The position numbers were made by a program, and so were the translations under genes. This document shows positions 1-64,000 of a stretch of 64,000 nucleotides of DNA, piece by piece (position 1 is the stretch's first letter; every line of letters starts with the position of its first letter). A model generated the notes under the pieces. The model saw nothing but the letters and a program-made list of their open reading frames with translations. It did not search any database and was not told the DNA's origin. The stretch spans positions 1 through 64,000 of the forward strand of contig CASEDP010000003.1 in the NCBI GenBank assembly GCA_949286835.1, given 5' to 3'. This DNA is from an uncultured Clostridia bacterium (GTDB lineage: Bacteria; Bacillota; Clostridia; Christensenellales; Borkfalkiaceae).

Positions 1-70
1 TGATGCGTTGCCAAATTTCGATACCCGTTGACGGGTGTGCCGGCAATTAACCCTTTTAGGGTATGTGCAA

Positions 71-97
71 ACCACCAGTTCACTGGTGGTTTTGAAT
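71..97. repeat. Tandem small hairpins at the window edge
   Basis: A 10-bp inverted repeat (AAACCACCAG, loop TTCA) ends just downstream of the first minus-strand gene. Two smaller hairpins precede it at about 22-36 (ACCCG/CGGGT) and 49-61 (ACCC/GGGT). It may end the acyltransferase operon on the minus strand, but there is no clean T run. Three hairpins in a row also suggest the edge of an intergenic repeat that continues outside the window. Confidence 0.35.
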
Positions 98-106
98 TTG
101 AAACTG

Positions 107-1537
107 CTATCTGTCTGCCCGTATAAACTGCGCATATCTCTGCCAGGCGTAGTTCAGCTTATAGCTTGTCTCCAGCTCTTCGGGGACATAGATGAGGAAG
201 TTTGCGCCGTCTCTCAGCCCGTCGCCGACGGTGTAATCGGAGGGTTTTCCTGCAAGTATGAGTTTGTCAAGAGAAGAGCACCCCTCAAACATATCATCGT
301 ACAGAATGCCTATGTTGTCCTGCACGGTTATCTCTTTGAGGGCTGTGTTGCCCTTGAACGCATCGCGCGAAATTCCCGTTACTTTCTCACCCCGATAGGT
401 GTATGGAATGACGAGTATCTCCGCCGTCTTGCCGCTTTGGTTTAAGCCGCTTACAATCCACCCGTCGCCCTCGCGTTCATAGATGAATTTATCCGCATCG
501 CTGTCGTCGCCCTCGCCCGAGGAATTGTCGGGGCAGGAGGGAGCGGGCGGCGTGGGAATATCTGTAGGCGAGCTGTCCTTTTTTAAAAGCTTTATGTCGT
601 CGATAAGTCCCCTCGTAAACAGCGTTGCGCCGCTGTCGTTTAAGTGGAAGTTGGTGTCATAGAACCACTCGGCTTTCATCACGCTGTTGTGCGGATTGCC
701 TAAAATGTCAAAGTCAAGCCTTTCGTCGAGATAATCATAGTACCCGTCAATATCCGAGGAAGCGTCGGGATAAAGGGCGTCCTCGTTCATCGGGCAGAAA
801 CGGTAATATACCTCGGCGCCGCGCTCTGAGGCATATGCAAAGAAGTCGTTCAGCTCGTCAATGAACTCGTCTTTTATCATTTGCCTGTCAAAGCCGATCA
901 TCTGGTTGGGGTTATAGTGCTCCGACATAATGTTAAAATTGCGGTCGTCATATTCAATATCGCCGTATTCGTTGAACGATGAACGCGCATATATGCCCTC
1001 CGGTTGGGGTGCGCCGGTTACGGAGTAATATAGCTTCTTGCCTGCAAATGCGGGGAATGCCGCAGCCGCGCGTTCCCTTCGCTCGGGGGAGAGCTGGTTG
1101 TACAGCCCGAAGTAACCGTCTGCACACTGCCAGAAATTATCTGCGGAAAAATATGAGGAGAGAGTCTGTTCGCTCTGTTCGGGGGATATTATGATTATAT
1201 CGCCCTCGTGTATCTCCGTTTTAGCCCAGTCAAGCATAACCGAAACGCCTAAGTCGGCATACATTCCGAAGTCGACAAAGGAGTATTCGGGCAGATATTT
1301 TTCAATCAGTCCGCCCTTCAGGGAAAACGGAACGCTGCTGCCGCCGATTACCACAATTCTCTTGCCATCTGTATTTTTCAGCCTTTCGGCTTTATATTTC
1401 ATCTCGCCGAGGAAAGTTGCGTCATATTTGCAGGGTATTGCAAATCCGCAAATTATCAGCGTCAGGAAGAGGGACAGGATAAGGGCGATTGCCGCGAGGA
1501 ATATTATCAGCGCCGATGTAAGTTGCCTGCGTTTCAT
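107..1537 (-). CDS. SGNH-like surface protein with C-terminal leucine-rich repeat
   Basis: Membrane-anchored extracellular protein of 476 aa. One N-terminal TM segment (about 8-34) leads into an SGNH/AlgX/DltD-like domain (about 58-315). The candidate serine lies in IGGSS (Ser67/68) and a D-x-x-x-H pair (Asp294, His298) stands where the catalytic Asp-His of SGNH esterases sits. A Pro/Ser/Asp-rich linker (about 322-350) is followed by a BspA-type leucine-rich repeat (about 350-440). It lies 9 bp after the MBOAT gene in the same operon. Known families pair an MBOAT that moves acyl groups across the membrane with an SGNH protein that transfers them to a glycan. I infer that role here. The substrate cannot be told from sequence. 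Confidence 0.75.
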   Translation of the reverse strand: MKRRQLTSALIIFLAAIALILSLFLTLIICGFAIPCKYDATFLGEMKYKAERLKNTDGKRIVVIGGSSVPFSLKGGLIEKYLPEYSFVDFGMYADLGVSVMLDWAKTEIHEGDIIIISPEQSEQTLSSYFSADNFWQCADGYFGLYNQLSPERRERAAAAFPAFAGKKLYYSVTGAPQPEGIYARSSFNEYGDIEYDDRNFNIMSEHYNPNQMIGFDRQMIKDEFIDELNDFFAYASERGAEVYYRFCPMNEDALYPDASSDIDGYYDYLDERLDFDILGNPHNSVMKAEWFYDTNFHLNDSGATLFTRGLIDDIKLLKKDSSPTDIPTPPAPSCPDNSSGEGDDSDADKFIYEREGDGWIVSGLNQSGKTAEILVIPYTYRGEKVTGISRDAFKGNTALKEITVQDNIGILYDDMFEGCSSLDKLILAGKPSDYTVGDGLRDGANFLIYVPEELETSYKLNYAWQRYAQFIRADR

Positions 1538-1546
1538 ATTTCCCCC

Positions 1547-2983
1547 TTAAAAACTGAAGTATATAAAGGCGCTCAGCCCGTTTTCGCCCAGCACCGCACA
1601 CCAGCAAACGGCAATTGTAATCAAAAGCGTAGCATAGACGAGCGCGCAGTTGCTCTGTGCATATGCCTCGGAAAGGGGCAGATGTCTTGTCTCGTACTTC
1701 GGAAGATTTTCAATGAGGGGCAGAAGGGCAACACACGCAATGGCGGGCATAATCTCTTCGGCTGTCATTCCCAAAGATTTAAGCGTTTCGCCTGCCTGCC
1801 AGTCTGTAAATATCGAGCGTATCACCTCGCCCGCCTCGGCAAGAGAGGAGGCGCGGAAGAATATCCATATAAAGCAGACAATCAGGAATGTCGCTGCCCG
1901 TTTCAGCCATATGACGGCGGCTTTTTTGCTCTCTTCGCGCTTGGGTAAAAGTCCTTCGGCGGCGACGAACAGTCCGTGCAGACCGCCCCATACTACGAAA
2001 GTGAGGGCAGCGCCGTGCCAAAGACCGCTTATAAGAAAGACGATAAGGACGTTGATAAATCGGCGTATGCGCCCCTTTCTGTTGCCGCCGAGAGGTATAT
2101 AAAGGTAGTCGGTAAACCACTTGGTAAGGCTTATGTGCCACCGTTTCCAGAAATCCCGCACAGAGGTGGCAATATAGGGACGGTCAAAGTTCTTGGAAAG
2201 CTTTATTCCCATCATCTTCGCGCATCCGGTTGCAATCATAGAATAGCCGGAAAAGTCGCAGTAAATCTGCACTGCAAAGAGCGCGGTTGCAATTATCAGC
2301 GCAAGCCCGCCCGAAGAATATACGTCTTGATATGCGGCATTGACAAACTGTGCCACAAAGTCGGCGATGAGTATCTTTTGCGCATAGCCGAAGATAAGGC
2401 TCCTCGCGCCGTCGGCAAAGTCGTCGGCTGAGGGGTGTCTTTCTGCCCTCAGTTGCGGTATGAGGTCGGCGGGACGCTCAATCGGTCCTGCGACAAGCTG
2501 GGGAAAGAATACCACGAAAAGCGCAAAGTATCCGAGGTGTCTTTCCGCCTTCATCGTGCCGCGGTATACGTCGAATGTGTAGGACGTCGTCTGGAAAGTG
2601 TAAAAGGATATCCCCACGGGCAGAATGAGGTTAAAGCCTGTAAAGTTTGTTTCAACGCCGAACAGTTCCATAAGCGAGCATATGCCGCTTACCGTAAAGT
2701 CAAGATATTTGAATATGAACAAGAGCCCCAGACATATTGTTGCCGCAACGGCGACCGAAGCCTTTTTCCCTGCGGACGTAGCGGCGTTTTCTGTACAAAT
2801 TGCGCACAGATAGCATACGAGCGTAGCCGTCAGAATGAGCGAAAGCAGCCATACGTTATAGAACGCATAGAAGAAATAAGAGGCTGTAAGCAGGGGTATC
2901 CACCTCAGTTTATGCGGCGTTAGCCAGTGGATTAAAATTATTGCAGGCAAAAAAATGAAGAATACAAGGGAGGTAAAGCTCAC
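1547..2983 (-). CDS. MBOAT family O-acyltransferase (AlgI/DltB-like)
   Basis: Polytopic membrane acyltransferase of 478 aa, the usual AlgI/DltB length. Family marks are the PQLVAGPIERP segment (about 161-171), YCDFSGYS (241-248), RDFWKRWHISL (276-286, His283) and the SGLWHG motif with the invariant His323. The family moves an acyl group, usually acetyl or D-alanyl, from a cytoplasmic donor across the membrane for esterification of exported polymers. No dltA or dltC lies nearby, so acetylation of an exopolysaccharide or wall polymer is likelier than D-alanylation. Its start overlaps the stop of the small membrane gene by four bases, so the two are translationally coupled. Confidence 0.9.
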   Translation of the reverse strand: MSFTSLVFFIFLPAIILIHWLTPHKLRWIPLLTASYFFYAFYNVWLLSLILTATLVCYLCAICTENAATSAGKKASVAVAATICLGLLFIFKYLDFTVSGICSLMELFGVETNFTGFNLILPVGISFYTFQTTSYTFDVYRGTMKAERHLGYFALFVVFFPQLVAGPIERPADLIPQLRAERHPSADDFADGARSLIFGYAQKILIADFVAQFVNAAYQDVYSSGGLALIIATALFAVQIYCDFSGYSMIATGCAKMMGIKLSKNFDRPYIATSVRDFWKRWHISLTKWFTDYLYIPLGGNRKGRIRRFINVLIVFLISGLWHGAALTFVVWGGLHGLFVAAEGLLPKREESKKAAVIWLKRAATFLIVCFIWIFFRASSLAEAGEVIRSIFTDWQAGETLKSLGMTAEEIMPAIACVALLPLIENLPKYETRHLPLSEAYAQSNCALVYATLLITIAVCWCAVLGENGLSAFIYFSF

Positions 2984-3225
2984 TTTCTTTTACCTCCCGC
3001 AAAGAGCAGTAAATATGCCGCGCATATTATGAGCAGCATTGTAAGCAGGTCGACTGAGGGTATGGAAAATACCAGCGAACATATGACTATGGCTATGATA
3101 TCCGCAAGGGCTGAAAATGAAAAAATATAGGAAATTTTCTTCAGAAAAGCGGCTGCAACGCCCAATGCAAGCGCGCCGAAAAACATTGCAATCAGCCACG
3201 GACAGGTCAGACATACAAGCGTCAT
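2980..3225 (-). CDS. Small hydrophobic membrane protein of the acyltransferase operon
   Basis: An 81-aa protein that is almost entirely hydrophobic, with two or three predicted TM helices and the basic tail GGKRK. It overlaps both neighbours by four bases (ATGA at each junction), which marks it as a real, coupled gene. I do not recognise a family. Its place between the LRR-SGNH lipoprotein and the MBOAT suggests a small subunit of the acylation complex, much as DltX sits beside the Dlt genes. That comparison is positional only. Confidence 0.7.
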   Translation of the reverse strand: MTLVCLTCPWLIAMFFGALALGVAAAFLKKISYIFSFSALADIIAIVICSLVFSIPSVDLLTMLLIICAAYLLLFAGGKRK

Positions 3226-4997
3226 TTATCGTCCTCCATAGCGTCTTTAAGCTGTGCAATTATTTTTTCGGAGTGCATCTTTGCGCCCTCCGTGCTCAGG
3301 TGGTTATCCGTGTCGAATAAATATTTCGGCTCAAGTATTACATCGTGCGCGCTGTTCAGTATATATGCGTCAAGATTATTTCTTACCGCCTCCTCGAGCG
3401 CCGAAATGGATTGTTCGGTGGTGTCGGCGGAAAGACCGAGTTTGCTCCTCACCGAATAGGAAAAATACACCTTTGCGCCTCGTTCTTCAAACAGGTCATA
3501 GGCGTAGTTCAAGCCTTCCCAGTCGGATTTGGCGATGTAATCTGGGTTGAAGTATGCCTTTTTATCCCCGCTCAAAGGTTTGCTGCTGTCGTTGTTGTCG
3601 CGGAAAATTATGTAATCGCCATATTTATTGTAGCTGAACCCGTTTGCCGCGCTCCCGTCCTCGTTATAGAAGGAGGGGGAGTTGTCATAGCTGTCGGGCT
3701 GCATAGTCATTCTCACCGAGTTATATTCGGCAAACGCGCCGAAAATATTTGTATATTGTGAAATGTCGGCAAGAGAAAGCATATCATAGTTTGCCTCCAT
3801 AAGGCAGAATGTCCAGCCGTCAAAGGCAAGATTGCCGCAGAATTGCTCTTTAATGGCGTCGAGTTCGGGTGAGCTTATGACGATATCGCCCTCGCGCAGG
3901 TAAGAGCTGACTATCTCTGCCTGCGGTCGCATATTCGAGTAGGCAAACGCGCCCATATTTGCTGCGTTATAGTCGGGAAAAGCCGAAATGAATTTAGTGC
4001 TGTCATAGCCAAACCTCGCGGAAGAACCGCAGAAGAATACGATTTTCTTTTCGTCGGCTATGCTCTGCAACCAGTCTACCTTATCCGCAAAAGTTGCAAA
4101 ATAGTTGCCGCTGTATACGGGCGCAACCGCGGCATTTACATAAAGATGTTCGATGGAATAGCTTAGAAAACTTCCCTCGGATATGTTGCGGATGTTGTCA
4201 AAGAAATAGAAGTTCTGGCACTCAATGCGCGAGAATGCGCCCTCGTCTATGCTTTCAAGCGTGTCCGGAAGAACTATATTTTGGACGGTTATATCGGGGA
4301 AAGCTCCTGCGGCAATGTGCTTTACGGGCAAGTTTCCGAGTTTTCGGGGAATTATAAGGTCGCCTTCGCCGCAGTATCCCGTAATGACCGCGCCTCCGTC
4401 CTGTTCGCGCCAGAAAAACCCGCTCTCGTCGGAACACTTTTTCCAGTCTGCGTACAGCGAAATGTCGCCGTCAAGGGCAATTCTGCTGCCGAACCCCGCG
4501 TGCATTCCGCTTCCGTCGGGCAGAGTATTCCAGCCCGTGGCTATGTATCCGTCCTTTTCAAACTGCCCTTCCCACGCGCAGGTGTTTGTCCTCAGGTGCG
4601 GAGAGGAGGCGGCTCGGGTAAATTGTTCGCCGTTCCCCGAAAGATAGGTTATCTGATATTCGTTTTCAACCGTAAACCGCACTATGGCGGAATAGGTTAT
4701 CGAATACAGCGTCAGTTCGTAATAATTTCTCGGGGCATTCTCTGAACCCGTCTTGCGGGAGAGTGTGCTGTTCTCATAGCTTACCTCGGTTATCGCCATA
4801 TCCGACGGGACGGACAGCGATACCGTAAGATTTGTGTTGCTTCGGATCTCATATATGTTCTTTGCAATTGAAACCGAAGGGTTTTCCTCAAAGATTACCG
4901 TGCATTTTCTTGTCGTATCGACGCTCTCCGTGCAGGCGGAAAAAATAAAGAGGGAGGCGATTGCCGAAACTATGCAGATTATCCGTCTGAACTTCAT
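3222..4997 (-). CDS. Lipoprotein with InlB-type repeat, leucine-rich repeat and SGNH-like domain
   Basis: First gene of the operon, 591 aa. A lipoprotein signal ends in the lipobox FSAC (Cys22). Next come a beta-rich segment, a Listeria/Bacteroides-type InlB repeat (about 112-187, ending in LYADWKK), a BspA-like leucine-rich repeat (about 195-275) and a C-terminal SGNH-like domain. That domain has CGSS near 310 and a D-x-x-x-H pair in DTDNH near 568. The phrase GDIVISSPE matches GDIIIISPE of the last gene of the operon, so the two SGNH domains are paralogous. The domain order is reversed between them: LRR before SGNH here, SGNH before LRR there. Probably a surface acyl transferase or esterase with binding modules. 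Confidence 0.75.
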   Translation of the reverse strand: MKFRRIICIVSAIASLFIFSACTESVDTTRKCTVIFEENPSVSIAKNIYEIRSNTNLTVSLSVPSDMAITEVSYENSTLSRKTGSENAPRNYYELTLYSITYSAIVRFTVENEYQITYLSGNGEQFTRAASSPHLRTNTCAWEGQFEKDGYIATGWNTLPDGSGMHAGFGSRIALDGDISLYADWKKCSDESGFFWREQDGGAVITGYCGEGDLIIPRKLGNLPVKHIAAGAFPDITVQNIVLPDTLESIDEGAFSRIECQNFYFFDNIRNISEGSFLSYSIEHLYVNAAVAPVYSGNYFATFADKVDWLQSIADEKKIVFFCGSSARFGYDSTKFISAFPDYNAANMGAFAYSNMRPQAEIVSSYLREGDIVISSPELDAIKEQFCGNLAFDGWTFCLMEANYDMLSLADISQYTNIFGAFAEYNSVRMTMQPDSYDNSPSFYNEDGSAANGFSYNKYGDYIIFRDNNDSSKPLSGDKKAYFNPDYIAKSDWEGLNYAYDLFEERGAKVYFSYSVRSKLGLSADTTEQSISALEEAVRNNLDAYILNSAHDVILEPKYLFDTDNHLSTEGAKMHSEKIIAQLKDAMEDDK

Positions 4998-5042
4998 TTT
5001 GCCTCCCCGTTATGTGATTTTTTGCAGAATATTGACATTAAA

Positions 5043-5071
5043 ATAATAATACAAATTTGCCTTTTTGTCAA
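5043..5071 (-). promoter_or_regulatory. Promoter of the MBOAT operon
   Basis: On the minus strand TTGACA (5066-5071), 17-bp spacer and TATTAT (5043-5048). The distance to the start codon at 4997 leaves a leader of about 40 nt. Confidence 0.75.
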
Positions 5072-5133
5072 TGTGCGGCAGGCGTTTAAAGTTATTGCGC
5101 ACGCAATATGGCAAGGAATACGGGAGAGAAACG

Positions 5134-5796
5134 ATGGAAAAGCGTGAGGATAGCGTTGGCGCAGCAATGGAAAATAAGAGGTTAACAATTTTCGGCGTAG
5201 AATTTGTCTGGCTGGCACTGATGGGCATAGCAATGGCATTCATCGGCTGGGTTGCGGAAAATGCCGTAAAGATAATATCCGACGGTGTGATGGACAGCCG
5301 CTTTCATACTTTGCCTTTCATTTCGCCGTACGCGCTTATCCCCTTTGCGGTACACCTTATGCTCGGGAATGCCGACGAACTCACTTTGTTTGGTAAAAAG
5401 GTATTCAGAAACAATACGGCATTTTCAAAGGTCTTGTCTAACGTCGTTGCCCTGTCAATGATATGTCTGGCAGTATTCTTGGGCGAGCTTGCCGTCGGCA
5501 ATCTCTGGGATATCTGTTTCGGAGTACGGCTATGGGATTACAGCAACCTGCCGTTGCAGGTCACGCAGTATGCGGGGTTAATTCCCGCTCTCGGCTATGG
5601 AGCGGGGGCATATCTGCTCTTTAAGTTTGCATATACGCCGCTGCTTAAATTGCTCAGGACAAAGGGAAATTTCAGGGCGGCTAAGGCGGTTGTTGCCGTT
5701 CTGGGCACGCTTATCGTCGCGGATACGTTCGTAATGGCAATGCACATTGCGGTGCTCGGCGAGGCGCCGATGCTATGGCAGATATGTCTGCGCTGA
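5134..5796 (+). CDS. CmpB-like (putative ABC-transporter type IV, PF06541) membrane protein
   Basis: Integral membrane protein of 220 aa with about five or six TM helices. The pattern GWVAENAVK near the N terminus, the SPYALIPFA segment and LWDYSNLP in the second half fit the Firmicutes family named putative ABC-transporter type IV (CmpB); its biochemical function is not established. I chose ATG 5134 because GGGAG lies nine bases before it; a longer reading from 5065 would begin inside the divergent promoter. No ATPase partner is adjacent in the same direction. The gene stands alone between a divergent promoter and a strong terminator. Confidence 0.65.
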   Translation: MEKREDSVGAAMENKRLTIFGVEFVWLALMGIAMAFIGWVAENAVKIISDGVMDSRFHTLPFISPYALIPFAVHLMLGNADELTLFGKKVFRNNTAFSKVLSNVVALSMICLAVFLGELAVGNLWDICFGVRLWDYSNLPLQVTQYAGLIPALGYGAGAYLLFKFAYTPLLKLLRTKGNFRAAKAVVAVLGTLIVADTFVMAMHIAVLGEAPMLWQICLR

Positions 5797-5826
5797 CAGC
5801 ATAATATTTCTATGCCAATGAAAATA

Positions 5827-5869
5827 AAAATGCCGCGCGAAAGTCAGAGAGACTTTCGCGCGGCATTTT
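5827..5869. terminator. Bidirectional terminator
   Basis: A perfect 19-bp stem (left arm begins AAAATGCCGCGCG, loop AGAGA) with A and T tracts on both sides, placed between two convergent genes. Confidence 0.9.
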
Positions 5870-5898
5870 ATGCTGCGGACGTCCGCGTTTCATTCCGC

Positions 5899-6702
5899 TC
5901 AGCCGAGCAGCATCCTGTCGTTTATTTCTCCGCCCGACTCGCGGAACTTTTCAAGCAGGTCGCCTACCGAAAGCGCCTTCTTTTCTGCGCCGCGCACGTC
6001 GTAGATAATTCTGCCTTCCTGCATCATTACAAGTCTGTTGCCGCAGCGTATGGCGTCCATCATATTGTGTGTAATCATTATGGTCGTCAGCTTGTTTTCG
6101 GCGGTAATCTCTTCAGTGAGCCCCAGCACCTTTGTCGCAGTTCTGGGGTCGAGGGCGGCGGTATGCTCGTCCAACAGCAACAAATCGGGTTTTTTCATAG
6201 TAGCCATCAACAGCGTGAGCGACTGTCTTTGTCCGCCCGAAAGCAGCCCGACCTTTACAGTCAGCCTGTCCTCCAGACCGAGTTCCAGCCTTGCAAGCTG
6301 TTCGCGGTAAAATGCCCTTTCCTGCCTGGTTATCCTGGGCATAAGCGAGCGCGTCTTGCCGCGCCTGTAAGCAAGCGCAAGGTTTTCCTCTATCTCCATA
6401 TTGGGCGCCGTGCCCAGCATAGGGTCCTGGAATACGCGTCCGAGGTATTTCGCCCTCTTGTATTCGGGCAGGCGGGTTATGTCGTCGCCGTTCAGGATAA
6501 TCCTGCCCGCGTCTATCGGGAAGGTGCCGCATATGGCGTTCATAAGCGTGCTCTTGCCCGCGCCGTTGCCGCCTATTACGGTTATAAAGTCGCCCTCGTA
6601 CACTTCGAGGTCTATGTTTTTGAGCGCCGATTTCTCGTTTACGGAGCCGGGGTTGAAGGTCTTGCACACGTTTTCAAGTTTAAGCATCACTTTTTCAGCC
6701 AT
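5899..6702 (-). CDS. ABC importer ATP-binding protein (TrpXYZ-type)
   Basis: Cytoplasmic ATPase of 267 aa. Walker A GGNGAGKST (about 43-51), Q-loop FQDP, signature LSGGQRQ, Walker B LLLLDEHTAALD and the switch His in MITHNMM are all intact. The unusual DEHTAALD after Walker B is typical of the ATPase paired with PF04392 binding proteins. It overlaps the permease gene by eight bases. With the permease and binding protein it forms a complete importer; known members of this group carry tryptophan or tyrosine, but the ligand here is not proven. Confidence 0.85.
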   Translation of the reverse strand: MAEKVMLKLENVCKTFNPGSVNEKSALKNIDLEVYEGDFITVIGGNGAGKSTLMNAICGTFPIDAGRIILNGDDITRLPEYKRAKYLGRVFQDPMLGTAPNMEIEENLALAYRRGKTRSLMPRITRQERAFYREQLARLELGLEDRLTVKVGLLSGGQRQSLTLLMATMKKPDLLLLDEHTAALDPRTATKVLGLTEEITAENKLTTIMITHNMMDAIRCGNRLVMMQEGRIIYDVRGAEKKALSVGDLLEKFRESGGEINDRMLLG

Positions 6703-7639
6703 TGTTCTTTACCCCCTCGGCGCCGTCCTGTCCGCCGCCGTCGGCTGCGGGCGGTCTCTTTTTGCCCTTCAAGAAGTTGCGGAAATATGTCTTTTTCCAA
6801 TAGGGTATGGCAAGGAAGATCGCCACGACTATTGCAGAGAACATCTTCAGATATTCGGTATCCAGCTCCAGCCAGATGACGAACTGATAGACTATGTAGT
6901 AGAGTATCGCGCCGACGACCGCGCTCGAAAGCTGCACGGCGAAATTGCGGGAGATTTTAGAAACTATCGCTTCGCCTATAATTACTGCGGCAAGACCGAT
7001 TACAATCGCGCCCCTGCCCATATTTATGTCGGCAAAACCCTGATATTGTGCGAGCAGTGCACCCGCAAGCGCGACGAGCGCGTTGGAAACCATAAGCGCC
7101 ACGACCTTGTCAAGGCTTACGTTTATGCCCTGCGCGCGGCTCATATTGGGGTTGTTGCCCGTCGCCCTTATGCCGCAGCCGAACTCCGTCCCGAAGAACC
7201 AGTAAAGCCCGCCTACGATGAGTGCGATGAAGGCGAAGAGTATGAGTATGGCCCAGCCCGTTTCAAGCTGGGTTATTATTACGTAATTGTTGCGCGTATC
7301 TACGGGGGTGTTCGCCTGCCCCATAATCTTTAAGTTTACCGACCACAGAATTAGCTGCGTCAGTATGCCCGCAAGTATGGCGGGGATGCCCAGAAGGGTA
7401 TGGAATATACCCGTAATAAGACCCGCAAGCGCACCGGCAATTACGGCGACTATCAGTGCCCACCAGGCGTTTACGCCCAACCCGATCAGCACCGCGCATA
7501 CTGCGCCGCCCGTACAGATAGAGCCGTCGACCGTGAGGTCGGGGAAGTCGAGTACTTTATAGGTGATGAATACGCCGATTGCCATAATACCCCAGATGAG
7601 TCCGAGCGATATGGCTCCCGGCAGAGCGTCGAAGAACAT
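6695..7639 (-). CDS. ABC importer permease (TrpY-type, branched-chain permease fold)
   Basis: Inner-membrane permease of 314 aa with about eight to ten hydrophobic segments. The N-terminal YKVLDFPDLTVDGS and the motif GCGIRATGNNPNMSRAQGI identify the BPD_transp_2 group that works with PF04392 binding proteins. It lies 16 bp downstream of the binding-protein gene and overlaps the ATPase gene, so the three are one operon. Confidence 0.85.
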   Translation of the reverse strand: MFFDALPGAISLGLIWGIMAIGVFITYKVLDFPDLTVDGSICTGGAVCAVLIGLGVNAWWALIVAVIAGALAGLITGIFHTLLGIPAILAGILTQLILWSVNLKIMGQANTPVDTRNNYVIITQLETGWAILILFAFIALIVGGLYWFFGTEFGCGIRATGNNPNMSRAQGINVSLDKVVALMVSNALVALAGALLAQYQGFADINMGRGAIVIGLAAVIIGEAIVSKISRNFAVQLSSAVVGAILYYIVYQFVIWLELDTEYLKMFSAIVVAIFLAIPYWKKTYFRNFLKGKKRPPAADGGGQDGAEGVKNNG

Positions 7640-7655
7640 TTTTATTTTCCTCCTG

Positions 7656-8657
7656 TTATCCTATGGGCACATACCCTTCGGGCACCGTGATGCCCAGTTC
7701 GCTGCATATTTCGGCGTTGTATTTGTGCAGTGGCTGTTCGTCATAGGCAATGGGAATGGTGCCTGCGTCTTTGCCCTCCAGCAATATCTCCGCGGCAATC
7801 TCCGCGGTTATCTCGCCAAGTCTGTAATAGTCTATGCCAAGCACGGCTATGCCGCAGCCTGAGCACGTTCCCTCGTCGCCCGTTACGATGGGTATTCCCT
7901 TCGGGGAGCAGATGTTATCTATGAGCTGCGCGTTGGAGGCAACCGTGTTGTCCGTGGGGAGGTACACCGCGTCGCTCTCCGACGCCATCTTCTCTACGAC
8001 AGACTGTATGTCGTTGCTGTCGGAGAAGGTATACGTAGTGCAGTTATACTGTATGCCGTACTCTTCGCCCAGCTCGGCAAACGCCTTTGTCACCTCTTCA
8101 ATCTGATATTTGGAATTGGTCTCCGAAGAGCAGTACATAAGCCCTATGTCGCGCGCTTCGGGCACAAGGTCGTGCAGCATACGCGCCTGCTCCTTAAGGG
8201 GGGCAAGGTCGCTCGTCCCCGAAACGTTGGTGCCCGTGCCGTTTTCGGCAACGTAATTTTTAAGCCCGAGAGCCACGTCGTATACTGTGACGGACGTCCC
8301 GAGAATGGGTATGTCCGCCGTCGCGTTATAACACGCCTGAAGTGCGGCGGTGGCGTTCGCCATAATCAGGTCATATTGCTTTGCGGCGAAGTTATTGGCT
8401 ATTACAGAGCAGTTTACGGTATCGTTCTGAGCGTCCTGATAGTCAATCTTTACCGACTTTCCCGACGCTTCGGCAAGTTCAGTCAGCTTGTCCTTAAAGC
8501 CCTGCGTCGCCTGGTCAAGCGCGGCGTGGCGGACAAGCTGAACTATGCCCACCGTATAGTCGTACCCCGCAGACTGACTTGGCACAAAGCCTATGCCGCC
8601 GATTATGATGCCCCCCGTCAGCACGGTTATAAGAAGATTTTTGATAGGTTTTATCAT
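7656..8657 (-). CDS. ABC transporter substrate-binding protein (PF04392, TrpX-type)
   Basis: Secreted or membrane-anchored binding protein, 333 aa, first gene of the importer operon. It has an N-terminal signal segment (about 1-25) followed by the periplasmic-binding fold of the ABC_sub_bind family. Typical marks are YTVGIVQLVRHAALD, the repeated A(T/N)A segments in the first lobe and LGIDYYRLG in the second lobe. I start at ATG 8657 because GGAG lies seven bases upstream; a TTG at 8669 would place that site inside the gene. The family binds tryptophan, tyrosine or other small molecules. Only about 25 nt of leader follow the promoter, so no room exists for a T-box. Confidence 0.85.
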   Translation of the reverse strand: MIKPIKNLLITVLTGGIIIGGIGFVPSQSAGYDYTVGIVQLVRHAALDQATQGFKDKLTELAEASGKSVKIDYQDAQNDTVNCSVIANNFAAKQYDLIMANATAALQACYNATADIPILGTSVTVYDVALGLKNYVAENGTGTNVSGTSDLAPLKEQARMLHDLVPEARDIGLMYCSSETNSKYQIEEVTKAFAELGEEYGIQYNCTTYTFSDSNDIQSVVEKMASESDAVYLPTDNTVASNAQLIDNICSPKGIPIVTGDEGTCSGCGIAVLGIDYYRLGEITAEIAAEILLEGKDAGTIPIAYDEQPLHKYNAEICSELGITVPEGYVPIG

Positions 8658-8687
8658 TATTTTCTCCAAATTATCATAACTTCAATT

Positions 8688-8716
8688 ATAGTATCATAAT
8701 GGCGGCAAACTGTCAA
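8688..8716 (-). promoter_or_regulatory. Promoter of the TrpXYZ-type operon
   Basis: Minus strand TTGACA (8711-8716), 17-bp spacer and TACTAT (8688-8693), with an overlapping TATAAT slightly downstream. Confidence 0.8.
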
Positions 8717-9037
8717 TTCAAATGCGGTGATAAGTCTGTATTATGACAATATAAATTGCCCCGCGTCGGACGTTCTGCGGCGTTTCACGAAACGGTTTAA
8801 AACCATTGAATTAAGCGCGGACAAGTAAAAAATCTGCCTGTCTGCAGTTATTTAGGCAATGTTTGAAAGCAAAAAAATTTCTGTTTTACGATATGGCGGG
8901 AGGGTGCTATAAATCATTCGATGTCTTGTCTTGATAAGATGAGGGGCAAAATAGGGTACGTTTTATAGAAAATGTGTAGTTTGCGCTTTAAAAGATGTAA
9001 TTTATGATATTTTTCACTCAAAACGAAAAATATAGTG
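8717..9037. other. Gene-free spacer
   Basis: About 320 bp of AT-rich DNA between the importer promoter and the small-RNA candidate. I find no convincing reading frame, hairpin or consensus promoter in it. Confidence 0.6.
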
Positions 9038-9043
9038 TATAAT
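9038..9043 (+). promoter_or_regulatory. -10 element of the candidate small RNA
   Basis: A perfect TATAAT preceded by TG. No good -35 is visible; TTCACT at 9013 is the nearest and its spacer is 19. It places the transcript start near 9050. Confidence 0.45.
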
Positions 9044-9049
9044 AAAATT

Positions 9050-9195
9050 GCAAACGGTAAAACCAGCCTGGATTGCATCGTGAGGGTTGCAATGTTCGGT
9101 TGGTAAAAGAGAACATAGTTCTCAATTTTTCATTCATTTCCTCTTCCCCATGAAAATCGGTGGCGACTGTGAGAGCAGTCGCCACCGATTTTTTT
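9050..9195 (+). ncRNA. Candidate structured small RNA ending in an intrinsic terminator
   Basis: About 145 nt with no reading frame but four stacked secondary structures. A 7-bp helix ACCAGCC/GGTTGGT (9062-9068 with 9098-9104, one G-U pair) encloses a 6-bp helix ATTGCA/TGCAAT (9072-9077 with 9088-9093). A hairpin GAGAAC-ATA-GTTCTC follows (9109-9123). Then comes a pyrimidine stretch CCTCTTCCCC (9140-9149) framed by TTTTCAT/ATGAAAA, and finally a 17-bp terminator stem (9153-9169 with 9176-9192) with seven T. The next gene has its own promoter beyond the terminator, so this is a separate transcript rather than its leader. C-rich single-stranded stretches are common in Firmicutes sRNAs that pair with ribosome-binding sites. 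I do not recognise an Rfam family. Confidence 0.5.
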
Positions 9196-9236
9196 CGCTC
9201 TGCATATAGCAGCGCGAGCTGACTGAGCCGCGCTGT

Positions 9237-9265
9237 TTGACATTGTACCGCTTTAGTGATAAAAT
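9237..9265 (+). promoter_or_regulatory. Promoter of the patatin gene, likely leaderless
   Basis: TTGACA (9237-9242), 17-bp spacer, TAAAAT (9260-9265). The ATG at 9272 begins only six bases after the -10, so transcription should start at or next to the start codon. No Shine-Dalgarno site is visible. Confidence 0.75.
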
Positions 9266-9271
9266 TGCGGT

Positions 9272-10141
9272 ATGGAAAACGACAGAAGGACAAGACCGCG
9301 CACTGCGGTGATAGACGTCGGCGGCGGAATGAGGGGCATATATGCCGCAGGCGTCCTCGACAAATGCCTCGAAGACGACATAAATTTTGACCTCGGCATA
9401 GGCGTCTCCGCGGGGAGCGCCAACATAGCCTCCTTTCTTGCGCGGCAAAAGGGCAGGAACTTCGTGTTTTACACCGAATATGCGATGCGCAAGGAGTATA
9501 TGGGGCTTTGGAATTTCATATTCAGAAAGAACTATGTAAATCTCGACTACGCCTATGGCACGCTCAGCAGGGCGGACGGCGAATATCCCATAGACTATGA
9601 CTGCATTGTGAATAATCCTATGGATTACATAGTCGTGGCTACGGAGGCGCTCACGGGAAACGCAAAGTATTTCCGCAAGGACGACATATCTCTCGATAAC
9701 TACGACACGTTAAAGGCGTCAAGCACTCTGCCGCTCGTCAATCAGCCGTATATAATCGGCGGCGTGCCCTATTACGACGGCGCGCTCTCCGACCCCGTTC
9801 CCGTTCAGAAGGCGCTGGACGAAGGGTGCGACAGGATAGTACTGCTCCTTACCAAGCCGCGCGATTTCCGACGCAAGACGGAAAGCGATTTAAAGACGGC
9901 AGAGCGGCTTGCAAAAAAATATCCGCTCGCTGCGGAAGGGCTTAAGCTCCGCGCAGAGCGCTACAACGGCGGCGTAGAGCTTGCCGAACGGCTATGGGAG
10001 GAGGGCAGGCTTCTCATCGTAGCGCCCGACGACACCTGCGGCGTAAATACTCTCACCCGCGACAGGGATAACCTCGTGCGGCTGTACGAGGAGGGGCTTA
10101 AAGACGGCGAAAGGATAGCTGCGTTTATGTCGAAGAACTGA
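9272..10141 (+). CDS. Patatin-like phospholipase (YjjU/RssA-like)
   Basis: Predicted cytoplasmic Ser-Asp dyad lipid acyl hydrolase of 289 aa, a usual length for the family. The oxyanion glycines are in DVGGGMRG (about 15-22), the nucleophile elbow is GVSAG (Ser46) and the catalytic Asp is in DGALSDP (Asp169). It lacks a signal peptide. It stands alone between two terminators. Its mRNA is probably leaderless, judged from the promoter spacing. Substrate unknown. Confidence 0.85.
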   Translation: MENDRRTRPRTAVIDVGGGMRGIYAAGVLDKCLEDDINFDLGIGVSAGSANIASFLARQKGRNFVFYTEYAMRKEYMGLWNFIFRKNYVNLDYAYGTLSRADGEYPIDYDCIVNNPMDYIVVATEALTGNAKYFRKDDISLDNYDTLKASSTLPLVNQPYIIGGVPYYDGALSDPVPVQKALDEGCDRIVLLLTKPRDFRRKTESDLKTAERLAKKYPLAAEGLKLRAERYNGGVELAERLWEEGRLLIVAPDDTCGVNTLTRDRDNLVRLYEEGLKDGERIAAFMSKN

Positions 10142-10164
10142 ATATAAAAATTAAATTTCAGAGG

Positions 10165-10201
10165 GCGGAAAGAGCGCGTTTGCGTTCTTTCCGCAATTTT
10201 T
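10165..10201 (+). terminator. Terminator of the patatin gene
   Basis: Stem GCGGAAAGA/TCTTTCCGC (10165-10173, 10186-10194) with an inner GCGC/GCG helix, then AATTTTT. Confidence 0.85.
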
Positions 10202-10325
10202 ATGTTTTGACGATTGCTCCTCAAAATGCGTTAATCAAAGCATATATGCGGGGCAATTGCATAATTCTCAGACATAAATCAGAATTTCAGCGAGCTTTTC
10301 GCTTGTAAAAAAACGATACAATGTG

Positions 10326-10354
10326 TTGACAAACCGTGCGGCTTATGCTAAACT
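10326..10354 (+). promoter_or_regulatory. Promoter of the PadR operon
   Basis: TTGACA (10326-10331), 17-bp spacer, TAAACT (10349-10354). Confidence 0.7.
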
Positions 10355-10360
10355 CAAATC

Positions 10361-10383
10361 AGTTCCTTGTAATGCAAGTAACT
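10361..10383 (+). promoter_or_regulatory. Candidate PadR operator
   Basis: A 23-bp imperfect palindrome with arms AGTT-x-CTTG and CAAG-x-AACT around a 5-bp centre, placed exactly at the predicted transcription start of the PadR gene. PadR-type regulators usually bind such dyads in their own promoter. Confidence 0.55.
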
Positions 10384-10399
10384 AATGGCGGACGAATAT

Positions 10400-10747
10400 A
10401 TGACTATTGATACTCAGTTGAGCAAGGGTGTGCTTGAGGGCTGCGTCTTAAGGTTGCTCGAAGGCAGATACAGATATTCGGGCGAGATTGTCTCGTTGAT
10501 GAGGGGGTGCGGCTTTACCTACTTTTCGGAGGGAACGCTCTACCCTATGTTGCTGCGCCTCGAAAAGGCGGGTTGTTTTACCGTCATAAAGAAGTCTACA
10601 AGCAACAGCCCGCCGAAGAAGTACTATAAGCTCTCCGAGGGCGGTTTAAAAAAGTTGCGCGCGTTCGAGGAGGACTGGGGAAATATCTGTGCGGCAATGC
10701 AAAATATTTTTGCCGTTGACGGCGGAAGCGGTGAAGAGGAGGTGTAA
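10400..10747 (+). CDS. PadR family transcriptional regulator
   Basis: Winged-helix regulator of about 115 aa. The order QLSKGVLEGCVLRLL, then EGTLYPMLLRLEKAGC (recognition helix region) and KKYYKLSEGGLKKL (wing) is typical of PadR. I chose ATG 10400, which has GGCGGA eight bases upstream and fits the usual short N terminus; ATG 10385 abuts the operator and lacks a ribosome-binding site. The gene lies four bases before a large membrane protein. Such pairs are common in Firmicutes, where the partner carries a DUF1048/HAAS-like domain. Probable autorepressor that answers to an unknown ligand. Confidence 0.85.
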   Translation: MTIDTQLSKGVLEGCVLRLLEGRYRYSGEIVSLMRGCGFTYFSEGTLYPMLLRLEKAGCFTVIKKSTSNSPPKKYYKLSEGGLKKLRAFEEDWGNICAAMQNIFAVDGGSGEEEV

Positions 10748-10751
10748 GCAG

Positions 10752-12587
10752 GTGTTGAACGCTGAAAACAGAAAAATTTACAGATCGCTTAAGGGTGAAT
10801 ATAAAAAATTTGCAAAGAGGTTGTGCTCTGCGATAAGGGTGCATTGTCGCGGCAGGGAGGAGACGGACGACGCGCTTTCGGGTATGTTCGGCATACTTTC
10901 CGAAGCCCAGGCGCAAAACAGACCGCTTGCGGAGGTCATCCCCGACGCCGGCAGGACGATAAGCGACACCGTCGCCTGCCTTCCGCTTAAGAGGGCGCCG
11001 CACGCGGTATTGCTTTGTTCTCTCGTCCTGATTGCGTCATTGGTTGCGGCTGGCGTAACGTTCATTGTCAGCAACGTAATGCCGAAGCCCGCAAAGCCGC
11101 TCAGCGGCATAATCTATTCGCTCTCGAATGGCGCGCTGTTCTGGTACGACGAATACGGCGCAAATTGCTATGACGTCTACATAGACAACGTGTATGTCGG
11201 GCAGTCGGATATAAAGAAGTTTGACATAGAGCTCGATGAGGGGGTGTACGACGTCAGGATAGTCTCCTACGGAAGGGGAAACGACCTGCCCTCAGAGAAC
11301 AGCAGTACGATAACCGTCGAATATCCCTGTGCAGTCGGCGATATCTCTTCGTTCATAATTGCGGAGGGGCAGACGGGCTATGGCGATAATGGCGATTACG
11401 ATCCGTTCGCCGGCAGTGCGTTCGACCCGTTCCTCGACATAGACATAGGGCGTTGCCAGGGCGTTTCCTCCTTTTGCCAGCGCGTCGTCTATTCCGGCAA
11501 GGTAGGCTTTTACGGAAAAATTGCCGTCAGCGACGGGGCGGTGCTTGTGGGAGTAGCCAAAAGATACGGCAACAATGAAGTTCCCGTCGGGGACTATGCG
11601 GACGGCTTATATTTCAGCAGCGATGTGCAGTATTCATTCACGGTAAGGGGCGAAAATGCGCATATATACATAGGCATTGCCGACTTCGCTGAATTTACGG
11701 GCAGATATGTAGATGAATTCGGGGCGGGCATATTCCACATAGACCGCGGCAATCCTGCCCTCAATGAGGGTGCGGTATATACCTCGGACGACACGACCGC
11801 CGTCTTTGCCGCGCGCGACAGGGAGATGCTGTTCTCTGGCAGTACTGTTTCGGCATCCGAATATGCCGCCTATGCCAACTTCTGTCCCGCTTTGAGCGGA
11901 ACGGACTATGTGCTCGTCACAAAGGTCAACGGCGTCTATCCCGGGCTGCACATCGTCGAAGGGGATAAGTCTTTCGCGGCGGAGCATAGGGGGTCGCTGA
12001 CTGTAGAGGCGGGGTACACCCAGCTCGATTTCAGCGGACTTCCCGCGTCGGATAGCGGCAATTTTGTAATGTACGGTAAAGAGGCGGGTGGCGCAACCTA
12101 TGTCGACGATGCGTTCGCTGCGGCATATTTCGATGCCGATGGCAAAGAGCGCGGCATAACCTTCTATAATGAATATCTGGTAGGTGGCAGATATGAAAGC
12201 GGCGGGCACGCGGTGATCTTTTCCGCCGAAAAAAGAGAGGTGTGCTTCAGCGCCGTACGCAGGGAAGCGGAGTATGACGAGGGGCTCAATCTGATAATAC
12301 GCGACTGGGCAGAGGCGCTGGGAAACACAATCGTACTCAAGCCTGGTATAACAAGTCTGCAACTTGCGGTACATATCCATACGGAAACGGGTGAGACAGA
12401 TTGCGACGTGGTAAGTATAACCAGCCCCGACGGCGCGTTTATCTGCGTGGGCGATTGCCGACGGCTAAACGACAGAAACGTCGTCTGTTGCGGCAACGTC
12501 TACATCGTCAACGCCTCCTCGGACGAAATAACGCTGAATTTCAAGTGGCTTTCCGCCGCGGGCGTAAGTGGCGACGGATTGAGTTGA
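10752..12587 (+). CDS. PadR-coupled membrane protein with large extracytoplasmic part
   Basis: About 611 aa from GTG 10752, which has GAGGAGGTG just upstream inside the end of padR. The N-terminal cytoplasmic region (about 1-75) resembles the DUF1048/HAAS-type domain encoded beside PadR genes. A single TM helix (about 84-108) follows. The outer part opens with a fibronectin-type module (about 113-195) and continues with several beta-rich segments that I do not recognise. No catalytic motif is seen. Most DUF1048 proteins are short, so a 500-residue outer domain is unusual. It may sense or bind something at the surface. Confidence 0.7.
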   Translation: MLNAENRKIYRSLKGEYKKFAKRLCSAIRVHCRGREETDDALSGMFGILSEAQAQNRPLAEVIPDAGRTISDTVACLPLKRAPHAVLLCSLVLIASLVAAGVTFIVSNVMPKPAKPLSGIIYSLSNGALFWYDEYGANCYDVYIDNVYVGQSDIKKFDIELDEGVYDVRIVSYGRGNDLPSENSSTITVEYPCAVGDISSFIIAEGQTGYGDNGDYDPFAGSAFDPFLDIDIGRCQGVSSFCQRVVYSGKVGFYGKIAVSDGAVLVGVAKRYGNNEVPVGDYADGLYFSSDVQYSFTVRGENAHIYIGIADFAEFTGRYVDEFGAGIFHIDRGNPALNEGAVYTSDDTTAVFAARDREMLFSGSTVSASEYAAYANFCPALSGTDYVLVTKVNGVYPGLHIVEGDKSFAAEHRGSLTVEAGYTQLDFSGLPASDSGNFVMYGKEAGGATYVDDAFAAAYFDADGKERGITFYNEYLVGGRYESGGHAVIFSAEKREVCFSAVRREAEYDEGLNLIIRDWAEALGNTIVLKPGITSLQLAVHIHTETGETDCDVVSITSPDGAFICVGDCRRLNDRNVVCCGNVYIVNASSDEITLNFKWLSAAGVSGDGLS

Positions 12588-12634
12588 TATAATTTAGTTT
12601 ATATATTTATATAATTGTATATAACAGTGTCATA

Positions 12635-12681
12635 AAAAGCGCCGTTCCGCGCCCGTCAGGGGCTTGCGGAACGGCGCTTTT
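12635..12681. terminator. Strong terminator after the PadR operon
   Basis: Stem of 16 bp beginning AAAAGCGCCGTTCCGC (12635-12650 with 12666-12681), with A and T tracts at the two ends, so it could act on both strands. Confidence 0.85.
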
Positions 12682-12817
12682 CCGTCTGTCCGCCGAACGG
12701 GGGCGAAGCGAACCCATAAAGTCTTTTTATACAATTAATGTTAAAAAAATGTACTAAAAGTTAAAAAATTTAACTAAAGACAAGAATAATTGCAATATTA
12801 TAGCAAAAAAATTACAA

Positions 12818-12846
12818 TTGACTTTCCATATGCCAGATGCTAAAAT
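12818..12846 (+). promoter_or_regulatory. Promoter of the GH3 operon with long leader
   Basis: TTGACT (12818-12823), 17-bp spacer, TAAAAT (12841-12846). Transcription would begin near 12853, leaving about 340 nt before the first gene. The leader holds a GACAGC/GCTGTC hairpin (13028-13042), a TTGCC/GGCAA hairpin (12991-13004) and an AAGGAGG site near 12943 with no useful reading frame behind it. The rest of 12682-13194 shows no gene. Confidence 0.6.
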
Positions 12847-13194
12847 TTGATTGAAAATGTTGAATAGGATATTTTTCTGTTCGGATTTAGCACAATGTCG
12901 GATTGTCGACGTCCCGCAGAGTGTGACGATAATAATGATTTTAAGGAGGAAATTTTTAGTTATTGTCTGATTTGTAACATATTTTGGCAGTTTGCCTGCG
13001 GGCAAGTCGTGGCTGAGAGAGTAATTTGACAGCTTGGCTGTCTGCACGAATTGTTAAAATGTCAAATCTGTTTGCTTTGCGACAGATAAAGCTGTTCCGG
13101 CAAATACATTTCCGAAGAGGCTCTATCATCAGACGAAATGCGTCGGGAATTACAATCACTGAGAAATCTAAGGAGTGAAATAATAGGGAAAATG

Positions 13195-13608
13195 ATGGAA
13201 AAGATCAAGAACTATTTCAAGGATAAGAGCTACGGCTTTTATGTAACGATTGCAGTCTTTCTGTTGACGCTTGTCACGGTCATCGTGTATGGCGACGCAT
13301 ACGGCAGCAATGACCGCTATATGTCGTGGGTTGGCGCAGGGCTTATGATAGCCGGCCTTGTTATCGCCATCGTACTTACGGCATTAAAGCAGCATGAGTG
13401 GGTTCCCCCGGTACTTGCCCTTGCTAACTTCATTGCGTTGCTCTTGTATGTCACCAAGATCTATAACTACGTTGCGGTAGTTATGGTCGGCATAGACGTT
13501 GCAAGCTTCAGCGTGCAGTTCATTTCCTGCACGGTAATGTTCTCAATTCTTATCGTCGTAAGCGTTGCGGACATATTCTTTAAACAGTCAAAGAAGGAGA
13601 ATGCATAA
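13195..13608 (+). CDS. Small 4-TM membrane protein coupled to the GH3 enzyme
   Basis: About 137 aa with four predicted TM helices separated by short loops, and a charged tail (KQSKKENA). The start is one of two adjacent ATG codons at 13192/13195 behind AGGG. Its stop overlaps the start of the GH3 gene (TAATG), which implies translational coupling. No family recognised. The partner enzyme is tethered at both ends, so this protein may hold or stabilise it in the membrane; that is inference. Confidence 0.7.
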   Translation: MEKIKNYFKDKSYGFYVTIAVFLLTLVTVIVYGDAYGSNDRYMSWVGAGLMIAGLVIAIVLTALKQHEWVPPVLALANFIALLLYVTKIYNYVAVVMVGIDVASFSVQFISCTVMFSILIVVSVADIFFKQSKKENA

Positions 13609-16600
13609 TGAACATCAAGTTGAAATTACAGAAGGCGGCGATAACTGCCACCACAATTCTCTTCGGCGTGATGATGACGGCTACGCCTATTCTGTGGGCA
13701 AATGAGGATACAATCTCCTCTGAACTCGGTCAGCCCAATGCAATTATTGAAAATAACAGCGACAAGGTGTATACAGCCGAAGAACTCGAATACTACAAGT
13801 CCGATTTCAAGAGCCTCAAAGAGCTTGTGTATAACGGCTTCCAGGTTCAGGAAAAGGAGCAGGCAGAAGGCACAGTGCTCCTCAAGAACGATAACGATGC
13901 GCTTCCCCTTGCAAAGGGCGCAAAGGTAAATGTATTCGGCATAACCGCGGCGTCTCCTTTCTACGGCGCTTCCGGTTCGGGCGGCATCAATACCACCGAT
14001 GCAATCGGATGGTACGACGCATTCCGCGGATACGCATATACCGATGCAGAAAATCCCAACGTAAAACAGAAGGGCGATACTCTCCTCAATATAAATGAAA
14101 AGCTTGCCGAAAACTATACGCAGTTCACCGATAAGAACAGTTCTGTCTATAATGCGGCGTACGTGCCGTCAAGCAGCGTTTCTTCCGTAAACATCGGCGA
14201 CGTCCCCTGGAACATCGTTCAGGGTACGGAGGGATATGAAGATGTTGCAAATTACGGCGACGCGGCAATCTACATAATCAAGCGTACCGGCGGCGAGGGC
14301 TACGACCTTCCTGCAACCAGCGGCAAGAATGAGCAGTACGGCAACGAAAACAATCAGTACGTATCCACCAACGACGGTACGTACGGCGACTATCTCCAGC
14401 TCAGCCAGACCGAAATCGGCGTGCTCAACGGGCTCAAGCAGCTCAAGAGCGAGGGCAAGATAAGCAAGATTGTGCTCATCCTCAATATGGCAAGCACCAT
14501 TCAGCTCGACTTCCTCCAGGACGATACGTACGACATTGACGCTTGTCTTTGGACGGGCTCTGTCGGCGAGGTCGGCACGGTTGCAGTCGCAAAGCTGCTC
14601 ACCGGCGAATACAACTTCAGCGGCGGCGCATCCACGACGCTCTGGAGCGACAACCTTATGAACCCCGTAAACAGCAACTTTATGGACCAGAACTATTTCT
14701 TCACCTATGAAAACTATGCTGAATTCGGGCTTACCAATCCCGCTCTCGACAGCCAGTATCAGTCGACTTTCTCGACCTATACGGTATATCAGGAGGGTAT
14801 GTATCTCGGATATAAGTATACCGAAACGAGATATGAAGACTATGTAATGGACACCGAAAATGTTGGTACCTATAACTATGACGAGGTAGTTGCATATCCC
14901 TTCGGCTATGGTCTTTCCTATACCGATTTCTCCTTCTCCGATATGAAGGTTACAAAGTCAGGTAAAGAATACACCGTATCCGTAAAGGTCACCAATACGG
15001 GCGACGTTGCGGGCAAGACCCCCGTACAGATATACGTTGCAAAGCCCTATACCGATTATGCTAAGACCAACGATATCCAGGTCCCCAGCGTGGAACTCAT
15101 TGACTTCGGAAAGACGGGCGTTATAAATGGCGGCGCAAGCGAGACGGTCTCCGTAAAGGTAGACGAAAAGTACTTCGCCTCCTATGACAGCTTCGGCGCA
15201 GGCACCTATGTGACTATGAACGGCGACTACTATCTCATAGTTGCAAAGGACGCGCACGACGCAGTCAACAATCTGCTTGCGGCAAAGGGATACACTCCCG
15301 AAAATACCGATGGCAGAATGGACGCAAAGGGCAATGCAGAGCTCACCGCCAAGTTCGGCTACAGCTTCGACAGCAAGACCTTCGCATATACCGAAAGCGG
15401 CTATCCTATCTCCAACCAGTTTGAATTTGCGGACATCAATACCTATGAAGGCAAGGGTTCCAACAGCGTAACCTACTACGACAGAAGCAATTGGTCAGGC
15501 ACCGTAAAACTCCCCGAAAGGAAGGCTGACGGCACGCTTGTAAAACACAACGCAACCCTCACTATGACGCAGCAGATGGTCGACGATATGAAGGACCAGA
15601 TGGATGCGGGCAAGGTGATAGTGAGTGACAACGTAGAATATCCTACCTACGGCGCAGATAACGGACTTGTGCTTATGGATATGATGGGTCTCAGCTATGA
15701 TAATGCTCTTTGGGACGATCTGCTCGATCAGCTCACCTGGGCTGACACCGTAGAGCTTCTCTCCAACGGCAGACACAAGACCATATTCGTACAATCTATC
15801 TCCAAGCCTTCGACGGGCGACGAGAACGGTCCCAACGGCTTCAACCAGACATATAAGGAAAAGAATGAAGCGGGCAGCAGGTTCAGCGGACCTACCAATC
15901 CCTATGCAGACAGGGCAGGCGGTTTCGATGAGAACGGCGAATATATTCCCGATCCCGACCTCGGCAAGTACACGACTACGGGCTTCTCCTCCAACGGCGT
16001 GCTTGCGGCATCCTTCAATAAGGAACTTGCTCAGGAAGTCGGCGAACAGATAGGCGAAGAAGGCCTCTGGGCAGGTCAGGCAGGTCTCCTCGGCATCGGT
16101 CTCAACATCATCCGCAGCCCCTATGCAGGCAGAACGGCAGAGTATTACTCCGAAGACGGTATGCTTTCCGGTCTCATCGGTGCTCCCGAAATCGCAGGAA
16201 TAGAGTCGAAGGGCGTTCACTGCTTCATCAAGCACGCAGCTATGAACGAATGCGAGACTGCGCGTCACGGCGTCAATACCTGGGCAACCGAACAGTCTAT
16301 GCGTGAAATATACTTCAGACCCTTTGAAATCGGCATCGTAGACGGCGGTTCGTTCTCCGTAATGACTTCCTTCAGCCGTATGGGTACCCAGGCAGTCGCA
16401 AACTGCGTAGCCTTCACCAAGTGGCTCAGAAACGAGTGTGAACTTCCCGGCATAGTTGAAACCGACTGTGCAGGCGATATGACCGACGGCGCGCACGGCG
16501 AAGCTTATGTATCCAGAATTGTAAACGTCTATACAGGAGCAACCGACCTTAACGAGTATAACTATGGCGAAGGCGTTGCAGATTATACGGGCAGCAGCTA

Positions 16601-16880
16601 CAACTATGATTACTTTGCACCCGGCAACTACAACGGAAACTTCGGCAAGCTCGGTCAGGCGATGAGAGAGTCGGCAAAGAGAATTCTCTATCATACCGTA
16701 ACTTCCAACGCTATGAATAGCTATTCCTCCGACTCGAGGGTAATCAGAATTACTCCTCCCTGGGTAAATGCGGTAATCGCTGTCGACGTTGTAACCGGCG
16801 TATTGCTCGGTGCTTCGGTAGCCTGGTTCGCAGCAGACCAGATTATGACTATCGTCAAGAAGCGCAAGGCAACTGATTAA
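13608..16880 (+). CDS. Membrane-tethered GH3 beta-glucosidase with permuted domain order
   Basis: Glycoside hydrolase family 3 enzyme of 1090 aa. TM segments lie at both ends (about 12-32 and 1056-1078). The usual C-terminal alpha/beta sandwich comes first (about 84-440, QAEGTVLLKND onward), then a fibronectin-III-like domain (about 450-520) and an insert. The TIM barrel comes last (about 680-1030), with LNIIRSPYAGR, KHAAMNECETARHG, EQSMREIYFRPFE and the nucleophile Asp953 in VETDCAGD. This swapped order is known from some Ruminococcus and Butyrivibrio GH3 enzymes. The usual DGPxG substrate loop reads ENGPNG here, so the Asp is an Asn. It probably trims beta-glucosides at the cell surface; substrate unproven. 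Confidence 0.85.
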   Translation: MNIKLKLQKAAITATTILFGVMMTATPILWANEDTISSELGQPNAIIENNSDKVYTAEELEYYKSDFKSLKELVYNGFQVQEKEQAEGTVLLKNDNDALPLAKGAKVNVFGITAASPFYGASGSGGINTTDAIGWYDAFRGYAYTDAENPNVKQKGDTLLNINEKLAENYTQFTDKNSSVYNAAYVPSSSVSSVNIGDVPWNIVQGTEGYEDVANYGDAAIYIIKRTGGEGYDLPATSGKNEQYGNENNQYVSTNDGTYGDYLQLSQTEIGVLNGLKQLKSEGKISKIVLILNMASTIQLDFLQDDTYDIDACLWTGSVGEVGTVAVAKLLTGEYNFSGGASTTLWSDNLMNPVNSNFMDQNYFFTYENYAEFGLTNPALDSQYQSTFSTYTVYQEGMYLGYKYTETRYEDYVMDTENVGTYNYDEVVAYPFGYGLSYTDFSFSDMKVTKSGKEYTVSVKVTNTGDVAGKTPVQIYVAKPYTDYAKTNDIQVPSVELIDFGKTGVINGGASETVSVKVDEKYFASYDSFGAGTYVTMNGDYYLIVAKDAHDAVNNLLAAKGYTPENTDGRMDAKGNAELTAKFGYSFDSKTFAYTESGYPISNQFEFADINTYEGKGSNSVTYYDRSNWSGTVKLPERKADGTLVKHNATLTMTQQMVDDMKDQMDAGKVIVSDNVEYPTYGADNGLVLMDMMGLSYDNALWDDLLDQLTWADTVELLSNGRHKTIFVQSISKPSTGDENGPNGFNQTYKEKNEAGSRFSGPTNPYADRAGGFDENGEYIPDPDLGKYTTTGFSSNGVLAASFNKELAQEVGEQIGEEGLWAGQAGLLGIGLNIIRSPYAGRTAEYYSEDGMLSGLIGAPEIAGIESKGVHCFIKHAAMNECETARHGVNTWATEQSMREIYFRPFEIGIVDGGSFSVMTSFSRMGTQAVANCVAFTKWLRNECELPGIVETDCAGDMTDGAHGEAYVSRIVNVYTGATDLNEYNYGEGVADYTGSSYNYDYFAPGNYNGNFGKLGQAMRESAKRILYHTVTSNAMNSYSSDSRVIRITPPWVNAVIAVDVVTGVLLGASVAWFAADQIMTIVKKRKATD

Positions 16881-16926
16881 AGACTACGCTCTTTTGCGTT
16901 ACCATAAAAATCTCATAATAGAACGG

Positions 16927-16966
16927 CACCGCCGCCTGCAGAGATGCAGGCGGCGGTACTGTTTTT
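16927..16966 (+). terminator. Terminator of the GH3 operon
   Basis: Stem of 14 bp with left arm CACCGCCGCCTGCA, loop GAGA, followed by a run of five T after four bases. Confidence 0.8.
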
Positions 16967-16968
16967 GG

Positions 16969-17096
16969 GCGGCAATGCGGCTTTTTGGCGGCTGTGAAAT
17001 GCCTCGTGCGGCGGCAATGCAGCTTTTGGGTTGCGGCGGGGAATGCCTTGAGCAACGGCAGCGAAACACCTCGCACGGCTGAAAAACGCCTATATG
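16969..17096. repeat. Degenerate tandem repeat, about 42-bp period
   Basis: GCGGCAATGC recurs at 16969 and 17011, and a weaker AACGGCAGCG at about 17054, each followed by similar tails (GCTTTTTGG/GCTTTTGGG and AATGCCT). The spacing is 42-43 bp. No gene is evident in 16881-17308; the rest of this gap holds only the two flanking terminators. Confidence 0.45.
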
Positions 17097-17211
17097 TTGC
17101 CGCCTAATCGGGTCGATAGCGGGGCGGCGGTTCAGGCAATGCGCAGGACTGCGGGCGGGCTTAGGTCGGCACTCAATCGGACGTGGCGGCGTATAATGCG
17201 CCGACGGACGC

Positions 17212-17246
17212 AAAAAAAGGCACCGCCGCAATTCTGCGGCGGTGCC
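17212..17246 (-). terminator. Terminator of the GH2 gene
   Basis: Stem GGCACCGCCGCA/TGCGGCGGTGCC (17219-17246) followed on the minus strand by seven T (17212-17218). Confidence 0.85.
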
Positions 17247-17308
17247 TTGCGTAACGTCATTTACGCGTCACGGGCGGGGATAAACAGCGGTGGAGAGAGT
17301 TCCGATAT

Positions 17309-19228
17309 CTATTTCTCCCATGACAGGTTGTTTGACTTTACGTGCAGTTTATAAGCGGGGTCGGGCTGTGCAACGCGGGTAATTGTACATTCGTCCGTAC
17401 ATTCGCCCGCCCTTGCAAAAATCTTGTGTTCGCCCGTCAGCGCTATTTTATAGAGATATATCTTCCCGTCCCTGCATTTGCCCTTTACGGGAATGCCGTT
17501 GACAGTGAGTTCGGGCGCGCCTGCGTTGGAATATACCTTAATTACGGTCGACTTGCCCTCGCGGTTGGCATACCGCTTGCCGCAGATGTGCACGAACTTG
17601 TCCTTGCTCCAGTAAGCTTTGTATAGATAATATGCGTCCTTTTTGATCTTTCTGTCGAACGTCACAAGCCCTTTGTGGTTCTTGCCGGGGTCGCCGCCCT
17701 GGTCCCTTCCGTCTGCGCCGAAGTCGAACATATTCCAAAGGTGCGTCGCCCAGAGGTAGGGGTGACGTTCGAAGAATTTAGCCATATATTCGTGGTATAT
17801 TGCCTGATATTCCTCGGTGTTGTCAAAGCGCCTGGGCTTTCTCGCGTGCAGATTGGTCATCGCCTCTGCGCCGTATTCGGAATACCCTATGCAGCGCCCG
17901 GGATATATTAAGCGGAAGAATTTCAGCCATACGTCGTTGAGGAACAGCCCGGGCACATACCAGCCGAGGTAGAGGTTCCACGATACGATGTCGGTTATGT
18001 GTGCAGATTTATTCATCGGCAGACACGCCGCAAAGCAGGCAAGCGTCGTCAGCCTGTCGGGGTCAAGGCGGTGACACAGCTCGTTGAGCTTTTTGTGCGT
18101 TGCGAGCATATCCTTCTTGTCCGTCTTGAGCATAGTTATCTCGTTGGAGATGCCCCATACGGCGATGCAGGGGTGGTTATACTGCTGCAAAATAAGCTCC
18201 GTCATCTGACTTACTGCGTTTTCGTCGCCGCCGTTCATATGTTTCGATATATAGGGTATCTCCGCCCAGACCACAAGTCCCGCGCGGTCGCACAGGTCGT
18301 AGAAGTAGTCGTCGTGCTGATAGTGCGCAAGTCTTACCGTGTTTGCGCCGATGTCGACTATCATCGAGATGTCCTCTTCGTGGTCTGCCCTCGAAATGGC
18401 GTTGCCCTTGCCCAGCCTGTCCTGGTGGCGGCATACGCCTCGCAGGGGATAGACCCTGCCGTTGAGGATAAAGCCCTTTTTGGGGTCGACTTCAAACGTC
18501 CTGAAGCCGAATGTCGAGGATACCTCGTCGCAGACCCTGCCTTCCTTTACAAGTCTCGCCGTGGCGGAGTAGAGGTACGGGTCAGACACGCCGTTCCACA
18601 GATGAATATTTTTAAGGAGTATTTCTTCGCCATTTGCGGCGGTGGCGACGGCGTGTCCGTCGCTGTCATATACGGTAATCTCAATCTTGCCTTCGCCGAC
18701 GGCATAGGCGGTGACTTTCAGCCTTCCGTCATTGCCCTCGACGTGCGGCTCGATCTTTATGGGGTTGCAGCCGTAGCAGTCCAGATCGAAGTGGCTTTTT
18801 TCTGCTATGATGAAGTTGACGTCGCGGTAAATTCCGCCATAGAACGTAAAGTCGGCGCGCTGGGGATATACCCTGTCGTTCACAGAGTTATCTGCAAGCA
18901 CTTTAAGCGTATTTTTCGCCTTTAGGTGCGGCGTCAGCCTGGCGCGGAAGGTAGAATAACCTCCGTCGTGTTCGGCTACGCTCTCGCCGTTTATGAACAC
19001 CTTTGCGGAGGCGTTCACGCCCTTGAATTCGGCGTAAAGCTCTTCGCCGTCTGCAAGTTCGGGCTTGTCGAAGGCGTATTCGTATGTGCATTCGCCCCTG
19101 AAATAGTCGTTGCCGCCGTCCTGACCGTCTGTTGCGTTCCAGGTATGCGGCAGGTCAATCTTGTCTTTTTTGCCGTCTTTAGGACAGGTAAATTCCCAGC
19201 CCGCGTTGACGTTGTATGTTCTGCGCAT
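17309..19228 (-). CDS. Glycoside hydrolase family 2, probable beta-glucuronidase or beta-galactosidase
   Basis: GH2 enzyme of 639 aa without signal peptide, so intracellular. A jelly-roll sugar-binding domain (about 1-165), an immunoglobulin-like domain (about 165-255) and a TIM barrel (about 260-540) are seen. The acid/base is Glu363 in WGISNE and the nucleophile is Glu451 in GYSEYG. An N-x-K triplet (Asn517, Lys519) in KNHKGL sits where beta-glucuronidases bind the carboxylate. Some GH2 galactosidases also have NDKG there, so it supports glucuronidase but does not prove it. The neighbouring symporter, UxuA and UxuB-like reductase favour a hexuronide substrate. Confidence 0.8.
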   Translation of the reverse strand: MRRTYNVNAGWEFTCPKDGKKDKIDLPHTWNATDGQDGGNDYFRGECTYEYAFDKPELADGEELYAEFKGVNASAKVFINGESVAEHDGGYSTFRARLTPHLKAKNTLKVLADNSVNDRVYPQRADFTFYGGIYRDVNFIIAEKSHFDLDCYGCNPIKIEPHVEGNDGRLKVTAYAVGEGKIEITVYDSDGHAVATAANGEEILLKNIHLWNGVSDPYLYSATARLVKEGRVCDEVSSTFGFRTFEVDPKKGFILNGRVYPLRGVCRHQDRLGKGNAISRADHEEDISMIVDIGANTVRLAHYQHDDYFYDLCDRAGLVVWAEIPYISKHMNGGDENAVSQMTELILQQYNHPCIAVWGISNEITMLKTDKKDMLATHKKLNELCHRLDPDRLTTLACFAACLPMNKSAHITDIVSWNLYLGWYVPGLFLNDVWLKFFRLIYPGRCIGYSEYGAEAMTNLHARKPRRFDNTEEYQAIYHEYMAKFFERHPYLWATHLWNMFDFGADGRDQGGDPGKNHKGLVTFDRKIKKDAYYLYKAYWSKDKFVHICGKRYANREGKSTVIKVYSNAGAPELTVNGIPVKGKCRDGKIYLYKIALTGEHKIFARAGECTDECTITRVAQPDPAYKLHVKSNNLSWEK

Positions 19229-19265
19229 TAGGACAGTTTTCCCCCTGATAATGTTCTCTGATTAG

Positions 19266-19293
19266 ATTATAACATCCTGCAGGATAATTGCAA
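19266..19293 (-). promoter_or_regulatory. Promoter of the GH2 gene
   Basis: Minus strand TTGCAA (19288-19293), 16-bp spacer, TATAAT (19266-19271). The -35 lies within a cluster of TGCAAT copies. Confidence 0.65.
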
Positions 19294-19320
19294 TTGCAGA
19301 TTTTGGCTATGAATATTGCA
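19287..19320 (-). promoter_or_regulatory. Candidate AraC binding sites at the GH2 promoter
   Basis: Three TGCAAT copies on the minus strand at 19315-19320, 19293-19298 and 19287-19292; the first two are 22 bp apart. The same hexamer occurs in the symporter/AraC intergenic region. The innermost copies overlap the -35, so part of the likeness may be promoter sequence. Confidence 0.45.
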
Positions 19321-19324
19321 ATTC

Positions 19325-20110
19325 TTACTGAATGCTGTCCTTGGGCGGGTGCCCCATAATCTTGGTATAGTTGCGGTAGAAGGTCGAATAGTCGCTGTAG
19401 CCGTATCTTTCGGCAATTTCGGTCAGCTTGACGTTGCCCCCGCAAATCTCCTTGTGCGCCGCAATTATCTTCTTATGCTTTACGTATGTCATAAGCGAGG
19501 TCTTCATCTCCTTTGCAAACTCGTTGCAGAGGTAAGACTTGGAGTAGTGCAGCGCGCTGCATATGTCGTTGAGGTCAAAGCTGGAGCATATGTGCGCGTT
19601 TATGTAGTCTATTATCTCGGAGATGAACGGCTTTTTTATTACGTTTTCGTTGCTCTGCTGAACGTCGTCGCAGCGCAGGTGAATTAAAATTCTGAGTAGC
19701 TGCGCGGGCATAAGCACGCCCTTTTCGTCCTCGTCATATTTGTCGTAAATTTCGTCCAGCTCCTCAAATTCCGACAACAGATACATACAGTTGGAAAAGA
19801 AGGGCGAATGTCCCCTTATCTTGGCGTTGAGGAATTTGGGCAAAAGGCTTTCCGGGAACTTGAGCACATACCTTTCATAGTGTTTTTTGGGGTCAACCGT
19901 GCCGAAGTGCAGGTCGCCCGGCTGAATGATGAGCAGGTCGCCCGGGTCAAGCCGTTTGACCTTGCTCTCTATCGTATAGTCGATGGTTCCGCGTATGAAA
20001 AACAGCAGCTCGCAAAAGCTGTGCATATGCTTTTCAAAGTCGTTGGAGGGCAGTGTATGCCCGTCGAGTTTGTGTGCAAAATCCAGACTTTCATTGACAT
20101 AGTAGAACAT
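19325..20110 (-). CDS. AraC family regulator of the hexuronide module
   Basis: About 261 aa. An N-terminal cupin sensor (about 1-110, DPGDLLIIQPGDLHFG) is followed by two C-terminal helix-turn-helix motifs (about 165-255), ending in SDYSTFYRNYTKIMGHPP. I start at ATG 20110 (MFYYVNES), where related regulators begin; a longer frame to 20242 crosses the divergent promoter. The -10 ends six bases before this ATG, so the mRNA is probably leaderless. It lies between GH2 and the divergent symporter operon. It probably activates both when a sugar binds the cupin. Confidence 0.85.
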   Translation of the reverse strand: MFYYVNESLDFAHKLDGHTLPSNDFEKHMHSFCELLFFIRGTIDYTIESKVKRLDPGDLLIIQPGDLHFGTVDPKKHYERYVLKFPESLLPKFLNAKIRGHSPFFSNCMYLLSEFEELDEIYDKYDEDEKGVLMPAQLLRILIHLRCDDVQQSNENVIKKPFISEIIDYINAHICSSFDLNDICSALHYSKSYLCNEFAKEMKTSLMTYVKHKKIIAAHKEICGGNVKLTEIAERYGYSDYSTFYRNYTKIMGHPPKDSIQ

Positions 20111-20116
20111 AGTTTC

Positions 20117-20145
20117 ATTATACACTTTTAAAGTTGGAAATGCAA
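20117..20145 (-). promoter_or_regulatory. Promoter of the first AraC gene, likely leaderless
   Basis: Minus strand TTGCAT (20140-20145), 17-bp spacer, TATAAT (20117-20122), then six bases to ATG 20110. Confidence 0.75.
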
Positions 20146-20168
20146 TATATTTCAAAAAAAATGCAATT
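20138..20168 (+). promoter_or_regulatory. Direct repeats AAATGCAAT, 21 bp apart
   Basis: Two copies at 20138-20146 and 20159-20167, exactly 21 bp apart (two helical turns), which is the classic spacing for an AraC dimer. They lie between the divergent promoters, just upstream of and overlapping the -35 of the symporter operon. One copy also contains the -35 of the AraC gene on the other strand. Confidence 0.5.
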
Positions 20169-20195
20169 GTAAACGTCAAAAATATCGTGTATAGT
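20167..20195 (+). promoter_or_regulatory. Promoter of the symporter-uxuA-uxuB operon
   Basis: TTGTAA (20167-20172), 17-bp spacer, TATAGT (20190-20195). The weak -35 fits an activated promoter. Confidence 0.65.
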
Positions 20196-20227
20196 TGACT
20201 TGTTAAGATAAGACGGGGGGAATTAAA

Positions 20228-22201
20228 ATGGAAAATACGCACAACGTGGCGGTCAACCGCGCCAAGCCCTGGCAGGTGGCGCTGTTTCCGTTCAACAATG
20301 CGGCAACCAATGTATATTTTGCGTTCTACAACTACTTTGTCTATTGGGCAGTGCTGTACCTTACGGGCAGCGCGGGCGCGGCGGTCGGCGGAGTGGTCAT
20401 CTCCAGCGTGCTGGCGATAGGCGTAAGCACGTTTGCAAGTCTGTTTGCGCCGCTTATGAGGATATTCGACGGCGTTACGGACCCGGTACTCGGCGGTATA
20501 ATGGACAAGACCAGGTCAAAGTTCGGCAAGTTCCGTCCCTTTATGGTCATAGGCAACGTAATGCTCGCGGTTTCCGTCATACTGATGATGTTCGTCGCAA
20601 GGCTGATACCGAAGGGTATGGCTTGGCTGATGTGGACGATTTACATCGTCAGCTACGTAATCTACGTGCTGGGTTATACCTGCCAGTGTGCGGTAACCAA
20701 AGCGGGGCAGACCTGCCTTACCAACGACCCCAAACAGCGTTCGCAGTTCGTCATCTGGAATATGATAGGCACGATCGGCTCTATAGTGCTCGTCAACATA
20801 ATGGCGGGCGGGGTGCTCACCAACGAGGCGATCTGCGAAAAGGGTCTCATCGTCTATCAGGCGGAAGAAGGCAAGCTCATCTCCCAGATACTTGCCGAGT
20901 TGGATCCGTCGAAAAACGCCGTACTTATTGACAAACTCACGGCGTTAAACCTTGAATCGAACAAGCTTTACGTGTATAATTACGGTGCGGCTTACGGCGA
21001 TGCGTTCTACAACATAATGGTGCCATTCGTCGTCATAGTGTCGGCAATATATACGATTATGGCGATAGCCGCCATCTGGGAAAAGGACAGACCTCAGTTC
21101 TGGGGCGTTGCCGAAAAACCCGCAAAGATGAAGGACTATATCGGCATAATCAAGGGCAACAAGGAAATCCGCTGGCTGGTGCTCTCTTCGGGGCTCAACA
21201 AGCTCGCCTCCACGGTTGCAACGTCGGGCACGGTTGCATTTATGCTCTACGGCTGTCTGATGGGCGACTATAACGGGCTGTATGTTCCCTTCTATGCGCT
21301 CTGCTTCGTGTTTATGGGCATCTTCTTCGTCTGGGGCTCAAAGACTGCAGGCAACAAGGGGCAGAAGAGGGGCGTCGCGCAGTTCACGTTGTTTGCGTTG
21401 CTGTTCTACATAGGCGTGCTCATAATGCTCTGCATTTACGACCACGACAATCCCGCAACCTACCTCTCGCTGTTCTCCACCGATGGCGGGTTCCGTCTGA
21501 CAATCAACTTCTACACGATAGTTTTCATAATTTTCTACGGCTGCGGCTACGGTGCATTCAACTGCTGCGACCAGCTCACCATTCCTATGGTTGCCGATTG
21601 CACTGACTATGAGACGTACCGCTCTGGCAACTATGTTCCCGGCATTATGGGCACGATATTCTCGCTCGTCGACAAGATTATATCCTCGTTCCAGACGCTT
21701 CTTCTGCAGCTTTTCATAGTTTTTCTCGTTCCCGGGCTCAATATGCTTCCCACGGACAGCACTCCCTATATGTCCGGGATGGAGCTTTCGACGATAATCT
21801 GTTTCTGCCTCATTCCGATGGCTGCGTGGCTCGTCACGGTGTTCTGTATGACCAGGTACGGTCTTTCGGGTGCAAAGCTTAAGGAAGTTCAGGCAGTCAA
21901 CGCCGTAAGAAAGGCGGCAGTGCAGGGCGGAATGAGTATGGAACAGGCAATGGCTACCTGGCAGACAATCGACCAGGTGCCCGATATGTTCGTCCATAAA
22001 CCCAAGCCCGCAATCGACAAAAAGACGGGCAAGGAAAAGGAAGTCAGATACAATTTCCTCGACAGGATATACGACAAGGTATTTACAAAGCACGAAAACA
22101 TAAAGTCTGCGCCTCCCTCGAGCAATGCGGTGGATATCCCCGAGGAGTTCAGGACGGAAGAGGTGAAGGCGCTCTACGCGGCACAGACTACCGGGGCATA
22201 A
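20228..22201 (+). CDS. GPH family sugar:cation symporter
   Basis: MFS-fold symporter of the glycoside-pentoside-hexuronide family, 657 aa and about 12 TM helices. The DGVTDPVLGGIMDKTRSKFGKFRPF segment of the first half is diagnostic. It is longer than typical MelB-like proteins (about 460): an extra segment lies near residues 200-250 and an extended cytoplasmic tail follows the last helix from about 560. Its start has GGGGGG nine bases upstream. It is the first gene of an operon with uxuA and a uxuB-like gene, so glucuronides or galacturonides are the likely cargo. Confidence 0.85.
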   Translation: MENTHNVAVNRAKPWQVALFPFNNAATNVYFAFYNYFVYWAVLYLTGSAGAAVGGVVISSVLAIGVSTFASLFAPLMRIFDGVTDPVLGGIMDKTRSKFGKFRPFMVIGNVMLAVSVILMMFVARLIPKGMAWLMWTIYIVSYVIYVLGYTCQCAVTKAGQTCLTNDPKQRSQFVIWNMIGTIGSIVLVNIMAGGVLTNEAICEKGLIVYQAEEGKLISQILAELDPSKNAVLIDKLTALNLESNKLYVYNYGAAYGDAFYNIMVPFVVIVSAIYTIMAIAAIWEKDRPQFWGVAEKPAKMKDYIGIIKGNKEIRWLVLSSGLNKLASTVATSGTVAFMLYGCLMGDYNGLYVPFYALCFVFMGIFFVWGSKTAGNKGQKRGVAQFTLFALLFYIGVLIMLCIYDHDNPATYLSLFSTDGGFRLTINFYTIVFIIFYGCGYGAFNCCDQLTIPMVADCTDYETYRSGNYVPGIMGTIFSLVDKIISSFQTLLLQLFIVFLVPGLNMLPTDSTPYMSGMELSTIICFCLIPMAAWLVTVFCMTRYGLSGAKLKEVQAVNAVRKAAVQGGMSMEQAMATWQTIDQVPDMFVHKPKPAIDKKTGKEKEVRYNFLDRIYDKVFTKHENIKSAPPSSNAVDIPEEFRTEEVKALYAAQTTGA

Positions 22202-22222
22202 CGCCTCAAAGGAGAATATAGT

Positions 22223-23269
22223 ATGAAACTTACATTCCGCTGGTACGGCGAGGGCGACTCCATATCGCTCGGATACATAAGACAGATACCCAATATGAGC
22301 GGCGTGGTCACGGCAGTCTACGACGTGCCCGTTGGCGAGGCGTGGAGCGAACGGTCCGTAAAGAAGCTCAAGTCGCTGTGCGACGAGAGCGGGCTGGAGA
22401 TGGAGGTAATAGAGTCCATTCCCGTCCACGAGGACATAAAGACGGGCGACGGCAGGCGCGACTATTACATAGAAAACTACTGCAAGAATATCCGCACGGT
22501 CGCAGCAAGCGGCGTAAAGTGCGTATGCTATAACTTTATGCCCGTATTCGACTGGCTGCGCACGACAATGCACCACAAGAATGCCGACGGTTCGGATTCG
22601 CTGGCATACTCGCACGAGGACTTTCTCAAGGCAGACCCCGCAAATCTGCATCTTCCCGGCTGGGACGAGAGCTATTCGGCGGAGGAGCTCCAGGGTCTGC
22701 TTAAAAAGTATGCGGGCATCTCGCACGAGCAGCTATTTGAAAATCTCGTCTACTTCCTCAACAAAGTAATTCCCGTCTGCGAGGAGGTGGGCGTCAATAT
22801 GGCGATACACCCCGACGATCCCCCCTGGGACGTGTTCGCGCTTCCCCGCATAATAAGCAACGAAGCCGACCTCGACAGGCTGTTTGCCGCCGTTCCATCG
22901 GTGCGCAACGGGCTTACGCTCTGCACTGGCTCCTTCGGCGCGGGCAGGGGCAACGACCTCGTGCATATGGCTGCAAAATACGCTTCGCAGGGCAGGGTAC
23001 ATTTCCTGCATTTAAGGAACGTGCTCTGGACGGACGACTGTGACAGCTTCTGCGAAGTCGGTCATCTCTCCGGCGCGGGCAGCCTCAATATGGCGGCGAT
23101 AGTCGAAGCGCTCGTTGAGAACGGGTTCGACGGATATGTGCGCCCCGACCACGGCAGGAACATCTGGGACGAGGGCGGCAAGCCCGGCTACGGACTGTAT
23201 GACAGGGCACTCGGCGCGGCATACATCAACGGACTGTTCGAGGCTATTGAATATAAAAGAAACAAATAA
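22223..23269 (+). CDS. uxuA: Mannonate dehydratase
   Basis: UxuA converts D-mannonate to 2-keto-3-deoxygluconate with Mn2+ or Fe2+. The 348 aa match the family, with the start MKLTFRWYGEGDSISLGYIRQIPN, AIHPDDPPW (metal-binding His), GLTLCTGSFGA and YVRPDHGR near the end. A good AAGGAG site lies upstream. It is the middle gene of the symporter operon, 21 bp after the symporter and 14 bp before the reductase. Glucuronate isomerase (uxaC) and KDG kinase (kdgK) are not in the window. Confidence 0.92.
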   Translation: MKLTFRWYGEGDSISLGYIRQIPNMSGVVTAVYDVPVGEAWSERSVKKLKSLCDESGLEMEVIESIPVHEDIKTGDGRRDYYIENYCKNIRTVAASGVKCVCYNFMPVFDWLRTTMHHKNADGSDSLAYSHEDFLKADPANLHLPGWDESYSAEELQGLLKKYAGISHEQLFENLVYFLNKVIPVCEEVGVNMAIHPDDPPWDVFALPRIISNEADLDRLFAAVPSVRNGLTLCTGSFGAGRGNDLVHMAAKYASQGRVHFLHLRNVLWTDDCDSFCEVGHLSGAGSLNMAAIVEALVENGFDGYVRPDHGRNIWDEGGKPGYGLYDRALGAAYINGLFEAIEYKRNK

Positions 23270-23283
23270 GGGGATTATGTATT

Positions 23284-24141
23284 ATGAAAAAAGAAGATTT
23301 GCCTTTGGACGTTGACCTTACAGGCAAGGTTGCGGTAGTCACGGGTGCGGGCGGAGTGCTCTGTTCGCTTATGGCCAAGGCGCTCGCCGCGGCAGGCGCA
23401 AAGGTTGCGTTGCTCGACAGAAATCTGGCAAATGCCGCCAAGTATGCCGAAGAGATTGTAGCCGACGGCGGAATTGCAAGGGGATACGAGGCGAACGTCC
23501 TCCAGAAGGACAGCCTTGCAAAGTGCCACAAACAGGTGCTCGAAGAGCTGGGCAAGTGCGACATACTCGTCAACGGCGCGGGCGGCAACAACCCTATGGC
23601 AACGACGGACAAGGAATATTTTGAACTCGGCGACATAGAGGCGGACGTAAAGTCCTTCTTCGACCTCACGGCGGAGGGCGTCAACTTCGTGTTCGACCTC
23701 AACTTTATGGGCACGCTTCTTCCCATTCAGGAGTTCGCAAGGGATATGATGGGCAGGAAGGGGTGCACCATACTCAACGTATCGAGTATGAACGCCTTTA
23801 CCCCGCTCACCAAGATACCCGCATATTCGGGCGCAAAGGCGGCAATTTCCAACTTTACGCAGTGGCTCGCCGTTCACTTCTCCAAGGTGGGCGTAAGGGT
23901 CAACGCAATAGCGCCGGGCTTCCTGTCCACCAGGCAGAACGCCGCGCTCCTCTGGAATGACGACGGTACCCCGACGGCGAGGACGGCAAAGATAATAAAC
24001 GCCACGCCGATGGGCAGGTTCGGCGAACCCGAGGAACTGCTCGGCTCCCTTCTTTTCCTGCTTTCGGAAAGGGCTGCAGGCTTCATCACGGGGGTAGTTC
24101 TGCCCATAGACGGCGGCTTCTCAGCATATTCGGGCGTATAA
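23284..24141 (+). CDS. SDR oxidoreductase, probable fructuronate reductase (UxuB-like)
   Basis: Short-chain dehydrogenase of 285 aa. The cofactor loop is TGAGGVLCS (about 20-28, a variant of TGxxxGIG), NGAGG stands in place of NNAG, the catalytic Ser is in NVSSMNAF and the YSGAK motif supplies Tyr and Lys. The C-terminal part LRTRQNA-like (FLSTRQNAALL) and its length match the Bacillus-type D-mannonate oxidoreductases that work beside UxuA. In this route the enzyme reduces D-fructuronate to D-mannonate, which UxuA then dehydrates. Last gene of the operon. Confidence 0.82.
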   Translation: MKKEDLPLDVDLTGKVAVVTGAGGVLCSLMAKALAAAGAKVALLDRNLANAAKYAEEIVADGGIARGYEANVLQKDSLAKCHKQVLEELGKCDILVNGAGGNNPMATTDKEYFELGDIEADVKSFFDLTAEGVNFVFDLNFMGTLLPIQEFARDMMGRKGCTILNVSSMNAFTPLTKIPAYSGAKAAISNFTQWLAVHFSKVGVRVNAIAPGFLSTRQNAALLWNDDGTPTARTAKIINATPMGRFGEPEELLGSLLFLLSERAAGFITGVVLPIDGGFSAYSGV

Positions 24142-24324
24142 AAAACGCATTATTTCTCTCCAGGGTTGCGCGCCTGCGGCAACGGGGTTCCCGCGGCGGG
24201 GCGCGCAACCGAAATTATACGACACATACAACTTTTTTGCAGCTTAAATCACATTTTTCAGACCGAACCCTGCCATAGGTTCGGGCAGACATGATTTCAA
24301 GCAAGTTTTTTCTCCTCCTCAAGC

Positions 24325-24362
24325 GCAAGCCCCGCGGATATTCCGACGGGGCTTGCCGTTTT
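24325..24362 (+). terminator. Terminator downstream of the uxu operon
   Basis: Stem GCAAGCCCCG/CGGGGCTTGC (24325-24334, 24347-24356) followed by CGTTTT. A longer GC-rich hairpin without T run sits before it at about 24163-24210. I see no gene in 24142-24645. Confidence 0.6.
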
Positions 24363-24541
24363 AGTCGGGCAACCTCTGCGGCACGGTTCAAAATTTTTAC
24401 CGCGCCGGGTGTTTTCGGCAAAATTATCGCCATACCGCCCGTAAGAGTTGTTTTATGCGGAAGGAGGTGCTCTGGCGGGTAAAGACGGCACAATCGGATG
24501 CGGCAATCAGATGGCTGATATCTGCGTGACGCCTAAAAATT

Positions 24542-24588
24542 AAAAAAAGAGGGCGCGGCGGAGTGCTTGAATTGCACTCCGCCGCGCC
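24542..24588 (-). terminator. Terminator of the second AraC gene
   Basis: Stem of 15 bp, GGCGCGGCGGAGTGC (24552-24566) with 24574-24588, followed on the minus strand by seven T. Confidence 0.85.
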
Positions 24589-24645
24589 ATAATTCTGCGA
24601 ATATCTGTCTGAAAAAAGTCCGTTGCCGCAGTATTGCGCGGGCAA

Positions 24646-25470
24646 TCACTTTTCGCTCTCTGCGGACGTAAGGGCATCGGTTGCGGCGGGGTCATCCGAA
24701 GGGGATTTGCCCGTCACAGAAATATATGAGCGGTAGAAGGTCGAATAGTCCGAAAAGCCGAGTATCTCCGCCGCCTGCGTGGGCTTGATGCCCGTAATCA
24801 GCATTTTCTTTGCTGCAAGTATGCGCTTTGTCCGCACGTACTTCATAATCGGCGTCTTCATATACTGATAAAATTTTCTGCTCAGATAGTCGGATGAAAA
24901 GTGAAAGTTTGCCGCTATGTCCGACATCGTGAGCGGTTTTTCGATGTTTTCGTTTATGTAGTTGAGTATGTTCTTTATGTCCTCGCCGGCAAGGTTGGTG
25001 CTCTCGTCTGCCTCCGCACCGTTCGCGCACAGGTATATAGCCGCCTGCGCCGCTATCGCCCCGCCATAATAGTACATATCGTTGCCTTCAAACAGTTTAT
25101 ATGCCCTGTCCAGGCGGGCAAAGATGTCTATCGCCTCCGACTGCGCGGGGAAAAATGGACTGCGTCTTTCAAGCTTTTCGGCTATGTATGCGGGAATGAA
25201 GCCGGACGAAACTTTGAGCACATATCTCTCATAGGGGCTGTCGTCGGCAAACTCGACGCTGTGGAAATATCCCGGATTGATTATCAGCGCGTCGCCGGGG
25301 TTCAGCGGGCGTTTTTCGTTTTCCACAGTATAGAGCGCCGTGCCGGAAATAAAGTAGAATATCTCATAAAAGTCGTGGTAGTGGTTGCAGAACTTCCGCT
25401 CTGCAGGCACATCCGGCACGGCGTTGTATTTATGTGACAAATTCATCTCCTTCCAACTGAATGTAAACAT
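24646..25470 (-). CDS. Second AraC family regulator
   Basis: Full-length AraC protein of 274 aa: cupin sensor (about 25-110, NPGDALIINPGYFHSVEF) and two helix-turn-helix motifs (about 170-260) ending in SDYSTFYRSYISVTGKSPSD. It is clearly paralogous to the regulator at 19.3-20.1 kb. The start at 25470 has GGAGAGG six bases upstream. It lies convergent to the uxu operon and divergent from the SipW operon, so its targets are uncertain. Its promoter carries the same TGCAAT-type motif as the other AraC intergenic region, which suggests a shared or cross-talking circuit. Confidence 0.85.
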   Translation of the reverse strand: MFTFSWKEMNLSHKYNAVPDVPAERKFCNHYHDFYEIFYFISGTALYTVENEKRPLNPGDALIINPGYFHSVEFADDSPYERYVLKVSSGFIPAYIAEKLERRSPFFPAQSEAIDIFARLDRAYKLFEGNDMYYYGGAIAAQAAIYLCANGAEADESTNLAGEDIKNILNYINENIEKPLTMSDIAANFHFSSDYLSRKFYQYMKTPIMKYVRTKRILAAKKMLITGIKPTQAAEILGFSDYSTFYRSYISVTGKSPSDDPAATDALTSAESEK

Positions 25471-25503
25471 ATGCCTCTCCAGAAATGGTGTTTTTCACAT
25501 ATT

Positions 25504-25532
25504 ATTATAAACTATGCGCATAAAAAATGCAA
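25504..25532 (-). promoter_or_regulatory. Promoter of the second AraC gene
   Basis: Minus strand TTGCAT (25527-25532), 17-bp spacer, TATAAT (25504-25509). The same -35/-10 pair as the first AraC gene. An inverted second copy of the motif, GCATATTGCATTTTTT, lies at 25564-25579. Confidence 0.7.
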
Positions 25533-25738
25533 TATAAATTCAGCCGCTATCGCGCCGCTCTTTGCATATTGCATTTTTTTGTCGACAAATGTGATGCGCG
25601 CGCAGGCGGAATTTTTCCATCGCGGGCAAAAAATTCCATAACGGTTGCCTTAAAATGCGCATTATGTCATAAAATGGGTATCAGAGCAAAACATTTGAAA
25701 CAAAAAGTCAAAATTTTTAAACAAATTCTGATGTACTA

Positions 25739-25767
25739 TTGACTAATTGTCGGATGAATGATAGAAT
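25739..25767 (+). promoter_or_regulatory. Promoter of the SipW operon
   Basis: TTGACT (25739-25744), 17-bp spacer, TAGAAT (25762-25767). The remaining 25580-25858 spacer is AT-rich and shows no gene. Confidence 0.65.
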
Positions 25768-25858
25768 AAGATTGTAATAATGCGCTGCGTGCATTGCGCT
25801 AAACGGCGGTACGTATGTGCGATTATTGAGCGTTAATAGGTACGGCGGACGAAAAAAA

Positions 25859-26353
25859 ATGACAAGAAAGTTAGCTTACGCATTGACAATTATTATGACT
25901 ATCGTGGTTATATGCGGCATCGTTCTGGGCGTATATTTACTCAAAAACAGGGACGATTTCACTAAAAACATAACTCTCGGCGACAAGACGGTCGAAGAGG
26001 AGATTGACGTCAGTCTTTCGGGGTTCTATCCCGGTAGCAGTCAGGCATATTCGGTAAAGTTCGGAGGGGCGTCGGTCGAAGGGTATAAGGTCTCGCTCGG
26101 ATTTGACGAGGACGGCGACTGCACGCTTGCGCAGTTCATAGTTCTTACCATCACTCTCAACGGCGAAAAGGTGGCGGAGGACAAGCTCGACAAGTTCATC
26201 GGAGGGGAAGGCTGTTCCTTTGCGCTCTCTTCTTCGGAAAACGGCGGGGCGGAATTGAAGCTCGAATATTCTATGCCGGAAGACGTCGGCAACGAAGCGC
26301 AGGGCACGGTTGCCGAATTTGTCGTCACCGTCACCGCCGAGGTCGGGGCATAA
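25859..26353 (+). CDS. Secreted TasA/camelysin-like small protein
   Basis: About 164 aa with an N-terminal signal-anchor (about 5-27) and a beta-rich outer part. The segments GFYPGSSQAYSVKF and MPEDVGNEAQGTVAEFVVTVTAEV resemble the start and end of TasA/camelysin folds (PG, GNEAQG, then an alternating hydrophobic strand). The typical SipW-type cleavage region (GxTYAxFSD) is missing. I start at the ATG 25859 next to the signal peptide. Six bases separate it from the SipW gene, so it is probably a substrate or accessory of that peptidase. Function not certain. Confidence 0.65.
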   Translation: MTRKLAYALTIIMTIVVICGIVLGVYLLKNRDDFTKNITLGDKTVEEEIDVSLSGFYPGSSQAYSVKFGGASVEGYKVSLGFDEDGDCTLAQFIVLTITLNGEKVAEDKLDKFIGGEGCSFALSSSENGGAELKLEYSMPEDVGNEAQGTVAEFVVTVTAEVGA

Positions 26354-26359
26354 GCACGT

Positions 26360-27139
26360 ATGAGCGAAAAATCGACAAAAATAACGGCTAAAAGAATATT
26401 CGGCATTGTTCTCAACGCCGTATTCGTCTGTTTTTTTCTGTTGTGCGCGCTGGCGCTCTTTCTGGCAGTAACGTCTAAAAAGAGCTCCGACGGAGCAATG
26501 GAGATCTTCGGCACGGAGATGCGCCTCGTACTCTCCTCCTCAATGGAAAAATGCGACGAAACGGACGTCAGCGGATATGCGATAAAGGATATCCCCGTAA
26601 ATTCCGTCGTATTCATTCAGACCGTCCCCGACGGCGAAGAGGAGGCGGAGGAGTGGTATTCCTCCCTGAAGGTGGGCGACGTGCTCACGTTCCGCTATGT
26701 CTACGCCTCTCAGGAGACTATAACCCACAGGATAACGGACATACGGGAAAAGGAGGGCGGCGACTATATTATTACGCTTGCGGGCGACAATAAGGCTGCC
26801 TCGGGCGGCACTCTGACGCAGACGATAGACACCTCCCAGGACGGAGGGCTCAACTATATAATAGGAAAGGTCACGGGCGTAAACTATGCGCTCGGGCTTA
26901 TAATAACCGCATTAAAGAGCGCGTGGGGCATAGTTTTCATAGTCATCGTGCCCTGCATAATAATAATTGTATTTGAAATCATACGCATAGTCGAAACGAT
27001 AACGGAACAGAAAAACGCTGAACGTATCGCCGAAAACGAGCGCAAGGACGCCGAAATAGCCGAACTCAAGCGCAGGCTTGAAGAGGTTGACGCAGGCAGG
27101 AAATTGTCGCCCGACGGTACGGACGGCGTGTCTGAATAA
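26360..27139 (+). CDS. SipW-type signal peptidase I
   Basis: ER-type (Ser-His) signal peptidase of 259 aa. TM helix at about 15-38, catalytic Ser61 in SSSM, His123 in THRI and the GDN segment with Asp143; a second TM region lies at about 178-212. After it comes a cytoplasmic coiled coil (about 212-245, rich in ERKDAEIAELKRRLEE), which typical SipW proteins lack. In Bacillus, SipW matures TasA and TapA for biofilm fibres. Here the operon holds three TasA-like secreted proteins, so the same role is likely. Confidence 0.85.
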   Translation: MSEKSTKITAKRIFGIVLNAVFVCFFLLCALALFLAVTSKKSSDGAMEIFGTEMRLVLSSSMEKCDETDVSGYAIKDIPVNSVVFIQTVPDGEEEAEEWYSSLKVGDVLTFRYVYASQETITHRITDIREKEGGDYIITLAGDNKAASGGTLTQTIDTSQDGGLNYIIGKVTGVNYALGLIITALKSAWGIVFIVIVPCIIIIVFEIIRIVETITEQKNAERIAENERKDAEIAELKRRLEEVDAGRKLSPDGTDGVSE

Positions 27140-27174
27140 ATAATACTTAAGCAAAGCGGGAGGGGGTAAAATCA

Positions 27175-27840
27175 ATGTATATTGCTTTGATTGTTTTTAT
27201 GGTTCTGGCGGCTGTAGTATGCATATTCGCTATGGTTGTCGTCATAGTCGACCTGGTCAGGGGTGGCGACAAGCGCGCGTCCGTCGTTTATGCGCAACCC
27301 GCGCAGACCGCCGACGGGGCGGAAAATGAAGCGCCTCGAGAGGACAGTGAGGTTCAGACGGATACCGTAGCGGTCGCAGAGACGGAGGCAAAGGAAGAGC
27401 TCGGTGAAAATACCGTTGTCATCTCCAGGACGGAGAGAAAGACGCTGGACGAGAAGTTCAGGGAACTTGACGAACGTATGCAGCGTTACTACATAGAAAT
27501 AGTAAGGCACGCGATGAACAAGCCTGCATCCAAGCAGTTTAAAAACGACAGATACGAAGAGTATAAAATCGGCAATACGCGTCTTGTGCGGCTGCAGATA
27601 AAAAAAGACGCGGTCATCTGCGAGGTCACACTTGTCAACAGCGACTTCAGGACGTATATGGCGGATAACAAGGTGCGCGTCAAGCAGGCGCCCACCGTCA
27701 TCCGCATAGAGGACGAGGCATCTGTCGAGCTCGCCAAAAACGGCATAGACATAGCCGTCAAGGGCGTCGAGGAAGAGCGCGAATACAAGCGCCTTCTCAG
27801 GAATGAAAAGCGCAGAAATGCGAGAAAACTCAATTCGTGA
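27175..27840 (+). CDS. Membrane-anchored cytoplasmic protein of the SipW operon
   Basis: A 221-aa protein with one N-terminal TM helix (about 3-28), an acidic spacer and a C-terminal domain (about 85-190). The pattern of that domain (ERMQRYYIEIVRHAM, then strands with NTRLVRLQIKKDAVICEVTL) is like a domain often seen in Clostridia membrane proteins. The charge distribution suggests the domain lies in the cytoplasm. No enzyme motif. Its position between the peptidase and its TasA-like substrate hints at a role in secretion or assembly. Function unknown. Confidence 0.65.
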   Translation: MYIALIVFMVLAAVVCIFAMVVVIVDLVRGGDKRASVVYAQPAQTADGAENEAPREDSEVQTDTVAVAETEAKEELGENTVVISRTERKTLDEKFRELDERMQRYYIEIVRHAMNKPASKQFKNDRYEEYKIGNTRLVRLQIKKDAVICEVTLVNSDFRTYMADNKVRVKQAPTVIRIEDEASVELAKNGIDIAVKGVEEEREYKRLLRNEKRRNARKLNS

Positions 27841-27866
27841 AAAAACCAAAATAACAGGAGATTTAT

Positions 27867-28517
27867 ATGAGCAAGAGTTTAAGAGCAGTACTTTTGTCAC
27901 TCGTGACGGTTTGTATTTGCCTTGCGCTGCTTATCGGCGGTACGTATGCGCTGTTTTCCGATAATGTTCAGGTAAACAGCCATCTTTCGGCGGGTAAGCT
28001 TAAAGTAAGCCTTAGCAGAGTGGAGTACAAGGAATGCGTTCTGACTTCGGACGGCACGCTTGCCGAAAGTCAGCCCGACAATACAAGGGTCGACCTAACT
28101 TCGACGACTTCGGATGACCTCACGCTGTTCAACGTCGAAAAATCTGTCCCGGGGTGCTGGTACGAGGTGACGCTCGAACTCGGCAACGGAGGAGACGTGG
28201 CTTTCGACTACGGCATAAGGATGCTGTGGGATGCGAAGAATGCATCAGCCGAAGAAGCTGCGATTGCGGCACAGCTTGAAATAAGCGTTGCTGAGGGAAC
28301 CGAAAACCTTGCAACGTTCAGGCTCAGCGAGGCGGCTGCTGCGGGCGATGAAGGCGACGGCAACCTCTCCCTCGGCTATATGGCGGCGGGTGAGGGCGTA
28401 AAGACGCTTGTAATCAGGGCAACCTTTGTCGACGACGATGATAACAACGCCGCGCAGGAGGGAAACATAGAGTTCGACCTCCAGATTTTTGCGGCGCAGA
28501 GAACGGCGAACGGCTGA
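27867..28517 (+). CDS. TasA/camelysin-like secreted protein (SipW substrate)
   Basis: A 216-aa secreted protein with the SipW-type signal sequence: hydrophobic core at about 8-27, then GGTYALFSDN, which is the usual cleavage region of SipW substrates. The mature part is beta-rich with the PGCWYEVTLELGNGGDVAFDYGI segment typical of TasA/camelysin folds (PG-x-x-x, then N-x-G-x-x-x-x-x-Y) and ends with EGNIEFDLQIFAAQ. Strong ribosome-binding site (AGGAG). Likely fibre subunit or matrix protein. Confidence 0.8.
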   Translation: MSKSLRAVLLSLVTVCICLALLIGGTYALFSDNVQVNSHLSAGKLKVSLSRVEYKECVLTSDGTLAESQPDNTRVDLTSTTSDDLTLFNVEKSVPGCWYEVTLELGNGGDVAFDYGIRMLWDAKNASAEEAAIAAQLEISVAEGTENLATFRLSEAAAAGDEGDGNLSLGYMAAGEGVKTLVIRATFVDDDDNNAAQEGNIEFDLQIFAAQRTANG

Positions 28518-28556
28518 AACTCAATCGGGAAATAATGAAATGAAGGAGATAATGAA

Positions 28557-30404
28557 ATGAAAAAGAAACTAATTATGGGCTCGGCACTGACAATACTTAT
28601 GTGCTCCAGCCTCATCACGGGCGCAACAATGGCATTGTTTACCAGCCGGACAGAGGCAGGCATTTCCGTCAGCGGCGGTAAGGTCGACGTCTCCGCACAG
28701 ATTAAATCTTTAACTACATATTCCGAAGGCGAGCCCACCGAAAATAACGGCGAGTTCGCCCTCGGCGGCACGGCAACCGTCGAAGGCGGCAACATAACGC
28801 TCGCCAACTTTATGCCTATGGATAAGGTAGTAGTCGAAATAGAGGTTACAAATACCTCCAGCGTGGCATATCAGCAGAGAGTATCGCTTAGCGGCAACGA
28901 CGACGGCGGTTTTATGGACGAACTGCTCATAGGCATAAGCGACGACAATATAAGCTACACCTATTACAGCAACTATGTGTCCGAATGGGAGAAAAAGTCA
29001 GCTACAGAGCAGGCGGAAGTTACCACGATGTATATCTCTGTCGAACTTCCCGAATTTGTCGGCAGCGCGTGGCAGGGCAAGACCTGCGAAATTTCTCTTG
29101 CGATAGAGGCAGTTCAGGGCAATGCAGACATCTCCGGTACGGCGGTTGCAAATAAGGTCTTTCTCGTTGAAAGCCAGAAAGAGCTCAACACCAAAATCGG
29201 CAGTATGGCAAGCGGCGAGACGGTCGTCCTCTGCGGCGGCGAAGAAAATTGGAAAGATGTAACCGTAGAATATACCTCCGAGGTGGCAAAGGACATAACT
29301 ATCCGCGGCTACGGCGTCGGCAATATGACGATAAACGCGCCCTATTCAACGGTACATCTTTATAACAATGTCACCACATTGAAGGTCGTTGCAGTCGCAG
29401 GACAATCTCTGCACATATACGGAAATGTCGCCGAAACGCTCACCATTGAAAGCGGCAGGGCGGTTGTCGAAGAGGGTGCAAGCGTGGCAGTCGTAAACGT
29501 AGCCCCCGCGGACGAGGCAACGGTCAAGGTAGAGGTTGCAGACCGGGCGGAGGTAGAGAGCATAGTCGTCAACACCAAGACGGGCGCAACGGCAGAGGTC
29601 GTAATTGCGGAAGAGGTTACCGTGCCCAGCCTTGAGATTAAGGGCGAAGGCGACGTCAAACTTGAAAATAACGGCAACGTAGGCAACACTACCGTTACGA
29701 CAGCAGAACAGCTCGTTGAAGCGCTCGGAATGGAAGGCGCGACGGTAAAGCTTGACGGCGACATCGGAATTGCGGCATCTGTGCTTCAGAATGCGATAAA
29801 CTATAACGGCGTTAAAAACTTTGCTATCGACCTCAACGGCAAGACCCTTACGCTTACCGACGGAACGCTCAACATTGTCGGCGAAAATATCACGCTCAGG
29901 TTATTTAACGGCAATCTGAATGCTCACAACAGCCGGTCCACGGTTGCGTCCATAATGGTTGGCAGCAGTTGCGGCTTTGGCATCGAGAACGTAAACGTCT
30001 CCGCAACGGGATCATTCCTCTATCCCTGCGGCGATGCGGCCGTTACTGATTGCAAGCTCGAAATAGGGGGCGTCTATGCGGTTGCAACCAATGCGGCAAA
30101 GACGGACAATTACAATGTAGTGATTACCGTTGTCGGAAGCAGCATAAAAATGCTCGGCGACGACTCCGCCGCAATAATGATAAATGTTGCGGGCACTCTC
30201 GATATGGAAAACGTCGACATCGACGCAAGGCGTCAGGGCATAATTGTTCGCGCAGGCGAAGCAAACCTTACAAATGTCAGAGTGAATGCGGAAATTCCCT
30301 ATCTCGATTGGGAATATGCCAAGAACTATGCCAACAACCCCGCAAGCTGGGGCAGCGGCAACGAGGTGCCCTATGGCGCTCTTGTCGTCGGCAACATGCA
30401 GTAG
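28557..30404 (+). CDS. Large SipW-exported surface protein, N-terminal part of a frameshifted gene
   Basis: The first 615 residues of a long surface protein. It has a SipW-type signal (about 5-25, then GATMALFTS), a TasA-like N-terminal domain (about 28-195) and a repetitive beta-rich region (about 200-610) of short strands (VTTLKVVAVAGQSLHIYG; LDLNGKTLTL-like turns) that fits a right-handed beta-helix. The frame ends at TAG 30402, in the middle of a repeat. The same fold continues in another frame from about 30398. The pair would be one protein of about 1,100 residues with one base missing. Confidence 0.75.
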   Translation: MKKKLIMGSALTILMCSSLITGATMALFTSRTEAGISVSGGKVDVSAQIKSLTTYSEGEPTENNGEFALGGTATVEGGNITLANFMPMDKVVVEIEVTNTSSVAYQQRVSLSGNDDGGFMDELLIGISDDNISYTYYSNYVSEWEKKSATEQAEVTTMYISVELPEFVGSAWQGKTCEISLAIEAVQGNADISGTAVANKVFLVESQKELNTKIGSMASGETVVLCGGEENWKDVTVEYTSEVAKDITIRGYGVGNMTINAPYSTVHLYNNVTTLKVVAVAGQSLHIYGNVAETLTIESGRAVVEEGASVAVVNVAPADEATVKVEVADRAEVESIVVNTKTGATAEVVIAEEVTVPSLEIKGEGDVKLENNGNVGNTTVTTAEQLVEALGMEGATVKLDGDIGIAASVLQNAINYNGVKNFAIDLNGKTLTLTDGTLNIVGENITLRLFNGNLNAHNSRSTVASIMVGSSCGFGIENVNVSATGSFLYPCGDAAVTDCKLEIGGVYAVATNAAKTDNYNVVITVVGSSIKMLGDDSAAIMINVAGTLDMENVDIDARRQGIIVRAGEANLTNVRVNAEIPYLDWEYAKNYANNPASWGSGNEVPYGALVVGNMQ

Positions 30405-31855
30405 TCAAAATCGAGGGAGGCAGCTATGTCTGTACTGCAGCCGATGACAGGGTTGCAGAGCGCGCAAGCGCGTTGTATACGATTAAGGGCACAACCCGTG
30501 CAACAACCGTAACTATGAGCGGGGCAACTTTCACTGGCAAGGTAGTAAATTACAACAACAGCGCAACTTTGGAAGGCTTTGAGGACTATACCGTCATCAC
30601 CGCATTGGTAGCCTCTGCCGAAGAGTGGGCAAAGATAGACGATCTGGTTGCACTCAAAGCAGACGAGGCATATTACTTCCAGCAGATTGCCGACATAGAG
30701 TTTACGTCGCAGCTTGCAAAATTCTGCGGAACATATGACGGTAACGGCTATGATCTGACGCGTGCCCAAAATTTCGGAATGGGGCAGATGGCGGCTGTAA
30801 TACTTGAGATTGCGGGACATACGGCCATAAAGAATGTCGACCTGTATATGTATGACCCCACCATTATAATTTCGCTTGCGGACTGGGGTACGGCTTACGG
30901 CGTTGACTTTGAGAACGTGACCACAAATTCCAAAGCGGGCGAGCTCAAGGTGAACAGCAGCAATTTCGGCTTCTTCATAAGCAATGCTCTCTACACGAGT
31001 ACGGGCTCATCTGTTGAATATAATTTCATAAATTGCACAAATAATGTCAGCATAGAAAATGCGGGTAATTGTACGGGCGTGTTTGTCGGTTCGGGTCCCT
31101 GCGCAAACGGAACGCTGATTATAAACTACGAAAACTGCGCCAACAACGGCGACATAACGGGAGCGGCGTATGTCGGATATCTCTACGGAAATCCTTCGTA
31201 TATCCAAAGTATGACGGATGAAGAATATCCGGACAGCACAATCAACGTGACAAATTGCGTAAATAACGGCGTTCTCCGTTCTAATGCAGAAAATGCCGTC
31301 GTTGCAATCGCGCCTAAATTCTCCGATGTGATTGCGAACGACGCGGTGACGGGCACCGGCAGTCTGATAGCTGAAAACGCAATCGAGGATCTTGTATACA
31401 CCATCAACCAGTCGGATACGGATTTCACCATAACGACGGAAAAGACGGAATATACCTATAAGATGGCATTCTCCGTAAACGCAACGTACTTCACTAAAGA
31501 CGGAACTCCCTGGACGGAAGAACATACGGCTGACATCCCCGACAGAACTCTTAGCGAAGTTTCCAACGGCTTGAAGTATTTTAAGAACCTCACTGTCAGC
31601 GGGGAGGAGACGGGCGGTCTGCTCGCCGTCAAGGCTTACGACAAGCGCACGGTCGTTTCTGAAAACATTCTTACCGAAGAGGAAGTTTCGGCGCTTGAGT
31701 TTAATGCGGCAAGGTATGCGCTTACCGTCAAGGACGGCGTGACGTATATGGTATTCAACGTTACAGAAGATTACTACATCAACAGCGGCGTCGTAGTTAT
31801 GCTCTATGCCTATGATGCGGAAGGTTCTCTCGTCGGAATAAAGACCGTAAAGTAA
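30398..31855 (+). pseudogene. Continuation of the large surface protein in another frame
   Basis: About 485 codons that continue the beta-helix protein: AVVKIEGGSYVC runs on from the repeats of the first part. Later segments include NGYDLTRAQNFG, repeated NCxNNGxI units (NCTNNVSIENAG, NCANNGDITGA, NCVNNGVL) typical of surface beta-helix proteins, and a C-terminal strand-rich domain. No start codon with a ribosome-binding site begins this frame. One extra A in AACATGCA (30393-30400) would join the two parts as GNNAVVKIEGG. It is either a real disabling deletion, a phase-variable site or a sequence error. Confidence 0.7.
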
Positions 31856-31938
31856 GGGCATAGGTTCAGCGGCAATTGCGGCGGACGCGCAAAAGAGCGC
31901 GGCGAACGCAAAAGGCGGTTTATACAGGAATATTTTAA

Positions 31939-31963
31939 CAGGGGCGCAACGCGCCCCTGTTTT
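31939..31963 (+). terminator. Terminator of the SipW operon
   Basis: Stem CAGGGGCGC/GCGCCCCTG with AAC loop followed by TTTT. Confidence 0.8.
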
Positions 31964-31970
31964 CTGTGTA

Positions 31971-31999
31971 TTGACATTAGTCTTGCGTTATAGTAAAAT
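31971..31999 (+). promoter_or_regulatory. Promoter of the GH5-GNAT operon
   Basis: TTGACA (31971-31976), 17-bp spacer, TAAAAT (31994-31999). The leader of about 140 nt can fold partly (CGGAAG...CTTCCG arms) but shows no known riboswitch. Confidence 0.75.
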
Positions 32000-32143
32000 A
32001 GTCGGCGGAAGCGGTAGGCAAAAGGCGCTTGCAATGTAAAAAATCCGTGCTGATCGGCAGGTTAAATGCTCTTGCCTTCCGCAAATGAAATGTCATCCCG
32101 TCTGTAAATTCTGCGGGTACCGACTTCAAAGGAGGAAATGTCC

Positions 32144-33433
32144 GTGTTGCCAATAATCATTCCGGCAGTTGTCATTGCGGTTGCCCTTATTGCCATCTTT
32201 CTCTTCGTCTGTTTCCGAAACCCCGACAGCCGTCCTCCCGAAAACGCAGACGGCGCTACGGGGTTTGTGCGGGCAAGCGGGCTCAATCTCTACGACGGTC
32301 GCGGCAGGCTCTTAAAACTTGTCGGCGTCAACCTCGGCAATTGGTTCGTGCAGGAATTCTGGATGGCGGTGAGCTCCGTCGGCACATTCGGTACGGGCAT
32401 TTATACGCAGGAAAGGGGCATTGAAGCAATGCGCGCAAATCCCGCCCTGAGCGACGGGGACATAGCCGAGCTCGAAAGACTGTATCTCGATACGTACATT
32501 TCCGAAGAGGACTTTGCGCGCATAGCGGCGCTGGGGCTCAACTGCGTCAGGGTAAATTTCACCTATCTCACGCTGACGGACGGCGACAAAATGCGCAAAG
32601 AGGGCTTTGAAAAGCTCGACTGGGTAATTGAGCAGTGCCGGATAAACGGGCTGTACGCAATACTCGACCTTCACGGCGCAAGGGGGTCGCAGAATATGGA
32701 TATTCATTCAGGCAACGACGCCTCTTTCGATCTCTACGGTAATGAGGAAAACCGCGCGCATACCCTGCGCCTCTGGCGGGAGATTGCCGCGCGCTACCGC
32801 GACGAAGCGACGGTTGCGGCATATGACCTTCTCAACGAGCCCCGCCGCGCTCCGCACAGGTTTACGGGCAGGGCACAGTTCGATTTCTATGACGAACTCT
32901 ACCGCGCAATCCGCGCCGAGGACGAAAATCATCTCATAATTGCGGAGTGTTTCACTTTCCCCACGCACGGAGTATCGCCGAGAAAATACGGCTGGACAAA
33001 CGTCGCATATTCCTACCACATATACAATCTCGCGCCCATAACGCAGCTCGCCTGCCTTTATTTTTACAGGGCGCTGCACAACCTCAAGGGATATTCCGTC
33101 CCGGTAATCGTCGGCGAGTGGAATGCCTGGAACAAAAAGAAAAACTGGCTAAAGAGCATTGACTTCTTCGAGAGGTCGGGTTGGTCGTATATTTCGTGGA
33201 CGTATAAGACGAACAAGTACCTCTACAAGCACAGAAAGGACAGAACGGCGCATTGCTGGGGCATATTCGAGCTCGATATTCCGCCGGTTGACATCTCCTC
33301 TGCGACATATGGGGAAATAGCGGAGGTATGGGGCAGCGTCTCAACCGAAAACGCCGAAAAATCGTTGGTCTGCGAAGTGTATGAAGAGCGGTTTGCCGGC
33401 GGCGCAAAAGCTCCGGAAGGGGAAAAACGATGA
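32144..33433 (+). CDS. Membrane-anchored GH5 glycoside hydrolase (exo-glucanase-like)
   Basis: Family 5 retaining beta-glycosidase, about 429 aa, with an N-terminal TM anchor (about 3-26) that holds it outside the cell. The (beta/alpha)8 barrel begins with GVNLGNWFVQEFW, typical of the exo-beta-1,3-glucanase/cellulase branch. The acid/base Glu is in DLLNEP (about residue 232), YSYHIYN carries the active-site His, and the nucleophile Glu is in VGEWNAW (about 325). GTG 32144 lies eight bases after GGAGG, while ATG 32138 lies only two bases after it, so I prefer GTG. It overlaps the GNAT gene by four bases. Confidence 0.82.
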   Translation: MLPIIIPAVVIAVALIAIFLFVCFRNPDSRPPENADGATGFVRASGLNLYDGRGRLLKLVGVNLGNWFVQEFWMAVSSVGTFGTGIYTQERGIEAMRANPALSDGDIAELERLYLDTYISEEDFARIAALGLNCVRVNFTYLTLTDGDKMRKEGFEKLDWVIEQCRINGLYAILDLHGARGSQNMDIHSGNDASFDLYGNEENRAHTLRLWREIAARYRDEATVAAYDLLNEPRRAPHRFTGRAQFDFYDELYRAIRAEDENHLIIAECFTFPTHGVSPRKYGWTNVAYSYHIYNLAPITQLACLYFYRALHNLKGYSVPVIVGEWNAWNKKKNWLKSIDFFERSGWSYISWTYKTNKYLYKHRKDRTAHCWGIFELDIPPVDISSATYGEIAEVWGSVSTENAEKSLVCEVYEERFAGGAKAPEGEKR

Positions 33434-33924
33434 GTTTGACTGTGAGAAGGGCAACGGAGGCGGACTTCGGGCGCGTGCTGAAAATCTATGAGGGCGCGCG
33501 CAAATTTATGCGCGAGCACGGCAACGGAGCACAGTGGGGAGAGGACAGACCGACCGCCGAGGAGATATCTTCGGATATCGCAGACGGCGTACTCTACGCA
33601 ATTTCCGACGGCACCGAACTCTGTGCGGTGTTTGCCCTTGTCAGGGGCGGAGAGCCGTATTATGCCGACATAGAGGGCGAATGGCTGACGGACGCCCCCT
33701 GTCTGGCGGTGCACAGAGTTGCAAGTTCGTTCGGGCGCAGGGGTATGCTGCACGAAATTATGCAGTTCGCAAAGGCGCAGTGCGGGCATCTTAAGATAGA
33801 CACCCACGCCGACAACTATGTTATGCAGAACGCCCTTTCAAGGGAGGGCTTTGTCCGCAGGGGCTGGGTCACTCTCCCCGACGGGCAGAGGCGCATCGCC
33901 TACGAATTTTTTGCCCGCGGATAG
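33430..33924 (+). CDS. GNAT family N-acetyltransferase
   Basis: A 164-aa acetyltransferase. The N-terminal VRRATEADFGRVLKIYEGAR, a central VHRVASSFGRRGMLHEIM with the acetyl-CoA loop (GRRGML) and the late segment IDTHADNYVMQNALSREGFVRRG are typical for the family. Start and previous stop overlap (ATGA), so it is coupled to the GH5 gene; a link in function is not evident. Substrate unknown. Confidence 0.8.
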   Translation: MSLTVRRATEADFGRVLKIYEGARKFMREHGNGAQWGEDRPTAEEISSDIADGVLYAISDGTELCAVFALVRGGEPYYADIEGEWLTDAPCLAVHRVASSFGRRGMLHEIMQFAKAQCGHLKIDTHADNYVMQNALSREGFVRRGWVTLPDGQRRIAYEFFARG

Positions 33925-34072
33925 CGCTCAAGGCGCTCCGTCGGCGGTGGAGCGGACATTCGGGCAATATGCGGCAAATCGCCCGAAAAATTTGTTGTCT
34001 GAGGTAAATGCGTGCAATGGTCTGCGGCACGAAAAGAGGCGCATATTTTCTCCGGAAAGGGTATAAGACGAC

Positions 34073-34120
34073 AAAAAAAGGGGCGCGTTTCGCACAGCCA
34101 TTGCGAAACGCGCCCCTTTT
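34073..34120. terminator. Bidirectional terminator
   Basis: Stem of 15 bp, GGGGCGCGTTTCGCA (34080-34094) with 34102-34116, flanked by seven A and four T, between convergent genes. Confidence 0.9.
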
Positions 34121-34131
34121 GAAATTACTGA

Positions 34132-35568
34132 TTATCTTTTAATCTTTGCGGCGGGCTGCTTTACGTTTTCCGTGGCGTGGAGCAGCGCGATGAGCGCCGT
34201 ATAGAGCAGGGTGGGGAAGAGGTAAAATATGTGGTTATCCAGAAGGCACACGGTGAGGAACACGCCGAGCACTATCGCAAGGTAAATTCTCTCCCTCGTG
34301 ATGTTCTTTATGAACGACCATATCGTCTGCAATCTGTGAATTATGTATGTTACAAGCCCTACAATTCCGCATCCGCCCAGAAGCTGCATAAACGTGTTGT
34401 GGTACATTCTGGGTATTATCGCCAGCCCCGCAAAGCCGGGGTCGAGGTCGTCTATTTTGCCGCCGAAGAAGCCTACGCCGAAGAGGGGATAGTCAAGGAA
34501 GTACTTGTACGCTCTCTCCCAAAGGGCAAACCTGCCGTTGCCGGTTGCAAAGTTGTCGCCTACGGAATTGAAATAGCTTATAAATTGCTCCCACATTCCC
34601 AAGATGACGGAAACAAGTATTACTGCGGCGAGCGCCACAAGCACTATGTTTATCTGTCTTTCAATGCCCTTGGTCGAAAAGATCAGCCATATTATGCAGG
34701 CTATTCCCGCAACTCCCGCGCCTATCATACTCTGTCGGGACATCGTAAAGAATGTTATGACAATCAGCGCTATGCCGACAATCGTATATATCCAGCCGTG
34801 CTTTTTCCTTATGGCGAGGTAGAAGGGGGCGGGAATACACACGCAGAAAAGCATTCCCATATTGTTGTACATTCCCCAGCCGAAGAACAGTTTTGACCTT
34901 ACGACTTCGCCGTCGACTACAAGTCCGTCATACGTCATATATGCTATAAACAGCTCCAGCGCAAGGACTGCGGCGAGGCAGATGAAGTAGAAAGCTATTT
35001 TCTCAAACGTCTCGTCCGTGACTGCGATGTTGCTGCTCAGCAGCATAAATACCCCAATGAACATCGCCGAAAGGAATATGCCGTACATCAGGTTCAACGG
35101 CGTATAGTTGCTTGCAAATACGCCGTTCAAGAGCAATGCGGCGGAAAATGCGCACAGCCCGAAGAGCATAGGCGAGGGCTTGAATGCCCTTGTGGCAATG
35201 TTATAGCCCACTCTTGCGACGAGGGCGATGAATGCCACCGCGATGGCTGCGATTATCTGTCCTAATATTTCGGGTCGCAGGAAATAGTCTGACTGCTCGC
35301 CGAGGGGGGAGGGGCTGTTTTTATAGGAGATGATTACGTGTATAAAGAGAAATATGACCATTGCGGGAGTGAGGTCCCTGCAGGTTATGAACATAGCGGT
35401 GGCACACACCGCGAGATACCAGATGTTGACTACGTCCCAGCCGAGATAGTAGCAGATGAGTATTACCATCGCCGTCACTACGGGGAAGAATTTAGAGGAA
35501 ATGAATTCCCTTATCGAGGCGCCTGCCTGCGAATTTTCAATTTTTTCTGGTATGGTTGTGAGGTTCAT
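34132..35568 (-). CDS. O-antigen ligase/polymerase-like membrane protein
   Basis: Polytopic membrane protein of 478 aa with about 12 TM helices. The PF04932 (Wzy_C/O-antigen ligase) marks are a large outer loop with GNGRFALWERAYKYFLDYPLFGVGFFGG followed by HNTFMQLLGGCGIVGL. These proteins join or polymerise lipid-linked glycans outside the membrane. No glycosyltransferase cluster is adjacent; the gene forms a single unit with a perfect consensus promoter. In a Gram-positive cell it may attach a glycan to a wall polymer or protein. Confidence 0.8.
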   Translation of the reverse strand: MNLTTIPEKIENSQAGASIREFISSKFFPVVTAMVILICYYLGWDVVNIWYLAVCATAMFITCRDLTPAMVIFLFIHVIISYKNSPSPLGEQSDYFLRPEILGQIIAAIAVAFIALVARVGYNIATRAFKPSPMLFGLCAFSAALLLNGVFASNYTPLNLMYGIFLSAMFIGVFMLLSSNIAVTDETFEKIAFYFICLAAVLALELFIAYMTYDGLVVDGEVVRSKLFFGWGMYNNMGMLFCVCIPAPFYLAIRKKHGWIYTIVGIALIVITFFTMSRQSMIGAGVAGIACIIWLIFSTKGIERQINIVLVALAAVILVSVILGMWEQFISYFNSVGDNFATGNGRFALWERAYKYFLDYPLFGVGFFGGKIDDLDPGFAGLAIIPRMYHNTFMQLLGGCGIVGLVTYIIHRLQTIWSFIKNITRERIYLAIVLGVFLTVCLLDNHIFYLFPTLLYTALIALLHATENVKQPAAKIKR

Positions 35569-35597
35569 CTCTTAAAGCCCTTAGATGTTTTGACAAT

Positions 35598-35626
35598 ATT
35601 ATATATACTTTCTGTGCCCGTGTCAA
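35598..35626 (-). promoter_or_regulatory. Consensus promoter of the ligase-like gene
   Basis: Minus strand TTGACA (35621-35626), 17-bp spacer, TATAAT (35598-35603): a perfect match to the sigma-A consensus. Confidence 0.88.
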
Positions 35627-35840
35627 TATTTAAGATAAAATGTGTCCGCGACTATATTTTATGTTTCAAAGATGTAATAAATAGCCGCACAACTGCAAAC
35701 GATTGCCAAATTTTACTCAGTGCTAACATTTCTTACCGTTTTTACGTCAAAAATCGCCGTCGTCAGATGTCGCAGACTGTCGCTTTTCGACGCAGACGCC
35801 AAAATGTACAACGCTTTTTGCGCCTTATTTTACAATGTTA

Positions 35841-35869
35841 TTGACATCATAATGCAAAAACAGTATAAT
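35841..35869 (+). promoter_or_regulatory. Consensus promoter of the AEC carrier gene
   Basis: TTGACA (35841-35846), 17-bp spacer, TATAAT (35864-35869): perfect consensus. Confidence 0.88.
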
Positions 35870-35898
35870 ATCAGCGGAATTTGTTTCGGGAGTTAGCG

Positions 35899-36981
35899 AT
35901 GTTCCAGATTTTCTTGACCGCCATAAACGCAATACTGCCAATAGTCCTCTTAATTCTCCTGGGCTATGTGCTCAAGCGCATAGGTTTTCTCACCAAAGAG
36001 TTTTTAAAAATAGGCAACAAGCTGGTTTTCAACGTCTGTCTGCCCGCAATGCTCTTCATAAACATCTACAGCATAGACGATTTTGCCGCCGTCGACTGGG
36101 GGCTGGTGATCTACTGCGTCGTCGCCGTGTTCGTCATCTTCGGCATAGGGCTCGTCGTCAGCGTGCTGACTACAGGGGACAACCGCAGGAGGGGAGTAAT
36201 TCTCCAGTGCACGTACCGCAGCAATTTTGCAATTATCGGCATATCCCTCGCCGCGTCGCTTGCAGGTCACGCCGCTGGCGCGGAGGAGACGGTGAACGGC
36301 GTCGTGGCAATCATTCAGGCGTTTACCATTCCCATATTCAACATACTCGCGGTAATATCCCTCTCAGTATTTGTCGGCAAGCCCGAAGCGCAGACGGATG
36401 AAAACGGAATGCTCGTAAAGACAGAGAGAAAGCACACCGACGTAAAGTCGATATTGCTCGGCATAATAAAGAACCCGCTCATAATAGGCATACTCATAGG
36501 GCTTGCGTTCGTCGGGCTGCGCTATGCCGAGGTCGCGCTCTTCGGCTCTCCGGCGCCTTTCACGCTTAAGGGCAACCTCACATTCCTCTATAATACAATC
36601 AACAACTTAAAGCAGGTAACAACGCCCCTCGCTCTCATAATTCTCGGCGGACAGTTCGAGTTCTCCGCCGTAAAGGGAATGACGAAGGAGATTGTCGTCG
36701 GCACGGTGTTCCGAATAGTGGTTGCACCCCTTCTCGGCGTCGGCTGCGCGATACTTTTAAGCGAGTTCACGCCGCTTGTCAGCTTCGGACAGACCGAATA
36801 TCCCGCTCTCATCTCGCTCTTCGGCACGCCTGTCGCCGTCTCCAGCGCGATAATGGCGGCGGAGATGCGCAACGACGAACAGCTTGCGGGTCAGCTCGTA
36901 GTGTGGACGAGCATATTGTCCATATTCACCCTGTTTATACAGGTATTCATACTTATGTCCGCGGGGCTGCTCGCGGTATAG
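35899..36981 (+). CDS. AEC (auxin efflux carrier) family transporter
   Basis: Ten-TM carrier of 360 aa. The PF03547 pattern is clear: ILPIVLLILLGYVLKRIGFL at the start, NKLVFNVCLPAMLF, the second-half repeat with TPLALIILGGQF and LFGTPVAVSSAIMA at the end. Bacterial members carry malonate, malate or similar organic acids. ATG 35899 has GGGAG six bases upstream; an upstream in-frame codon at 35881 lies before that site. Single-gene unit with a perfect promoter. Confidence 0.85.
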   Translation: MFQIFLTAINAILPIVLLILLGYVLKRIGFLTKEFLKIGNKLVFNVCLPAMLFINIYSIDDFAAVDWGLVIYCVVAVFVIFGIGLVVSVLTTGDNRRRGVILQCTYRSNFAIIGISLAASLAGHAAGAEETVNGVVAIIQAFTIPIFNILAVISLSVFVGKPEAQTDENGMLVKTERKHTDVKSILLGIIKNPLIIGILIGLAFVGLRYAEVALFGSPAPFTLKGNLTFLYNTINNLKQVTTPLALIILGGQFEFSAVKGMTKEIVVGTVFRIVVAPLLGVGCAILLSEFTPLVSFGQTEYPALISLFGTPVAVSSAIMAAEMRNDEQLAGQLVVWTSILSIFTLFIQVFILMSAGLLAV

Positions 36982-37086
36982 GCGGGGCTTCCCGTATAAA
37001 GGCGCGCGCGGAATGTGATTGGTTTTCAATGCGGTGAAAATGCCTTTCACGCGGCGGCGCATATAAAAATTTATGCCCCCGCGCGC

Positions 37087-37115
37087 TTGACTTAAAGGCG
37101 CCGTCGGGGTAAAAT
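37087..37115 (+). promoter_or_regulatory. Promoter of the DUF2798 gene
   Basis: TTGACT (37087-37092), 17-bp spacer, TAAAAT (37110-37115). Confidence 0.75.
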
Positions 37116-37210
37116 ATACCTGCATCGGATGGTCATATTGGAAACGGAAATCTTCGGATGATTTTGAACAACACAGAGTGGTGCAAAGTCAATTATCCGG
37201 AGGTTTTTTT

Positions 37211-37732
37211 ATGCCCAAATCGCTCTTGCAGGAAATAGTCTTTACGGTGCTTATGGTGCTTGTAATGGTCTATGCAATGATATGTTACAACATTGCGCTC
37301 AACATCGGGGGAATGACCAACGAGGTCTTTCTGATGGCGCTTGAGGAGCTTCTTATAATGGCGCCCATAGCGTTCGTGCTCGACTTATGCCTTGTCGGCT
37401 TTCTTGCAAAGAAGATAACTCTTTCAATCTTCAGCCCCCAAAGGGATAACACCTTTTTCATCGTACTCGGCATATCGTCGGTTTCCGTGCTCTTTATGTG
37501 CCCTTTGATGAGCCTTATTGCAACGCTGCTCTTCAAGGACGCGGGCAGTCAGTTCGTGGCAGTATGGTTTCAGACCACGGCGCTCTGCTGGCAGCTCTTC
37601 GTCGCGGGACCCGTCGTAAGGAAGCTCTTTGCCCTTCTTCTCAGGGCATACAATGCCGCCATTGCAAAAATTCGCCGCAACAGGGGCGGGGATAAGCCTT
37701 CCGGAGAAGACGCGGAGCAGATGACCATATAG
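37211..37732 (+). CDS. DUF2798-type membrane protein
   Basis: A 173-aa protein with four TM helices in two similar halves. The start MPKSLLQEIVFTVLMVLVMVYAMICYN and the segments GMTNEVFLMALEELLIMAPIAFVLD and FVAVWFQTTALCWQLFVAGPVVRKLF are typical of duplicated DUF2798 proteins of Clostridia. ATG 37211 has CCGGAGG seven bases upstream. The charged tail (about 150-173) is likely cytoplasmic. Function unknown. Confidence 0.8.
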   Translation: MPKSLLQEIVFTVLMVLVMVYAMICYNIALNIGGMTNEVFLMALEELLIMAPIAFVLDLCLVGFLAKKITLSIFSPQRDNTFFIVLGISSVSVLFMCPLMSLIATLLFKDAGSQFVAVWFQTTALCWQLFVAGPVVRKLFALLLRAYNAAIAKIRRNRGGDKPSGEDAEQMTI

Positions 37733-37837
37733 GACGCTGCCGCGCAGGACGTAAAGCTTTCCGCGGAGGAAAGCTTAAAAGGCGGCGAGGAGCGCGTCCT
37801 TTAAGGCACGCCTCATTAAAATTATACATAGTTACAC

Positions 37838-37882
37838 GCCCGCCCCTGCCGAAGAAAAGCGGCAGGGGCGGGCTTTGTTTTG
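37838..37882 (+). terminator. Terminator before the ABC exporter operon
   Basis: Stem GCCCGCCCCTGCCG (14 bp, loop about 8) followed by TTTGTTTTG. Confidence 0.85.
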
Positions 37883-37899
37883 TTGCGCAGGCAAAGCGG

Positions 37900-37928
37900 T
37901 TGACAATATCTTCGCGCGGTGATACAAT
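37900..37928 (+). promoter_or_regulatory. Promoter of the ABC exporter operon
   Basis: TTGACA (37900-37905), 17-bp spacer, TACAAT (37923-37928). Confidence 0.8.
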
Positions 37929-37958
37929 TCAAAAAACGCGTAAAAGGAGGACGGGTAT

Positions 37959-39740
37959 ATGTTGTTCGGCAGACACATAAACAGGTACTATCTCAGGTAC
38001 TCGTGGATACTTCTAATCGGCATAGCCGCGCTCGTCCTCGTCGACTGGTTCCAGCTCAAAGTTCCCGAACTCTACCGTATGGTCATTAACGGAATGAACA
38101 CGGGATATGTGGCGGTCAACGGGCAGGTTGTGCCCTTCGATACGGCATTTTTGCTGAATGAAATCTGCCTGCCGCTCATCTTCGTCATACTCGCAATGGT
38201 GACGGGCAGATTTTTGTGGCGCGTCTGCTTTTTCGGCTCTTCGATAGGGGTGGAAACCGACCTCCGCAACAGGATGTTCGACCGCTGCAAGGGGCTTTCG
38301 CAGCAGTATTTCAGGGAAAACAAGGTCGGCAATATGATGTCGCTGTTCACCAACGATTTAGAGACCGTGCAGGATTGTTTCGGCGACGGCGTCCTGATGC
38401 TGTGCGACGCAACGTTTTTAGGGCTTCTCACCGTCTTTAAGATGTGGAAGATGGACGTTATTCTCACCCTTCTCTCGCTCATACCAATGGCGCTGCTTAT
38501 GTGCAGCGGCGCAATCATTGCGCGGTATATGATGAAGAAATGGGCGCTTCGCCAGCAGGCATTTTCCGACCTATCGGACTTTTCTCAGGAAAGTTTTTCG
38601 GGCATATCCGTCATAAAGGCGTTCGTAAAAGCGGGGGCGGAGCTTATGTCCTTCCGCCGCCTGAACAGGCGCAATGAGGATGTCAATGTCGACTATACCC
38701 GCGCGGCAACCCTCCTCAACATAACCGTTACGCTCTTTGTAGAGGCGGTAATATGTATAATTTTAGGCTACGGCGGCTATCTCGTGTATGCGGGCACGTT
38801 CGACGCGGGGCAGCTCGTCGAATACATAGGCTATTTTTCTACAATCGTATGGCCTGTTATGGCGGTCTCGCAGCTAATCGAGATGACTTCCCGCGGGAAG
38901 GCGTCTTTGCGGCGCATAGGCGAACTCCTCGACGCCCGCCCCGACATTTGCGACAAAAGCGGCGCGGAGGAGCTTTCAAACCCGAGGGGAGAGATAGAGT
39001 TCAGGTCGCTTTCCTTCACCTATCCGGACGGCGAAATTCCCGCGCTCGACGGTATGAGCTTTAAGATAGCGGCGGGCGAGCACGTCGGCATAGTCGGCAG
39101 GACGGGAGCGGGCAAGACTACCATTGCCGACCTCATACTAAGGGCGTACAACGTGCCCGACGGCACGCTCTTTCTGGACGGAAAGGACGTAAACTCGCTG
39201 ACCGTAAGCAGCGTGAGGGCGGCTTGCGCCTACGTCCCGCAGGACAATTTTCTCTTCGGCGACAGCATTGCAAACAATATAGCCTTTGCCGCGGACGGCA
39301 CGGACGCCGACCGCATAGCCCAAGTCGCCCGCCTCGCCGCAGTCGACGGCGACATACGCGAGTTCCCCGAAGGCTATGCCACGATAACGGGCGAAAGGGG
39401 CGTCACGCTTTCGGGCGGGCAGAAGCAGCGCATCTCTCTTGCCAGGGCGTATTTGAAGGACGCCGCCGTGCTCCTTCTCGACGACGCCGTCTCCGCCGTG
39501 GATACTTCGACGGAGAGGGAAATTCTCTCAAATATCCGCAATTTCCGCCGCGGCAGAACGACCGTACTCATCGCGCACCGCATCTCTACGGTTGCGGATA
39601 TGGACAGAATAATCTTCATCTCGGAGGGCAGGGTCGTCGCCACGGGGCGGCACGAAGAGCTGTGCCGCACCTGCCCCGAATACGCAAGGATAGTCGACTT
39701 GCAGCGGCTCGAGGAAGAGGGGAGGGAACACAATGGCTGA
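37959..39740 (+). CDS. ABC exporter, half with the degenerate ATP site
   Basis: Type IV (exporter-fold) half-transporter of 593 aa: six TM helices (about 15-330) and one ATPase domain (about 345-580). Walker A GRTGAGKTT, signature LSGGQKQ and switch His in IAHRIST are present. The residue after Walker B is Asp (LLLDDAVSAVD), not the catalytic Glu. That matches one partner of heterodimeric exporters such as BmrC/BmrD and TM287/288, where one ATP site is non-hydrolytic. It overlaps the next gene by eight bases. Cargo unknown; drugs or lipids are typical. Confidence 0.88.
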   Translation: MLFGRHINRYYLRYSWILLIGIAALVLVDWFQLKVPELYRMVINGMNTGYVAVNGQVVPFDTAFLLNEICLPLIFVILAMVTGRFLWRVCFFGSSIGVETDLRNRMFDRCKGLSQQYFRENKVGNMMSLFTNDLETVQDCFGDGVLMLCDATFLGLLTVFKMWKMDVILTLLSLIPMALLMCSGAIIARYMMKKWALRQQAFSDLSDFSQESFSGISVIKAFVKAGAELMSFRRLNRRNEDVNVDYTRAATLLNITVTLFVEAVICIILGYGGYLVYAGTFDAGQLVEYIGYFSTIVWPVMAVSQLIEMTSRGKASLRRIGELLDARPDICDKSGAEELSNPRGEIEFRSLSFTYPDGEIPALDGMSFKIAAGEHVGIVGRTGAGKTTIADLILRAYNVPDGTLFLDGKDVNSLTVSSVRAACAYVPQDNFLFGDSIANNIAFAADGTDADRIAQVARLAAVDGDIREFPEGYATITGERGVTLSGGQKQRISLARAYLKDAAVLLLDDAVSAVDTSTEREILSNIRNFRRGRTTVLIAHRISTVADMDRIIFISEGRVVATGRHEELCRTCPEYARIVDLQRLEEEGREHNG

Positions 39741-41622
39741 GTACTATCCTCTTTTGGTTGCGGGCGGCATAATCGGCGCCGTCTCCGCGGCGTTCATTGC
39801 GGCATATGCCGCGGTCAGATGCAGGGATAAGACTGCACAGACGGGCAGGAATATGGGCGACGGCGAGATTATCCGCCGCCTCGCCGTCTACGCAAAGCCA
39901 TATTGGAAGAGCTTTCTCTTCGTCGCCGTCTGCCTCATATTCTCGATATCCTTCGACGTGCTCTCGCCCCTTTTAATCAGCTATGTCTCGGGGCTCGTCA
40001 AGTCGCAGTTCGAACTTGCGGAGCTGTTTGCGATAGTCGGGGCGTATGCCGCCGTGCTCGCCCTGTCGCTTGCAAGCACCTACGTGCAGGCGATAGTGCT
40101 CCAGCGCACCGGTCAGCGCATAGTCTCGGCGCTCAGGGAGGAGCTGTTTGCGCACATAGAAAGTCTGTCGCACGCGCAGCTCAACTCTACGCCCGTCGGC
40201 AAGCTCGTCACGAGGGTGACGAACGACACCCACGCGATATCTATGATGTTCACTAACGTCCTCGCAACGCTCGTCAAGAACGCGTTCGTAATATGCGGCG
40301 TGTTCGTGGCTATGCTATGCCTCAACTATCTGCTCACGCTCGTCGTGCTGTGTTTTCTGCCCTTCATAGTGCTGTTCACGCTGGTTTTCCGCACCTTCTC
40401 GCGCAGGGCGTACAGAAAGGTAAAGGACGGCACTACGGACATAAATTCCTTCCTCTCCGAAAATCTTTCGGGTATCAAGGTAACGCAGTCGTTCAACCGC
40501 GAGGACGCCAAAATGCGCCAGTTCGGCGTGCGCAACAGAGAGCTCGCGTCGGCAAAGATGCAAGAAGTGTTCGTGTTCGCCATATTCCGCCCGCTCGTCT
40601 ATATGCTGTACATAACCTCCGTGCTCTGCCTCCTTTACATAGGCGGTAAGGGGTACATAGACGGACTATCAATCTTCGGACAGCCCATTACCAGCGAGAT
40701 AGTCGTCGCGTTTTATATGTACATAACCGAATTTTTCAACCCCATAATCAACCTCGCAGAACAGTTCAGCCAGCTTCAGTCGGCGTTCGCCTCGGCAGAA
40801 AAGATCTTCGCCGTTATGGACATAGTTCCCGAAATAGTCGACGGCGAGGATGCCGTTTCTCCAGAAAGGATAGAAGGCGACATAGAATTCAGGGACGTCT
40901 GGTTTGCCTACTCCGGCGAAGATTGGGTGTTGCGCGGCGTGTCGTTTAAAGTCAGGGCGCGCGAAACGGTTGCTTTCGTCGGCGCTACGGGCAGCGGCAA
41001 GACGACAATTCTCTCCCTCATATGCCGTAACTACGACGTGCAGAGAGGGTGCATACTCATAGACGGCAGGGACATAAAGAGCATTAAAATCTCCGCGCTC
41101 CGCCGGCGCTTCGGACAGATGCTCCAGGACGTATTTCTCTTTTCGGGTACGATAAGGAGCAACATAACGCTGGGCGACGACTTCTCCGAGGAGGAGATAA
41201 TAAGGGCGTGCGACTACGTAAACGCCACCCCGTTCATCTCAAAGCTCCCGCGCGGACTGGACGAAGAGGTCAGGGAGAGGGGCAACAACTTCTCCGCGGG
41301 ACAGAGGCAGCTTCTGTCGTTTGCGCGCACCGTTATACATTCGCCGTCGGTGATGATACTCGACGAGGCGACGGCAAACATAGACACGCAGACGGAGGCG
41401 CTCATTCAGAGTTCGCTCGGCAGAATGAAGAGCATAGGCACAATGCTCATCGTCGCGCACAGGCTGTCCACCATACGCAACGCCGACAACATAATAGTGC
41501 TGTCGCACGGCAGAATTGCAGAACAGGGCACGCACGAAAGCCTTATGGCGCTCGGCGGCAGGTATGCAAAACTCTATACCGTTCAGGCGCACAGACAACG
41601 CATAAGCGAGGGCGGGTATTGA
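39733..41622 (+). CDS. ABC exporter, half with the canonical Walker B
   Basis: Partner half-transporter, 629 aa. An extra N-terminal TM helix (about 7-28) precedes the six-helix core (about 50-355) and the ATPase domain (about 375-620). Walker A GATGSGKTT, signature FSAGQRQL (Ser-Ala instead of Ser-Gly), Walker B with Glu in MILDEATANID and switch His in VAHRLSTI are seen. Together with the preceding half it should form one asymmetric exporter. The neighbouring genes do not reveal the cargo. Confidence 0.88.
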   Translation: MAEYYPLLVAGGIIGAVSAAFIAAYAAVRCRDKTAQTGRNMGDGEIIRRLAVYAKPYWKSFLFVAVCLIFSISFDVLSPLLISYVSGLVKSQFELAELFAIVGAYAAVLALSLASTYVQAIVLQRTGQRIVSALREELFAHIESLSHAQLNSTPVGKLVTRVTNDTHAISMMFTNVLATLVKNAFVICGVFVAMLCLNYLLTLVVLCFLPFIVLFTLVFRTFSRRAYRKVKDGTTDINSFLSENLSGIKVTQSFNREDAKMRQFGVRNRELASAKMQEVFVFAIFRPLVYMLYITSVLCLLYIGGKGYIDGLSIFGQPITSEIVVAFYMYITEFFNPIINLAEQFSQLQSAFASAEKIFAVMDIVPEIVDGEDAVSPERIEGDIEFRDVWFAYSGEDWVLRGVSFKVRARETVAFVGATGSGKTTILSLICRNYDVQRGCILIDGRDIKSIKISALRRRFGQMLQDVFLFSGTIRSNITLGDDFSEEEIIRACDYVNATPFISKLPRGLDEEVRERGNNFSAGQRQLLSFARTVIHSPSVMILDEATANIDTQTEALIQSSLGRMKSIGTMLIVAHRLSTIRNADNIIVLSHGRIAEQGTHESLMALGGRYAKLYTVQAHRQRISEGGY

Positions 41623-41647
41623 CTTTTGCCCTGCTTTCGTGTACTAT
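41619..41647 (+). promoter_or_regulatory. Promoter at the end of the exporter operon
   Basis: TTGACT (41619-41624), 17-bp spacer, TACTAT (41642-41647). The -35 overlaps the stop codon of the exporter, so the next small gene can be transcribed on its own. Confidence 0.65.
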
Positions 41648-41673
41648 GTAGACTGAAAGAGGAGGACGTAAAT

Positions 41674-42078
41674 ATGGAAGAGATGCCCGTCGCGCCCGTA
41701 AGGCGCGTAAATAAACTTGCGGTTACGGCGTTTGTGCTTGCAATCGTCGCGGTTGCCGTCTGGATATTTGCCATATGCGTCTACTACGACGCGCTTGCGC
41801 TGGTTGCAAACGGCACGGACGTCAACACGCAGGGCGGCTCTGCACTGGTCGTCGCTTTTGCCTCGACGTTGGGCGCGGTTGCCGTCCTCTCAATTGCCTT
41901 CATAGTCCTGAGCTTTGCGGACATCATCTCGCTCGTCGGGCTGGCGCTCGCCGCCGTCGCGGTAAAGAGGCGGGGGCAATATCCCAAACTCGTCGTCCTC
42001 GCGTTTGTCGCGCTCGCGCTCGTCGCCGCGGTGATAGTGCTCTCGGTGCTCGTCTTTGCGGGCGTGTTCAGGCTGTAA
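41674..42078 (+). CDS. Small membrane protein after the exporter
   Basis: A 134-aa protein with three predicted TM helices (about 14-36, 55-95 and 105-132), with basic residues before the first (PVRRVNK) and between the last two (VKRRGQYPK). The start ATG 41674 has GAGGAGG upstream. No family recognised. It may be an accessory of the exporter or a separate small membrane protein. Confidence 0.6.
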   Translation: MEEMPVAPVRRVNKLAVTAFVLAIVAVAVWIFAICVYYDALALVANGTDVNTQGGSALVVAFASTLGAVAVLSIAFIVLSFADIISLVGLALAAVAVKRRGQYPKLVVLAFVALALVAAVIVLSVLVFAGVFRL

Positions 42079-42108
42079 ACTGTACAAATAACGATATGGA
42101 ATAAAGGG

Positions 42109-42138
42109 AGCGGAGCCGAATTGAAATTCGGCTCCGCT
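42109..42138. terminator. Hairpin between convergent genes
   Basis: Inverted repeat AGCGGAGCCGAATT/AATTCGGCTCCGCT with almost no loop, without a long T run. Likely shared terminator. Confidence 0.55.
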
Positions 42139-42149
42139 TCGCTGTTATT

Positions 42150-42866
42150 TCAGTTTTTAATCAGATCTTTGATGACCTCGCCTGCGGCAATCAGCCCCGC
42201 AACAGACGGCACAAAACTTATGCTCCCCGGGGTCTGCCTGCGCGTCGGGTCGGGCAGTACGCCGTCGGACAGGACGGGCGCAATTGCCTTTTCGGTCGAA
42301 TATACGACTTTAAGCGCCTTTACGCCGCGCTTTTTCAGTTCGGAGCGCATCACCCGCGCAAGGGGGCAGCCGCTCGTTTCATATATGTCCGCCACGCGGA
42401 AGGCGGTGGGGTCAAGCTTGTTGCCCGCGCCCATACAGCTGATCACCGGCACGCCCGCCGCCTGCGCGCGCATAACTATGTATATCTTTGCCGTCACGGT
42501 ATCCACCGCGTCCACCACGTAGGAATAGCTTTCAAAGTCAAAGTCCGCCGCGCTTTCGGGCAGGTAAAAGGCGTTTCTGCACTCTGCTTCGGCAAGGGGA
42601 TTTATGTCGAGTATGCGCTCTTTCATCACCTCGGTTTTCAGCCTTCCAACCGTGCTGTGCAGGGCGATAATCTGTCTGTTTATGTTGGAAAGCGAAACGC
42701 GGTCGTTGTCTACAAGCACAAACCTGCCCACACCCGCGCGGGCAAGCGCCTCTGCGGCAAAGCCGCCTACGCCGCCTATGCCGAAAATTGCGACCCTGCT
42801 CTCATTTAGTTTTTCAATGGCGCGTTCGCCCGTAATCAGGGCGGTGCGCACAAATTCTTCGCGCAT
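42150..42866 (-). CDS. tcdA: tRNA threonylcarbamoyladenosine dehydratase (TcdA/CsdL)
   Basis: ThiF/E1-like enzyme of 238 aa that uses ATP to cyclise t6A37 of tRNA to ct6A. The nucleotide loop is GIGGVGG, then VDNDRVSLSNINRQ (the typical DxDxVxxSNxNRQ), VVDAVDTV and GCPLARVMRSELKKRGV, which marks TcdA rather than ThiF or MoeB. I start at ATG 42866 because the promoter -10 lies only two bases before the upstream ATG 42899, which would not be in the mRNA. Monocistronic. Confidence 0.87.
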   Translation of the reverse strand: MREEFVRTALITGERAIEKLNESRVAIFGIGGVGGFAAEALARAGVGRFVLVDNDRVSLSNINRQIIALHSTVGRLKTEVMKERILDINPLAEAECRNAFYLPESAADFDFESYSYVVDAVDTVTAKIYIVMRAQAAGVPVISCMGAGNKLDPTAFRVADIYETSGCPLARVMRSELKKRGVKALKVVYSTEKAIAPVLSDGVLPDPTRRQTPGSISFVPSVAGLIAAGEVIKDLIKN

Positions 42867-42901
42867 TGCAATTGCCTTTTTCAAGTGTTTTTTATGCATA
42901 T

Positions 42902-42930
42902 ATTATACCCGCGAAAGCGCCCCTTGTCCA
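42902..42930 (-). promoter_or_regulatory. Promoter of tcdA
   Basis: Minus strand TGGACA (42925-42930), 17-bp spacer, TATAAT (42902-42907). Confidence 0.7.
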
Positions 42931-43047
42931 CAAAAATTGTGCCGAAAGTCGTCTTTAGCAGCGTTTTGATGGCGGAAAGCGACGTGACGGAGCGGGGAAA
43001 GGGGCGAATAATTTTGTCGCCCATGACTGTAAATTTTTGCGGCGGGG

Positions 43048-43075
43048 TTGATTTTGTAAAAAAATATGATATAAT
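43048..43075 (+). promoter_or_regulatory. Promoter of the KDPG aldolase gene
   Basis: TTGATT (43048-43053), 16-bp spacer, TATAAT (43070-43075). Confidence 0.7.
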
Positions 43076-43119
43076 CAAATAAGTAACAACAAAATAATTT
43101 TGGGCTATGGAGGAAAAGT

Positions 43120-43740
43120 ATGACCAATCAGGAAAAATTAGAACAGATTAAGAGTATGAAGCTCGTTCCCGTAGTAGTGCTCAACAGCATAGAGGAAACG
43201 CTTCCCAAGATGCAGGCGCTCGTCAACGGCGGACTTCCCTGCGCAGAGATAACTTTCCGTACCGCTTGCGCGGAGGAGGCAATCAAGCTGACGGTAAAGA
43301 ACTTCCCCGATATGTTCGTCGGCGCGGGCACGGTAATCAACCGCGACCAGTGCGAAAGGGCAATTGCCGCAGGCTCCAAGTTCATAGTATCTCCCGGCTT
43401 CTCCGAGGAGGTTGCAGACTGCTGCGCCGAACACGATATGCTCTATCTTCCCGGCATTGTCACCCCTACGGAGGCTATGGCGGCAATCGCAAAGGGACTT
43501 ACCACGCTCAAGTTTTTCCCCGCGTCCAACTACGGCGGGCTCAAGACCATAAAGGCAATCTGCGCGGCGTTCCCCTATCTTCACATTATGCCCACCGGCG
43601 GCATTTCGGAGGCAAACGTCCTCGAATACCTCGCATACGATAAGATCATCGCCTGCGGCGGAAGCTGGATGATGAACGGCGCTCCCGAAGAGATAGAGGC
43701 AAAGACAAAGGCGGCTGTCGCACTTGTAAAGAACGCATAA
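43120..43740 (+). CDS. eda: 2-dehydro-3-deoxyphosphogluconate (KDPG) aldolase
   Basis: Class I aldolase of 206 aa that splits KDPG to pyruvate and glyceraldehyde-3-phosphate. The Schiff-base Lys131 is in TTLKFFPAS, the general base Glu43 and Arg47 are in AEITFRT, and GAGTV and PTGGI are the phosphate-site motifs. It is the last step of the hexuronate route begun by the module at 17-24 kb, though it stands 19 kb away as a single gene. The KDG kinase that would supply KDPG is not in the window. Confidence 0.9.
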   Translation: MTNQEKLEQIKSMKLVPVVVLNSIEETLPKMQALVNGGLPCAEITFRTACAEEAIKLTVKNFPDMFVGAGTVINRDQCERAIAAGSKFIVSPGFSEEVADCCAEHDMLYLPGIVTPTEAMAAIAKGLTTLKFFPASNYGGLKTIKAICAAFPYLHIMPTGGISEANVLEYLAYDKIIACGGSWMMNGAPEEIEAKTKAAVALVKNA

Positions 43741-43770
43741 ACTTACCTGACGGACAAAACATTTGTCGCG

Positions 43771-43797
43771 GCGCGGGCGGTATTTTTCCGCCCGCGC
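43771..43797 (+). terminator. Hairpin after eda
   Basis: Stem GCGCGGGCGG/CCGCCCGCGC with loop TATTTTT. No T run follows, so termination is uncertain. Confidence 0.45.
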
Positions 43798-43877
43798 TCA
43801 ATTTGTGTTAAAAATTAAAGGCGGGACAATACATTTTAACAGTCAATGCGCTTCCATAAATTATATGGGCAATTATA

Positions 43878-43906
43878 TTGACCGCGGCGGCGGGCTGTGA
43901 TATAAT
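43878..43906 (+). promoter_or_regulatory. Promoter of nadA
   Basis: TTGACC (43878-43883), 17-bp spacer, TATAAT (43901-43906). Confidence 0.8.
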
Positions 43907-43928
43907 TCCTACAATAAAGATAGGAAAT
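43904..43928 (+). promoter_or_regulatory. Candidate Rrf2 operator at the nadA promoter
   Basis: Inverted repeat AATTCCTA (43904-43911), N9, TAGGAAAT (43921-43928), overlapping the -10 and the transcription start. The same arms and the same 9-base spacing recur before the cysteine desulfurase gene. Confidence 0.65.
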
Positions 43929-43936
43929 ATTTTGTT

Positions 43937-44854
43937 ATGACGGTAAGAAGTTTACAGGATAAAATTTTATCGCTCAAGGCGCAGACGGATACCTGCATTC
44001 TCGCCCACAGCTATATGTCGCAGGACATTTGCGACATCGCCGATTTCGTGGGCGACAGCTACGCGCTGTCCGTAAAGGCAAAGACGGCGCCCAACAAAAA
44101 CGTCATTATGTGCGGCGTCCGCTTTATGGCGGAGACGGTGAAGATGCTCTCCCCCGAAAAGAGGGTATATCTTGCAAACCCCACTGCGGGCTGTCCTATG
44201 GCGGAGCAGATGGATAAAGAGGTGATAGAACAGGTCAGGAAGGCGCTCCCCGGCTATGCGGTGGTGGCATACGTCAACACGACCACGGCGCTAAAGACCA
44301 TTGCCGACGTCTGCGTCACCTCCTCGTCCGCGGTGAAGATATGCAGGGCAATGCCAGAAAAGGACATACTCTTCATTCCCGACATCAATCTCGGCACGTA
44401 TGTCAAAAACCTCGTTCCGGAAAAGAACTTCAAATTGCTTTCGGGCGGCTGCCCCACGCACGCGAGGATCGACGAAGAGGACGTCCTCGCCGCAAAAAAG
44501 GCGCATCCAGAAGCACTCTTTCTCGTCCACCCTGAATGCCGACCCTCCGTCGTGAAGCACGCCGACTATGTCGGTTCTACCTCGGGCATAATGGACTTTG
44601 CCAAGAAGACGGACAAAAAGGAGTTCATAATCGGCACCGAAAACGCCATCGTCGAACATCTCCAGTTCGATTGCCCCGACAAGAAGTTCTATCCGCTTTC
44701 AAAGGACCTCGTCTGCCATAATATGAAGGCGACGACGCTTGTGGACGTCTATAACTGTCTGATCGGCGAGGGGGGCGAAGAGATTATAATGGACGAAGAG
44801 ACCCGCCTTGCAGCCGTAAAGTGCATCGAAAAGATGATAGAGTACGGCGGTTGA
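43937..44854 (+). CDS. nadA: Quinolinate synthase
   Basis: [4Fe-4S] enzyme of 305 aa that condenses iminoaspartate with dihydroxyacetone phosphate for NAD synthesis. Cluster ligands Cys86 (NPTAGCPMA), Cys172 (SGGCPTH) and Cys260 (DLVCHNMK) have the spacing known for NadA. Other marks are AHSYMSQDICDIADFVGDSYALS, CRPSVVKHADYVGSTSGIM and IGTENAIVEHL. nadB and nadC are not in the window; only an Rrf2 regulator and, beyond it, cluster-assembly genes follow. The link to Fe-S supply explains this arrangement. Confidence 0.93.
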   Translation: MTVRSLQDKILSLKAQTDTCILAHSYMSQDICDIADFVGDSYALSVKAKTAPNKNVIMCGVRFMAETVKMLSPEKRVYLANPTAGCPMAEQMDKEVIEQVRKALPGYAVVAYVNTTTALKTIADVCVTSSSAVKICRAMPEKDILFIPDINLGTYVKNLVPEKNFKLLSGGCPTHARIDEEDVLAAKKAHPEALFLVHPECRPSVVKHADYVGSTSGIMDFAKKTDKKEFIIGTENAIVEHLQFDCPDKKFYPLSKDLVCHNMKATTLVDVYNCLIGEGGEEIIMDEETRLAAVKCIEKMIEYGG

Positions 44855-44919
44855 GGCGTTAGCGCAGTGCATACAAGGCTGTCCGCGCGCGTAAAGGCGC
44901 GGCAGGGAGGGAATTCGCA

Positions 44920-45318
44920 ATGATGATAACGACGAAGGGCAGGAACGCGCTCAAGGTGATGCTCGACCTTGCCCAGCACGATGACGGAAATCCCGTCTCG
45001 CTTACAGATATAGCCGAAAGAGTGAGGGAATCGCAGAAATACCTCGAAAGCACCGTCTCGCAACTCTCGCAGAAGGGGCTCATCACCTCGACGCGCGGCA
45101 AGAGCGGCGGCTATCGCCTCGCAAAGCCCGTCGGCGAATATACCGTTGCGGAGATTATAACTGCGGCAGAGGGTTCGCTTGCGCCCGTTTCGTGCGTCAG
45201 CGGCGAAATCACCTGCGAAAACGCCTGCAACTGTCTTTCGCTTCCGCTATGGAAGGAGCTCGACGAGGTCATTATGAACTTCCTCACTTCCAAGACGCTT
45301 GCAGATTTGCTGAAATAA
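44920..45318 (+). CDS. Rrf2 family regulator, possible Fe-S sensor (IscR-like)
   Basis: A 132-aa winged-helix regulator with MMITTKGRNALKVMLDLA at the start, QKYLESTVSQLSQKGLITSTRGKSGGYRLAKP (recognition helix and wing) and a Cys-rich loop: Cys92, Cys99, Cys103 and Cys105. IscR has three cluster cysteines in the same loop, so an iron-sulfur cluster is plausible here, while CymR lacks them. It lies 65 bp after nadA behind GGGAGGG. The repeats before nadA and before the desulfurase gene are its likely operators, which would make nadA-rrf2 autoregulated. Confidence 0.85.
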   Translation: MMITTKGRNALKVMLDLAQHDDGNPVSLTDIAERVRESQKYLESTVSQLSQKGLITSTRGKSGGYRLAKPVGEYTVAEIITAAEGSLAPVSCVSGEITCENACNCLSLPLWKELDEVIMNFLTSKTLADLLK

Positions 45319-45352
45319 TCTCTCATTTTACAAAAATTTTGCAGTACGCCCT

Positions 45353-45377
45353 AATTCCTATTGACAAAATAGGAATT
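45353..45377 (+). promoter_or_regulatory. Candidate Rrf2 operator 1 of the desulfurase promoter
   Basis: Inverted repeat AATTCCTA (45353-45360), N9, TAGGAATT (45370-45377). The arms match perfectly. The 9-base centre contains the whole -35 element, so a bound regulator would block RNA polymerase. Confidence 0.7.
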
Positions 45378-45389
45378 ACTTTTTATAAT
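45361..45389 (+). promoter_or_regulatory. Consensus promoter of the cysteine desulfurase gene
   Basis: TTGACA (45361-45366), 17-bp spacer, TATAAT (45384-45389): perfect consensus. Confidence 0.88.
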
Positions 45390-45390
45390 T

Positions 45391-45415
45391 AAATCATACT
45401 TAAAAAGTAGGAATT
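45391..45415 (+). promoter_or_regulatory. Candidate Rrf2 operator 2 of the desulfurase promoter
   Basis: AAATCATA (45391-45398), N9, TAGGAATT (45408-45415). The right arm is perfect and the left arm matches six of eight bases; the site lies over the transcription start. Confidence 0.5.
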
Positions 45416-45478
45416 AAACGGACGGCGTTCGTAAAGGCGGGCGCCGCGTGTTTCGTAAAGAAACGGGAGTGTAAACAT

Positions 45479-46672
45479 ATGGTTAAGACGGTCTATGTCG
45501 ACAATGCCGCAACCACGGCGATGAGCGACGAAGCCATAGCGGCAATGATGCCCTATCTCAAGGAGAACTACGGCAATCCTTCATCGCTGCACACGGTGGG
45601 GCAGAGGGCAAAGGAGGCGCTGGAAGACGCGCGCGCACGTATAGCAAAGCTGTTGGGCGCAGATCCTAAGGAAATTTACTTCACCTCGGGCGGCAGCGAG
45701 GCGGACAACCAGGCAATACGTTCGGCGGCGTATGCGGGACTTGCAAAGGGCAAGAAGCACATAATAACTACGGCGTTTGAACATCACGCAGTGCTGCACA
45801 CCTGCAAAAAGCTCGAAAAGGAGGGGTTCGAGGTCACCTATCTTGACGTCCATTCCGACGGGCTTATATCCGCAGAGGAGGTCGGAAGGGCAATACGTTC
45901 CGATACGGCGCTCGTGACCATAATGTATGCCAACAACGAGGTCGGCACAATCGAGCCGATAAGCGAAATCGGTGCGGTCTGCAGGGCGCACAAGGTCGTT
46001 TTCCACTGCGATGCGGTGCAGGCGGCGGGACATATCCCCGTCGACGTCGTAAAGGACAACATAGATATGCTGTCGCTCTCCGCGCATAAATTCCACGGTC
46101 CAAAGGGCGTCGGGCTGCTCTATTGCAGAAAGGGCATAGTGCTAAGAAACCTCATAGAGGGCGGCGCGCAGGAGCGCAGCCGCAGGGCGGGTACCGAAAA
46201 TATAGCGGGCATATGCGGTATGGCGGCGGCACTCGAGGCGGCAATCGCCCGCCTTCCCGAAAATATGGAGAGGGAGAGGCGTCTTCGGGACAAGCTGATT
46301 GACGGGTTGACAAAGGTGCCGCACAGCAAGCTGAACGGCAGCAGGAACGTCCGTCTGCCCGGCAACGTCAATATCTGTTTCGAGGGGATAGAGGGCGAAA
46401 GTCTCCTGCTCCTTCTCGACGCAAAGGGGATATGCGCTTCGTCCGGTTCGGCGTGCACGTCGGGTTCTTTGGACCCCTCGCACGTCCTTCTTGCGCTCGG
46501 GCTTCCGCACGAGGTGGCGCACGGCTCCTTAAGGCTCAGCCTTTCGGAGTACAACACCGAGGAGGAGATAGACTATATCATAGAGGAAGTTCCCAAAGTG
46601 GTCGAATATCTCCGCTCCATTTCCCCCGTCTGGGAAGAACTGGAAAAGGGCGAAAGAAAACATCTCATTTAA
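45479..46672 (+). CDS. Cysteine desulfurase (NifS/IscS family)
   Basis: PLP enzyme of 397 aa that takes sulfur from cysteine for Fe-S clusters and tRNA thiolation. The PLP lysine is Lys204 in [10 protein letters not shown], and the persulfide Cys326 sits in the long loop [10 protein letters not shown], which marks the IscS/NifS (class I) branch. EHHAVLHT and HCDAVQAAG are cofactor segments. GGGAG precedes the start. It is followed, beyond a hairpin-rich element, by IscU and a TtcA-like enzyme, both users of its sulfur. Confidence 0.92.
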
Positions 46673-46679
46673 GGGGTTT

Positions 46680-47084
46680 CGTTGATTTTGTTTTCTGGTG
46701 ACGAAAACAAAACCAACGATTTTGAGGGCGTTGCCCTCGGCGGCGCAATCTCTAAGCGCTCTCAAATATAATAATTGCGCCGCCTTCACCTACCGAGGTC
46801 GCAAGCGACAAATTGAGTGCGCTGGCGCAAAAGCGTGGTTTTGCTTGCGCTCGTAAATAGTTTAGGAAACAGCAATCACCTGTTATTTACCTGCTTCTTT
46901 TAATAATTTACTGAAAAAGCAAAAATCACACTTTTTGCTTTTTCACCCTGTTTGCGCATACCTGCGCCTGAGCGGAGGGAATGCCCTCAATTCAGTAATA
47001 TGAGAGCCCTTGTTATTGAGGGCAGGGAGGCAGAGCCTCCAAAAATCGTCAATTTTGTCGCTGTCACCAGGCGACAAAATTACG
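46680..47084. mobile_element. Hairpin-rich element with structured terminal inverted repeats (MITE-like)
   Basis: About 405 bp without coding potential. The left end folds as a 16-bp hairpin (46680-46695 with 46703-46718, loop TGGTGAC) then GAGGGC-GTT-GCCCTC (46724-46738). The right end, read backwards, is CGT-AATTTTGTCGC with the loop CTGGTGACA, then GGAGGC-TCT-GCCTCC (47026-47040 inverted). The ends are thus inverted copies of each other, and where bases differ both stem arms changed together. Inside are GGCGGCGCAAT/ATTGCGCCGCC (46739-46749, 46774-46784) and AAAAAGCAAAAA/TTTTTGCTTTTT (46915-46941). No transposase or obvious target-site duplication is seen. It lies eight bases after the desulfurase stop. 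Confidence 0.6.
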
Positions 47085-47111
47085 AAAAATTAAATTTGTA
47101 AGGAGTATTTT

Positions 47112-47555
47112 ATGGCATTATACAGCGAAAAGGTAATGGATCATTTCACCAACCCCAGGAATGTCGGAAAGCTCGACGACGCCGACGGCATAGGCGAGGT
47201 GGGCAACGCCAAGTGCGGCGACATAATGAAGATATATATCAAGGTGAAGGACGGAATAATCACCGACGTCAAGTTCAACACGTTCGGCTGCGGCAGTGCA
47301 ATCGCGTCCTCTTCTATGGCTACGGAGATGATTAAGGGCAAGCCCCTCTCACAGGCGCTGGAGCTGACAAACAAGGCGGTTGCGGAGGCGCTCGACGGGC
47401 TTCCCGCACACAAATTGCACTGCTCCGTGCTCGCGGAGGAGGCAATCCGCGCGGCAATCAAAAATTATTATGACAGGAACGGCATAGAGTACGACCACTC
47501 GCAGTTCCCCGACGCCTCGGAAGAGGAAGAGCACGCCGCCGAAGAGCAGGACTGA
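47112..47555 (+). CDS. iscU: Fe-S cluster scaffold protein (IscU/NifU N-terminal type)
   Basis: Scaffold of 147 aa on which [2Fe-2S] and [4Fe-4S] clusters are built. Cluster ligands Cys35 with Asp37 (AKCGD), Cys60 (FGCGSAIASSS) and His103-Cys104 (LHCSVLAEEA) are all present. The last 15 residues are an acidic tail (SEEEEHAAEEQD) that typical IscU lacks. A strong AAGGAG site lies upstream; the gene sits 28 bp after the structured element. No iscA, hscA/B or fdx follows, which is normal for the short Clostridia-type set. Confidence 0.92.
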   Translation: MALYSEKVMDHFTNPRNVGKLDDADGIGEVGNAKCGDIMKIYIKVKDGIITDVKFNTFGCGSAIASSSMATEMIKGKPLSQALELTNKAVAEALDGLPAHKLHCSVLAEEAIRAAIKNYYDRNGIEYDHSQFPDASEEEEHAAEEQD

Positions 47556-47565
47556 TATCCCCTCT

Positions 47566-48429
47566 ATGGCAAAGGAGCTAAGCGAGTGCGCGCTCATAGA
47601 GCGCAGCATAATAACCAAATTCCGCAAGGGCATATGGACTAAATTTCTGCAGGCGGTAAAGCAGTACAAGCTCATAGAGGAGGGCGACAAGGTTGCCGTC
47701 TGCATATCGGGCGGCAAGGACAGTATGTTGCTTGCAAAGTGCGTGCAGGAACTTCTGCGCCACTCGGACATACCCTTTTCGGCGGAATATATAGTGATGA
47801 ACCCCGGCTATAACAGTGAAAATGCCGCACTCATAGAGGAAAATCTCAGAAGGCTGGAAATACCTGCAAGGATTTTTCCCTCCGACATCTTTGAAGTCAA
47901 CGAGGAAATAGGGGGCGAACACCCGTGCTATCTGTGCGCGCGTATGCGCAGGGGCTTTCTCTACGCCCGCGCCAAAGAGCTTGGCTGCAATAAGATTGCG
48001 CTCGGTCACCACAAGTCGGACGTCATAGAAACTACTCTTATGGGAATGTTGTTCGGCGGGCAGATACAGGGGATGATGCCCAAGATAAAGAGCGCCAATT
48101 TCGAGGGGATGGAGCTCATCCGCCCCTTTTATTGTGTGCTGGAGGACGACATCCTGCACTGGAAGGAGTACAATAAACTCAAATTCATCGCGTGTGCGTG
48201 CAAGCTCACGGCGCATCTTCCGCAGGGCGTGCAGGGTCAGTCGGGCAGGCAGGACGTAAAAGAGCTCATAAAGGCGTTCCGCAGCCGCAACCCCGACGTC
48301 GACGCCAGCATATTTAAGAGCCTGCACAACGTACAGCTCGAAACCCTTCCCGAATTCAGGTATAAGGGCAGAACTTTCGGTTTTAACGATAAGTACGAAA
48401 GGGGAGTTGACATAAACTTCAAGGACTGA
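47566..48429 (+). CDS. TtcA-like PP-loop tRNA thiolation enzyme
   Basis: ATP-pyrophosphatase of 287 aa. The PP-loop is SGGKDS (48-53), and the Cys pair Cys121/Cys124 in CYLCARMRRG plus a later Cys pair (ACACK, about 210) fit the [4Fe-4S] ligands of TtcA, which thiolates C32 of tRNA. GHHKSDVIETTLMGMLFGG is the second ATP-site segment. It starts 10 bp after iscU in the same operon, which suits an enzyme needing both a cluster and IscS sulfur. The exact tRNA target is inferred from the family. Confidence 0.82.
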   Translation: MAKELSECALIERSIITKFRKGIWTKFLQAVKQYKLIEEGDKVAVCISGGKDSMLLAKCVQELLRHSDIPFSAEYIVMNPGYNSENAALIEENLRRLEIPARIFPSDIFEVNEEIGGEHPCYLCARMRRGFLYARAKELGCNKIALGHHKSDVIETTLMGMLFGGQIQGMMPKIKSANFEGMELIRPFYCVLEDDILHWKEYNKLKFIACACKLTAHLPQGVQGQSGRQDVKELIKAFRSRNPDVDASIFKSLHNVQLETLPEFRYKGRTFGFNDKYERGVDINFKD

Positions 48430-48519
48430 CCGGATTTTTCCCGGGGCGGAATGAAGGGGTCATTCTCAAATACGTCGCAATTCAATGCGGAATTTTTTTA
48501 AAATATGCGCTAAAATTGT

Positions 48520-48548
48520 TTGACAATGTGCGCGACGTAATATATAAT
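48520..48548 (+). promoter_or_regulatory. Consensus promoter of rplJ-rplL
   Basis: TTGACA (48520-48525), 17-bp spacer, TATAAT (48543-48548): perfect consensus. Confidence 0.88.
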
Positions 48549-48555
48549 TACGGAG

Positions 48556-48719
48556 TAAATCAAATAAAAATCATTCAGCCGCAGACAGCAAGGGCTACAA
48601 AAAGCTTGAAAATCTTGCCGAGGTTAATGGGTCAGAGCATCGGAATATATGCACGCCTTACGCCTACTATGCGGTGTAAGGTTTTTTTAATTTTACGAAT
48701 ACAACAGGAGGTAATAAAA
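48556..48719 (+). ncRNA. L10 leader (ribosomal protein autoregulatory RNA)
   Basis: Leader of about 165 nt before rplJ with the L10-leader signature: CCGCAGACAGCAAGGGC, then CTTGCCGAGGTTAATGG, which forms the kink-turn region bound by L10(L12)4. It ends with an attenuator: stem CCTTACGCC/GGTGTAAGG (48656-48664, 48673-48681) and seven T. Binding of excess L10 is expected to favour termination before the genes. Confidence 0.85.
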
Positions 48720-49244
48720 TTGTCAGCTAATTTTGAAGCAAAGAAAGCAGTCGTAGAAGAGATTGCAGAAAAAATCAAAGCTTCCAAGTCCGTAGTATTC
48801 GTCGATTACAACAAGCTCACCGTTGCAGAAGTTTCCGAACTCCGCGCAAAGTGCAAGAAAGCTGGTTGCGAATACAAGGTCTACAAGAACACTTTGGTAA
48901 GAAAGGCTTTGAACGAACTTGGCTATAATCAGTTCGACGCAGACCTCAACGGTCCCACGGCAATAACCTTCGGTCAGGATGAAACTTCCGCCGCAAAGGT
49001 AATGGTCGCAGCCGCAAAGGACTACGAAGAGAAGATTGTCCTCAAGAGCGCGTTCGTGGATAACGCATACGTGGATAAGGCTGGCGTAAAGTCGCTTGCC
49101 ACTATGCCTTCCAAGGAAGAGCTCATTGCAAAGATGCTCGGCTCTATGCAGGCGCCCATCGCAAACTTCGCAGGCGTACTTTCCAACCTTATGTCGGGAA
49201 TTGTCCGCGTGCTCGACGGCATTGCGAAGGCAAAAGAGGCTTAA
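48720..49244 (+). CDS. rplJ: 50S ribosomal protein L10
   Basis: L10 forms the base of the ribosomal stalk and binds the L7/L12 dimers. The protein is 174 aa from TTG 48720, which has AGGAGG eight bases upstream; longer readings from 48516 start inside the promoter and leader RNA. Marks are KSVVFVDYNKLTVAEVSELR, YKVYKNTLVRKAL, GPTAITFG and the C-terminal helix that binds L12 (NFAGVLSNLMSGIVRVLDGIAKAK). It is controlled by its leader RNA. rplK, rplA and rpoB are not beside it. Confidence 0.95.
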   Translation: MSANFEAKKAVVEEIAEKIKASKSVVFVDYNKLTVAEVSELRAKCKKAGCEYKVYKNTLVRKALNELGYNQFDADLNGPTAITFGQDETSAAKVMVAAAKDYEEKIVLKSAFVDNAYVDKAGVKSLATMPSKEELIAKMLGSMQAPIANFAGVLSNLMSGIVRVLDGIAKAKEA

Positions 49245-49338
49245 ATTTTACAGCCCGGACTATCAGGGGTGCGGCGTCCCTCTAATGCGACCGCAAAAAA
49301 TTACTAAATTAAATTAAAATTTTCGGAGGAATTTAAAA

Positions 49339-49719
49339 ATGGCAGACGTAAAGACATTTATCGAACAGATTAAATCTATGACGGTTCTCGAGCTCAACGA
49401 ACTCGTAAAGGCTCTCGAGGAGGAATTCGGCGTATCCGCAGCAGCTCCCGTAGCAGTTGCAGCAGCTCCCGCAGCAGGCGCAGCAGCTCCCGCAGCAGCA
49501 GTTGAAGAAAAGACCGAGTTCAACGTAGTTCTCAAGGACGCAGGCGCTAAGAAGATCGACGTCATCAAGGTTGTACGTGCATTCACGGGTCTCGGCCTCG
49601 TTGAAGCTAAGCAGGCAGTTGAAAAGGGCGGCGTTCTCAAGGAGAACGTAGCTAAGGAAGAGGCAGAGAAGATCGTCGCTGACCTCAAGGCTGCAGGCGC
49701 AACCGCCGCTATGGAATAA
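49339..49719 (+). CDS. rplL: 50S ribosomal protein L7/L12
   Basis: Stalk protein of 126 aa. The N-terminal dimer domain (about 1-33) with [19 protein letters not shown], an Ala-rich hinge (about 34-55) and the C-terminal factor-binding domain with [13 protein letters not shown] and [24 protein letters not shown] are all present. A GGAGG site lies before the start. Two tandem terminators follow instead of rpoB, so the usual rplKAJL-rpoBC order is broken. Confidence 0.96.
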
Positions 49720-49746
49720 TTTTTCATAAGTAAGCAAAGCCAATCG

Positions 49747-49782
49747 GCGGGCTTGCGGAAATTCCGCAAGCCCGCTGTTTTT
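49747..49782 (+). terminator. First terminator after rplL
   Basis: Stem GCGGGCTTGCGGAA/TTCCGCAAGCCCGC followed by TGTTTTT. Confidence 0.88.
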
Positions 49783-49807
49783 CGTCATTTTGCGCGGAAC
49801 GACAAAA

Positions 49808-49841
49808 AATAGCCGGGGAACAAAGTCCCCGACTATTTTTT
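49808..49841 (+). terminator. Second terminator after rplL
   Basis: Stem AATAGCCGGGGA/TCCCCGACTATT followed by TTTTTT. Confidence 0.85.
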
Positions 49842-49988
49842 AATGACTATCAGTGTGTGCGAAATCGGTTAAAATCCGAATTTTTTTAATTCCGAATTTA
49901 TATACACATTATACCCCGCTCTGCGCTAAAAAAGCGCTAAATAAATGAATATAAAAAAATTTTTTTGTATTTTTATGAAAAAATGTCG

Positions 49989-50017
49989 TTGACAGAAATG
50001 ACAAAATTTGTTATAAT
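49989..50017 (+). promoter_or_regulatory. Consensus promoter of the response regulator gene
   Basis: TTGACA (49989-49994), 17-bp spacer, TATAAT (50012-50017): perfect consensus. Confidence 0.85.
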
Positions 50018-50083
50018 TTGACTGATTTGTCAGATTTATGCAAACAGAACTGCCGCAACGCGGCGGTAGAGGGGGCAAACAAA

Positions 50084-50854
50084 TTGAAGATAATTGCAGT
50101 TGACGATGAAATCAGCGCCCTTCACGTCATATTAAACGAGATAATCGAGCTGCATAACATCGAATGTCATTTTTTCAAAGACGATGAACAGAGAATAACC
50201 GATTACATAGCGTCTAACCGCGTTGACGCGGCTTTTCTCGACATCAATATGCCCAATGTCAACGGGCTTGAACTTGCAGAAAAGCTTGCCGATATCTCTC
50301 CCGAACTCAGGTTCGTATTCATAACGGGGCTTGCGGAGGACGTCAACTCCCTTAGTGACAAGGTTAAAAAACGTACGGCAGGTTTTCTCTATAAGCCCTT
50401 CGACAGGGCGGAACTTTTAAAGTACCTTTCGGAAATAGGCGGGGCTACCGAGATGACTGTCAAGACGTTCGGCTCTTTCGAATGTTTTATCGGCGACGAA
50501 ATAGTCAGTTTTTCGTCGGCAAAGTCAAAGGAATTGTTTGCCTTGCTCATAACATACAGGGGCAAGAGCCTTTCAATGACGGACGCAATCTCGCAGCTCT
50601 GGCCCGACCACGATGTTGAAAAGGCGAAAAAGTTGTACAGGGACGCCGTTTGGCGCCTGAGAAAGACGTTGCGGGACGCGGGTTTCAACTGCGTAACTTT
50701 CGGCAGGGCAAATCTGTCGCTTATAAAGGACAATATCCGCTGCGACGTGTGGAACTTTTTGGACGGCGAAAAGTCGCTGTATGGCGGTGAATTTTTAAAA
50801 AATTACGAATGGAGCATAACCTACCAGTCAATCCTCGACACTCTTGTAAAATAG
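50084..50854 (+). CDS. Orphan response regulator with C-terminal winged-helix domain
   Basis: About 256 aa. The receiver domain (about 1-120) has the acidic pair Asp7/Asp8, the phosphorylation site Asp53 in FLDINMPNVNG and Lys in LYKPF. The second domain (about 125-250) resembles the winged-helix Trans_reg_C/SARP start (VKTFGSFECFIGDEIVSFSSAKSKELFALLI, then KLYRDAVWRLRKTL). I start at TTG 50084 with AGAGGGGG nine bases upstream; an earlier TTG at 50018 lies before the transcription start. No histidine kinase is adjacent. Targets unknown. Confidence 0.8.
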   Translation: MKIIAVDDEISALHVILNEIIELHNIECHFFKDDEQRITDYIASNRVDAAFLDINMPNVNGLELAEKLADISPELRFVFITGLAEDVNSLSDKVKKRTAGFLYKPFDRAELLKYLSEIGGATEMTVKTFGSFECFIGDEIVSFSSAKSKELFALLITYRGKSLSMTDAISQLWPDHDVEKAKKLYRDAVWRLRKTLRDAGFNCVTFGRANLSLIKDNIRCDVWNFLDGEKSLYGGEFLKNYEWSITYQSILDTLVK

Positions 50855-50925
50855 CGGGACGCCTTGCATTGCGGTGCATATGCGCCCTGTTTTTGTGAAA
50901 AGGGGAGTATTTGACGGCAAATTGC

Positions 50926-50954
50926 TTGACTAAACGCAAAGTTATCGGTAAAAT
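50926..50954 (+). promoter_or_regulatory. Promoter of the cyclophilin-like gene
   Basis: TTGACT (50926-50931), 17-bp spacer, TAAAAT (50949-50954). Confidence 0.75.
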
Positions 50955-50995
50955 AAAGTAGTATATCAAGTACTTTATATTTTATAGGTAATAAG

Positions 50996-51907
50996 ATGAC
51001 ATTCAAGAAATTAGGACGCATTGTTTGCGCAGCAGCGCTTTCCGGACTGGTCGTTGCCGCTCCCGTGTTTGCAGGTTGCAGCACTTCCCACCCCGAAGCA
51101 AAGATTACCGTTGAGTTTGCGGGCGAAACTTATGTGCTCGAATATAAGTTGTACCGCAATATGTATCCCCAGACCGTGCAGCATTTCATAGAGCTTGCCG
51201 ATAATGACTTCTACGACGATACCATAATCCACAACTATCAGTCGGACAAGTGGTACGGCGGCGGCTATGACTACAACACCGACGAGGAGAGGGGCTATAC
51301 TGCGTCTTTCGAGGACGGGACTGAGAGTATGCTCGACTATCTCGAGGCGCAGTCAAAGGAATATGAGTATGCCGTTCTCGCAGACCCCGAAGCGGGCAAG
51401 ATTACCCCTTCCGTCTACAGAGATTTCATCGACGGTGACCTGAGCCAGCCGCTCACAACTCTCATCGGAGAGTTCTCCAATAACCAGCATAAAATCGAAA
51501 ACGGCGCGCTCACCGCATCCTATGGCTGCCTCAGAATGTTCTACACCGCAAAGGACGTAGACGGCAAGAGGGTATATCTCGACAAGCAGGGTTCCGAAAA
51601 GGGCGTTATGGGCGACTATAAGTACAACAGCGCCACCAGCCTGTTCTCCATTCAGGTCAATTCCTCCACGTCGTCGGACAGCAGCTACTGCATCTTTGCT
51701 GTGCTCCAGAATAGCGACGTTCTCGACGCCCTCAAGGACGCCGTGTCGGAGGCATCTTCGGATGTCGGCTCTACCAACTTCTCCAAAGAAGTAAGCCTCT
51801 ATGTCGATAACTTTGACGAGTTCGTCGGCGCGCAGGTAAACGAAGTTAACTACAAGCTCACGGCAACTCCCATAATAATCAGAACGGTAGAGATAACCAA
51901 GTACTGA
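50996..51907 (+). CDS. Cyclophilin-like lipoprotein (probable extracytoplasmic peptidyl-prolyl isomerase)
   Basis: A 303-aa lipoprotein: signal peptide with lipobox VFAGC (Cys28), then a cyclophilin-type fold. The segment LYRNMYPQTVQHFIELADNDFYDDTIIHNY resembles the first strands of cyclophilins (P-x-T-V-x-N-F, then FYDG-x-x-FHR). The catalytic Arg of FHRV is replaced (IHNY), so isomerase activity is uncertain. A long insert (about 95-165) and the segment YGCLRMFYTA near 190, in place of the usual GxLSMAN, also set it apart. It may be a surface chaperone. Single-gene unit. Confidence 0.7.
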   Translation: MTFKKLGRIVCAAALSGLVVAAPVFAGCSTSHPEAKITVEFAGETYVLEYKLYRNMYPQTVQHFIELADNDFYDDTIIHNYQSDKWYGGGYDYNTDEERGYTASFEDGTESMLDYLEAQSKEYEYAVLADPEAGKITPSVYRDFIDGDLSQPLTTLIGEFSNNQHKIENGALTASYGCLRMFYTAKDVDGKRVYLDKQGSEKGVMGDYKYNSATSLFSIQVNSSTSSDSSYCIFAVLQNSDVLDALKDAVSEASSDVGSTNFSKEVSLYVDNFDEFVGAQVNEVNYKLTATPIIIRTVEITKY

Positions 51908-51928
51908 TTTCTAAAATAGCATTTCCTC

Positions 51929-51959
51929 GGGACGGCAACACGCGTTGCCGTCCCTTTTT
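51929..51959 (+). terminator. Terminator of the cyclophilin-like gene
   Basis: Stem GGGACGGCAAC/GTTGCCGTCCC, loop ACGC before it, followed by five T. A weaker GC hairpin follows at about 52051-52068. Confidence 0.88.
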
Positions 51960-52084
51960 CATTGTAATAATCCTGTATCCGTAGGGAGGAGGCGCTTTAC
52001 GGCAATTGCGCGTCGGACAGGGCGTGCAAAAACAGCCTGAAACTACCGTGGCGGCAGACAGCCGCCTCTGTTTTCAAAAAAATC

Positions 52085-52098
52085 TTAACTAAGGTTAA
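52085..52098 (+). promoter_or_regulatory. Candidate iron-regulator box upstream of the feo promoter
   Basis: TTAACTAAGGTTAA, a palindrome of arms TTAAC/GTTAA around TAAG, seven bases upstream of the -35. A near-identical copy lies at 52143-52156 over the start of the transcript. Confidence 0.6.
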
Positions 52099-52105
52099 TT
52101 TTTAG

Positions 52106-52134
52106 TTGACAACGGCAACAGCGCCGAATATAAT
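52106..52134 (+). promoter_or_regulatory. Consensus promoter of the feo operon
   Basis: TTGACA (52106-52111), 17-bp spacer, TATAAT (52129-52134): perfect consensus, framed by the two boxes. Confidence 0.88.
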
Positions 52135-52142
52135 ATAATTAC

Positions 52143-52156
52143 TAAACTAAGGTTAA
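52143..52156 (+). promoter_or_regulatory. Second candidate iron-regulator box
   Basis: TAAACTAAGGTTAA, 58 bp after the first copy and 12 of 12 identical over AACTAAGGTTAA. It covers the expected transcription start, a normal place for a DtxR- or Fur-type repressor. Confidence 0.6.
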
Positions 52157-52178
52157 GATTTTATATGCGGAGTGAGAT

Positions 52179-52391
52179 ATGCCTTTGATAATGGCTCCCT
52201 GCAACAGGGAAATGGAAGTGAGAAAGATATCTGCCGAAGACAAAACTAAAAAGCATCTTATGGAGCTGGGAATAGTCGTCGGCAGCAAAATAACGCTGCT
52301 GTCGAGCGGCGAAAACGGCGTAATAGTAATGGTGAAAGAGGGAAGGCTCTGCCTTGACGGCAACCTTGCGCGCAAGATACTCGTCGCGTGA
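52179..52391 (+). CDS. feoA: FeoA domain protein, first copy
   Basis: Small SH3-like cytoplasmic protein of 70 aa that acts with FeoB in ferrous iron uptake. The pattern HLMELGIVVGSKITLLSSGENGVIVMVKEGRLCLDGNLARKILV is the normal FeoA core (LxxLGlxxGxxvxv, then G-x-x-l-D-x-x-lAxkIxV). First gene of the feo operon. Confidence 0.88.
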   Translation: MPLIMAPCNREMEVRKISAEDKTKKHLMELGIVVGSKITLLSSGENGVIVMVKEGRLCLDGNLARKILVA

Positions 52392-52462
52392 TGTTCCCGC
52401 TCTCATCTATAATCAATGCCGAATATTCTTAAATTCCGACTGATTTTTTAAAGGAGATATAT

Positions 52463-52693
52463 ATGATAAAATTGCTGAGCGATTTTGCCGTCGGCGAAGG
52501 CGGCAAAATAGTCAGGGTAAACGGCGAAGGCAGGGTAAGGCGCCGCCTGTTCGATATGGGCGTAACTCCTCTTGCCGAAGTCAGAATGCGCAAAAAGGCG
52601 CCCCTCGGCGACCCTATAGAGGTGACGATAAGGGGATATGAACTCACTCTCCGCAAGGAAGAGGCAGCGTGCGTGGAGGTGGAACTTAAATGA
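52463..52693 (+). CDS. feoA: FeoA domain protein, second copy
   Basis: A 76-aa FeoA with RRRLFDMGVTPLAEVRMRKKAPLGDPIEVTIRGYELTLRKEEAACVEVE, closer to the classic FeoA consensus than the first copy. It follows GGAG in a spacer of 71 bp and overlaps the feoB start by four bases (ATGA), which ties its translation to FeoB. Two divergent FeoA before FeoB is common in Clostridia. Confidence 0.9.
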   Translation: MIKLLSDFAVGEGGKIVRVNGEGRVRRRLFDMGVTPLAEVRMRKKAPLGDPIEVTIRGYELTLRKEEAACVEVELK

Positions 52694-54978
52694 GGACTTT
52701 CGCGCTTGCGGGCAATCCCAACTGCGGCAAGACAACGCTCTTCAACGCGCTCACGGGGTCTACGGCGCACGTCGGCAACTGGCCGGGCGTCACCGTCGAC
52801 AAGCGCGAGGGCGTGTACAAGGGTGAGAGGGAAAAGGTCGCAATAATCGACCTTCCCGGCATCTACTCGCTGTCGCCCTATACTCCCGAAGAGGTTATCT
52901 CGAGGAATTATATCCTCGACGAAAAGCCGGACGGAATAATCAACATAGTCGATGCAACCAATCTGGAGCGCAATCTCTACCTCACAACGCAGCTTCTGGA
53001 AATGGACGTACCCGTCATAATCGCGCTCAATATGATGGACGAGGTGGAAAAGGTCGGCGACAAGATAGACGTAAAGGCGCTGGAAAAGGCGGTCGGCGTG
53101 CCCGTCGTCGCCATCTCCGCGCTCAGAAAGAGCGGCATAAAGGAGCTGATGGAGCGGGCGGTTGCAATGCCTTCCGAGCGCGCGGGCACGGCGGTGTTCG
53201 GCGGCGCCCTCAAGGGCAAGATAGAGCGCGCAAGGCAGTTTTTCGAGGGACTGGGCGTCGCTTCGCCCCTCTTCCACGCCGTAAAGATGCTGGAGGCGGA
53301 CGAGATAGAGCTTGAGCACGACGGCGCAAAGGAGCTGCTCGGCGAGATTGCTGCGTCCGCCGACCTCGAGGCGGAGATTGCCGACGAGCGGTATAAATAC
53401 ATATCCGCGCACTTTTCGTCGGTCAAGTCAAAGGGCAAAAAGGACGCCCTCACAAAGTCGGACAGGATAGACAAGGTGCTCACCCACAGGGTGTTCGCGT
53501 TGCCGATATTCCTCGTCGTGCTGTTCTTCATCTTTCACCTCACGTTCTCCGAAAATCTCTTTTATCTCAACGGATTTACTGAGGGGCAGGCGTGGATGCC
53601 CACCCTTGAGGACGCGGGGCTGTATAACGCCGACGGCGAACCGCTCAATTTCGGCGTCGAGCTGCTTGCGGTCATATATGACGGCACGATTTATTCCCCC
53701 GGCGTGATACTCACAAATCTTCTCAATCTCTTCCTCGACCACATCTCAAGCGGCGTCGTCGCGCTTATGGAAAACGGCGGCGCGGCGGAATGGTCTGTAG
53801 GGCTCGTCGGCGACGGCGTGCTGGGCGGCATATTCGCAGTGCTCGGCTTCCTGCCCCAGATACTCGTGCTTTTCCTCTTCTTCTCTATACTCGAGGATAC
53901 GGGATATATGGCGAGGATAGCCTTCGTGCTGGACAGAATTTTCAGGCGCTTCGGGCTGTCGGGCAGGGCGTTTATGCCTATGATTATGGGTTTCGGTTGC
54001 TCTGTTCCCGCGGCGATAAATACAAGGACGCTCGCAGACGAAAAGGAGAGGACGGCGACGATAAGGGTCATTCCCTTCTTCTCGTGCGGGGCAAAACTTC
54101 CCATACTCACGGCGGTCGCAGGCGGCATAGTAGGCGCGTTCGGCATAGGCAATGCCGACGTCATAACCTTTTCGATGTACGTCCTCGGCATCTGTACGGC
54201 TGTTGTCTGCGTGCTCATTATGCGCAACACCAGCCTGAAGGGCGAAACGCCGCCCTTCATAATGGAGCTGCCCGCATACCATATGCCCGGGTTTAAAAAC
54301 CTTATGCTCCACCTGTGGGATAAGACAAAGCACTTCGTCAAGAAGGCGTTCACAATAATCTTTGCGTCGACGGTAATCATATGGCTGCTCTCGCACCTCA
54401 GCTGGAACTGGCATTATCTTCCCGACGAGGAGATGAACGGCTCTATGCTGGCGTCGATGGGGATGTTAATTCAGCCGCTGTTCACGCCGCTCGGTTTCGG
54501 TTCGCAGCTCGGTCAGTTCGGCTGGGTATTCGCTGTTGCGGCAATCACGGGGCTCATCGCCAAGGAAAACGTCATTGCAACCTTCACCACGCTCGCCATA
54601 TGCATTGGCGCTTATGCCGGCGCGGGAACGGAGGAGGGCGTAGAGGAGCTGGTCGGGCTCATCAACATCATCTCCGCGGATACGGGCATAGCGCAGGGGC
54701 AGCTTATCGCGGCGCTCATTGCGTTCATAGCCTTCAATATGACGACCATACCCTGCTTTGCGGCGTGTGCCACGGCAAAGGCAGAGCTTAAGCCCGGCAC
54801 TTTCAGGCGCACCGTGGCGTTCTGGCTCATCACGAGTTACATCGTCTCCTGCATCGTCTATACGGTGGGAAGCTGGTGGTGGACGCTCTTCGTCTGGCTT
54901 GTCGTCGCTGCCTGCGCGGGTGCGGCAATCGTGCTTGCCAATAAGGGCAAGCTCAGGCTGCGTGCACGCAGAAAGTAA
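52690..54978 (+). CDS. feoB: Ferrous iron transport protein B
   Basis: GTPase-coupled Fe2+ importer of 762 aa. The N-terminal G domain has G1 GNPNCGKT (8-15), G2 with Thr in PGVTVDKREG, G3 DLPG (54-57) and G4 NMMD (about 117-120), followed by a GDI-like helical part (about 170-245). The membrane part (about 265-750) holds the two gate motifs with Cys, GFGCSVPA and FSCGAKLP, and a late segment TIPCFAACATAKAE. Length is usual for the family. The operon also encodes two FeoA and a Cys-rich peptide. Confidence 0.95.
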   Translation: MRTFALAGNPNCGKTTLFNALTGSTAHVGNWPGVTVDKREGVYKGEREKVAIIDLPGIYSLSPYTPEEVISRNYILDEKPDGIINIVDATNLERNLYLTTQLLEMDVPVIIALNMMDEVEKVGDKIDVKALEKAVGVPVVAISALRKSGIKELMERAVAMPSERAGTAVFGGALKGKIERARQFFEGLGVASPLFHAVKMLEADEIELEHDGAKELLGEIAASADLEAEIADERYKYISAHFSSVKSKGKKDALTKSDRIDKVLTHRVFALPIFLVVLFFIFHLTFSENLFYLNGFTEGQAWMPTLEDAGLYNADGEPLNFGVELLAVIYDGTIYSPGVILTNLLNLFLDHISSGVVALMENGGAAEWSVGLVGDGVLGGIFAVLGFLPQILVLFLFFSILEDTGYMARIAFVLDRIFRRFGLSGRAFMPMIMGFGCSVPAAINTRTLADEKERTATIRVIPFFSCGAKLPILTAVAGGIVGAFGIGNADVITFSMYVLGICTAVVCVLIMRNTSLKGETPPFIMELPAYHMPGFKNLMLHLWDKTKHFVKKAFTIIFASTVIIWLLSHLSWNWHYLPDEEMNGSMLASMGMLIQPLFTPLGFGSQLGQFGWVFAVAAITGLIAKENVIATFTTLAICIGAYAGAGTEEGVEELVGLINIISADTGIAQGQLIAALIAFIAFNMTTIPCFAACATAKAELKPGTFRRTVAFWLITSYIVSCIVYTVGSWWWTLFVWLVVAACAGAAIVLANKGKLRLRARRK

Positions 54979-55026
54979 TAAAACGGCGGCAGGGCATATA
55001 TAAAATAATTACGGGAGGAATGAGAT

Positions 55027-55191
55027 ATGTCGCCTTTGGATATATCAATCATAGTCGTCGTGTCCGTCGCATTTGTCGCGGCGGTGGTGGCGATAATCTG
55101 GCGCAAACTGAAAAAGAAGGGCGGCTGCGACTGCGGCTGTTCGGGCTGCCCGCACTCTTCGACCTGTTGCGGCGGAAACAAGAAAAAATAA
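55027..55191 (+). CDS. FeoB-associated Cys-rich membrane peptide
   Basis: A 54-aa protein. One TM helix (about 6-25) is followed by a basic stretch (RKLKKK) and a Cys cluster CDCGCSGCPHSSTCC, ending in NKKK. This is the layout of the FeoB-associated Cys-rich family (PF12669) found after feoB in Firmicutes. A GGGAGG site lies eight bases before ATG 55027. It lies 48 bp after feoB and is probably in the same operon; it may bind iron or help FeoB. Confidence 0.8.
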   Translation: MSPLDISIIVVVSVAFVAAVVAIIWRKLKKKGGCDCGCSGCPHSSTCCGGNKKK

Positions 55192-55221
55192 CTGCACACA
55201 CACAACACTCCACATATTGCG

Positions 55222-55254
55222 GACGGGGCGGCGCCGAAAGGTGCCGCCCCGTTC
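55222..55254 (+). terminator. GC-rich hairpin after the feo operon
   Basis: Stem ACGGGGCGGCGCC/GTGCCGCCCCGT with loop GAAAG. Only a short T-rich stretch follows (GTTCCATTTG), so the call is moderate. Confidence 0.55.
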
Positions 55255-55342
55255 CATTTGCGCCGTATTATCCGCCGTTACTTTCATATATGCGCAAAAA
55301 TATGACATATTTGCGTATAAATGTAAAATTATATGCATATGC

Positions 55343-55371
55343 TTGCAAAAATGCGCGGTTATGTGTATAAT
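55343..55371 (+). promoter_or_regulatory. Promoter of the aminotransferase gene
   Basis: TTGCAA (55343-55348), 17-bp spacer, TATAAT (55366-55371). Confidence 0.75.
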
Positions 55372-55402
55372 TAAATGGTAATAATACAAAGGAGTGTTAT
55401 TT

Positions 55403-56605
55403 ATGATTAAGTTGTCTAAGAAAATTTCCGAAATTTCACCCTCGATGACCCTCGCCATCTCCGCAAAGGCGAACGAGATGAAGGCTAACGGCGAAAAGGT
55501 CATCTCTTTCGGCGTCGGCGAACCTGACTTCAATACTCCCGAACACATCATAAATGCGGCAAAGGACGCGCTGGACAAGGGCTATACAAAGTACGTTGCC
55601 GCGGCCGGTCTGCCCGCGCTCAAGAAGGCGATAGCAAAGAAGTTCAAGGAGGAGAACGGTCTCGACTATGACCCCTCTCAGATAGTTGTCTGCAACGGCG
55701 GCAAGCACGCAATCTACAATGCGCTGTACGCCGTACTCGAAGAGGGCGACGAGGTGCTCATACCCAAGCCCTACTGGCTGACCTATCCCGAAGTAGTTAT
55801 GTGCTGCGGCGGCGTGCCCGTCTATATCTATGCGACGCCCCGCCACGGCTATAAGGTGACTGCGGCTCAGATAGAGGCGATGATAACCCCCCGCACCAAG
55901 ATGCTCATTCTCAACAGCCCCTGCAACCCCACGGGTGCCGTTTATACCGAAGATGAGATAAGGGCAATAGCCGAAGTCTGCATAAAGCACAATATAGTCG
56001 TGCTCTCCGACGAGATGTACGAAAAACTCATCTACGGCGGCGAAACGCACTTCTCAATCGCGGCGGTATCGCCCGAGATGAAGGAGCTCACAATAATCGT
56101 CAACGGCGTCTCCAAGTCATATGCGATGACCGGCTGGAGGTTGGGCTTCGTCGCAGCTCCCAAGCACGTCGCAAAGGCAATCGGCTCTTTCCAGAGCCAC
56201 ACGACATCAAACGTCAACACTATGACGCAGTATGCGGCAATCGCCGCCTACGAAGGTGACCAGAAGCCTATGGAGGATATGGTAAAGGCGTTCGGCGAGA
56301 GAAGGAAGAAGATGCTCGAAGTGCTCGACGGAATGAAGTCCCTGGGGCTAGATTACGTCAAGCCTGACGGCGCGTTCTATGTTATGCTCCTCTGCTACAA
56401 TCTCTACGGCAAGAGCTACGAAGGCGTAAAGATAAACGGCAGTATGGACTTCTGCGATATGCTCATCTCGCACGAAAAGGTGGCGGCAACGCCCGGCATC
56501 TGCTTCGGCGACGACGACGGCATAAGGCTTTCCTATGCGCTCTCTATGGAGGATATGCTCGAGGGCTTAAGAAGGATAGGCAATTTTGTCTCCAAGCTGA
56601 AGTAA
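55403..56605 (+). CDS. Class I pyridoxal-phosphate aminotransferase (aspartate aminotransferase type)
   Basis: A 400-aa PLP enzyme. The PLP lysine is Lys238 in SKSYAMTGWRLG; NSPCNPTG, SDEMYEKLIY and the final DGIRLSYA carry the other cofactor and substrate residues (the last Arg binds the carboxylate). It best fits the AspB/Ib group of aspartate aminotransferases. ATG 55403 has AAGGAG eight bases upstream. Monocistronic with its own promoter; probably moves amino groups between aspartate and 2-oxoglutarate. Confidence 0.88.
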   Translation: MIKLSKKISEISPSMTLAISAKANEMKANGEKVISFGVGEPDFNTPEHIINAAKDALDKGYTKYVAAAGLPALKKAIAKKFKEENGLDYDPSQIVVCNGGKHAIYNALYAVLEEGDEVLIPKPYWLTYPEVVMCCGGVPVYIYATPRHGYKVTAAQIEAMITPRTKMLILNSPCNPTGAVYTEDEIRAIAEVCIKHNIVVLSDEMYEKLIYGGETHFSIAAVSPEMKELTIIVNGVSKSYAMTGWRLGFVAAPKHVAKAIGSFQSHTTSNVNTMTQYAAIAAYEGDQKPMEDMVKAFGERRKKMLEVLDGMKSLGLDYVKPDGAFYVMLLCYNLYGKSYEGVKINGSMDFCDMLISHEKVAATPGICFGDDDGIRLSYALSMEDMLEGLRRIGNFVSKLK

Positions 56606-56669
56606 TGTAAAAACTGCGCGGAGTAATATTAAAAAAATAAAAAAATAGCAAGAAATTTTTGAAAAACTA

Positions 56670-56697
56670 TTGAATTTCCGCCCATTTATGATAGAAT
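56670..56697 (+). promoter_or_regulatory. Promoter of the P-loop protein gene
   Basis: TTGAAT (56670-56675), 16-bp spacer, TAGAAT (56692-56697). Confidence 0.6.
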
Positions 56698-56735
56698 AGG
56701 AGAAAAGTAGTTGAAACTATCAGGAGGTTCAATAA

Positions 56736-57143
56736 ATGATCAAAATTATCTACGGTCCCAAAGGTACAGGTAAGACAAAGCAGATTATTCAGGCGGCAAA
56801 CGCCAACATTGCAACGGCAAAGGGTTTAAGCGTATTCATTACCGATACCGACCGTTATATGCACGACGTCGTAAGAGATGTTCGCTTTATAAATGTCACG
56901 CATTACAATGTCGCGGGTGAGGAAGCTCTCTGCGGGTTCATAAAGGGCGTTATCGCAGGCAACTACGATATCGACAACGTATATGTCGACGGCATAGCAA
57001 GGATTGCAGGCAAGAACTTAAGCGAGCTTGCAGGCACTTTCTATATGCTTGAAAAGGTCTCTAACGAGAGCAATCTGGTAATAACCATTACCTGTAGCTG
57101 TGCAAAGGAAGACCTGCCCGAATTCGTGGCAAAATATTGCTGA
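56736..57143 (+). CDS. Small P-loop NTPase-like protein
   Basis: A 135-aa protein with a clear Walker A, GPKGTGKT (7-14), right after the first strand (MIKIIY). A possible Walker B/strand (NVYVDGIARIAG, about 89-100) follows, and a last strand NLVITITCSCA (about 112-122). The RecA-like core is reduced; no partner domain, signature or arginine finger is visible. AGGAGG lies before the start. Alone in its unit, 82 bp before threonine synthase. A conserved protein of unknown function, possibly nucleotide-sensing. Confidence 0.65.
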   Translation: MIKIIYGPKGTGKTKQIIQAANANIATAKGLSVFITDTDRYMHDVVRDVRFINVTHYNVAGEEALCGFIKGVIAGNYDIDNVYVDGIARIAGKNLSELAGTFYMLEKVSNESNLVITITCSCAKEDLPEFVAKYC

Positions 57144-57166
57144 AAAAAGGCAAACTGAACTTCTGC

Positions 57167-57206
57167 GGCGACGCCCCTCATTCTGCGGTGTCGCCGTATA
57201 TTTTTA
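57167..57206 (+). terminator. Hairpin between the P-loop gene and thrC
   Basis: Arms GGCGAC and GTCGCC with an inner GCCCC/GGTG part, then GTATATTTTT. It may end the P-loop transcript or attenuate thrC. Confidence 0.5.
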
Positions 57207-57225
57207 ATCAGGAGAAAGAAATAAG

Positions 57226-58713
57226 ATGTATTTTATAAGCACAAGGGGCGGGGAAAAGGTTACGGGCGCCCGTGCAATAGTCAAGGGCTTATCGGATAAC
57301 GGCGGGCTTTTCGTTCCCGAAACCTTTCCCGAAGTTTCAAGGGAAGAGCTGGAGGCGATGCTCTCGATGAGCTATCCGGAGCGTGCAGCCAAAGTTCTTC
57401 ATAAATATCTGGACGACTATGAAGAGGACGGGCTTCTAGCCGCGTGCGAGGCGGCATATGCCAAGTTCGAGGGCAACGACCCCTGTCCTCTCGTGAAAAT
57501 CAAGGACGGAATGTACATTCTCGAACTCTTCCACGGTCCCACGTGCGCTTTTAAGGATATGGCGCTCACCGTGCTGCCCTATCTTCTGAGGAAGGGCTGC
57601 GACATCTGCGGCGTAAAGGAAGAGATACTCGTCCTCGTCGCCACTTCCGGCGATACGGGCAAAGCCGCGCTCGAAGGGTTTAAGGATGCGGACGGCATAA
57701 AGATAATGGTGTTCTATCCCGACGACGGCGTCTCCTCTATGCAGAAATTGCAGATGTGCACGCAGGAAGGCGGCAACGTCAACGTCGTCGCGGTAAAGGG
57801 CAACTTCGACGACTGCCAGACGGCGGTCAAGAACATATTCAACAGTGCAGAATACGCAAAGATTTTAAGGGAGAAGAACGTCCTTTTATCCTCGGCGAAT
57901 TCCATAAATTTCGGCAGGCTTGCGCCCCAGATAGCATACTACTTCTCGGCATATCTCGACCTCGTTTCCTCCGAGCAGATTGAAATGGGGGAGGAGATTG
58001 ACTTCTGCGTGCCTACGGGTAATTTCGGCAACATACTTGCGGCATATTACGCTAAACGTATGGGGCTGCCCGTGAGGAGGCTGCACTGCGCGTCCAATAT
58101 GAATAACGTACTCACCGACTTCCTCTCCAAGGGCGAATACGACGTCCACAGGGAATTCTACAAGACGACTTCGCCCTCAATGGACATTCTCGTCTCCTCA
58201 AATCTCGAAAGACTGCTGTTCGAGGTGTCCGGCAGGGACGCAAAGGTCACGTCGGAGAGAATGAAGGAGCTCAGGGAAAAGGGCGTGTACAGAATTTCCG
58301 CAAAGGAGCAGTCGGACATAAACACTATATTCGACGGCGGATTTGCCGACGAGGACGAGATGGTGGAGACCATATACGACCTCTTCTGCGATACGGGCTA
58401 TACGATGGATACCCACACGGGCTGCGCAATGAAGGTCGCAAACGACTGGAAGTATAAGAATAAAAAGGACGTCACCGAAATGGTCGTAGTCTCCACGGCA
58501 AGCCCCTACAAGTTCCCCCAGGACGTTCTGTACGCCGTCACGGGCAACGACGTAAGGGATAGCTTCAAGGGCATCAAGCGCCTGCACGCCGCAACCGCAA
58601 TGGCGGTGCCCAAGTCGCTTTCCACGCTCCGCGATAAGCCCGTCCGCTTCAAGACCTCCGTGCACAAGGAAAAGATGTTCGACGAGGTGTTGAAGTTCGT
58701 CGAGGGCAAATAA
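57226..58713 (+). CDS. thrC: Threonine synthase
   Basis: PLP enzyme of 495 aa that turns O-phosphohomoserine into threonine. The N-terminal YFISTRGGEKVTGARAIVKGLSDNGGLFVP is typical of the long (type 2) form. The PLP lysine is Lys110 in GPTCAFKDMAL; ATSGDTGKAALEGF and PTGNFGNILAAYYAKRMGLP bind phosphate and cofactor. AGGAG precedes the start. thrA and thrB are not in the window; the gene has only the P-loop gene upstream. Confidence 0.93.
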   Translation: MYFISTRGGEKVTGARAIVKGLSDNGGLFVPETFPEVSREELEAMLSMSYPERAAKVLHKYLDDYEEDGLLAACEAAYAKFEGNDPCPLVKIKDGMYILELFHGPTCAFKDMALTVLPYLLRKGCDICGVKEEILVLVATSGDTGKAALEGFKDADGIKIMVFYPDDGVSSMQKLQMCTQEGGNVNVVAVKGNFDDCQTAVKNIFNSAEYAKILREKNVLLSSANSINFGRLAPQIAYYFSAYLDLVSSEQIEMGEEIDFCVPTGNFGNILAAYYAKRMGLPVRRLHCASNMNNVLTDFLSKGEYDVHREFYKTTSPSMDILVSSNLERLLFEVSGRDAKVTSERMKELREKGVYRISAKEQSDINTIFDGGFADEDEMVETIYDLFCDTGYTMDTHTGCAMKVANDWKYKNKKDVTEMVVVSTASPYKFPQDVLYAVTGNDVRDSFKGIKRLHAATAMAVPKSLSTLRDKPVRFKTSVHKEKMFDEVLKFVEGK

Positions 58714-58858
58714 TCAGGTCTTAGACAGATAATTGAAATATTTCGGGCGGGGCATTTAAATTGTGCCCCGCCCATATGAATTAAGCCGCATATAATTGAA
58801 CCGCCGCCTGCTGAATTTGCGGGCGGCGGCATTCCTTCAGAGTATATATCGCCAAGTT

Positions 58859-59350
58859 TTATCGGCTTTTCTTCATTACATAGTTTTTGAGGTCAACGCC
58901 CTGCCTTGTCACGGTCTGCGGGGTTATGACTTGATAGCCGCGCTTTTCAAAGAAGGGTCTTGCCGTAATCGAGGCGTGGGTTGTTATTTCTCCGCCGCTG
59001 TGCGCTTCGAGCAAGTCGCAAATGGCGGAGGCAACGCCCTGCCGCTGAAAGTCTGCGTGTACGTACAGCCTGTCAAGATAACCGGTGTCGTCTATGTCGC
59101 CGAAGCCGACAATCGTCCCGCCCTTTACAGCAACGAGGGAGTAATGATTATTCAGCGTTCGGAGCCACTTCTCGCGGTCGGGGCAATGTATCCAGGCGGC
59201 GATTTGGGCTGCACGGTAGTCGGCGGAGTTTATGCGCGCAACGGTGTCCGCAAACAGCGCAATAATCTCGTCCGTGTCGGCAGCTTCGAACGGGCGTATG
59301 ATGAAGCCTGATTTTATGTCTGTCAATGTCGGTCGTGTTGTCCTGTCCAT
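58859..59350 (-). CDS. GNAT family N-acetyltransferase (YafP-like)
   Basis: A 163-aa acetyltransferase: IIRPFEAADTDEIIALFADTVARINSADY at the start, then VGFGDIDDTGYLDRLYVHADFQRQGVASAICDLLE with the acetyl-CoA loop QRQGVA, and ASITARPFFEKRGYQVI at the end. The N-terminal RINSADYRAAQIAAW segment is typical of YafP-like enzymes. Good promoter and AGAGG site. Substrate unknown. A GC-rich inverted repeat at 58801-58831 is its likely terminator. Confidence 0.85.
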   Translation of the reverse strand: MDRTTRPTLTDIKSGFIIRPFEAADTDEIIALFADTVARINSADYRAAQIAAWIHCPDREKWLRTLNNHYSLVAVKGGTIVGFGDIDDTGYLDRLYVHADFQRQGVASAICDLLEAHSGGEITTHASITARPFFEKRGYQVITPQTVTRQGVDLKNYVMKKSR

Positions 59351-59361
59351 AATACCTCTAA

Positions 59362-59390
59362 ATTATATATAACGCGTTGTCGTCCGTCAA
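59362..59390 (-). promoter_or_regulatory. Promoter of the YafP-like gene
   Basis: Minus strand TTGACG (59385-59390), 17-bp spacer, TATAAT (59362-59367). Confidence 0.8.
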
Positions 59391-59473
59391 GGTTGCAGCA
59401 GTATTTAATTGTGTAATCTTTGTGTCGAAAGGCGTTAAATTGAGTGACGCGCATAAGTTTGACCATAAAAGCT

Positions 59474-59502
59474 TTGCCTTTTTGACTTGACTGTGGTAAA
59501 AT
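59474..59502 (+). promoter_or_regulatory. Promoter of trpS and the downstream genes
   Basis: TTGCCT (59474-59479), 17-bp spacer, TAAAAT (59497-59502). The leader is about 15 nt, so no T-box precedes trpS. Confidence 0.6.
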
Positions 59503-59523
59503 AACTCTATACAGAGGGAGATT

Positions 59524-60525
59524 ATGGAATTTACCGGAAAGAAATTATATTCGGCTGTACAGCCGACCAATAACCTCACGATAGGCAACTATCTGGGCGC
59601 AATCAAGCAGTGGGTGGGGCTTCAGGAGGAATATGACTGCACGTTTGCAATAGCAAATATGCACGCCATCACCGTCCGTCAGGAGCCTGCAAATCTCCGC
59701 AAAAAGACGCTGGAACTGCTTGCGCTGTACATTGCCTGCGGCGTCGACCCCGAAAAGTGCACGCTCTATCTCCAGTCGCACGTTCCCTGCCACGCAGAGC
59801 TGGCGTGGGTGCTCAATACATTCACGTATGTCGGCGAAATGGAGAGAATGACGCAGTTCAAGGATAAGAGCGCCAAACACGCCGATAATATAAATATGGG
59901 GCTTATGGACTACCCCGTGCTTATGGCGGCGGACATACTCCTGTATCAGGCGGACGTCGTACCCGTCGGGCTCGACCAGCGCCAACACTTGGAGATAACG
60001 AGGGATATCGCCATTCGCTTCAACAATATATATTCCCCCACGTTCACCGTGCCCGAGGGACTGTATATGAAGGTGGGCGCAAAGATTGCCGACCTCTCCG
60101 ACCCCTCTAAGAAGATGAGCAAGTCTGCGGAAAACCCCAACGGCTCCATCTTCCTCACAGACGACAGGGATACTGTGCTGCGAAAGTTCAAACGCGCCGT
60201 CACGGACAGCGGAAACGAGGTGAGGTTCGACCCCGAAAACAAGCCCGGGGTAAGCAACCTGCTCTCCATATATTCGGTGTTTTCCGACAAGAGCATTGCA
60301 GAGGCGGAGGCAGACTTTGCCGGCAAGGGCTATGGCGATTTCAAACTCGCCGTGGGGGAGGCGGTTGCCGACAAGCTCGCGCCCATACAGGCGGAGCAGG
60401 CAAGGTTGCTTTCCGACAAGGCATATTTGGACAACGTGCTTGCAAGCGGCGCCGAAAAGGCATACCGCACGGCTAAAAAGACGCTTGCAAAGGTGTATAA
60501 GAAGATAGGATTTTACCAACTTTAA
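59524..60525 (+). CDS. trpS: Tryptophan-tRNA ligase
   Basis: Class Ic synthetase of 333 aa. The HIGH-equivalent is in QPTNNLTIGNYLGAI, the signature KMSKS is in SKKMSKSAENPNGSI and the tryptophan-site segment is MDYPVLMAADILLYQADVVPVGLDQRQHLE. Length is normal. The first gene of an apparent run of five close genes (trpS, DUF5685, J-domain protein, membrane protein, RlmD-type enzyme). Confidence 0.95.
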   Translation: MEFTGKKLYSAVQPTNNLTIGNYLGAIKQWVGLQEEYDCTFAIANMHAITVRQEPANLRKKTLELLALYIACGVDPEKCTLYLQSHVPCHAELAWVLNTFTYVGEMERMTQFKDKSAKHADNINMGLMDYPVLMAADILLYQADVVPVGLDQRQHLEITRDIAIRFNNIYSPTFTVPEGLYMKVGAKIADLSDPSKKMSKSAENPNGSIFLTDDRDTVLRKFKRAVTDSGNEVRFDPENKPGVSNLLSIYSVFSDKSIAEAEADFAGKGYGDFKLAVGEAVADKLAPIQAEQARLLSDKAYLDNVLASGAEKAYRTAKKTLAKVYKKIGFYQL

Positions 60526-60528
60526 TCT

Positions 60529-61398
60529 ATGTTCGGATATATTAACCCGTCGACGCCCAACCTGTTTATTAAGGACGACATTCTCTATAAGGCGCTGTAT
60601 TGCGGAATGTGCAAGTCGATAGGAAAGGGCTGCGGCAACGTCGCAAAGAGCGCCCTCACTTACGATACGGCATTTATGTCGGCAATGTTGCACAATATAG
60701 CCAATTGCGACGTAAAGATAGAAAAGAGGCGCTGTGCGCTGCACCTGATAAAGCGCAGACCTATGGCGCGCCCCGACGAGATATCTGTTCTCATAGGCTG
60801 TATGAACACTATGCTTGCCTACTATAAGCTCCTGGACGACAAAGCGGACGGCGAAAAGAAGGGCATATTCGCCTTTGCGTTCAGGCTCGGCTTCAACCGC
60901 GCGAAGAAGCGCCACCCCGCTCTCGCCGAAATCATATCCGAGAGTATGAAAGAGCAGGCAAACCTCGAAAAGGCGGGCTGTGCCATAATCGAACAGGCGT
61001 GCGAGCCGACGGCGGATATGCTTAAAAAGCTCTCCGACTATGCGCTGGGCGAATACGCTACCGATGATACGGGCGCGCTCTTCTACGGCATAGGCAAGTG
61101 GATATACCTGGCCGACGCGCTCGACGATTACGACAAGGACGTAAAAAAAGGGCGGTACAACGTATTTTTCAACGCGTTCGGGAAGCCCACCAAAGCAGAG
61201 GTTGCGGCAGAGCACGGCGAGGAGATAAACTTTCTCTTCAATGCGCTGTTTGCGGATTTGCGAACACATCTTAATAACATAAAGTTTCATTTCAATCACG
61301 ACCTCACGGACAATATAATTTTAATAGGAATACCCTCGCGCACGCGCCGTCTTGTATACGGGAAATGCGGGGAGGGAAAAAAGGAAGACAGACAATGA
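60529..61398 (+). CDS. DUF5685 family protein
   Basis: A 289-aa, largely helical cytoplasmic protein that starts MFGYINPSTPNLFIKDDILYKALYCGMCKSIGKGCGNVAKSALTYD, the hallmark of DUF5685. It has an invariant-looking pair CGMCKS (25-30), many basic residues in the middle and YLADALDDYDKDVKKGRYNVF near residue 205. Such DDxxKD helices recall prenyl-transferase-like all-alpha folds, which I note only as a resemblance. It starts three bases after trpS and overlaps the J-domain gene by four. Function unknown. Confidence 0.75.
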   Translation: MFGYINPSTPNLFIKDDILYKALYCGMCKSIGKGCGNVAKSALTYDTAFMSAMLHNIANCDVKIEKRRCALHLIKRRPMARPDEISVLIGCMNTMLAYYKLLDDKADGEKKGIFAFAFRLGFNRAKKRHPALAEIISESMKEQANLEKAGCAIIEQACEPTADMLKKLSDYALGEYATDDTGALFYGIGKWIYLADALDDYDKDVKKGRYNVFFNAFGKPTKAEVAAEHGEEINFLFNALFADLRTHLNNIKFHFNHDLTDNIILIGIPSRTRRLVYGKCGEGKKEDRQ

Positions 61399-62012
61399 AA
61401 AGACATAATCTCGAAATTCTCGGACTTGACGACAGCGCAACCAGAGAGGACATTGAAGAGGCTTACAACAAGCTAAGGGAAAAGTACAGGGAAGAAAGAT
61501 TTCTCGACGGAGAGGCGGGAAACGAGGCGGCGAGAATGCTCACCAAAATCGAAACCGCCTATACAGAGCTCATTGCCGAACTTGCAGAAGAGAGCAGCGG
61601 CGAAAACGGCGGCACTTCTTTCGGAAAGGTAGAGGAGCTAATAAAGTCGGGCGATCTGCAGGAAGCACAGCGCGTGCTCGACGCATTCAACGAGAGGGGG
61701 GCATACTGGCACTATCTCCAGTCTGTAATCTTCTACAGAAAGAACTGGATTAACGAGAGCAAAAAACAGCTTGAAATAGCTATGCATCTCGAGCCGGACA
61801 ACGAAAAATATAAGGACGCCTACAAAAAGCTCAACGACAAGATGACGAGCGACAGCGCCAACAATGCGTCGGGCAATCAGGGCGTGTATCAGGGTCAGAC
61901 AATGAACAGCTATCAGGACGACCAGATGGGCGGTAGTTTCTGTGCCACCTGCGTCGAATGTTGCGCCCTCAACGCCTGCCTCAACTGTCTGTGCAACGGC
62001 TGTTGCCATTGA
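61395..62012 (+). CDS. J-domain-like protein with TPR-type middle and Cys-rich tail
   Basis: About 205 aa from ATG 61395, which overlaps the DUF5685 stop. The N-terminal 60 residues fold like a J domain (ILGLDDSATREDIEEAYNKLREKYREERF, then a long helix), but the HPD tripeptide that stimulates DnaK is absent. A TPR-like helical part (about 85-155) and a Cys-rich tail (CATCVECCALNACLNCLCNGCCH, about 182-205) follow. This trio with DUF5685 recurs in Clostridia by my recollection. The tail may bind metal. Confidence 0.75.
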   Translation: MKRHNLEILGLDDSATREDIEEAYNKLREKYREERFLDGEAGNEAARMLTKIETAYTELIAELAEESSGENGGTSFGKVEELIKSGDLQEAQRVLDAFNERGAYWHYLQSVIFYRKNWINESKKQLEIAMHLEPDNEKYKDAYKKLNDKMTSDSANNASGNQGVYQGQTMNSYQDDQMGGSFCATCVECCALNACLNCLCNGCCH

Positions 62013-62018
62013 TGGGTT

Positions 62019-62576
62019 ATGCCTAAAGATAACAACAATAAATCCTTTGAAATAGCTTTATCGGGCATTTCCTGTGCCTTTGCCGTTATCTTTCTGTCGC
62101 TCGGCATACTGAGCGGCGTGCTTTTGGCTACAGGTTATTGCCTGGGGATAGTCGCGCTTATGCTGCCGCTGTCAAAAAAATTCTATTTCGGGGATTTTTT
62201 TGCTTATCTGGGTACCTGCGTTCTCACGCTGATATTCGGTGCGGCGGCAAAATTCTGGGATCTCGTTCCATTCATAATGTTTTTCGGGCTTCATCCGCTC
62301 ATAAATGCCCTCCAGATAAAGTTCAACGTAAATAAAATAGTCGCCTTCATAATAAAGGCTGCGTGGTTCGACGCCACTCTCGTCGTCGGCTATCTGTTGG
62401 TATTCGGCGGGCTGCTCGGCGGGTCAATGCTCCCGCAGGAGGTCTATGACTTCGTAAACAGCAACATTTACATTCTCATATTCACCGTCGGCACCGTCGT
62501 GTTTTTAATCTACGACATAATAATCTTCAGGTGTCAGGCGGGCGTAAACTATCTGATGTACAGAATAAGGAAATAA
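62019..62576 (+). CDS. Five-TM membrane protein of unknown function
   Basis: A 185-aa hydrophobic protein with about five TM helices and a basic end (NYLMYRIRK). The layout with FYFGDFFAYLGTCVLTLIFG and VPFIMFFGLHPLINAL is vaguely like small substrate-binding (S) components, but no family is certain. It starts six bases after the J-domain gene and stops three bases before the methyltransferase gene. Co-transcribed with the DUF5685/J-domain pair; a joint role at the membrane is possible. Confidence 0.65.
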   Translation: MPKDNNNKSFEIALSGISCAFAVIFLSLGILSGVLLATGYCLGIVALMLPLSKKFYFGDFFAYLGTCVLTLIFGAAAKFWDLVPFIMFFGLHPLINALQIKFNVNKIVAFIIKAAWFDATLVVGYLLVFGGLLGGSMLPQEVYDFVNSNIYILIFTVGTVVFLIYDIIIFRCQAGVNYLMYRIRK

Positions 62577-62579
62577 CTG

Positions 62580-63995
62580 ATGATAAAGAATGAAGAGTAT
62601 GTGGGGGAAGTAATCTCTCTCGGTACGGAGGGGGAAGGAATAATCAGGACGGACGACGGCATTGCCTTCGTCCCGTTTTGCCTGCCGGAAGAGAGGGTAA
62701 GCTTCAAGGCGCTCAAAGTAAGCGGACCCGCCGTCTATGGAAAACTTACGGAAATGCATACCCTGTCGCCTCACAGAACAATACCCGAATGTCCCGTATT
62801 CGAAAAATGCGGCGGCTGTCAGTTGCAACATTCCGATTACGAGCTGCAGCTCGAATTTAAAAAGAACATAGTGCAGAACTGCCTTAAAAAAATAGGAGGA
62901 ATAGAGTTCGACGTCAGCCCGACCGTGCCCAGCGCCAAGCAGTACGGCTATCGCAACAAGCTCGCCCTTCCCGTCGGCGTGGACCAATTCGGAAATAACG
63001 TAGTGGGGTTTTATGCGCCGCGCTCGCACAGAATTGTGCCCATTTCATATTGCGCCCTGCAGATGGAGTGGTCAAAGACGCTCATCGCGGCGCTTCTTCG
63101 CTTTATGGACGAGGCGCAGCTCAAGGGCTATGACGAGGTTGACCGCAGCGGTCAGATAAGGCAGCTCGTCGCAAGGGAGATAGGCGGAAAATTGCTCATA
63201 ACCGTCGTGTCTGTGCACAGGACGGACCTTGCCCCGCTTGCGGAAATACTCAAAAAGAGCTTTAAAAATTTCACGCTTTTAAACAACGTAAACGCCTCCC
63301 ACGGCAATGTCATTTTCGGAAAAGAGTGGCACATATGCTACGGCGAAGGCTATTTCACCGCCACGGAGGACGGCATAAAGTACAAGGCGGGCGCAAATAC
63401 ATTCGTGCAGGTCAACGACGAAATCCGCTCTGTGCTCTACAGGGCGGTCATAGACGCCTGCAGGGACGAGGACGCAGTCGCAGTCGACCTGTACAGCGGG
63501 GGCGGTATGCTCACCGCGATGCTTGCAAACGCGTGCAGGGCGGCACATGGCGTAGAGATTGTGCCGCAGGCAGTGGCTTGCGCGGACGAGCTCAAAAAGC
63601 TCAACGGTCTGCGCGACAAGATGTTCAACATCTGCGGTTCGGTCGAAGAAAAGCTGGAGGAGGTATTCGCAAGGACGGCAGGATATAAGCGCGTCGTCGT
63701 CTGCGACCCGCCCAGAAAGGGTATGGAGCGTTCTGTCGTCAAGGCAATATCGAGGTGCGGCGCGGATAAAGTCGTGCTCGTCTCGTGCAGTCCCGCGACG
63801 CTTGCGCGCGACTTGGGGCTGCTTCTGGGCACATTGACGGAGGTCGACGGTCAGATAATAAAGACCCCCGACTATTCGGCTGAAAGCGCCCCGTCGCCCT
63901 ACATAATTCAGTCAATCACCCCGTTCGATATGTTCCCCCAGACCAAACACGTAGAGACACTGGTACTGCTTTCCAAAAAAAGCCGGACTATTTAA
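62580..63995 (+). CDS. RlmD/TrmA-type uracil-5 methyltransferase
   Basis: SAM-dependent RNA m5U methyltransferase of 471 aa. An N-terminal TRAM domain (about 5-60), a Cys cluster Cys71-x5-Cys77-x2-Cys80 with a later Cys near 157 for a [4Fe-4S] cluster, and the methyltransferase domain (about 290-471) are seen. Motif I is DLYSGGGML, DPPRKGM is motif IV and the catalytic Cys is in VSCSPATLARDL. Probably methylates U1939 or U747 of 23S rRNA, or U54 of tRNA; the exact target is open. The gene is complete and ends just before the window edge. Confidence 0.88.
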   Translation: MIKNEEYVGEVISLGTEGEGIIRTDDGIAFVPFCLPEERVSFKALKVSGPAVYGKLTEMHTLSPHRTIPECPVFEKCGGCQLQHSDYELQLEFKKNIVQNCLKKIGGIEFDVSPTVPSAKQYGYRNKLALPVGVDQFGNNVVGFYAPRSHRIVPISYCALQMEWSKTLIAALLRFMDEAQLKGYDEVDRSGQIRQLVAREIGGKLLITVVSVHRTDLAPLAEILKKSFKNFTLLNNVNASHGNVIFGKEWHICYGEGYFTATEDGIKYKAGANTFVQVNDEIRSVLYRAVIDACRDEDAVAVDLYSGGGMLTAMLANACRAAHGVEIVPQAVACADELKKLNGLRDKMFNICGSVEEKLEEVFARTAGYKRVVVCDPPRKGMERSVVKAISRCGADKVVLVSCSPATLARDLGLLLGTLTEVDGQIIKTPDYSAESAPSPYIIQSITPFDMFPQTKHVETLVLLSKKSRTI

Positions 63996-64000
63996 GGTCG

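Follow-up and report, generated by a model that had tools for sequence, protein, structure and literature searches.

The window, a stretch of 64,000 nucleotides of contig CASEDP010000003.1 from the genome of an uncultured Clostridia bacterium (G000, 1.57 Mb; the own genome in what follows), carries two neighboring genes that we take, judging by their sequences, to be the cysteine desulfurase gene iscS and the scaffold gene iscU. The spacer between them (46673-47111) is filled by two inverted units of about 190 bp that belong to one dispersed repeat and lie tail to tail. Unit 1 lies on the plus strand and spans 46679 to about 46872. Unit 2 reads in the opposite direction, on the minus strand, from 47085 to about 46891, and the two tails meet at 46873-46890. 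A covariance model of the B-E core of the repeat (R1) matches at 46724-46851 (+) and at 46912-47040 (-). The features are as follows.

45479-46672, plus strand: iscS, cysteine desulfurase, 397 amino acids, left neighbor; orthologues adjoin iscU in relatives.
46679-46872, plus strand: unit 1, hairpins A to E and tail; R1 match at 46724-46851 with 127.8 bits and an E value of 1e-27; limits from the comparison of copies, the exact 3' limit carrying an uncertainty of about 10 to 20 nt.
46679-46719, plus strand: hairpin A of unit 1 (A1), loop CTGGTGAC, with a mismatch in place of the family-wide bulge.
46724-46738, plus strand: hairpin B of unit 1 (B1), GAGGGC-GTT-GCCCTC; helix 1 of the covariation analysis, which covaries.
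46739-46784, plus strand: hairpin C of unit 1, 11 bp with a 24-nt loop; all 10 modelled pairs covary.
46798-46809, plus strand: hairpin D of unit 1, GTCGC-AA-GCGAC, from the covariation analysis.
46818-46851, plus strand: hairpin E of unit 1, helices 4 and 5 of the covariation analysis.
46873-46890, no strand: junction of the two tails, from the sequence.
46891-47085, minus strand: unit 2, inverted with respect to unit 1; R1 match at 46912-47040 with 91.1 bits and an E value of 5e-19.
46912-46945, minus strand: hairpin E of unit 2, a perfect hairpin of 14 bp and an alternative E module.
46982-47024, minus strand: hairpin C of unit 2, a perfect hairpin of 10 bp.
47026-47040, minus strand: hairpin B of unit 2 (B2), GGAGGC/GCCTCC, from the sequence.
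47046-47085, minus strand: hairpin A of unit 2 (A2), with an extrahelical G on the 3' arm, from the bulge scoring of A hairpins.
47112-47555, plus strand: iscU, scaffold protein, 147 amino acids, right neighbor.

Upstream of iscS, a perfect-consensus promoter at 45353-45389 (TTGACA, 17 nt, TATAAT) overlaps the inverted repeat AATTCCTA/TAGGAATT, and a gene for an Rrf2-type regulator (44920-45318) lies just before it. Judged by its sequence, this inverted repeat looks like a putative IscR-type operator.

The folding of the block far exceeds chance. As single-stranded DNA, 46673-47084 folds with a z score of -9.8 against 100 dinucleotide shuffles. The block contains 105 base pairs in perfect hairpins, where shuffled sequences contain 22 on average and 88 at most, and it holds five hairpins of at least 10 bp, compared with 10 summed over 300 shuffles. 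The original prediction had described the two ends of the block as inverted copies of each other, each a double hairpin, and this holds over 46679-47085, where A1 and B1 face A2 and B2. The stem differences that it quoted are correct to the letter: GTTTTC/GAAAAC against GTCGC/GCGAC, and GAGGGC/GCCCTC against GGAGGC/GCCTCC. Further perfect hairpins do lie inside (46912-46945, 46739-46784, and 46982-47024, with 14, 11, and 10 bp). The block does part the desulfurase gene from iscU and encodes no transposase. In contrast, the idea of one element with terminal inverted repeats had to be given up, as the end-to-end inversion is an arrangement of two units and not a property of the element itself.

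A single unit is composed of hairpin A, a T-rich spacer, hairpins B and C (the latter with a loop of 20 to 30 nt), a TTCAC-type linker, hairpins D and E, and an AT-rich tail with the consensus GTTAATTATTTTAAA. Hairpin A thus stands at one end and the tail at the other, where the head does not recur in inverted form. The letters of the stems vary, those of the loops and linkers being conserved. Of 63 copies in which hairpin A could be scored, 53 have one extrahelical base on the 3' arm, mostly at 3 to 4 bp from the foot, and none has one on the 5' arm. This base is a mark of polarity; in hairpins handled as single-stranded DNA, such one-sided irregularities distinguish the active strand. The hairpin feet read TTCAC, TTTCG, TTAAC, and similar in the copies listed. 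On the minus strand, the foot of hairpin A in the window's species has CGTC, a motif lacking in most species of the genus.

Units occur singly, as direct tandems, and as inverted pairs. Long forms, in which B and the stretch from D to E contain additional hairpin-rich inserts, are found at L057 1480-2180 and L054 1930-2440 (contigs 8 and 4 of the own genome), and further species of the genus have comparable long forms with other letters. Solo hairpins that consist of two outer A arms lie near 1680-1730 of L317 (G028) and near 4510-4545 of L059 (G000). These are possible excision scars, such as the loss of everything inside an inverted pair of units would leave.

The repeat family is dispersed and restricted to one genus. 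BLASTN of the block against the own genome, a check that had been proposed with the original prediction, retrieved 25 places at E values of 0.001 or below, with further ones at weaker E values. R1 finds the repeat in 33 of 37 sampled genomes of the genus, and a search of 24 other genera of the order returned one marginal match only (E value of 0.007). The hosts are Clostridia MAGs of Candidatus Coproplasma and its kin, many of gut origin. Counts per genome cover only the candidates scored by R1 and are bounded by their number. Copies were counted in stretches of two copy-rich genomes: G002 presents 32 in 260 kb, about one per 8 kb, and G014 presents 26 in 140 kb, in stretches partly picked for matches, which gives 58 copies in 400 kb. 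Extrapolated from these stretches, a whole rich genome probably has roughly 200 copies or more, and genomes across the genus would range from dozens to probably hundreds. Two exact motifs of the repeat are absent from IMG/VR, and the block has no match in phage or plasmid records.

Comparison with relatives shows filled and empty sites. The iscS-iscU spacer is mostly 9 to 180 nt long and free of the element in relatives; a unit is present at the same place in G028, a different variant in G029, and an apparent remnant in G035. The corresponding spacer of G025 (L257) is 812 nt long, with an unusual GCATATGC-rich composition that is apparently unrelated to the repeat. At other element sites of the own genome, compared with its nearest relatives G018 and G028, about 11 of 13 loci are empty in G018 and 2 are filled, while G028 is empty at several and shows a solo hairpin A alone at one. 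Because orthologous sites are empty in relatives, the repeat moves and is not a fixed part of the operon. The mobile, non-autonomous character that had been suggested for the block is therefore supported by the empty orthologous sites and by the many copies in genome and genus. One site, at 146 kb on contig 4, aligns nearly to the base: where the empty allele of G018 shows CTCCTTATTTATGTCTA, the own genome carries an insertion of about 226 bp. The exact ends of the element rest on this one alignable site, where ATTTA on both sides of the insertion is a possible target duplication of 5 bp, read from the sequence of this single case.

The stems covary almost without exception. In the alignment of 94 distinct copies, each of the 29 modelled pairs has changed on both sides, and 96.5% of the cells are paired; shuffling lowers this share to 72%, and sliding the partners to 55% or less. 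Copies from G002 and G014, which are largely independent since few of them relate to the R1 training set, covary at 28 of 29 pairs with 94% of cells paired. Since both alignments were made by fitting copies to the model, they lean in its favor; even so, an effect this large, set against the slid controls, can hardly be an artefact. The covariation check proposed at the outset therefore finds stem pairing kept among the copies.

The kind of base pairs seen in these stems bears on the level at which pairing is kept. For an RNA fold under selection, G-U pairs are expected far above A-C mismatches, and the stems of the repeat do not show that: there are 20 G-U against 29 A-C among 2,574 cells of the first set, and 18 against 29 among 1,555 cells of the second (G002 and G014). 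As a control, the acceptor and T stems of 43 tRNAs (own genome and related loci) were scored position by position and gave 41 G-U against 8 A-C among 516 cells, which differs from the repeat with a Fisher p of 2e-5. Moreover, in 24 comparisons of copies that differ at one stem pair, the change is two-sided in 20 and one-sided in 4, these comparisons not being phylogenetically independent. The lack of a G-U excess over A-C, together with near-identical copies that usually differ on both arms, indicates that the palindromes are kept at the DNA level. Selection for the fold, as originally predicted for RNA or single-stranded DNA, is supported in the sense of a constant structure, with the base-pair statistics placing it at the DNA level.

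The five-hairpin architecture remains constant while the letters of the stems turn over on both arms together. Orthologous sites of G000 and G028 may bear different A, B, and C stems, and among 26 copies of these two genomes the module variants are combined in 25 different ways. In RNA genes, template switching has been described as a mechanism that rewrites hairpins (PMC8794818). The changes on two arms and the mixing of modules fit one-step template switching combined with the exchange of whole modules between copies.

The position of the repeat relative to genes is asymmetric. In the first set, a gene boundary is no more than 30 nt away from the A end in 43 of 71 cases and from the tail end in 15 of 76 (p = 6e-7), at gene starts and gene stops alike; the same count in the second set gives 23 of 52 and 4 of 51 (p = 3e-5). 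Orientation to the flanking genes is unbiased in the first set (34:37 upstream and 36:40 downstream) and leans 32:20 and 32:19 in the second. Terminator and promoter signals are at chance level, and such functions of the repeat were discarded.

We consider it improbable that the repeat is a structured RNA, whether a cis-element or a small RNA, that is under selection for its fold, was propagated by recombination or in the manner of a retro-element, and acts on neighboring mRNAs such as that of iscS-iscU. Strong covariation, a stable fold, conserved loops, and an intergenic location beside genes agree with such an RNA, but G-U is not preferred to A-C, an Rfam search gave no match near the gathering score, copies of the first set have no orientation bias to their flanking genes, and reverse transcriptase is lacking in the own genome and in several high-copy genomes. 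The first three of these points also speak against the processed RNA that was originally envisaged for the block. As template switching could mask a G-U signal, the RNA explanation is weakened rather than excluded, and a role of some copies as RNA as well is compatible with the pairing data.

About equally low is the likelihood of a transposon-derived MITE, in which a DDE transposase would use the outward A hairpins as terminal inverted repeats (TIRs) and move the 405-bp pair as one unit. The A hairpins of the window do point outward, like TIRs, and ATTTA flanks the one cleanly resolved insertion. Nevertheless, a search downstream of 83 copies for a further hairpin A found an inverted one above the score threshold in none and a direct tandem in 17. 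Single units and tandems are common, the tail end has no inverted copy of the head, and the candidate duplication is seen at one site only. Ordinary intergenic DNA with accumulated hairpins, or a conserved operon spacer of local function, would suit an element lying between two genes of one operon but is refuted by copies across genome and genus and by the mostly element-free spacers of relatives.

Candidates for a mobilizer were sought among Y1 transposases, reverse transcriptases, and genes framed by elements. Y1 transposases (PF01797) occur in 12 of 38 genomes of the genus; they are absent from the copy-rich G002, G014, G016, and G030 and present in G012, G025, and G032, where no repeat was found. 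The loci around Y1 genes contain no significant copy. With neither correlation to copy number nor linkage, the Y1 transposase was rejected as the mobilizer. The only PF01797 match of the own genome is a broken pseudogene (L070; contig 10, 89173-89426). Reverse transcriptase (PF00078) was not found in G000, G002, G016, G028, G030, and G035; it was likewise rejected, with a presence unrelated to copy number and an absence from the own and several high-copy genomes. In 400 kb of G002 and G014, none of the genes framed by elements is mobilizer-like, and no parent transposon with the same ends was seen. An autonomous copy with an enclosed gene was rejected for these stretches, the enclosed genes resembling housekeeping genes by their appearance.

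The explanation that we regard as likely, taken as a whole, is that of a pair of mobile DNA repeats with pairing kept at the DNA level, mobilization as single-stranded DNA, template switching, and a tolerated insertion in the isc operon. A non-autonomous repeat of about 190 bp has spread through the intergenic DNA of the genus around Candidatus Coproplasma, and the unit would be mobilized as folded single-stranded DNA. Hairpin A, with its extrahelical base on the 3' arm near the foot, would be the strand-specific signal for a putative recombinase or transposase. New stem variants would arise in single steps, by template switching in the hairpin or by exchange of whole modules between copies. 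The copy pair in the isc operon would be an insertion tolerated in a short spacer, neutral for the operon and no dedicated regulator; the tuning of the IscS:IscU ratio suggested at first would depend on an element that most relatives lack in this spacer. The model does not account for the A end lying so near to genes, which counts against it, as does the failure to find a mobilizer or an autonomous copy in the searches described above. More tentatively, and with considerable doubt, the unit may be a five-hairpin single-stranded DNA recognized by its fold and not by its letters, moved by an enzyme that is neither of the Y1/RAYT type nor based on reverse transcription, with stems rewritten by template switching while nothing but the architecture, the loops, and one extrahelical base stays conserved across a genus.

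Several known systems resemble the repeat. REP, BIME, and REPIN sequences (TnpA-REP/RAYT) are likewise gene-less, intergenic, high-copy palindromes found as singles, tandems, and inverted pairs, with a hairpin whose one-sided irregularity is important in E. coli for strand-specific recognition of single-stranded DNA (PMC8266576, PMC3733652, PMC3116915); binding of E. coli TnpA-REP to the REP hairpin requires the bulge (PMC8266576). In contrast to the REP palindrome of 20 to 50 nt, the present unit has about 190 bp and five hairpins, lacks the GTAG tetranucleotide at the hairpin foot, and turns its stems over completely, and Y1/RAYT genes neither follow its copy number nor have a linked copy. 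The CGTC-tagged REPs are also high-copy palindromes with no known dedicated transposase (PMC3733652), and the A foot of the window's species reads CGTC on the other strand, whereas the present unit is a composite of five hairpins; membership was rejected, as the foot CGTC is found on the minus strand in some species only. Repetitive hairpin-forming elements of mitochondria are intergenic and non-coding, with one to several hairpins and apparent repeated invasions (PMC2800124). Their stems are conserved and their loops vary, the reverse of the present repeat, and hosts and sequences are unrelated.

MITEs and BOX-type modular repeats share with the repeat a short, non-coding, modular make-up and insertion beside genes. 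Unlike MITEs, the single unit has no TIRs. A possible target duplication (ATTTA) was observed at one site, and no parent transposon was seen in 400 kb of G002 and G014. Extrahelical bases set the strand at the ends of IS200/IS605 elements and at integron attC sites. Both are hairpins read as folded single-stranded DNA (PMC8266576). Unlike IS200/IS605, the repeat has no linked Y1 gene, and unlike attC, it shows no attC core motif and no enclosed cassette genes in the 400 kb of G002 and G014. Since the repeat falls outside the definitions of REP (unit size, GTAG, RAYT) and of MITE (unit TIRs), it was filed as non-autonomous palindromic mobile DNA, and the best reading is that of a structure-defined mobile DNA family that is REP- and MITE-like in lifestyle.

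The family offers a natural data set of dozens of species, with copies probably in the hundreds per rich genome and compensatory changes almost without G-U intermediates, which allows a direct test of whether hairpins evolve through stepwise compensation or through template switching in one step. A further lesson is that perfect covariation alone is no proof of RNA, given that without the comparison of G-U with A-C the repeat would pass as a well-supported RNA motif. Should the mobilizer be found, it could prove to be a single-strand DNA recombinase of a new type.
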